DNA of 22,277 bases from a virus, in IMG/VR virus record IMGVR_UViG_3300030685_000099, positions 1 through 22,277 of that record. The stretch is one strand, 5' to 3'. The position numbers and the translations under genes are program-made. Shown here piece after piece: positions 1-22,277 of this stretch (positions within the stretch are counted from its first letter, which is position 1; each line of letters starts with the position of its first letter). The notes beneath the pieces were generated by a model that did no database searches, was not told where the DNA came from, and was given only the letters and a program-made list of their open reading frames with translations.

Positions 1-191
1 CAAAAGTAGCAGGGATTGACATGCATGCAATAAACTGCAGTATTAGTCGTAAGACATCCATTCCACAACAAACTCTTTTTGCAGGACACATCCAGAACGC
101 TAAAACAATCGTAAGAGATTACAGATTAAGGGCGGCTAAGGAAATCCACACAGGCAAAATAATAGAAGAGCAATCAGAAATAAAGGTATGA
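1..191 (+). CDS. C-terminal end of an unknown protein (5' partial)
   Basis: An open frame with codons starting at base 3 runs without a stop from the window edge to TGA at 189-191, giving about 62 residues. The tail is mixed and basic, with a helix-like stretch rich in Arg, Ala and Lys near the end. No motif is recognised. Its stop overlaps the start of the next gene in an ATGA arrangement (ATG 188-190, TGA 189-191), which suggests translational coupling and supports the frame as real coding sequence. The true start lies outside the window. Confidence 0.6.
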   Translation, partial: KVAGIDMHAINCSISRKTSIPQQTLFAGHIQNAKTIVRDYRLRAAKEIHTGKIIEEQSEIKV

Positions 192-775
192 CAGGGCTAA
201 TAGACACATCAACTCTAATCATAGGAAATTACTATGCATTAGTATGGTTTGATTTTGTATTCATTGGCAAATTAGAAGGATTCGAGAGAAGACATGCATA
301 TAAACTAGAACAGAGAATAAAAAAAGGAAAATTAAAGACTATAAATAGCGAACCAGTAATGGAGCGGATAGATTTAGGTCCGCAATATGATGTTTTAATT
401 TTCTCTAGCGACATACCATTCAAATCAGATCGAGGAATAATGACACAGATGTTCAATAATACACAATCAAAGAAACAATTTTATTTCACAAATCCAATAA
501 TATTTCGATCAAATGTAATAAATACAGCAGATTGGATAATCAAAAAATTAACAGATATTCGAATGAACATAGTATCAGAGCAAAATCTGAACATAAACTT
601 AAAAATACTCGAAAGTATGCTATTAAAAGATTGGACGTCGACTAGAGACCAAAAAAAAGAAATAAAATTAATAATGGAAATGATTAAAATGAAAGGAACT
701 GAAATTATCCTTGAAAAGCAAATAAAATGGGAAGAGCATTGTGAATTTCAAGTATCACAATTACCATTCGACTAA
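188..775 (+). CDS. Hypothetical phage protein, 195 aa
   Basis: The ORF starts at the ATG that overlaps the previous stop and ends at TAA 773-775. The N-terminal 30 residues are hydrophobic and aromatic (a YYALVWFDFVFIG stretch at about 15-27) and could form a buried strand pair or a weak membrane segment. The rest is charged and rich in Lys, Ile and Asn. No catalytic motif is visible. Tight packing with the genes on both sides, including an overlap upstream and a 1-nt gap downstream, places it in a polycistronic early-type cluster. Function unknown. Confidence 0.65.
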   Translation: MTGLIDTSTLIIGNYYALVWFDFVFIGKLEGFERRHAYKLEQRIKKGKLKTINSEPVMERIDLGPQYDVLIFSSDIPFKSDRGIMTQMFNNTQSKKQFYFTNPIIFRSNVINTADWIIKKLTDIRMNIVSEQNLNINLKILESMLLKDWTSTRDQKKEIKLIMEMIKMKGTEIILEKQIKWEEHCEFQVSQLPFD

Positions 776-776
776 T

Positions 777-905
777 ATGAGGAAAAAAATAATAAGACTA
801 AAAGACAAACCATTGCTAGAATGTTTGAAAGATGCAGGATATTTAATCTTCCAAAATTACAATCACAAAGCAAAAATCATGTTTAAATTTTTCAAATATG
901 ATTGA
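777..905 (+). CDS. Small hypothetical protein, 42 aa
   Basis: A short ORF begins at ATG 777-779, one base after the preceding stop, and ends at TGA 903-905. It overlaps the start of the phosphoesterase gene (ATG 898-900) by 8 nt. It fills the only gap in an otherwise gapless gene string, which is the main reason to call it. The peptide is basic at both ends (MRKKIIRLKDK at the start) with a Tyr/Phe-rich second half. No family is recognised, and a non-coding spacer remains possible. Confidence 0.45.
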   Translation: MRKKIIRLKDKPLLECLKDAGYLIFQNYNHKAKIMFKFFKYD

Positions 906-1422
906 TGTAGGATTCATTGGAGATTTGCATTTAGGGCACCAAGCAATTGCAAAAGCCCGAGGGTTTGATGACCTCGGAGACTATCACGAATATGTGATAA
1001 AACAATATAATTCAGTACTACATGCAAGATCATTAGTATACCTACTTGGAGACAATTCATTCGAAAAAACAACATACTATCATTTGTTAGATAGGTTAAT
1101 AGGAAGAAAAATTCAAGTTGGAGGAAATCATGATTTAGCAAAACATATACATGAATTATTAAAATATGTAGAAGCAGTAGGAGGAGCAGTAGAATACAAA
1201 GGCTGCATATTAACTCACATGCCAATACATAAACAAGAAATGTCAAGATTTAGAATAAATATTCACGCTCATTTGCATGAAGAAACAATCAAATTATTGA
1301 CATATACACCATTGGAAGTCAAAGTAGAAATAACAGAAGACCCTAAATATTTCTGTGCGAGCTGGGATAGATTAAATGGTATACCAATTTCATTAGAACA
1401 AATACTAGCAACAAAACAATAA
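898..1422 (+). CDS. Calcineurin-like metallophosphoesterase, 174 aa
   Basis: The protein shows the ordered metal-binding motifs of the calcineurin-like phosphoesterase superfamily: GDLH at residues 8-11, GDN at 51-53, GNHD at 76-79, LTHMPIH at 105-111 and a final HAHLH at 123-127. These residues normally bind two metal ions and hydrolyse phosphomono- or diesters. At 174 residues it is a minimal single-domain member, like phage and YfcE-type small phosphoesterases. The substrate cannot be read from sequence; a nucleotide or nucleic-acid end is plausible for a phage. The start at 898 puts the first metal motif at the usual distance from the N terminus. It belongs to the same tight plus-strand string as its neighbours. 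Confidence 0.88.
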   Translation: MIDVGFIGDLHLGHQAIAKARGFDDLGDYHEYVIKQYNSVLHARSLVYLLGDNSFEKTTYYHLLDRLIGRKIQVGGNHDLAKHIHELLKYVEAVGGAVEYKGCILTHMPIHKQEMSRFRINIHAHLHEETIKLLTYTPLEVKVEITEDPKYFCASWDRLNGIPISLEQILATKQ

Positions 1423-1439
1423 TTAAAACCACTATCAAA

Positions 1440-1949
1440 ATGGGACAAATAAAATGTAAACGGGCAATGCGCCGTATATCGAATCAATCGGAAGCATTAA
1501 CAGTAATAGCATGTGGGTGTAAATTTCCACGAATAGAAAAGATTACTGAAAAGAAAAAGAAAGTCGAATCAACCCGTATTGGTAAAAAAGTGCGAGCATT
1601 CAAACCTGGAGAGTTACTCAAAGTATGGAATACCTGTGGAATACCAGGATCGATAACAAAAATAGCAGCATATGCAATCCATCAATTGGACGCAATGAAA
1701 CCAGCTGAAAAAGCAAAAACAAAAGCCGTAATAGCTAAATTCAAAGCCGGTAAAGAAAATAGATTTACCAGGTGGATGTCGGCTACAAGCAGCCCAAAGA
1801 AAGTGAGCAAGCGCGCGCCAAAAGGAACTTTACCAAAAGTAAAAGAACCTATAGCAGTGCACCAATTCATTCCAAAGAATGAAAAGAAGCGCATTGAGGC
1901 AGCGAGAATAAGGCGATGCAAAATGGCTAAATTGGCTAAAGCGGCATAA
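1440..1949 (+). CDS. Highly basic hypothetical protein, 169 aa
   Basis: The start ATG is preceded directly by TATCAAA, a context shared with two other genes in the window. The product is strongly basic throughout, with Lys/Arg clusters near residues 7-12, 33-52 and 130-165, and an Ala/Lys-rich C terminus. An N-terminal CGC and a later single Cys do not make an obvious zinc site. The composition suggests nucleic-acid binding or a virion- or DNA-packing protein, but no family is recognised. It lies directly upstream of the split tRNA gene; a short hairpin (GTGCG/CGCAC) at about 1962-1980 separates them. Confidence 0.65.
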   Translation: MGQIKCKRAMRRISNQSEALTVIACGCKFPRIEKITEKKKKVESTRIGKKVRAFKPGELLKVWNTCGIPGSITKIAAYAIHQLDAMKPAEKAKTKAVIAKFKAGKENRFTRWMSATSSPKKVSKRAPKGTLPKVKEPIAVHQFIPKNEKKRIEAARIRRCKMAKLAKAA

Positions 1950-1989
1950 ACAATAAGAGGGGTGCGACTCTATAACGCACAAAATTAAT

Positions 1990-2024
1990 GGTCTAATAGC
2001 TCAGTTGAATAGAGCAACACCCTT
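1990..2024 (+). tRNA. 5' half of an interrupted class I tRNA gene (Lys-like body)
   Basis: This holds the acceptor strand GGTCTAA (1990-1996), T8 A9, a D-arm GCTC/GAGC (1999-2002, 2012-2015), anticodon stem ACACC (2017-2021) and the start of the loop, CTT (2022-2024). The sequence then changes to an A-run and a terminator hairpin. Its partner is at 2755-2789: the anticodon stem pairs 5/5 and the acceptor 7/7 (two G-U) with that half. The Lys-like label rests on overall resemblance, mainly of the 3' half, and is not certain, since the anticodon itself is at the break. Confidence 0.8.
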
Positions 2025-2035
2025 AAAAACAAAAA

Positions 2036-2062
2036 AAGTCATACTAATTTGTAGTATGACTT
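2036..2062 (-). terminator. Rho-independent terminator for the HNH gene
   Basis: A perfect 11-bp stem (2036-2046 with 2052-2062) with a 5-nt loop is followed, on the minus strand, by a run of seven T. There is no T-run on the plus side. It therefore ends minus-strand transcription from the HNH gene, after that transcript has passed antisense through the tRNA-Arg gene. Confidence 0.8.
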
Positions 2063-2066
2063 AAAT

Positions 2067-2140
2067 GTACCTGTAGTTCAACTGGATAGAATCTCGCTCT
2101 TCTACAGCGATGGTTGGAGGATCGTGCCCTCCCAGGTATA
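2067..2140 (+). tRNA. tRNA-Arg, anticodon TCT
   Basis: A full cloverleaf can be drawn. The acceptor GTACCTG (2067-2073) pairs with CAGGTAT (2133-2139), discriminator A is 2140, and the D-arm is GTTC/GAAT with a GG-containing loop. The anticodon stem TCGCT/AGCGA encloses loop CTTCTAC (anticodon TCT), and the T-arm is GGAGG/CCTCC. The T-loop reads ATCGTGC instead of the canonical TTCGAAT type, which is unusual. CCA is not encoded. The anticodon reads AGA, a common codon in this AT-rich sequence. The gene lies inside the insertion that splits the other tRNA. Confidence 0.87.
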
Positions 2141-2653
2141 CTATGCGGCTTTAATATTGTTAACAATTAAATTATCATTATCAAATTCCCAATGACAATT
2201 TGGACATAATTGAATCAAATTTTCATAGGAGTTAACATCTTTAAGTTTTGAATCTAAAGAAAATGAATGGATTGGCTTTATATGACAGAGTTCAACATGT
2301 TTTTTATACCCACAATTAGCACACGGCAAAGAGGATAAATCCTTAAACCAAGAACGAGCTAATTGGCGAATATGAACATGCTTAGAACTGGAATGTAATT
2401 TCTTTATGCATTCTCTTTCAGAATATTCAAATAAAGTATTATTTAATAATGCTTCTTTTTGATTAGACAAATGATTTTGATAGCAATCCTCACAAAGAAG
2501 ACTTCTATAGTTTCTAACAATATTATCGCACCTTGAGCATTTTTTAGCAATCTTTCTTTTAGGATGAAGTTTGCCATTTAAAGCATTTGCACAAGATTTG
2601 CAACAAAATTTAGGATTTTTGGTTTCAATACCACAATTTTCACAGATATTCAT
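2141..2653 (-). CDS. HNH endonuclease with zinc-binding cysteines, 170 aa
   Basis: The C-terminal half carries an HNH nuclease core: a CANCG knuckle, then LCHIKPIHSF with the catalytic His, an NLIQLCPNCH segment with the Asn and second zinc knuckle, and a final His/Asp-rich end. The N-terminal half has several further Cys pairs (CENC, CCKSC, CSRC, CEDC) that look like one or two zinc ribbons for DNA recognition. This fits free-standing or intron-type homing endonucleases of phages. It is on the opposite strand to all neighbours, ends immediately after the tRNA-Arg, and lies between the halves of a broken tRNA gene. An AT-rich leader with a TATAAT-like box (complement of 2685-2690) precedes it, but no convincing -35 was found. 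Confidence 0.88.
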   Translation of the reverse strand: MNICENCGIETKNPKFCCKSCANALNGKLHPKRKIAKKCSRCDNIVRNYRSLLCEDCYQNHLSNQKEALLNNTLFEYSERECIKKLHSSSKHVHIRQLARSWFKDLSSLPCANCGYKKHVELCHIKPIHSFSLDSKLKDVNSYENLIQLCPNCHWEFDNDNLIVNNIKAA

Positions 2654-2754
2654 ATTACATTCAAATTAATGAGTTGATTTATATATTATATAACGTATTT
2701 GAATAGAGAAATGTTTTATTGAAACCAAATTATTTTAACAAAGTTTTTAAAAAA

Positions 2755-2789
2755 GGTGTGGGTCGCAGGTTTGAATCCTGCTTGGATCA
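2755..2789 (+). tRNA. 3' half of the interrupted class I tRNA gene
   Basis: This holds the anticodon stem 3' strand GGTGT (2755-2759), a five-base variable region, T-arm GCAGG/CCTGC (2765-2769, 2777-2781) with loop TTTGAAT, acceptor TTGGATC (2782-2788) and discriminator A. The acceptor matches the 5' half at 1990-1996 with only G-U wobbles, so the two pieces are one gene. It is preceded by TTTTT and six A. Joining any A-only junction to the 5' half gives the loop CTTAAAA, that is anticodon TAA, not a Lys anticodon. Confidence 0.8.
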
Positions 2790-2810
2790 CAATTATTAAT
2801 AATCTAAACT

Positions 2811-3230
2811 ATGAAAGTATCATTTGATTTCGATTCAACATTATCAATTGATATAGTTGAACAATACGCAAAAGAATTAATCGAGCAAGGACATGAAATA
2901 TGGATTGTAACATCAAGATTTAAATATTTTGACAAATCAAGAAATAAAGTAAATAATTCAGATCTTTATGAAGTTGCAGATAGAATAGGGATTAAAGAAG
3001 ACCATATACATTTTTGTGAAATGGAGAACAAATCCGAATTCTTAAAAGACAAAGAGTTTTTGTGGCATTTAGATGATGATGCAATTGAATTATCATTTAT
3101 AAGAACAGACACAACAGTATTCCCCATTTGGAGATATCAAGGAATTAATTGGAAACAACAATGCCAAGACTTACTAAGAATATTAACAAACAAATTTAAA
3201 CCAAGTCAAATAAAATTAATTACTTTATGA
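2811..3230 (+). CDS. HAD-like phosphatase, 139 aa
   Basis: The N terminus reads FDFDSTLS, the DxD motif I of the haloacid dehalogenase superfamily (nucleophile Asp near residue 6, acid Asp near 8). IVTSR follows at about 32-36 (motif II), and WHLDDDA near residue 85-91 supplies the motif IV acidic residues. A Lys candidate for motif III lies between. HAD hydrolases act on phosphate monoesters; phage members include 5'-nucleotidases and the 3'-phosphatase half of polynucleotide kinases, but the substrate is not shown here. The gene lies just downstream of the restored tRNA 3' end with a 21-nt gap. Confidence 0.82.
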   Translation: MKVSFDFDSTLSIDIVEQYAKELIEQGHEIWIVTSRFKYFDKSRNKVNNSDLYEVADRIGIKEDHIHFCEMENKSEFLKDKEFLWHLDDDAIELSFIRTDTTVFPIWRYQGINWKQQCQDLLRILTNKFKPSQIKLITL

Positions 3231-3576
3231 AGACAAATCAAAACCACTTTAAACCCTCAAGGTTTAACAAAAAACAGGACTGTGTCATGGTGGTAATAGA
3301 ACGACAGTAAGGGGGGATGACTTAGCCTTGATCAGCTTTCCCCCTACAAATAAATTACATTAATGCAGAGAATTTTGGGAAAACCATTGTTGAGATACTA
3401 CTGAAATAGAAATATTTATAAGTAGCAAGTAATAGAAATATGAAAAACATGGCAATAATGTAATTGTAAAAAAGTATCACTCGCAGTAAAAAGCAATACG
3501 GAGTCCCCTAAAAGATACAAAGGTGTTATGTAGAAATACACGGAGTTATAATGCCAAAAAAAATAAATTCAAGAAT
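3231..3576 (+). ncRNA. Structured intergenic region upstream of the sigma gene
   Basis: No gene is evident. A perfect 7-bp hairpin lies at 3248-3266. A G6/C5 stem (3311-3316 with 3340-3344) encloses a small AGC/GCT hairpin. A long pairing joins 3353-3366 to 3452-3465 (13 of 14 positions paired, one A-A mismatch) around an 85-nt interior with a CTACT/AGTAG stem. This last pairing is too long to be likely by chance in so short a stretch. It could be a small RNA, or a leader that controls the sigma factor. Confidence 0.5.
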
Positions 3577-4125
3577 ATGAATTCAAACGAAACGATTGAA
3601 GCGGCCAAAAATGGGTCGCAGAAAGCATTCACTAAGTTATACAATGCATACCATAAAACAGTATACAACTGTATATATAACATAGTGAAGAACACAGATG
3701 TAGCTGATGATTTATTATCGGAAACATTTTTAAAAGCCTTTAAAAACATAAACAAATTTGTAGAAAACATTTCATTTGAAATGTGGCTTAAGACAATTGC
3801 CAATCACCATAGTATTGATTTTATTCGAAGCACGAATAGAAATCGAAATGATGTGTATATTGACGATGAACAAATGTCTGAGTTTATTTATACTGATAAT
3901 AGTAATCCAGAAAAGGATATGATTAAAAAGGAAGAATACAAACAATTTGAGAATGCATTAAAAGGGTTAGGAGATCGATCAAGAGAGGTGCTTACTTATA
4001 GATATCAAAAAGGGTTGAGTTACAGGGAGATAGCTGAAAAACTTAACTTAAACATTGGTACCATAAAGCACTATATCCATCGATATAAGAAAGTTTTAAT
4101 ATCAAATATTAACCAATTAAAGTAA
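3577..4125 (+). CDS. ECF-like sigma-70 family RNA polymerase sigma factor, 182 aa
   Basis: Two domains are visible. Sigma region 2 (about 15-88) includes the core-binding helix DDLLSETFLKAF at 44-55 and the following WLKTIANHHSIDFIR segment for -10 recognition. Sigma region 4 (about 125-175) has a helix-turn-helix with LSYREIAEKLNLNIGTIKHY. Regions 1 and 3 are absent, as in ECF sigma factors. The ATG at 3577 is chosen over an upstream GTG at 3523 because the extra 18 residues are non-domain sequence and region 2 begins right after the ATG. It would redirect host RNA polymerase to a phage or host gene class. A small membrane protein gene follows 6 nt later. Confidence 0.9.
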   Translation: MNSNETIEAAKNGSQKAFTKLYNAYHKTVYNCIYNIVKNTDVADDLLSETFLKAFKNINKFVENISFEMWLKTIANHHSIDFIRSTNRNRNDVYIDDEQMSEFIYTDNSNPEKDMIKKEEYKQFENALKGLGDRSREVLTYRYQKGLSYREIAEKLNLNIGTIKHYIHRYKKVLISNINQLK

Positions 4126-4131
4126 AACAAA

Positions 4132-4551
4132 ATGAAACTGAGAAATCAATTCTTGTTGCGGATAGGCAAAGCCATCGGTAGCACACTTGCAGTAGCTTTA
4201 TTGGGCATAGGAGTAGGAAATTTTACACAGAACAATGAAACATTATTAGTTAAAGCTCCAATGACCGGAATGGGTCAAGAAGTTTATTCAATGACTAATG
4301 ATAATTTTGTAGCTCAGCAGGAATTTATTACTCCAATTGGGGTCGTCTCAAAAGTAATAACGTATACTCAATCAATTACTAATTTAGTAGCTGAGCTCCC
4401 ACAGGGAATTGAGATGAATGCCTGTTATTTTGAAGGTAGACGGCTTGGAGAAATCCTTTTATCCAATAAAAAGCCAAATATGCCCGGAGTCCACAGAATT
4501 TCAATAGGGAAAAACCCTAGAGGAGATACAATAAAACCTAATACGAGCTAA
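4132..4551 (+). CDS. Small membrane-anchored or exported hypothetical protein, 139 aa
   Basis: The N terminus is basic (MKLRNQFLLR), followed by a hydrophobic stretch at about 12-31, rich in Ala, Leu and Gly, that could be a signal peptide or single membrane anchor. The rest is polar, with no zinc-binding anti-sigma signature or FecR-like motif visible. It starts 6 nt after the sigma factor stop, so the two are surely co-transcribed. ECF sigma genes often sit next to a membrane anti-sigma gene, so that role is a natural guess, but nothing in the sequence beyond position and the membrane segment supports it. Confidence 0.65.
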   Translation: MKLRNQFLLRIGKAIGSTLAVALLGIGVGNFTQNNETLLVKAPMTGMGQEVYSMTNDNFVAQQEFITPIGVVSKVITYTQSITNLVAELPQGIEMNACYFEGRRLGEILLSNKKPNMPGVHRISIGKNPRGDTIKPNTS

Positions 4552-4626
4552 CTAGAATAAGTTAGAAACAGAAAGCTGTAGGTCAGCAAAAAATCGTATT
4601 ATCTATTATTATTTATCAAAAATAAA

Positions 4627-4631
4627 GGAGG
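4627..4631 (+). promoter_or_regulatory. Strong Shine-Dalgarno site GGAGG
   Basis: GGAGG lies 8 nt before the ATG at 4640. Most starts in the window lack such a site and have only an A-rich CAAAATG context, so this gene and the one at 8773 appear to use a different initiation mode or higher expression. Confidence 0.7.
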
Positions 4632-4639
4632 ACAAAAAA

Positions 4640-5662
4640 ATGAAAAATTTGAGCATGGATATGAAAGACATGCTAGAGTACCGAAAAATATTGGAACGGA
4701 AACGGGACAAGCTATTAACGGACTTTGGAGATCAGGATGCCAGGTATCAACGGATACAACGGCAATGTGACATTATGGATGTCGTATTCGACACAGTGTG
4801 GGTGGCATCAGTATTGGAGGTTGCCCCACAATTTGCAGCATTAACAGGAAGAGATTTCGATCTACCATCGCTAACGCTAGCAATTGGAGAATTTAGTTCA
4901 GCCACGATAAAAGATGACACGCAAGTGAAAATCGACTTCAAGGCAGCGGCAGTAGATACTGAAGCAGAACCAGTAGAAAACAAAGAAGTTACAACGAAGA
5001 CTCCGGAGGTCAGCAAACCAGCTGAAGACGTGGCGGACTTTGTTGTAGAGATACAGAAAATGTTATCTAAAAGTTTCGCAAAAAATATCGAGCCTGCAAT
5101 CGAACTCTATTTGAAAGGTACAGGTAAAAAGATCCTTCCGGCTGATGCATGGACGGAGATTAAAGACTTGTTAACGGATAACAAACTAATCAAGGGATGG
5201 GACATTTATGTAGCAAACCAATTTAGAATGGCAAATCCATTAGCAGCATTTCTGGCTATCAAAAAGTGGGTTCCTACATGGAACGATGTTGAAATCGGCA
5301 GAATAGCCGAAGATGCACTAAAACGCGTTTTGGCAGACAGAGAGCACAACACACCATCAGTCATAAAGCAATTGGAAATGATGATGGAAATGGAGCCAAC
5401 TAAAGATCAAAAAGATTTGTGGATCAATAATCCTCAAAACAAAAATGCTCTTGAAGTTTTGCTCCATATAAACAACAACTATCCAATTGCAAAAAGCAAA
5501 GCTGAAAAAGCCGAGCTAGAAGCAGCGTTGAATGCGGATAAAAAAGCATTTGAAAAGGCTGCAAAACGGATGATTGCTTGCATGAATCCAAACGTACGCC
5601 TCGGAATGGAGAAATCGTATGGCCGTATACCCTATGTAGAGAAAGGGTATCCTGAAGCTTAA
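4640..5662 (+). CDS. Hypothetical phage protein, 340 aa
   Basis: The N-terminal 40 residues are charged and heptad-like (EYRKILERKRDKLL) and probably helical. A low-complexity linker rich in Thr, Glu, Pro and Val (about 100-130) separates this from a mostly helical C-terminal domain with Lys/Glu-rich helices at about 280-310. No catalytic motif was recognised. It has one of only two classical Shine-Dalgarno sites in the window and somewhat higher GC and more mixed codon use than the AT-rich small genes, so it may be strongly expressed, perhaps as a structural or scaffold-like protein. That role is inference only. Confidence 0.7.
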   Translation: MKNLSMDMKDMLEYRKILERKRDKLLTDFGDQDARYQRIQRQCDIMDVVFDTVWVASVLEVAPQFAALTGRDFDLPSLTLAIGEFSSATIKDDTQVKIDFKAAAVDTEAEPVENKEVTTKTPEVSKPAEDVADFVVEIQKMLSKSFAKNIEPAIELYLKGTGKKILPADAWTEIKDLLTDNKLIKGWDIYVANQFRMANPLAAFLAIKKWVPTWNDVEIGRIAEDALKRVLADREHNTPSVIKQLEMMMEMEPTKDQKDLWINNPQNKNALEVLLHINNNYPIAKSKAEKAELEAALNADKKAFEKAAKRMIACMNPNVRLGMEKSYGRIPYVEKGYPEA

Positions 5663-5718
5663 TCCGCTCAGGAAAAAGGATTTTCTACGTGTATTTATCA
5701 AAAATATTCAAAAAACAA

Positions 5719-6123
5719 ATGAAAAAACTGATTTTCCGGACTGTTTACTTTTTATGTGTATTACTCGCAGGTTATACATATGGGAACACAACAAGAACAA
5801 CAGTCCAGTCCATGGATTCAAATTTGAACCCAGACGAACAAGTAGAAACAGTTTTAGCACGGGCATATAATCCGTCTTTTGATTTTGACGAATTCTTAAA
5901 GCTTCGATGGCTTAATGTTACTGTCGAAAAGAATTTGGGCGAAATAGTCGTCAATGCAAAACAAATAGATTGGTCTCGACCTAATTTCAAAATTAATGGA
6001 GAATGGGATACTACCCCAGAATCACTATACGAGGAAATAAAACGCCTCGAGGAATGTAACATTATTGAAGAAACCGAGTTTGAGACTTATGTTAAAACTT
6101 ATTGGGAAAATTCCCAATCTTGA
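5719..6123 (+). CDS. Hypothetical exported or membrane-anchored protein, 134 aa
   Basis: The start at ATG 5719 (context AAAACAAATG) gives MKKLIFRTVYFLCVLLAGY, a typical short basic n-region plus hydrophobic core, hence a probable signal peptide or membrane anchor. An upstream GTG at 5689 would add ten residues and spoil this pattern. The mature part is acidic, with WDTTPESLYEEIKRLEE near the C terminus suggesting a helix. No family is recognised. The gene is followed by the next ORF after 2 nt, so they form one transcription unit. Confidence 0.62.
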   Translation: MKKLIFRTVYFLCVLLAGYTYGNTTRTTVQSMDSNLNPDEQVETVLARAYNPSFDFDEFLKLRWLNVTVEKNLGEIVVNAKQIDWSRPNFKINGEWDTTPESLYEEIKRLEECNIIEETEFETYVKTYWENSQS

Positions 6124-6125
6124 TT

Positions 6126-6470
6126 ATGACACAACAAATGCAACAACTTCGCATGATAAATGCGAGATTATCAGGTCTACAAAAGACTAAAGAGGATGTA
6201 GCGAGAATACTGTACACAGATGTACGAGGGGATATCTTCCTCGAAAATCCGCTCAAGGAAACCCTCAACCGACTCAACGGGAAAATAATGAGCAAAAAAG
6301 TCGCAATAAACAGTGTCGTAAATTCCATACCAGGATACAGTATATATATTCATAGAAGAATATCGTATATATTTCCGGAAGAACTAAAAGCAGGCCTAAT
6401 AGATATATCATTGGCAGAAGATGGTAGCTCTATACTAGACCTGGAAACAGGCGAAATTGTTTCCAAATAA
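6126..6470 (+). CDS. Hypothetical protein, 114 aa
   Basis: The ORF starts at ATG 6126, just after the preceding TGA (6121-6123). A longer reading from TTG 6102 would overlap the upstream gene and is less likely. The N-terminal two thirds look helical and basic (QQMQQLRMINARLSGLQ, then a Lys/Arg-rich stretch). The C terminus has an acidic SLAEDGSSILDLETGEIV segment. No motif is recognised. It is the last gene before the 2.3-kb noncoding region, whose transcript could begin as read-through from this operon. Confidence 0.6.
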   Translation: MTQQMQQLRMINARLSGLQKTKEDVARILYTDVRGDIFLENPLKETLNRLNGKIMSKKVAINSVVNSIPGYSIYIHRRISYIFPEELKAGLIDISLAEDGSSILDLETGEIVSK

Positions 6471-6765
6471 AAATCGATCGGATCAAACCGGCACCGCAGA
6501 CAACGCGGTCTAAATCAGGTGCTCGCTCACTCATCGAACCAGCGAGGTAAAAGAATTAAAGGGAGTAATCGAGCTATAAGCATAGGAACCTTATAAGCAG
6601 AGCAGCAGTAATCGAAACATGATTATGAGCGGGCCAAAAAAACAGAGACTAACGTAATAATATGTGAGGGCGTCCTCTTTCGGCGAGAAGCATAGTATTA
6701 TATGTCATAGTTAAGCGGCTGGGGACTGTCGCATTACAAAATGTCCAAAAAATGATGATTGATGG

Positions 6766-6777
6766 TAATACGTATTA
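6766..6777. repeat. Perfect 12-nt palindrome
   Basis: TAATACGTATTA reads the same on both strands. As a palindrome without a loop it suits a dimeric DNA-binding protein or RNA-RNA dimerisation better than an RNA hairpin. Confidence 0.5.
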
Positions 6778-6787
6778 GCAGCCATGA

Positions 6788-6803
6788 TCCTTAAATGGAG
6801 AAA
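6788..6803 (+). repeat. Noncoding repeat copy 1 (TCCTTAAATGGAGAAA)
   Basis: This matches 15 of 16 positions with the sequence at 7975-7990. It is the clearest internal repeat seen in the giant noncoding region and may mark a repeated RNA motif or protein-binding site. Confidence 0.5.
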
Positions 6804-7224
6804 ATCGAAAAGCTATAAATGCAGGAATAGCATCCCAAAATCCACACAGGTTTAAGCTCCTCAGTGTATCGAGAAGTAGGTGTCCGCCCTTTGGAAGGTT
6901 GGCCCAGGCAAGAATAGTAAATCTAATAAGCCGATTAAGAGTTATGCCGGACTCAAAACCTATATTGAACATACAGGAAAGGCAAACCGACAGCAAACCT
7001 GGTACTGGTGGCAAATCAATTGCTCCGAGATAGACAAATGCTGAACGGACAGCTATAAATGTCGAATTTTAATTATTTACCACGTCAATAAGTCTCATAG
7101 AAGCCGACCATACAAAATAGCCACTATTAAAGTTACTTATGAAAAATGGGTATCTGCCGCAACAGCATACAACAATATAAAAACGATATAGAATAGGTAA
7201 TTTGGATAATTAAAAGCAATAACT

Positions 7225-7332
7225 CCCCGCGCTATAATAATGGCGATCAGCCCATGAGAGATGGAAGATTAAAGGAGAAAATGCAAAAACAACTATTAAT
7301 AGAATACATAAACCGGCTAGTAATGCGCGGGG
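7225..7332 (+). other. GC-rich distal stem closing a 92-nt RNA domain
   Basis: CCCCGCGC at 7225-7232 is the exact reverse complement of GCGCGGGG at 7325-7332. Inside lies a further ATGG/CCAT hairpin near 7240-7255. Eight G/C pairs in AT-rich DNA are strong evidence for a folded domain in the transcript. Confidence 0.6.
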
Positions 7333-7563
7333 TGGAAATCCAATAGTTGAAGTTATCTTTTTGGCAATTAAAAAACCAAAGGCCCATGGACCTAGATAGC
7401 GAACATCTCATTATATTACTGGTTTTAAAATGAATGAAACAATATAAAAACCAACCTAGTTGTTGCTTTCAAGGTTAATCGAAAGTGGTCTGCGCCTATA
7501 CTAGTAGATAGGAAACACACGTTGTAAGTGTGATAACGAACAGAAAGGCGAAAGCCGAAGTTG

Positions 7564-7601
7564 GAAACTCGCTATATAGTTTCATCCCGGCGAGATTCGG
7601 G
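7564..7601 (+). other. Compact H-type RNA pseudoknot
   Basis: GAAAC (7564-7568) can pair with GTTTC (7579-7583), while TCGC (7569-7572) pairs with GCGA (7590-7593). The strands alternate in the H-type order. CCCG (7586-7589) could additionally pair with CGGG (7598-7601). The region directly follows a GAAA tetraloop hairpin. Confidence 0.5.
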
Positions 7602-7974
7602 CAGTAGATTAAGCTATAGAACAAATCATGCGAAAAACTAAAAGAATGGCTAGTTAGGAGTACGACCTGCCAGACAGGAAAACTTCAAACCCATGATATA
7701 TGGGCAAAGTTTATATCACCAGTAAAAGAGTAGTAAGCTTTTACAGCATATGTCAATACGGCTAGAACCCGGTATACTTATTGCTATCATATGTCTTATG
7801 AATAGTAATAATAGGGGCGCAAAGGAGCTCGATATGCAAAACCAAGTGGAAGGTCAAACACTTTAAAACCAATAGAATAGGGAAATGAACAATCATTCGG
7901 TACAAGACGATAAGAAAGTCATTTCAATACAAGAGTCTGAAGTTTAGAAACCTGGCGCCCATAGTTGGAATCAG

Positions 7975-7990
7975 TCCTTTAATGGAGAAA
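7975..7990 (+). repeat. Noncoding repeat copy 2 (TCCTTTAATGGAGAAA)
   Basis: Differs from the copy at 6788-6803 at one position. The two copies are about 1.2 kb apart in the same noncoding region. Confidence 0.5.
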
Positions 7991-8237
7991 GGTACAGAAC
8001 ACGCAGGTCCAAACTGTAAACAAAGTAAATAATTAAGAATATGATTATTTGCCCCGTGCTTATGTACATATATAAAGTAGTCACTAAATAGGATTTAAAC
8101 AAAACATTGCAAATTATATCAATAGTAACTCAAGTTTCAAGACTTGACACAATATGGAACTTCAGAACACCATGGCTTCATTTGCCATAGGAATTGATAC
8201 AAGGTTCGTTACGAAATCTTTCTACATACGTTCTTCT

Positions 8238-8267
8238 CTATTCTTAATGCTAAAGAATAGTTTTTTT
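8238..8267 (+). terminator. Rho-independent terminator of the giant noncoding region
   Basis: CTATTCTT (8238-8245) pairs perfectly with AAGAATAG (8253-8260) around a 7-nt loop and is followed by seven T (8261-8267). The stem is AU-rich, so strength is uncertain, but the T-run gives clear plus-strand polarity and a natural 3' end for the noncoding transcript. Confidence 0.65.
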
Positions 8268-8772
8268 AAATTATCAAATATTATCGGCTATTGTATTTAC
8301 TATACTCAAGAGGCTAATCTCAAGGGTAGATCGTGACATAAACATCCATAGGCTTGTTGTGTAAATATAACTGGAATAGATGGAGAAGCCCATTATTCAA
8401 ATACCGCTTTTATTCAAAACCAGCCCGAGAAAACGATGAAACTAGGGCATACATATATACAATGGAATGGAGCGTCTTAGAGCAGTGGCAGATAATGCTG
8501 AGGTAATAAGATTGATCATAAGAGACTACTTATGAGGTTTATAGTAAATAAATCGTCTAGCGACTGACAGATACAGAAAGTATATAGTGATATAAGGATT
8601 ACATGCCCTGCGAGTAGGAGAGCAATGGATTTAGGATTGGAGTGTAACCAATCATTATTAAATTTCTTTACATTTTACATCAAATTTTCTAGTCGGAACA
8701 GATTAAACTCTCAGTAAGACGCAAAATATTTTCAAAACACAGTAATTAAATCAATTAAAAACGGAGGTCAAA
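8268..8772 (+). ncRNA. Second noncoding stretch, possible separate RNA or long 5' leader
   Basis: About 505 nt lie between the terminator and the next gene without a convincing ORF. A perfect hairpin GATTGG/CCAATC occurs at 8635-8653 and a GCCC/GGGC stem at 8423-8448; other pairings are short. Its style (short stems, purine-rich joins) resembles the preceding region. It could be a second RNA, or a leader of the 8773 gene. Nothing recognisable as a promoter was found. Confidence 0.4.
8763..8767 (+). promoter_or_regulatory. Shine-Dalgarno site GGAGG
   Basis: GGAGG is placed 5 nt before the ATG at 8773. It is the second classical ribosome-binding site in the window, again at the start of a gene with higher GC than its neighbours. 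Confidence 0.7.
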
Positions 8773-9240
8773 ATGAAGACAAAGAATAAAGTAGGTCAGC
8801 GGCTTTTTGCTGGCGCAGAAATTTTCAAAATAGCATCAAAACCAGTTGATGTAAATCACAAGTCAAAAGAAAAAGAATTACGTATCGAAAAACTTGCACT
8901 TATCTGCATGCCAAAAGCACTCGTAGTAAACGAAGTGAAATTGACACACGGACCTGGTGGATCGGAAATTTACGTAGTGAACGGAGGAGACAACAAAGTC
9001 TTATTCCCTGGTAATTACAAATTCGCAGAAGACGCCGGTAAATTCGATCTCGAAAAAGAGCCCGACACATATTTCCCTTCCTATAAGGAGGCAATCTCAA
9101 TTTGCAACGCTGAAAATGAAAGCGAGATTAATCGCTTGACAATTATTCGCGATGATATCGAAGAACAGATTAACTGTCTAATTGCCGCTAACAAGGCAAA
9201 TACCGCAGCTATTCCGTTGTACGAAGAAGAAGAGGACTAA
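8773..9240 (+). CDS. Hypothetical protein with acidic tail, 155 aa
   Basis: The N-terminal part is basic. The centre (about 50-80) is strand-like and glycine-rich (THGPGGSEIYVVNGGDN). The C-terminal third is helical and ends in a strongly acidic LYEEEED tail. No family motif was recognised. It follows the long noncoding region and has a strong Shine-Dalgarno site, so it is probably well translated. An acidic tail is common in phage DNA mimics and single-strand-binding accessory proteins, but nothing else here supports such a role. A GCAA-capped hairpin lies directly downstream. Confidence 0.68.
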   Translation: MKTKNKVGQRLFAGAEIFKIASKPVDVNHKSKEKELRIEKLALICMPKALVVNEVKLTHGPGGSEIYVVNGGDNKVLFPGNYKFAEDAGKFDLEKEPDTYFPSYKEAISICNAENESEINRLTIIRDDIEEQINCLIAANKANTAAIPLYEEEED

Positions 9241-9243
9241 TCC

Positions 9244-9259
9244 GAGTTCGCAAGAACTC
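9244..9259 (+). other. GNRA-capped intergenic hairpin
   Basis: GAGTTC (9244-9249) and GAACTC (9254-9259) form a perfect 6-bp stem capped by the stable tetraloop GCAA. No T-run follows, so it is more likely an RNA-processing or stability element between two genes than a terminator. Confidence 0.5.
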
Positions 9260-9275
9260 TTAATTCATATTCAAT

Positions 9276-9797
9276 ATGGATAAAAAGACTAGTTTAAATG
9301 ATATTGATTTGCAGCGATTAGCTGAATTAGTCAATGTCTATCTCAAACCATCTGAACGTTTTTCAATAAATGGGAAAGGTGAGGTTTCTTTAACAGTTAA
9401 ATCTTGGTTGGCAAGACTCTTTAAACGGAGTTCAGAAGACCACTATGACTTCTTAGAAGTGGTAGGGATAATTGTAAAAGGAATTATGGATGTTAAGGGA
9501 GTAATCCCTTTCATAGCAACTACATGCGATAATTCTATTGATATATTAATTGACAACAATGATAGATCAACAGTTATTGCAAAACTCTATACAGCACATA
9601 TAATAGACGAAGACCCTCAAATAGAAGAGGCAAAAGTGATTGGGCAAAAGGTAACAATTGAGTCCAAACAACGAATGCTCTATCCAGGAGAAGTTATATT
9701 CCGAAAGGAACCTAGCATCCGAGAGCTAAATGAGAATGTTTGCGCATTATTAAATGGCAAAAGAAACAATAAAATTGTCATAATTGGCAAAAGGTAG
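9276..9797 (+). CDS. Hypothetical phage protein, 173 aa
   Basis: Starts at ATG 9276 and ends at TAG 9795-9797. The N terminus looks helical (LNDIDLQRLAELVNVYLKP). A central hydrophobic stretch (FLEVVGIIVKGIMDVKGVIPFIA, about 65-90, shown by its key residues) might be an amphipathic helix or weak membrane contact. The C-terminal half is mixed strand and helix and ends with a basic NKIVIIGKR. No conserved motif recognised. It is separated from the upstream gene by 35 nt that contain the GNRA hairpin, so they are probably co-transcribed. Confidence 0.62.
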   Translation: MDKKTSLNDIDLQRLAELVNVYLKPSERFSINGKGEVSLTVKSWLARLFKRSSEDHYDFLEVVGIIVKGIMDVKGVIPFIATTCDNSIDILIDNNDRSTVIAKLYTAHIIDEDPQIEEAKVIGQKVTIESKQRMLYPGEVIFRKEPSIRELNENVCALLNGKRNNKIVIIGKR

Positions 9798-10105
9798 TTT
9801 TTTAATTAAGTAATAAATATTGAAATTCATTGAGGTTAAACCCTGACGTTCGAACTGTATATGATTGGGTAACTCCGAGGATCATTTACGCTAAGCGAGA
9901 AGACAATGTACAAAAAACAATATTCATTATGGCTTAGAAAACACACAAAAAAAATAACGCAGATCCAAACCTTAAACGGGGAGGAACTGCTTTGTCCTTT
10001 TAAAAAAGAATAAACAGAGTGATATCTGTTATTTAACACGGAGAGGTTGCTTTAGGTCAAAAAGAATTAACTATTAGTAATAATCAAAACTAAAAAATTA
10101 TCAAA
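9798..10105 (+). ncRNA. Structured intergenic region (308 nt)
   Basis: No ORF is convincing. CTAAGC near 9893 can pair with GCTTAG near 9931, and GGATC near 9879 with GATCC near 9961. A hairpin at about 10010-10034 has ACAGA/TCTGT extended by AATA/TATT past a bulged A. The pairings are shorter than in the other intergenic regions. The stretch could be a leader of the 10106 gene or a small RNA. Confidence 0.35.
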
Positions 10106-10564
10106 ATGACAGCACCTACTAAAATTACACCTACAAAACTGATCGCAAAACGCGAAGTACTTATCGCACAGATCAAAACCTCTTGGAATCTTATTATTAA
10201 AAACAATGTATTACCAACAGAGATGATGCCTCTATACAATTTAACAGCTGTATATGCTCAAATTAAAAAAGACGAAGCCAAGTTGATCGAAACGAAGATC
10301 AAACTACAGGCAATTAATTTTGGAATTAAGGACCTAAGTCTTATCTCTAAAGATAGCGCGTTCTATTCGATCTTTTTATTACAACAAATTAAAGAACGAG
10401 CAACAAAATTGGCAATGATCCCAACAAAAAAGGAAGATACCGAAAAAGTGGTATTTAGTAGAAAATTCATCAACGATGAAATTACTGAATTGAATGGGAA
10501 GATAACTATACTGGAGGAATATCTGCTAAAATTTAACGCTGAAGAAATTAATGACGCAGCATAA
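10106..10564 (+). CDS. Hypothetical helical protein, 152 aa
   Basis: The start ATG is preceded by TATCAAA, shared with the starts at 1440 and 16353. The protein has a Thr/Pro/Lys-rich N terminus and is then almost wholly helix-compatible, with heptad-like Leu/Ile spacing in the central and C-terminal parts (for example KFINDEITELNGKITILEEYLL), suggesting a coiled coil. No catalytic residues are recognisable. It stands alone between two structured intergenic regions. Function unknown. Confidence 0.65.
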   Translation: MTAPTKITPTKLIAKREVLIAQIKTSWNLIIKNNVLPTEMMPLYNLTAVYAQIKKDEAKLIETKIKLQAINFGIKDLSLISKDSAFYSIFLLQQIKERATKLAMIPTKKEDTEKVVFSRKFINDEITELNGKITILEEYLLKFNAEEINDAA

Positions 10565-10607
10565 CACTAACAAAGAAGTAATGGTAAATGCACTAGAAGA
10601 AGTGTAA

Positions 10608-10624
10608 TTGGGTCCAATTCCCAA
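10608..10624 (+). other. Short intergenic hairpin
   Basis: TTGGG (10608-10612) pairs with CCCAA (10620-10624) around 7 nt, shortly after the preceding stop codon. No T-run follows. Confidence 0.4.
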
Positions 10625-10636
10625 GCTTTAACAAAA

Positions 10637-10834
10637 GACAGATAATTTAAAAAAAGGGCAAATAGAGTTCGTTAGCTTCATAAGGGTCTAAAGACTGGTG
10701 TTGCGTTACAGTATACGACTATAATACAGAGACTCGTAATCAAAGTATTGTGATTAACTGGACAGTCAAGCGTAAAATCAGACAACGAGGCGTCCACGAA
10801 ACGCCTACAAGTTTGTAACTCCAAATTATCTGTC
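10637..10834 (+). ncRNA. Structured RNA closed by a perfect 12-bp stem
   Basis: GACAGATAATTT at 10637-10648 is the exact reverse complement of 10823-10834. It encloses 174 nt with two perfect 6-bp hairpins: TAATCA/TGATTA (10737-10756) and AGGCGT/ACGCCT (10788-10806). The layout, one long closing stem and internal hairpins, is typical of an independently folding RNA. It ends 22 nt before the next start codon, so it could be a cis-regulatory leader or a separate small RNA. It has no similarity that I recognise to known riboswitch cores. Confidence 0.6.
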
Positions 10835-10856
10835 ATCACATTAAAAAACAAACAAA

Positions 10857-11342
10857 ATGAGACCAATTGAAAGAATAGATGATTTTTTAAAAAAAGTAGA
10901 TTGGAATGACCTATTATATAACAGATGGAAATTGGATAAAGAAATTTATTACGATAAAAAAATTGCATACGCAATAAAACCAACTGTTCCAGAATACTGG
11001 AAAGAAAATCCAGATATGAGAATCGGCCAAGTCCTTATAAACATGCAAATAGTGCCAAATGACATTGTAATATGGCATGCAGAAGAGCCAGACATTTTAA
11101 TGTCACAGGGACTTCCACCAGAAGAATGTTTGTATTGGACTTCGCTCTACGACAAAGACATGAATCTTTTAGATGAACCATTAAACCGAAGAGTTAGCGA
11201 TTTAACAAAAGATCATATTATCGCAATCGATAAATACATGAAAGAGCACAACGGAAAGATATCACCAGAAATGGAGCAAGCGTTCGTAAATGTTCTACTA
11301 AGGCCAGAAATCACATTAGATGATTATTCTGAAATGAAATAA
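10857..11342 (+). CDS. Hypothetical phage protein, 161 aa
   Basis: The protein begins MRPIERIDDFLKKVDW and has a central segment with PDMRIGQVLINMQIVPNDI. This looks like a compact conserved domain of the kind found in many small phage proteins, but I cannot name a family. It is acidic overall with several Trp and Tyr residues. Its start follows the structured RNA at 10637-10834, which may control it. The downstream gene begins after 52 nt. Function unknown. Confidence 0.68.
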   Translation: MRPIERIDDFLKKVDWNDLLYNRWKLDKEIYYDKKIAYAIKPTVPEYWKENPDMRIGQVLINMQIVPNDIVIWHAEEPDILMSQGLPPEECLYWTSLYDKDMNLLDEPLNRRVSDLTKDHIIAIDKYMKEHNGKISPEMEQAFVNVLLRPEITLDDYSEMK

Positions 11343-11394
11343 CAGATCCTATCAAACTTTATCACATAAGATTTAACTTAAAAGTAAATTAAAA

Positions 11395-11961
11395 ATGCTG
11401 ATAGAACTAGATTTGGAAGAGGCTAAGCGTCTCGGGATTACAGTAAATCAGATTATATTGATTAGTTTGCTGATGAATAAAACACCAATAAGACCTCTAC
11501 TGGACGTAATTCCATTAGAAGAAGATGACATCAACAACCTAATAGATAAGGATATATTAACAAAAGAATCAACTTTTGATGAAAAAGATTTTTCAAAACT
11601 AGTCATAACCGAAGACTTTAAAACAAAAATTAAAGTTAAAGATTATTTTACTGAATTCTTTGAAGCATATCCAGCATCAGTGCTGAGAAATGATGGACTA
11701 AAGGATTACTTACGAGGAGATATATCTCGATGTAGGAAGTATTATGATAAAATAGTAGGAAAAAACAAAACCAAACATGACCACATGATGGATTGCCTAA
11801 AATTCGAAGTAGAAACAAGAAAAAGAGGAAATTCACTAGGTTATATGAAGAGAATGGCTAAATGGCTATTATCTGAAGAATGGCTATTATATGACGAATT
11901 TATGAAAGATAAAAAAATTCAAAAACATGCAGGGGAAGTTTATGGCACCGCAATCGAGTAG
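11395..11961 (+). CDS. Hypothetical protein upstream of the helicase, possible loader, 188 aa
   Basis: The first 60 residues resemble a small winged-helix or helical domain (AKRLGITVNQIILISLL, then PLEEDDINNLIDKDIL), and the second half is a basic helical region with FFEAYPASVLR and several Lys/Arg-rich helices. The reading frame overlaps the helicase start by 20 nt, which indicates translational coupling. Many phages place a helicase loader or replication initiator just before a DnaB-type helicase, so such a role is plausible by position. No AAA+ or other signature of known loaders is visible. Confidence 0.65.
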   Translation: MLIELDLEEAKRLGITVNQIILISLLMNKTPIRPLLDVIPLEEDDINNLIDKDILTKESTFDEKDFSKLVITEDFKTKIKVKDYFTEFFEAYPASVLRNDGLKDYLRGDISRCRKYYDKIVGKNKTKHDHMMDCLKFEVETRKRGNSLGYMKRMAKWLLSEEWLLYDEFMKDKKIQKHAGEVYGTAIE

Positions 11962-12934
11962 TAAAATACTAGGATACAGACATATATCAACTGCTACGAA
12001 CGAAATTGTTGGATATATTCAAGACAGAAGGACAAAAAAAGTAAACTCATTAGCGACCAGATGGCCTAAATTCAATCGCCTAGCAATGGGAGGAATTGAA
12101 CCAAATGCCATATATGCAATAGCAGGGGTCTCTGGGAGTGGAAAGTCGTCATTTGTCAATACATTAGAAACTGATCTTATTGATCTAAATCCACGCGAAG
12201 ATATAGTAATCCTATCATTTTCGTTTGAAATGCTATCAAGCAGGCAAGTGGGAAGAAAATTATCCTATAAACTAAAAAAAACCACATCAGAGTTATATAG
12301 TGCCTCAGAAAAGGGGCTAATAACGGACGAAGAGTATGAGGGGATACAGAAAGAGGCAAAAACAATAATGAGTTATCCAATTTATTATGTAGATACGCCA
12401 GGGAACGTAAGCGAAATAGCAACAACAATAAAATTCTTTCAAGATACTCTTGCCAAAGGGAAATGGCTAGTAGTCATTATAGACCATACTCTATTAATTA
12501 GAGGAAGTGGTACCGGAGGAGAAAGAGAAATTATTGTGGATTTAGAAAAAGAATTAATAGGGGCAAAAAAAGTTGGTAAAACCTCTATCATACAAATATC
12601 ACAAATGAATAGGAATATTGAATCGCCAGAAAGGTTAAACAATAGTTCTCTTCATTACCCACAGCGAAGCGACTTATCGTCAAGCGATGCGGTCTTCCAA
12701 GGATCAGACTATGTCATAGTAATACACAGACCTGAAGTATTAGGATTATTATCCTATGGTTACAACAATCTCCCCGTAAAAGATTGTGTATACTTACATT
12801 TTTTGAAAAATAGAGAAGGGGACCTTAAGATATTGAAATTTATCAATGATCTAAAGTATAACAACCTAAAAGAGCCAGAAGAAGACGAAATAACCGCGGA
12901 AAGACACCAACAGCAGCTAGAAATAAAAATTTAA
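11942..12934 (+). CDS. DnaB-like replicative DNA helicase (RecA-type core), 330 aa
   Basis: Walker A GVSGSGKS is at residues 62-69. A Walker B-like LVVIIDH lies near 177-183, followed by an ISQMNR motif and a DLSSSDAVFQGSDYVIVIHRP stretch (given by its key residues), which matches the DnaB pattern just before the C-terminal core strands. These place it in helicase superfamily 4, unwinding DNA at the phage fork. At 330 residues it has only the RecA-like domain and lacks the N-terminal primase-interacting domain of cellular DnaB. The start ATG 11942 is preferred to an in-frame ATG at 11927 because it leaves a smaller overlap with the upstream gene. Primase and SSB-like genes follow downstream. 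Confidence 0.85.
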   Translation: MAPQSSSKILGYRHISTATNEIVGYIQDRRTKKVNSLATRWPKFNRLAMGGIEPNAIYAIAGVSGSGKSSFVNTLETDLIDLNPREDIVILSFSFEMLSSRQVGRKLSYKLKKTTSELYSASEKGLITDEEYEGIQKEAKTIMSYPIYYVDTPGNVSEIATTIKFFQDTLAKGKWLVVIIDHTLLIRGSGTGGEREIIVDLEKELIGAKKVGKTSIIQISQMNRNIESPERLNNSSLHYPQRSDLSSSDAVFQGSDYVIVIHRPEVLGLLSYGYNNLPVKDCVYLHFLKNREGDLKILKFINDLKYNNLKEPEEDEITAERHQQQLEIKI

Positions 12935-12947
12935 AAAAACACACATC

Positions 12948-13502
12948 ATGAATAACTATTACAATTTTACGGTAACATTGCCAACAAAGAAACAAGACAG
13001 ATTCGGTTTGAAAAAAACAGCATTTGTAGAAACGATCATCGAAGGATGCCCATGGTTGACAGTGGCCGGAACAGACGCTCCATTCAAAAATACCCTAGGA
13101 AAGAGTATTAAAGGAATAGACTATGCACCAGCAGGAAGCGTATTGACTTTCGGTACCAGTAAAACACACGATGTAAATTGGATTGAAGATTTATCATATT
13201 TGAAAGATGGATACAAAATGCCAAACTACAATTTGATGACAGAAACAGCAGGAGCGCTAAAACACCTGACGTTATTTGCGCTCAACAACGCAAAACAAAC
13301 CACAAAAAGTAACGACCGTTACTCAGAAAGTTATAAATGCCCACTTTGTGGAAATATTACAGATGTAGAAGAATTTGCTTCTTGTACAAAAGTAGGATAC
13401 ACCATAATCCCAAAGGCAATTAGCTTTCCAACCTTCTATAGTTATCGTAAACCTCAATACACCACCGAGTATACTGTTACTATCGAAAATATCTACGCAT
13501 AA
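12948..13502 (+). CDS. Hypothetical protein with a zinc-knuckle-like motif, 184 aa
   Basis: CPLCG near residue 131-135 and a later Cys at about 145 suggest a partial zinc site, though the second Cys pair is incomplete. The N-terminal 120 residues are strand-rich and may form an OB-like or jelly-roll fold, which cannot be shown from sequence. The gene lies between the helicase and the Sak4-like ATPase, 13 nt after the helicase stop, so a role in replication or recombination is likely by context. No family recognised. Confidence 0.65.
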   Translation: MNNYYNFTVTLPTKKQDRFGLKKTAFVETIIEGCPWLTVAGTDAPFKNTLGKSIKGIDYAPAGSVLTFGTSKTHDVNWIEDLSYLKDGYKMPNYNLMTETAGALKHLTLFALNNAKQTTKSNDRYSESYKCPLCGNITDVEEFASCTKVGYTIIPKAISFPTFYSYRKPQYTTEYTVTIENIYA

Positions 13503-13511
13503 TAATAACAT

Positions 13512-13598
13512 GCGGATGATTATATCAAATCATATCAAATATTGTCAACTCTATCAAATAAAAAATCATCTGCTGTTTTTTAACAATAAGACAGCAAA
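13512..13598 (+). promoter_or_regulatory. Switch-like leader upstream of the Sak4-like gene
   Basis: GCGGATGATT (13512-13521) pairs over 10 positions (one G-U) with AATCATCTGC (13564-13573), followed closely by a T-run (13576-13582), like a long-loop terminator. GCTGT (13572-13576) can instead pair with ACAGC (13592-13596), 3 nt before the start codon. The two folds share bases 13572-13573 and thus compete. The loop carries three copies of TATCAAAT (13523, 13533, 13552). Confidence 0.45.
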
Positions 13599-14345
13599 AT
13601 GGTTATACTACCAACAATAAAAAGCATACCCAAAGTATTAAACCCAAGATTCTTAATTTTGTTTGGAAAGCCTAAAACTGGAAAAACAACATTACTATCA
13701 ACCCTAAAAAACTGCCTAATAGTAGATCTAGAAGGCGGATCAGAGTTCTTAGAAGCAATGGCAGTTCAAGCTAGAAGCGTCACAGATCTAGGAGAGATAG
13801 CAACAGCAATTAAAACAAAAATTGCAGAAACAGGGAAAAAACCATACGATTACATTGCAATAGATAATGCTACAAGACTAGAAGACATGTGTTTGCCATA
13901 TGCCGCCAGCCTATATAAACAAAACCCAATAGCAAAGAACTGGACTGGAACTGATGTGAGAACGTTAGAAAAAGGAGCAGGATATCTTTATTTAAGGGAA
14001 GCCGTAAAAACAGTAATAGATAACTTTCGTAACCTAACAGATCATTTTATTCTGATAGGACATACAAAAGACAGTCTAATAACTAAAGACGGAATAGAAT
14101 TATCTGAAATGGAAATAGACTTGGTTGGAAAACTTGGATTAATAGTCTGCGGAGAAGCAGACGCAGTGGGATATGTTTATAGAAAAACAAATGAGACTTT
14201 AATATCATTTGAAGGAGGAGTAAACTCAGTAAGAGAAGCAAGAGCCCCGCACCTAAGAGGGAAAAAAATAGTTATAGCAGATTCTGATAAAGATAATGTG
14301 ATTACAACCTATTGGGATAAAGTATTTTTGCCATCAAATGATTAA
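13599..14345 (+). CDS. Sak4-like / phage AAA ATPase, RecA-type recombinase, 248 aa
   Basis: Walker A is GKPKTGKT at residues 23-30, Walker B is YIAIDN with Asp 89, and a FILIGHTKD strand near 148-156 fits the sensor position. Size and motif spacing match the phage nucleotide-binding ATPases known as Sak4-like (AAA_24 type), which help single-strand annealing or strand exchange and often work with a phage SSB. Here an SSB-like gene follows at once, overlapping or nearly so, which supports the assignment. A leader with competing hairpins lies upstream. A generic phage P-loop ATPase of other function is the alternative. Confidence 0.82.
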   Translation: MVILPTIKSIPKVLNPRFLILFGKPKTGKTTLLSTLKNCLIVDLEGGSEFLEAMAVQARSVTDLGEIATAIKTKIAETGKKPYDYIAIDNATRLEDMCLPYAASLYKQNPIAKNWTGTDVRTLEKGAGYLYLREAVKTVIDNFRNLTDHFILIGHTKDSLITKDGIELSEMEIDLVGKLGLIVCGEADAVGYVYRKTNETLISFEGGVNSVREARAPHLRGKKIVIADSDKDNVITTYWDKVFLPSND

Positions 14346-14361
14346 TAGAAAGAGACAGATT

Positions 14362-14988
14362 ATGATATTTAGTACACAAAACGCTTTTGACGTTGAAAAG
14401 AAAGACATTGCCTTCTTAGAAGGAGGTATTCACGAAAATGTAAACTTTGTTAACGTGAGAAAAGAACGCTCCACCGGGGGCAATTTATTCCTTGAATTCG
14501 AATTTGCAAAAAACGGAGCCAAGTTAACCCATACAGAATGGGAACCAAATAAAAGATCAGAAGACACAGACGAACAATTTGCAACAAAAGCAAATAACCA
14601 AGTGGCAAGAATATTACAAGTTATGGGATGTTTCTACGAAAAAGAAGCATTACAGAACTACACTTTCAGCGAGTTCGATGAATTGTACTCATGGGTCAAA
14701 TCATTAATGGATGCAGTTGATAAAAACAAACTATTGAGAGTAAAAGTTATTTATGGCGAAACAGGTTATACCTCATTGCCTAAATATGCCAAATATACTT
14801 TCATTGAGAGCATGGATATCCCAGCGGATAAATCTAAGATTAAAAAATTAGGTATTGATGTGTTTGATCGTCCAGAAATAGGAGATAAAGAAACATCAAC
14901 TGCAACGGCAGCAAATATATTTGGTGGAGGAGCTACAGCAGTGAATATGATGAACGCTACCGCTAATTCTATGACAGCGCCTTTTTAA
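14362..14988 (+). CDS. Probable phage single-stranded DNA-binding protein, 208 aa
   Basis: The assignment is by context and C-terminus: the gene directly follows the Sak4-like ATPase and precedes the primase, and the protein ends in a flexible, small-residue-rich tail finishing with Ala-Pro-Phe, like the terminal Pro-Phe of bacterial SSB tails. The tail is not acidic, which is atypical. The main domain is strand-rich with helical insertions, compatible with an OB fold. The ATG at 14362 gives MIFSTQNAFD; an earlier ATG at 14338 overlapping the previous stop is also possible. A different accessory recombination protein cannot be excluded. Confidence 0.58.
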   Translation: MIFSTQNAFDVEKKDIAFLEGGIHENVNFVNVRKERSTGGNLFLEFEFAKNGAKLTHTEWEPNKRSEDTDEQFATKANNQVARILQVMGCFYEKEALQNYTFSEFDELYSWVKSLMDAVDKNKLLRVKVIYGETGYTSLPKYAKYTFIESMDIPADKSKIKKLGIDVFDRPEIGDKETSTATAANIFGGGATAVNMMNATANSMTAPF

Positions 14989-15006
14989 GCTGATTATAAA
15001 CAGATT

Positions 15007-15984
15007 ATGTATAATACCAATACTATTCTAAATCAAAACGCAGAGGCCAAAATTACAATGCAAAATATACTAGAGAAAGTAACTGATTATGATATCTTCT
15101 CTAAATATATAGGTGATTTTAAAATAGGTTATATATATAATAGTCCGTTACGAGATGACAAAAATCCTTCATTTGGAATTTTTGTAAGTAGAAAAACGGG
15201 AGATCTATTGTATAAAGACTTGGCAAGCGATGACTGCGGAAACGTATTTAAATTTGTTAAACGACTAAAAAACCTAAATACATATGAAGAGACCTTGAAA
15301 GTAATTTCAGAAGATATGAATATTAATGGGTTAAAATTAATGATGTCGTCAGAGCATAAGCAACGATTAATTAAAGACACGATTATAAGCGTAGTCAGAA
15401 AGCCATTAAATCTTACTGATATTAAATTTTGGAGTAGCTTTGGTGTATCTAAAGAAACACTTAAGATATACAATGTTAGTCCAATTTCTAAGTTTTTAAC
15501 AAATGGAATAGTAAAAGGTAAATACGAAATAGAAAACCCTTTGTACTGTTACAAAGTGTTTAACAAGTTTAAAATTTATAGGCCTTTTGGTTCTAAAATG
15601 ATAAAATGGAGAGGGAATTTAAACGCTCTTGATATTCAAGGATTTGAGCAATTACCGGAAAATGGGGATTTGCTTATTATCACAAAATCATTGAAAGATG
15701 TCATGGTATTACATGAGATGGGATATGATGCAGTTGCTCCTTCGAGCGAAAGCGTTACAATACCAGAGAGTGTAATGAATAACCTGAAAAAAAGGTTTAA
15801 AAGAATATTGATTTTTTACGATAGAGATAAAGCAGGAGTTGAATATGCAAGGAAAGTATCAAAAGCGTATAATATAAATGCAATCTTTATCAACAAAAAG
15901 TATAAAACAAAAGATATTAGCGATTTAGTCAAAGGACTGGGATATGCGAAAGCATTACAGATTTTTGATTCAATGGCTAATTAG
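15007..15984 (+). CDS. TOPRIM-domain DNA primase, 325 aa
   Basis: The N-terminal part contains SPLRDDKNPSFGIF (near 40-53) and a DDCGNVFKF segment, the pattern seen at the start of DnaG-type phage primases, but without a full zinc ribbon. A TOPRIM domain follows at about 219-310: LLIITKSLKDVM at 222-233 and FYDRDKAG at 270-277, with the metal-binding DxD at 272 and 274. The usual catalytic Glu of the first TOPRIM motif is occupied by Lys 227, while Asp 231 is kept. It would make RNA primers at the phage fork with the DnaB-like helicase. Its end, TAG 15982-15984, opens a structured noncoding stretch. Confidence 0.82.
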   Translation: MYNTNTILNQNAEAKITMQNILEKVTDYDIFSKYIGDFKIGYIYNSPLRDDKNPSFGIFVSRKTGDLLYKDLASDDCGNVFKFVKRLKNLNTYEETLKVISEDMNINGLKLMMSSEHKQRLIKDTIISVVRKPLNLTDIKFWSSFGVSKETLKIYNVSPISKFLTNGIVKGKYEIENPLYCYKVFNKFKIYRPFGSKMIKWRGNLNALDIQGFEQLPENGDLLIITKSLKDVMVLHEMGYDAVAPSSESVTIPESVMNNLKKRFKRILIFYDRDKAGVEYARKVSKAYNINAIFINKKYKTKDISDLVKGLGYAKALQIFDSMAN

Positions 15985-16174
15985 CTGAAAGAACAGGATC
16001 GTCCATATCGATTAGCAACCTGTTAAAGTATTGCGATGTGTGATCAAAGCAATGTAAAAAAGTAGAAGATTGCAATTGGGATGATAACCCAGGGAAAAAC
16101 AAACGTTAGATGTATATGGGTATATCAGTAGAGTGCAATGAAATAGTGCACACTTCAAAGACAAAATAATCGGA

Positions 16175-16248
16175 AGGCCATTGCCCACATAGGTACATGG
16201 GGATCTTAGAAATAAGATAGTATACGAGTTCGAATCTCGTATGGCCTA
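16175..16248 (+). tRNA. tRNA-like element with an abnormal anticodon loop
   Basis: The acceptor AGGCCAT/ATGGCCT pairs 7/7. The D-arm CCCA/TGGG has a loop with GG, and the T-arm ACGAG/CTCGT carries the canonical TTCGAAT loop. The anticodon arm ATCTT/AAGAT leaves a 6-nt loop AGAAAT with no U33 (or an 8-nt loop with a 4-bp stem). No anticodon can be assigned with confidence. It may be a decayed tRNA, a tRNA mimic, or an unusual decoding tRNA. CCA is not encoded. Confidence 0.65.
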
Positions 16249-16304
16249 CAATTTAAATTGAACCTTGGAAAAGTTCAAATAATTATCACTATTATTAATC
16301 TTCG

Positions 16305-16330
16305 TTAACAGAATGGAGTTACTCTGTTAA
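16305..16330 (+). other. Perfect 8-bp hairpin in the leader of the MoxR gene
   Basis: TTAACAGA (16305-16312) pairs with TCTGTTAA (16323-16330), 22 nt before the ATG. A similar ACAGA/TCTGT hairpin lies in the leader region of the 10106 gene. No T-run follows. Confidence 0.5.
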
Positions 16331-16352
16331 TCAAAAAACAAAACATATCAAA

Positions 16353-17582
16353 ATGAATATAAAATCCAATACAGAAAATTATCTGATTAGTCCAATGGAG
16401 ACTGAAAAACATTTCGGAGTTAAGACGAGTAAATTTATCGTCATCGACAAAAATACATTTGACTTCGTAATTCAGGACAATAGCGAATATATATCAGAAG
16501 GAGAATGGATCGACGAGGAAATTGACGGACGAAAATTCCGTAAAGTGAAGAAAAACATACTTGCCGAATTCGGTGATATTTTGTTGAGCGAATACAAAAA
16601 CTCTGACAAAATATATGAAATTATCAGCAAGAAATTCATTAACATGTCTGGACCTTCCCAGGTTATCAAGAATGCATTGTCAAATGATATGAACCTCATA
16701 TTATACGGTAAAGGAGGTTTTGGTAAATCAGAAGTTTGTGACGAATTATTTTCATGTGCAGAATTGAAGGGGCGCGTATTCATTAAATCGCTATCTGAAG
16801 CTACCACCGTTGAAGACTTATTCGGAGGCATTAATATTAAGAAAATGACTGACACGGGCTCAATCGAATACAATTGTGAAAATTCATTCGCAAACAGTGA
16901 GATTGTGATTCTCGAAGAGATCTTTGACGCTAATCCACAAGTGTTGGCCGCACTTAAGGATACATTAACCTCAAAAGAAATTCGAAACGGAAATCAACGT
17001 TTCCCGATAAAAACCAAAATTATTATCGGGCTTACCAACAAAACATACGAAGAAGTAATTGAAGATGACTCAACAGAGGCGTTAACTCAACGATTCGCTG
17101 TATCATATCCATTCCAGTACGAAATCAACAAACTAAACTCAGCGAGTCTGATTTTAAATCGTTATCCAGACTTTGGAGAAGATAAACTGGCTGCAATGAT
17201 TGACACTATTACAGAGATGAAAGGTCTTTCCCCACGAAAGATTCTGGAAATGTCAAAATACATTAAAAATTTGGATATCATTAAGAATAAGAACTATTCT
17301 GAAAAGATCACCAATAATTTGATGACGCCAGTAACCAATTACCTGAAAACAAAAACAAGTATCAATGTATATAAATCACTATTTAACGAAATCGTAACGA
17401 CAAAGAAAGCAATACGAGACGGACAAATTACAGATTATGATTCATTCATTGATACCAGTCGAAACCTGGAAATCATTAAAAAGGCTATCGCTAGAAAGGC
17501 TATCGCTTTGAGTGGAGAACAAAGTGCTATAAATGCAATAAAAGAAATTGATGAGTTATTAACCCTGATTAACAAGCGATAA
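16353..17582 (+). CDS. MoxR-type AAA+ ATPase, 409 aa
   Basis: An N-terminal region of about 95 residues without clear motif leads to Walker A GKGGFGKS (119-126), Walker B EIVILEE (183-189) followed by IFDANPQVLAALKD, which is the typical MoxR helix, and a sensor-1 IIGLTNK strand. Walker B ends Glu-Glu instead of Asp-Glu, which should still be functional. MoxR ATPases act as chaperones with a VWA-domain partner, inserting metal ions or remodelling complexes; the next gene encodes exactly such a partner 2 nt downstream. The start ATG has the TATCAAA context. A 12-nt direct repeat near 17486-17512 encodes KAIARKAIA. Confidence 0.85.
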   Translation: MNIKSNTENYLISPMETEKHFGVKTSKFIVIDKNTFDFVIQDNSEYISEGEWIDEEIDGRKFRKVKKNILAEFGDILLSEYKNSDKIYEIISKKFINMSGPSQVIKNALSNDMNLILYGKGGFGKSEVCDELFSCAELKGRVFIKSLSEATTVEDLFGGINIKKMTDTGSIEYNCENSFANSEIVILEEIFDANPQVLAALKDTLTSKEIRNGNQRFPIKTKIIIGLTNKTYEEVIEDDSTEALTQRFAVSYPFQYEINKLNSASLILNRYPDFGEDKLAAMIDTITEMKGLSPRKILEMSKYIKNLDIIKNKNYSEKITNNLMTPVTNYLKTKTSINVYKSLFNEIVTTKKAIRDGQITDYDSFIDTSRNLEIIKKAIARKAIALSGEQSAINAIKEIDELLTLINKR

Positions 17583-17584
17583 TA

Positions 17585-18769
17585 ATGATAGCAGGAAATA
17601 ACGCACACGCGTGCTTCCAAGATATGAAGTACAATATGGAATACGAAGACTTTGTGAAATTAGCAGCAATTAAAAAAGCTCTAAAATCAAACAAAGACAG
17701 AGAAATGGAAAATTGTAAAGCGCGCGGGACATATACGAAAGAATATAAATCAGCGGAATTGGAACTGAAAAAATTCGAATCCATTATGCTACCAAGCATA
17801 TATAATAAATTAAGCGGATACGAGACGCAATCAGCTTTTCAGAAAGGGGAAGATGGAGAAGACGTCGAGTCTTATAAAGATATAGCCTTGAAGTCAGATA
17901 TAATGGCAGAATCAGGGAAATATGAAGAAGGCACGATCTTAAATAGAACGATCAATGCAATGTACAATGAGTACAAAGACATAATCCAATTTGAACCTAC
18001 AAAAGAGGAAATCAAAGAAGAGCAAGGGGTAGTAAGTAGAAATACCTGCGCAGAAGAAAATTCTAACGAACACAAAGAGCCAGAGGACGGTAACCCACTA
18101 AAAGATATGGTAGGATACAAAGAATTGGAGGCTTGGCTAAAAAAAATGAAAGGTACTACAAATTCTAAGAAAAAGAAATATAGACAAATGTCAAAAATTT
18201 CTGATTTACAGAAGGTATCTCCTGTGGAATTTATTAAACCTAAGGCTTTGTTTATGAAAAAAATTATAGGCAAAGAGTTATACTTGAAACAAGTGATTGA
18301 AAGTGAGAGATTTATGCATACCATTATTGATAGATCAGGAAGTATGGGAGGTTTTCATGACTGGCGCAATGCCTTAATGGAAAAAACATATGATGATTGT
18401 GTAAAAATGAACATTAGCGTAGAAAATTCCTTTTGGAATTCACACTTGTATTCAACTGGTGAATTTGCACCACAACGAATAAGAAATAAAACAGATTTGG
18501 AGAATAAAGTGTTTACAATTGACGAAGATGACGAAGACAATATGGGTCGATGTACATTAGAAAAAGTTAGATTGTTAACAAAACTTAAAACAAAGCAATA
18601 TTTATTAGTGATCTCAGACGGTACCGGTTCAATATACAATGCAGACCAGAGAGAAGCTATTTTTGCCGAAGCTGAATCAAAGAACATTGAAGTTAAATTC
18701 GCATTATTTTCGAAAAAAAATGACATGCAAGGGACAAAAAAAGAAGACATTTTCTACATTTATAAGTAA
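17585..18769 (+). CDS. VWA-domain protein, partner of the MoxR ATPase, 394 aa
   Basis: The C-terminal third is a von Willebrand factor A domain with the metal-ion-dependent adhesion motif DRSGSMGG (Asp 249, Ser 251, Ser 253) and a later LLVISDGTGS strand carrying the second acidic MIDAS residue. The N-terminal 240 residues are charged and helical, with Glu/Lys-rich linkers at about 140-200. This layout, long helical part plus C-terminal VWA, is the CobT/YehP-like form. It starts 2 nt after the MoxR stop, so the two are an operon and probably a complex. Substrate unknown. Confidence 0.85.
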   Translation: MIAGNNAHACFQDMKYNMEYEDFVKLAAIKKALKSNKDREMENCKARGTYTKEYKSAELELKKFESIMLPSIYNKLSGYETQSAFQKGEDGEDVESYKDIALKSDIMAESGKYEEGTILNRTINAMYNEYKDIIQFEPTKEEIKEEQGVVSRNTCAEENSNEHKEPEDGNPLKDMVGYKELEAWLKKMKGTTNSKKKKYRQMSKISDLQKVSPVEFIKPKALFMKKIIGKELYLKQVIESERFMHTIIDRSGSMGGFHDWRNALMEKTYDDCVKMNISVENSFWNSHLYSTGEFAPQRIRNKTDLENKVFTIDEDDEDNMGRCTLEKVRLLTKLKTKQYLLVISDGTGSIYNADQREAIFAEAESKNIEVKFALFSKKNDMQGTKKEDIFYIYK

Positions 18770-18799
18770 TATTTTACATATGAATGAAGATAAAAATAC

Positions 18800-18899
18800 C
18801 GACGAAGACCTATAATCGTCGAGCCTATTACAGAACAGGAAAGGGGTATTGTCTAAATTCATAGATAATACCCCTTATCGGAGTAACACCGAGATAGGC
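18800..18899 (+). ncRNA. Compact multi-branched structured RNA
   Basis: A hairpin CGACGA/TCGTCG (18800-18821) is followed by a closing stem GCCTAT (18823-18828) with ATAGGC (18894-18899). Inside are a 15-bp hairpin (18841-18855 with 18862-18876, one G-U, loop 6 nt) and a TCGG/CCGA hairpin (18878-18892). The fold uses nearly every base and has no T-run, so it is not a plain terminator. It lies 25 nt upstream of a 75-residue gene and may be its leader or a free small RNA. Confidence 0.65.
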
Positions 18900-18924
18900 A
18901 ACAATTCAAATACAGTATACAATT

Positions 18925-19152
18925 ATGGATGCAGATAATTTATTACCTCGTAGATATGAAACATACGAGGATTGGTGTGCAAGGACTGGGAGAATGACAT
19001 ACAAAAGAAGTAGCATATATGATAACATTAAACCATATACACCTTTTGGAGATGCAAACACTCAACTAGTTACAGAAGCAAAAGAACATACAATAGGTCC
19101 GATAGAAATATTGGACTACACAACGTTTATTACAATCAAACAAAACTATTAA
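18925..19152 (+). CDS. Small hypothetical protein, 75 aa
   Basis: The ORF starts ATG 18925 and ends TAA 19150-19152, 1 nt before the next start. The product is polar with several Tyr and Arg residues in the first half (RRYETYEDWCARTGRMTY). No motif recognised. It follows the compact structured RNA and is coupled to the next gene by position. Confidence 0.6.
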   Translation: MDADNLLPRRYETYEDWCARTGRMTYKRSSIYDNIKPYTPFGDANTQLVTEAKEHTIGPIEILDYTTFITIKQNY

Positions 19153-19153
19153 A

Positions 19154-19474
19154 ATGGAAGCAACAAAAGTGATTATACCAGCAAAAGAGAATTTATTTAA
19201 GAAATTTTATAACATGACTGCAGATATTGCAAAGAAATTGAAAGAACCACTCGTGGAACGTTCGACTAAACGCAAATTTGAATCAGCAACAGACTTTTGC
19301 TCGGATCAGTTGATAGAAGCTGAAAATGAATTCAACAAATTAGTTGAAAACATTGAAGATTTAGATGTCAATAAATTACTCAAAACTGAAAAGAAAAAAG
19401 AAGATGCAAAAAAGACTAAAGAAGCTATCGAAAGATTGTATTTAGCATTCTTTGGAACTAAATTGGCAGCATAA
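19154..19474 (+). CDS. Small helical hypothetical protein, 106 aa
   Basis: The start ATG lies 1 nt after the previous stop. The protein is Lys/Glu-rich and appears helical over most of its length, with a C-terminal LLKTEKKKEDAKKTKEAIERL stretch (key residues Lys and Glu) suggesting a coiled coil. A strong terminator lies about 27 nt after its stop, so this gene likely ends the operon that begins with the MoxR gene or with the 75-aa gene. Function unknown. Confidence 0.62.
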   Translation: MEATKVIIPAKENLFKKFYNMTADIAKKLKEPLVERSTKRKFESATDFCSDQLIEAENEFNKLVENIEDLDVNKLLKTEKKKEDAKKTKEAIERLYLAFFGTKLAA

Positions 19475-19501
19475 TCTATAAAATATGCTAAGGGGTTAGC
19501 A

Positions 19502-19559
19502 AATAAAGCATGTGCAAACTTGGATGTGATAATCCTGACACATGCTTTATTATTTTTTT
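19502..19559 (+). terminator. Strong rho-independent terminator
   Basis: A perfect 13-bp stem (19502-19514 with 19539-19551) encloses 24 nt and is followed by A and eight T (19553-19560). It separates the VWA-side operon from the nuclease gene whose ATG lies at 19578. Confidence 0.88.
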
Positions 19560-19577
19560 TACTTAAACCGAAATAAA

Positions 19578-20579
19578 ATGGATATTAGTATACCATATTA
19601 CGAAGACAACTCAAGGATATCAAGATCCAGTTTAAATTGGTTCAAAATATCTCCTAGATACTTTAGGGATAAACTTGACGGCAAGATACCAAACGACGCC
19701 TCGTCCGCGATGGATAATGGAACCATGAGGCATGCTTACCTATTACAATACAATGAATTTAGTAAGATGTATAGGATATTGGACTTTACAATACCATCAT
19801 CCTCTCAACAAAAACAATTTTGCCAATCTTATATAGATAGCAAAGCCCCTAGCGTCGTTTTAAAGGCGATAGAGGCATTTAAATTGAATTATAGTGCAAC
19901 TGGTAAGACAGATGCTACGATTGAAGCTACGGCCCTTAAAATGGCTCTACAGCTAAAAGGATATATCAAATGGTTGAGAAGTAATACTGCCGGACAAAAG
20001 AATATGTCATGGGCTCAATTAACTTCATTGAAAATAATGAAAGAGAATGTTTCGCTTCATAAGAAAGCGAGAGAACTCATTTTGACAGAACTGGATTCAC
20101 CTAATGTAGAAACACATAATGAATTCCATATTAACTGGGAATACGAGACAAAATTCGGAGGAACAGTTTCATGCAAATCATTAATCGACAGATTAATAAT
20201 AGACCACGAAAGCAAAGTAATAAAATTAATTGATATAAAAACGACACTTAGTAATAGTAATTTTGCAGAATCATTTACAAAATACGATTACGGGCAGCAA
20301 ATGGCATTCTATTGGATGGCGATATATTGGTATTTTAAAAACGAATTGAATCTTGATATAGAGGAATACAGAAGCGAAACTTATATTGTAACCATTGAAA
20401 ACGGCAACAATGAAGTTAAAGTTTTGAGTGTTCCGGAAAGAACAATACTCAACAAACTTACAGACATAGACAACAACTTATCACAAATAGATTGGCACTT
20501 ACGCAATGGTCTATGGGATTACACAAAAGAATACTACGAAGGTGATGGTGTAGAATCATTACTTGAACATGGTACTTAA
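19578..20579 (+). CDS. PD-(D/E)XK-superfamily nuclease, 333 aa
   Basis: The nuclease core is visible: an acidic Glu in HNEFHINWEY near 180, Asp 204 in SLID, then IDIKTT with Asp 219 and Lys 221, and a following YGQQMAFYW helix carrying the Gln typical of Cas4/RecE/RecB-like members. Such proteins are phage exonucleases used in recombination and end processing, which fits the Sak4-like annealing ATPase and SSB-like protein upstream. The ATG 19578 (context GAAATAAAATG) is chosen; a longer reading from 19542 would begin inside the terminator stem and T-run and gives a nonsense leader. Its end overlaps the next gene by 11 nt. Confidence 0.83.
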   Translation: MDISIPYYEDNSRISRSSLNWFKISPRYFRDKLDGKIPNDASSAMDNGTMRHAYLLQYNEFSKMYRILDFTIPSSSQQKQFCQSYIDSKAPSVVLKAIEAFKLNYSATGKTDATIEATALKMALQLKGYIKWLRSNTAGQKNMSWAQLTSLKIMKENVSLHKKARELILTELDSPNVETHNEFHINWEYETKFGGTVSCKSLIDRLIIDHESKVIKLIDIKTTLSNSNFAESFTKYDYGQQMAFYWMAIYWYFKNELNLDIEEYRSETYIVTIENGNNEVKVLSVPERTILNKLTDIDNNLSQIDWHLRNGLWDYTKEYYEGDGVESLLEHGT

Positions 20580-21135
20580 AGAAACATTGAATTCCTCATT
20601 ACTATTTTTATTACCATTAGTAGCTGAAAAAGGTGAAACTTGGTTAGATTACACAGGCGCAAAAAACCTATATTCGACGCGAGACGACAGTTTTGTGAAT
20701 GGATACAACATAGATATAAATAAGCCATGGTTGGATCGACATATATTCCTACTTTTCGAAGCAGCAATAGATTTAGATCTACCATTATCAAAGTTAAGAA
20801 GAAATGAGAATTTCAAATCAAAATATACAGTAAAAATAAATAAAGTCTTTTACGTAATCTATGCATATAGGATACCAGATGAAAAGGAAAAGTCATATAG
20901 ACATATCCTTGATGGGGACTATAGACATATAAGCGGAGATGATAAAGCAGATATAATATCTTTTTGGGAAGAGGGAGTTGACTCATTATTATTTCACTCA
21001 CTATACCGTAGCGATAAGACGTTAGGGAAAATAGAGAATGAAGAAATATACGAAGTTGATTATCTTCCGACAAGAGAAGACATTATGCATGCTATAATGA
21101 TTAAAGACGAAACTAAAAATGCCATTACTTGCTAA
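20569..21135 (+). CDS. Hypothetical phage protein, 188 aa
   Basis: The ATG 20569 overlaps the nuclease stop, so the gene is translationally coupled. The N terminus is hydrophobic (LLFLLPLVAEKG, about 11-22). The remainder is mixed, rich in Tyr and Asp, with YRHILDGDYRHISGDDK in the middle as a small internal repeat (YRHI twice, with an Asp-rich turn). No catalytic motif is known to me. The stop codon lies inside the terminator that follows. Context suggests an accessory of replication or recombination. Confidence 0.66.
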   Translation: MVLKETLNSSLLFLLPLVAEKGETWLDYTGAKNLYSTRDDSFVNGYNIDINKPWLDRHIFLLFEAAIDLDLPLSKLRRNENFKSKYTVKINKVFYVIYAYRIPDEKEKSYRHILDGDYRHISGDDKADIISFWEEGVDSLLFHSLYRSDKTLGKIENEEIYEVDYLPTREDIMHAIMIKDETKNAITC

Positions 21136-21158
21136 CTGCAGGTGATGGCATTTTTTTT
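21118..21158 (+). terminator. Rho-independent terminator between convergent genes
   Basis: AATGCCAT (21118-21125) pairs with ATGGCATT (21145-21152), extended past a mismatch by AC/GT, and is followed by a T-run through 21158. On the minus strand the stem is followed only by a shorter run of T, so it mainly serves the plus-strand genes. It marks the boundary with the minus-strand block. Confidence 0.8.
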
Positions 21159-21201
21159 ATTATTTTGCAACTCTATCTATTCGAAACGCGACAGAGCCAA
21201 A

Positions 21202-22277
21202 TTATTGTGGCCTTGTTGATGATTTTTTTCTAGCATTTCTTTTTTTGATAACATTTGGGTCTGTTGGACCTAATGCTCTAAAGATCAATCCAATATTCTT
21301 TCTCATGTATAATTCCTTAGCCTGTAAATCTGGATGCAGAAAGTTTTCATAGATATTCTTGTACCCGGGTATCAATTTAGTAACATACTGCTCTCCTTTA
21401 GTTTTGCCTTTATATTTTCCTCTCTGTATCTCAGTGCCTAAAGTCCCAGACATCAATCCATCTGTGATATTGAACATTACATCCCATTGATTTTGTGCGG
21501 CTGTAGGTGATTTTAAAATTCCTAATGCATCTGCCGGAGAAAATACTGCATTCTGTTCGTATAGAACCCTCATTGCGGCTATATATAACATTTCTTGTGT
21601 AGATGGTTTCTCCTTGTCTTTATCAGGCTGATCAGGTTTTAATAGCGAAGTAAGTATTGCGGTAATTACCATATATTTTACTTCATTTAAAGTCCTTTTA
21701 ATATTATATACCTTATAGCTCTCAGACGTATTTAGAGACTCTCTAAGAGGCTTAATTATGTTAAAGGTAAGAATGTTCAACAATGCTTGATAACCTGCCT
21801 TAGAAGTCGCTAAAGTACGATATTGACCCTCATCCATCATACCTTTAGTATAATTAAACATCCTGCCACCAAATCTATCCTGAATAGCACCAACCATCCA
21901 TCCTCTATGCATCATTAATGCACTAGCAATGGCATTTGTATTAATAGCATTTCTATCTGAAGATACGAGAACACCATCTAATTTAGCAGCTAATCTTTCT
22001 GCAACCATATTAGACTTATTCATTACTTCTTGAGTAACAAACGCTTTGTATTTTGGGTCTACTGATAATTGACCACTTTTCTTATCAATTATAAATGAGT
22101 CATATAGATTAGTTGGTAATGCATTAAAAAATTCAATAGCATCCTTTCTGTTAGATCCTGGAGTTGTAGACATAAATTTAGTAATAAATTCATTCCTATT
22201 TACATATGTATCTCCATCTAATTTATACCCTTTTAATACTGCTATAAGCATTCTAGATTTAACTAAGAAGTCACCTG
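21202..22277 (-). CDS. C-terminal part of a large phage protein (5' partial)
   Basis: The frame is open to the window edge: upstream of the apparent Met (22249-22251) the residues GDFLVKSR continue in frame with no stop, so that Met is internal and the true start is outside. The visible 358 or so residues contain a conserved-looking HRGWMVGAIQDRFGGR segment and a later KLIPGYKNIYE segment, then a very basic C terminus ending KKSSTRPQ. The segments are reminiscent of the C-terminal regions of giant virion or injected proteins of Bacteroidota phages, but this is recollection, not a proven match. It is the only sizeable minus-strand gene besides the HNH gene and probably begins the late or virion block. 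Confidence 0.72.
   Translation of the reverse strand, partial: GDFLVKSRMLIAVLKGYKLDGDTYVNRNEFITKFMSTTPGSNRKDAIEFFNALPTNLYDSFIIDKKSGQLSVDPKYKAFVTQEVMNKSNMVAERLAAKLDGVLVSSDRNAINTNAIASALMMHRGWMVGAIQDRFGGRMFNYTKGMMDEGQYRTLATSKAGYQALLNILTFNIIKPLRESLNTSESYKVYNIKRTLNEVKYMVITAILTSLLKPDQPDKDKEKPSTQEMLYIAAMRVLYEQNAVFSPADALGILKSPTAAQNQWDVMFNITDGLMSGTLGTEIQRGKYKGKTKGEQYVTKLIPGYKNIYENFLHPDLQAKELYMRKNIGLIFRALGPTDPNVIKKRNARKKSSTRPQ

Follow-up and report, generated by a model that had tools for sequence, protein, structure and literature searches.

A phage tRNA-Arg(UCU) gene broken within its anticodon by an insert carrying an HNH endonuclease gene and an unlike tRNA-Arg(UCU) gene

Introduction

Mobile endonucleases avoid harm by residing in introns, in inteins or at intergenic sites. 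Group I introns with homing endonucleases occur in the anticodon loops of tRNA genes, as in cyanobacterial tRNA-Leu(UAA), and certain endonuclease genes of fungal mitochondria bring with them a foreign 3' end for the gene that they invade, as for atp6 in Allomyces. Among phages, the nearest studied system tied to tRNA genes is SegB of T4, which lies between tRNA genes and promotes the inheritance and amplification of the tRNA region (PMC2988022, PMC13096335). All phage group I introns known at the time of a 2014 review were in protein genes (PMC3984707).

Here we analyse a 22,277-base IMG/VR record (the window, meaning the whole stretch of DNA), in which an insert with an HNH endonuclease gene and a tRNA-Arg(UCU) gene interrupts another tRNA gene. 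By its DnaB, which shares 70% identity with the DnaB of the crAss-like phage cr118_1 (Crassvirales, Suoliviridae), the window is assigned to a crAss-like phage, of which it is a fragment; cr118_1 has no tRNA annotation in the stretch viewed.

Results

A native tRNA-Arg(UCU) gene is split inside its anticodon

The locus and its flanking genes are laid out as follows.

1440-1949, plus strand: upstream flanking gene for a small basic protein; its start matches the gene upstream of the tRNA in the related contigs L168 and L176
1990-2024, plus strand: 5' half of the native tRNA-Arg(UCU) gene, with acceptor strand, D-arm and anticodon 5' strand, ending in CTT (U34), assigned from pairing and shuffles; GGTCTAATAGCTCAGTTGAATAGAGCAACACCCTT
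2025-2066, minus strand: A-rich junction and intrinsic terminator (hairpin 2062-2036, then a T-run) for HNH transcription
2067-2141, plus strand: carried, intact tRNA-Arg(UCU) gene (Rfam, 51.9 bits)
2141-2653, minus strand: HNH endonuclease gene, 170 residues, with N-terminal Cys pairs and a C-terminal HNH motif (CHIKPI...NLIQLCPNCHWEFDN), tail-to-tail with the carried tRNA
2654-2752, minus strand: HNH leader and probable promoter; AAATCAACTCA adjoins the start codon
2753-2788, plus strand: 3' half of the native tRNA-Arg(UCU) gene, AAGGTGT... through the acceptor end; AAGGTGTGGGTCGCAGGTTTGAATCCTGCTTGGATC
2811-3230, plus strand: downstream flanking gene with a weak PHROG match to polynucleotide kinase; directly after the intact tRNA-Arg(UCU) in L168

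A sequence-only reading of the locus had proposed one cloverleaf split in the anticodon loop, and the two halves bear this out, as every stem is fully paired: 7/7 in the acceptor stem (two G-U), 4/4 in the D-stem, 5/5 in the anticodon stem and 5/5 in the T-stem. The pair scores 23.5 in a split-tRNA scan, a value reached by none of 150 dinucleotide shuffles of the window searched on both strands (best 22.5). ARAGORN in intron mode misses the split gene at 1990-2788. The break lies inside the anticodon, after U34, with CTT before the insert and AA behind it, and C35 and U36 (CT) are lost.

When CT is restored from the empty site described below, ARAGORN reads the joined halves as tRNA-Arg(tct). 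The restored gene is 82% identical to the syntenic tRNA-Arg(UCU) of the related contig L164, its best matches among 420 tRNAs are tRNA-Arg(TCT), and AACACCCTTCTAAGGTGTGGGTCG, which spans the anticodon arm and variable loop, is identical in the two. From this shared anticodon arm and variable loop we conclude that the broken gene is the native tRNA-Arg(UCU) and that the break destroyed it. The suggestion that a precise join would give anticodon TAA fails on the ARAGORN call, and a TAA or leucine reading is ruled out by the empty sites, which carry tRNA-Arg(UCU).

G19:C56 is a near-universal tertiary pair in tRNAs. Swapped 19:56 pairs are seen by eye in phage tRNA-Arg(UCU): A19:U56 in the broken window tRNA, L116, L168 and L176, and C19:G56 in L094, L099 and L103.

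Elsewhere in the window, positions 16175-16249 hold a second tRNA-like gene (acceptor AGGCCAT/ATGGCCT, T-arm ACGAG-TTCGAAT-CTCGT, 37 bits to RF00005), which has a 6-nt anticodon loop, AGAAAT, and is missed by ARAGORN. The same gene is present in two contigs, G001 and G002, with a DnaB identical to that of the window.

Related phages carry the uninterrupted gene

Related contigs were fetched by their DnaB gene, and the HNH gene is absent from all 27 related phage records. Where the window has the split gene, L164/L166/L186, L168, L171 and L176 carry just one tRNA-Arg(TCT), uninterrupted and in a syntenic setting. L168 matches the window on both flanks: upstream in the start of the gene for the small basic protein, and downstream in the gene that directly follows the tRNA. 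These relatives share about 77-89% DnaB identity with the window and belong to other species; contigs with 100% identical DnaB end short of the locus. The exact pattern of the intact anticodon arm occurs in three contigs only (L164/L166/L186). The comparison that the sequence-only reading had called for thus supports its claim that an intact tRNA gene was interrupted, and the contigs L164, L168, L171, L176 and others represent the uninterrupted target alleles expected of an HNH homing endonuclease.

The interrupted form at 1990-2788 comes from one metagenomic contig, so that a local misassembly is possible; an assembly artefact is nevertheless an unlikely source of the layout, because the same layout appears in other contigs (see below). 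The gene at 1440-1949 fetched no relatives as bait, BLASTN of the region against named phages gave no matches, tblastn of the HNH protein gave matches in two distant phages only, and the exact pattern of the interrupted 5' half had no match.

Upstream of the tRNA, the element AGAGGGnTGCGACTCT..ACGCA (1956-1980 in the window) is conserved at the same place in L171, L176 and L179. It could form an H-type pseudoknot, and it is kept in L179 even without a tRNA.

The insert carries an unlike tRNA-Arg(UCU)

The contents first described for the insert, a tRNA-Arg(TCT), an HNH gene on the opposite strand and its terminator, are all present. The protein matches Pfam HNH_2 at 34.9 bits, above the cut-off, and the residues of the catalytic HNH motif are invariant in five aligned homologs. 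The terminator hairpin (2062-2036, z = -4.9) lies beyond the carried tRNA, so the HNH transcript would run antisense through that tRNA before ending, and terminator, tRNA, HNH gene and leader form one compact unit.

The carried tRNA departs from the consensus, with T-loop ATCGTGC and anticodon loop CTTCTAC. Its identity to the broken tRNA-Arg(UCU) is 57%, which marks it, by comparison of the two genes, as a foreign copy rather than a recent duplicate. Among the arginine codons of the window genes, AGA is the most frequent (96/198). The insert thus carries an intact counterpart of the very gene that it breaks, both being Arg(UCU) as judged from sequence, and such an arrangement would be expected of a home-and-rescue element. 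A mobile HNH element with a tRNA, as originally suggested, is still the best reading, but the word 'cargo' does not fit: as an isoacceptor of the destroyed tRNA, the carried gene reads as a replacement rather than as an unrelated passenger.

Unusual T-loops are a wider feature of such genes. They deviate from the TTCRA consensus in 9 of 17 tRNA-Arg(UCU) genes adjacent to an HNH gene, the window's included, versus 41 of 364 other tRNAs (p = 6e-5). The odd T-loops of the carried tRNAs may be a means of evading the nuclease, or else host defences that cut tRNAs.

The insert is not a self-splicing intron

Rfam searches with lax filters over window positions 1980-2800 did not find a group I core (RF00028), in line with the earlier remark that the insert has no room for one, whereas the same search detected RF00028 in L147 (28 bits), L221 (56.3) and L222 (29.6). 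In L147 the core was detected despite a gene inside it. Moreover, joining CTT to AA yields a 5-nt anticodon loop without two of the anticodon bases, rather than the rejoined exons expected of a group I intron. A group I intron hidden in the insert was rejected on these two grounds, and with it the self-splicing route.

It could still be imagined that the interrupted tRNA is functional by a splicing or RNA-repair route of another kind, since all its stems are kept, two anticodon bases aside. We consider this highly improbable. The two anticodon bases are absent from the halves, a ribozyme core was not found in the insert, and a recent insertion accounts for the preserved stems equally well. The splicing route of a new kind that had been offered as an option is also unnecessary, because a replacement copy is present, and it is unsupported, as the intron in those relatives that do splice is of the ordinary group I type.

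The HNH family is tied to tRNA-Arg(UCU)

A scan of viral sequences gave 68 loci with 49 distinct HNH proteins besides that of the window. In 29 of the 49, a tRNA-Arg(UCU) lies at most 150 nt from the HNH gene; tRNA-Arg(UCU) makes up 21 of the 320 ARAGORN tRNAs in the HNH loci. The sister of the window HNH in the tree is L082 (support 97/83), and in L082, L088 and L147 the anticodon loop of tRNA-Arg(UCU) is interrupted by a group I intron (exon junction CTT/CTAA) that contains the HNH gene in antisense orientation. The like arrangement, an antisense HNH gene within a group I intron of tRNA-Arg(UCU), occurs with junction CTTCT/AA in two bacterial metagenome-assembled genomes, L221 and L222 (Candidatus Aquidulcis, Anaerolineae). 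Several of the HNH reading frames extend, at their C-termini, into the antisense of the adjoining tRNA. On these distributions, we conclude that the HNH family is tied to the tRNA-Arg(UCU) gene.

Fewer members pair with Met(CAU) or Leu(UAA) tRNAs. Such same-family HNHs, adjoining tRNA-Leu(UAA) or tRNA-Met(CAU), are found in L109 and L129 and in L113, L126, L135-L137, L142 and L145, and they look as if the target tRNA had been switched.

These members bear on another possibility, that the window HNH is an ordinary free-standing homing gene of the SegB type, which cuts elsewhere, drags adjoining tRNAs along and landed in a tRNA by accident. The pairing of some members with Met or Leu tRNAs would suit this, as would the position of SegB between tRNA genes and its promotion of tRNA-region inheritance and amplification (PMC2988022, PMC13096335). 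We think it improbable, however, given that the family is tied to one isoacceptor, that its intron-borne members are located in the anticodon loop of tRNA-Arg(UCU), and that the destroyed and carried tRNAs of the window are isoacceptors.

Introns in tRNA genes of viral contigs were seen in L082, L088 and L147 (Arg UCU, with the HNH) and in L143 and L138, which have no such HNH inside; those of L143 and L147 are group I by Rfam. The relatives described here place group I introns in phage tRNA genes, beyond the protein genes covered by the 2014 review (PMC3984707).

A separate tRNA-Arg(UCU)-like family (rarely CCU, ACG or Ile UAU) was observed in L083, L089, L092, L095-L097, L101, L103-L105, L108, L111, L113, L114, L123, L124, L130 and L135. 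It adjoins the HNH gene in most of these, is absent from the window, and is mostly missed by ARAGORN. Its D-arm is permuted: about 7 nt separate the acceptor from the anticodon stem, and the 3' strand of the D-stem and a GG-bearing, D-loop-like stretch (TAAnnGGA..AT) lie behind the anticodon arm. The anticodon arm is flanked by a 3-bp helix, which is 94% paired across 18 sequences and shows double changes in all three pairs, and the whole structure outscores 500 of 500 shuffles. The literature consulted on non-canonical tRNAs describes no bacterial or phage tRNA with such a permuted D-arm.

The broken-tRNA layout recurs

The recurrence of the layout was assessed by looking for HNH genes placed between a 5' tRNA half and an orphan 3' half. 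Such half-pairs match at 11 of 50 HNHs, as compared with 34 of 1960 control intervals (1.7%; p = 4e-8 without the window). The intron cases account for three of the 11 matches; an adjacent intact tRNA explains L083, and L095 is probably due to chance. L087, L092, L108, L115 and L116 share the layout of the window, as do, on visual inspection, L096 and L110, about seven in all. The order of HNH and tRNA is swapped relative to the window in L108, L115 and L116, and the HNH gene is antisense to the broken tRNA in all convincing cases. L089, L083 and L102/L103 have a 3' half only.

The broken tRNAs of L087, L092 and L115 are most like arginine tRNAs, and the remaining loop in L116 reads TTCTAG; assignment of the L110 tRNA to arginine failed. 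A search for the empty site of the L087 tRNA returned only its own contig. The break points vary by lineage, being in the anticodon loop in the window, L092 and L116 and in the D-loop in L108 and L115, so that any fixed cut site is putative.

The recurrence also bears on a passive origin, in which a group I intron with an HNH gene in tRNA-Arg(UCU) lost its ribozyme and a chance-acquired, unrelated tRNA-Arg(UCU) masks the loss, leaving a dead relic without drive whose HNH gene is passive or decaying. Such an origin would agree with the intron-borne state of the sister L082, with the AAATCAACTCA leader similarity to it, and with an insert about as long as the introns (727 and 721 nt). We nonetheless regard it as unlikely: the HNH frame is intact, the conserved Cys and HNH residues and its own terminator are retained, and chance acquisition fails to explain why the pairing of HNH and tRNA-Arg(UCU) recurs in many lineages.

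The window insert may descend from an intron. The tree is compatible with such descent, and the short leader stretch common to the window HNH and L082 is possibly an intron remnant, a suggestive similarity only; an insertion made independently at the cut site would give the same picture.

Discussion

Sequence comparison establishes a broken native gene, empty sites in relatives, a replacement tRNA, a family tie to tRNA-Arg(UCU) and introns in the same loop. Taken together, these make it likely that the insert is a homing element whose HNH nuclease targets tRNA-Arg(UCU) genes and which survives its own insertion by means of the replacement gene that it carries, rather than a self-splicing intron. 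From this we infer cleavage of tRNA-Arg(UCU), resistance of the carried copy, mobility of the element and function of the replacement.

In the proposed mechanism, an HNH-family mobile element specific for tRNA-Arg(UCU) would have inserted into the phage's own anticodon, destroying the native gene, and the carried, unlike tRNA-Arg(UCU) would take over the reading of AGA. During mixed infection the HNH nuclease would cleave a competitor's intact tRNA-Arg(UCU) gene, and repair from the element-bearing genome would copy the nuclease together with the replacement tRNA. Intron-borne relatives would keep the tRNA by group I splicing, and elements of the window type by a whole replacement tRNA.

A more ambitious form of this proposal, to which we give an even chance, is that the element is a natural selfish element of the home-and-rescue kind. 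Its HNH nuclease would cleave the anticodon region of competitors' tRNA-Arg(UCU) genes; it would reside in the broken gene with a cleavage-resistant replacement tRNA, having abandoned the self-splicing intron or never had one, and the strategy would have arisen repeatedly across phages. Destroying an important gene and supplying a substitute would be a third way of avoiding harm, besides splicing and harmless sites. It is the principle of engineered rescue gene drives, and it appears to be natural here. Since relatives rely on introns in the anticodon loop of tRNA-Arg(UCU) as well, the switch of strategy should be directly open to study. Such elements could also help to account for the clustering of phage tRNA genes with nucleases and for the odd sequences of phage tRNA-Arg(UCU).

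The searchable literature yielded no account of a phage element that both disrupts a tRNA and brings along an isoacceptor of it; this is a statement about that literature rather than proof of novelty. Group I introns that carry homing endonucleases and lie in tRNA anticodon loops resemble the window insert in the site of insertion, in the endonuclease gene inside and in the need for tRNA function to persist, and the nearest relatives of the window HNH are of this kind. The window insert differs in having no ribozyme, and any retention of function would depend on a second tRNA gene. With T4 SegB and other free-standing phage homing endonucleases it shares a free-standing nuclease gene among phage tRNA genes, and a drive towards inheritance of the tRNA region would be expected in both; SegB, however, is a GIY-YIG enzyme that targets a tRNA intergenic region, and it neither interrupts a tRNA nor carries an isoacceptor of a destroyed one.

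In layout the window element is like the synthetic home-and-rescue and cleave-and-rescue drives (HomeR, PMC7968924; ClvR, PMC7951863), which combine a nuclease inside the target gene with an unlike, functional copy of the target. It is natural and phage-borne, with an HNH protein and a tRNA target, and the resistance of its carried copy is putative. In the atp6 type of Allomyces, the insertion is similarly offset by carried sequence of the same gene, but what is carried there is the partial end of a protein gene, giving a hybrid gene, whereas the window element carries a whole, independent tRNA gene.
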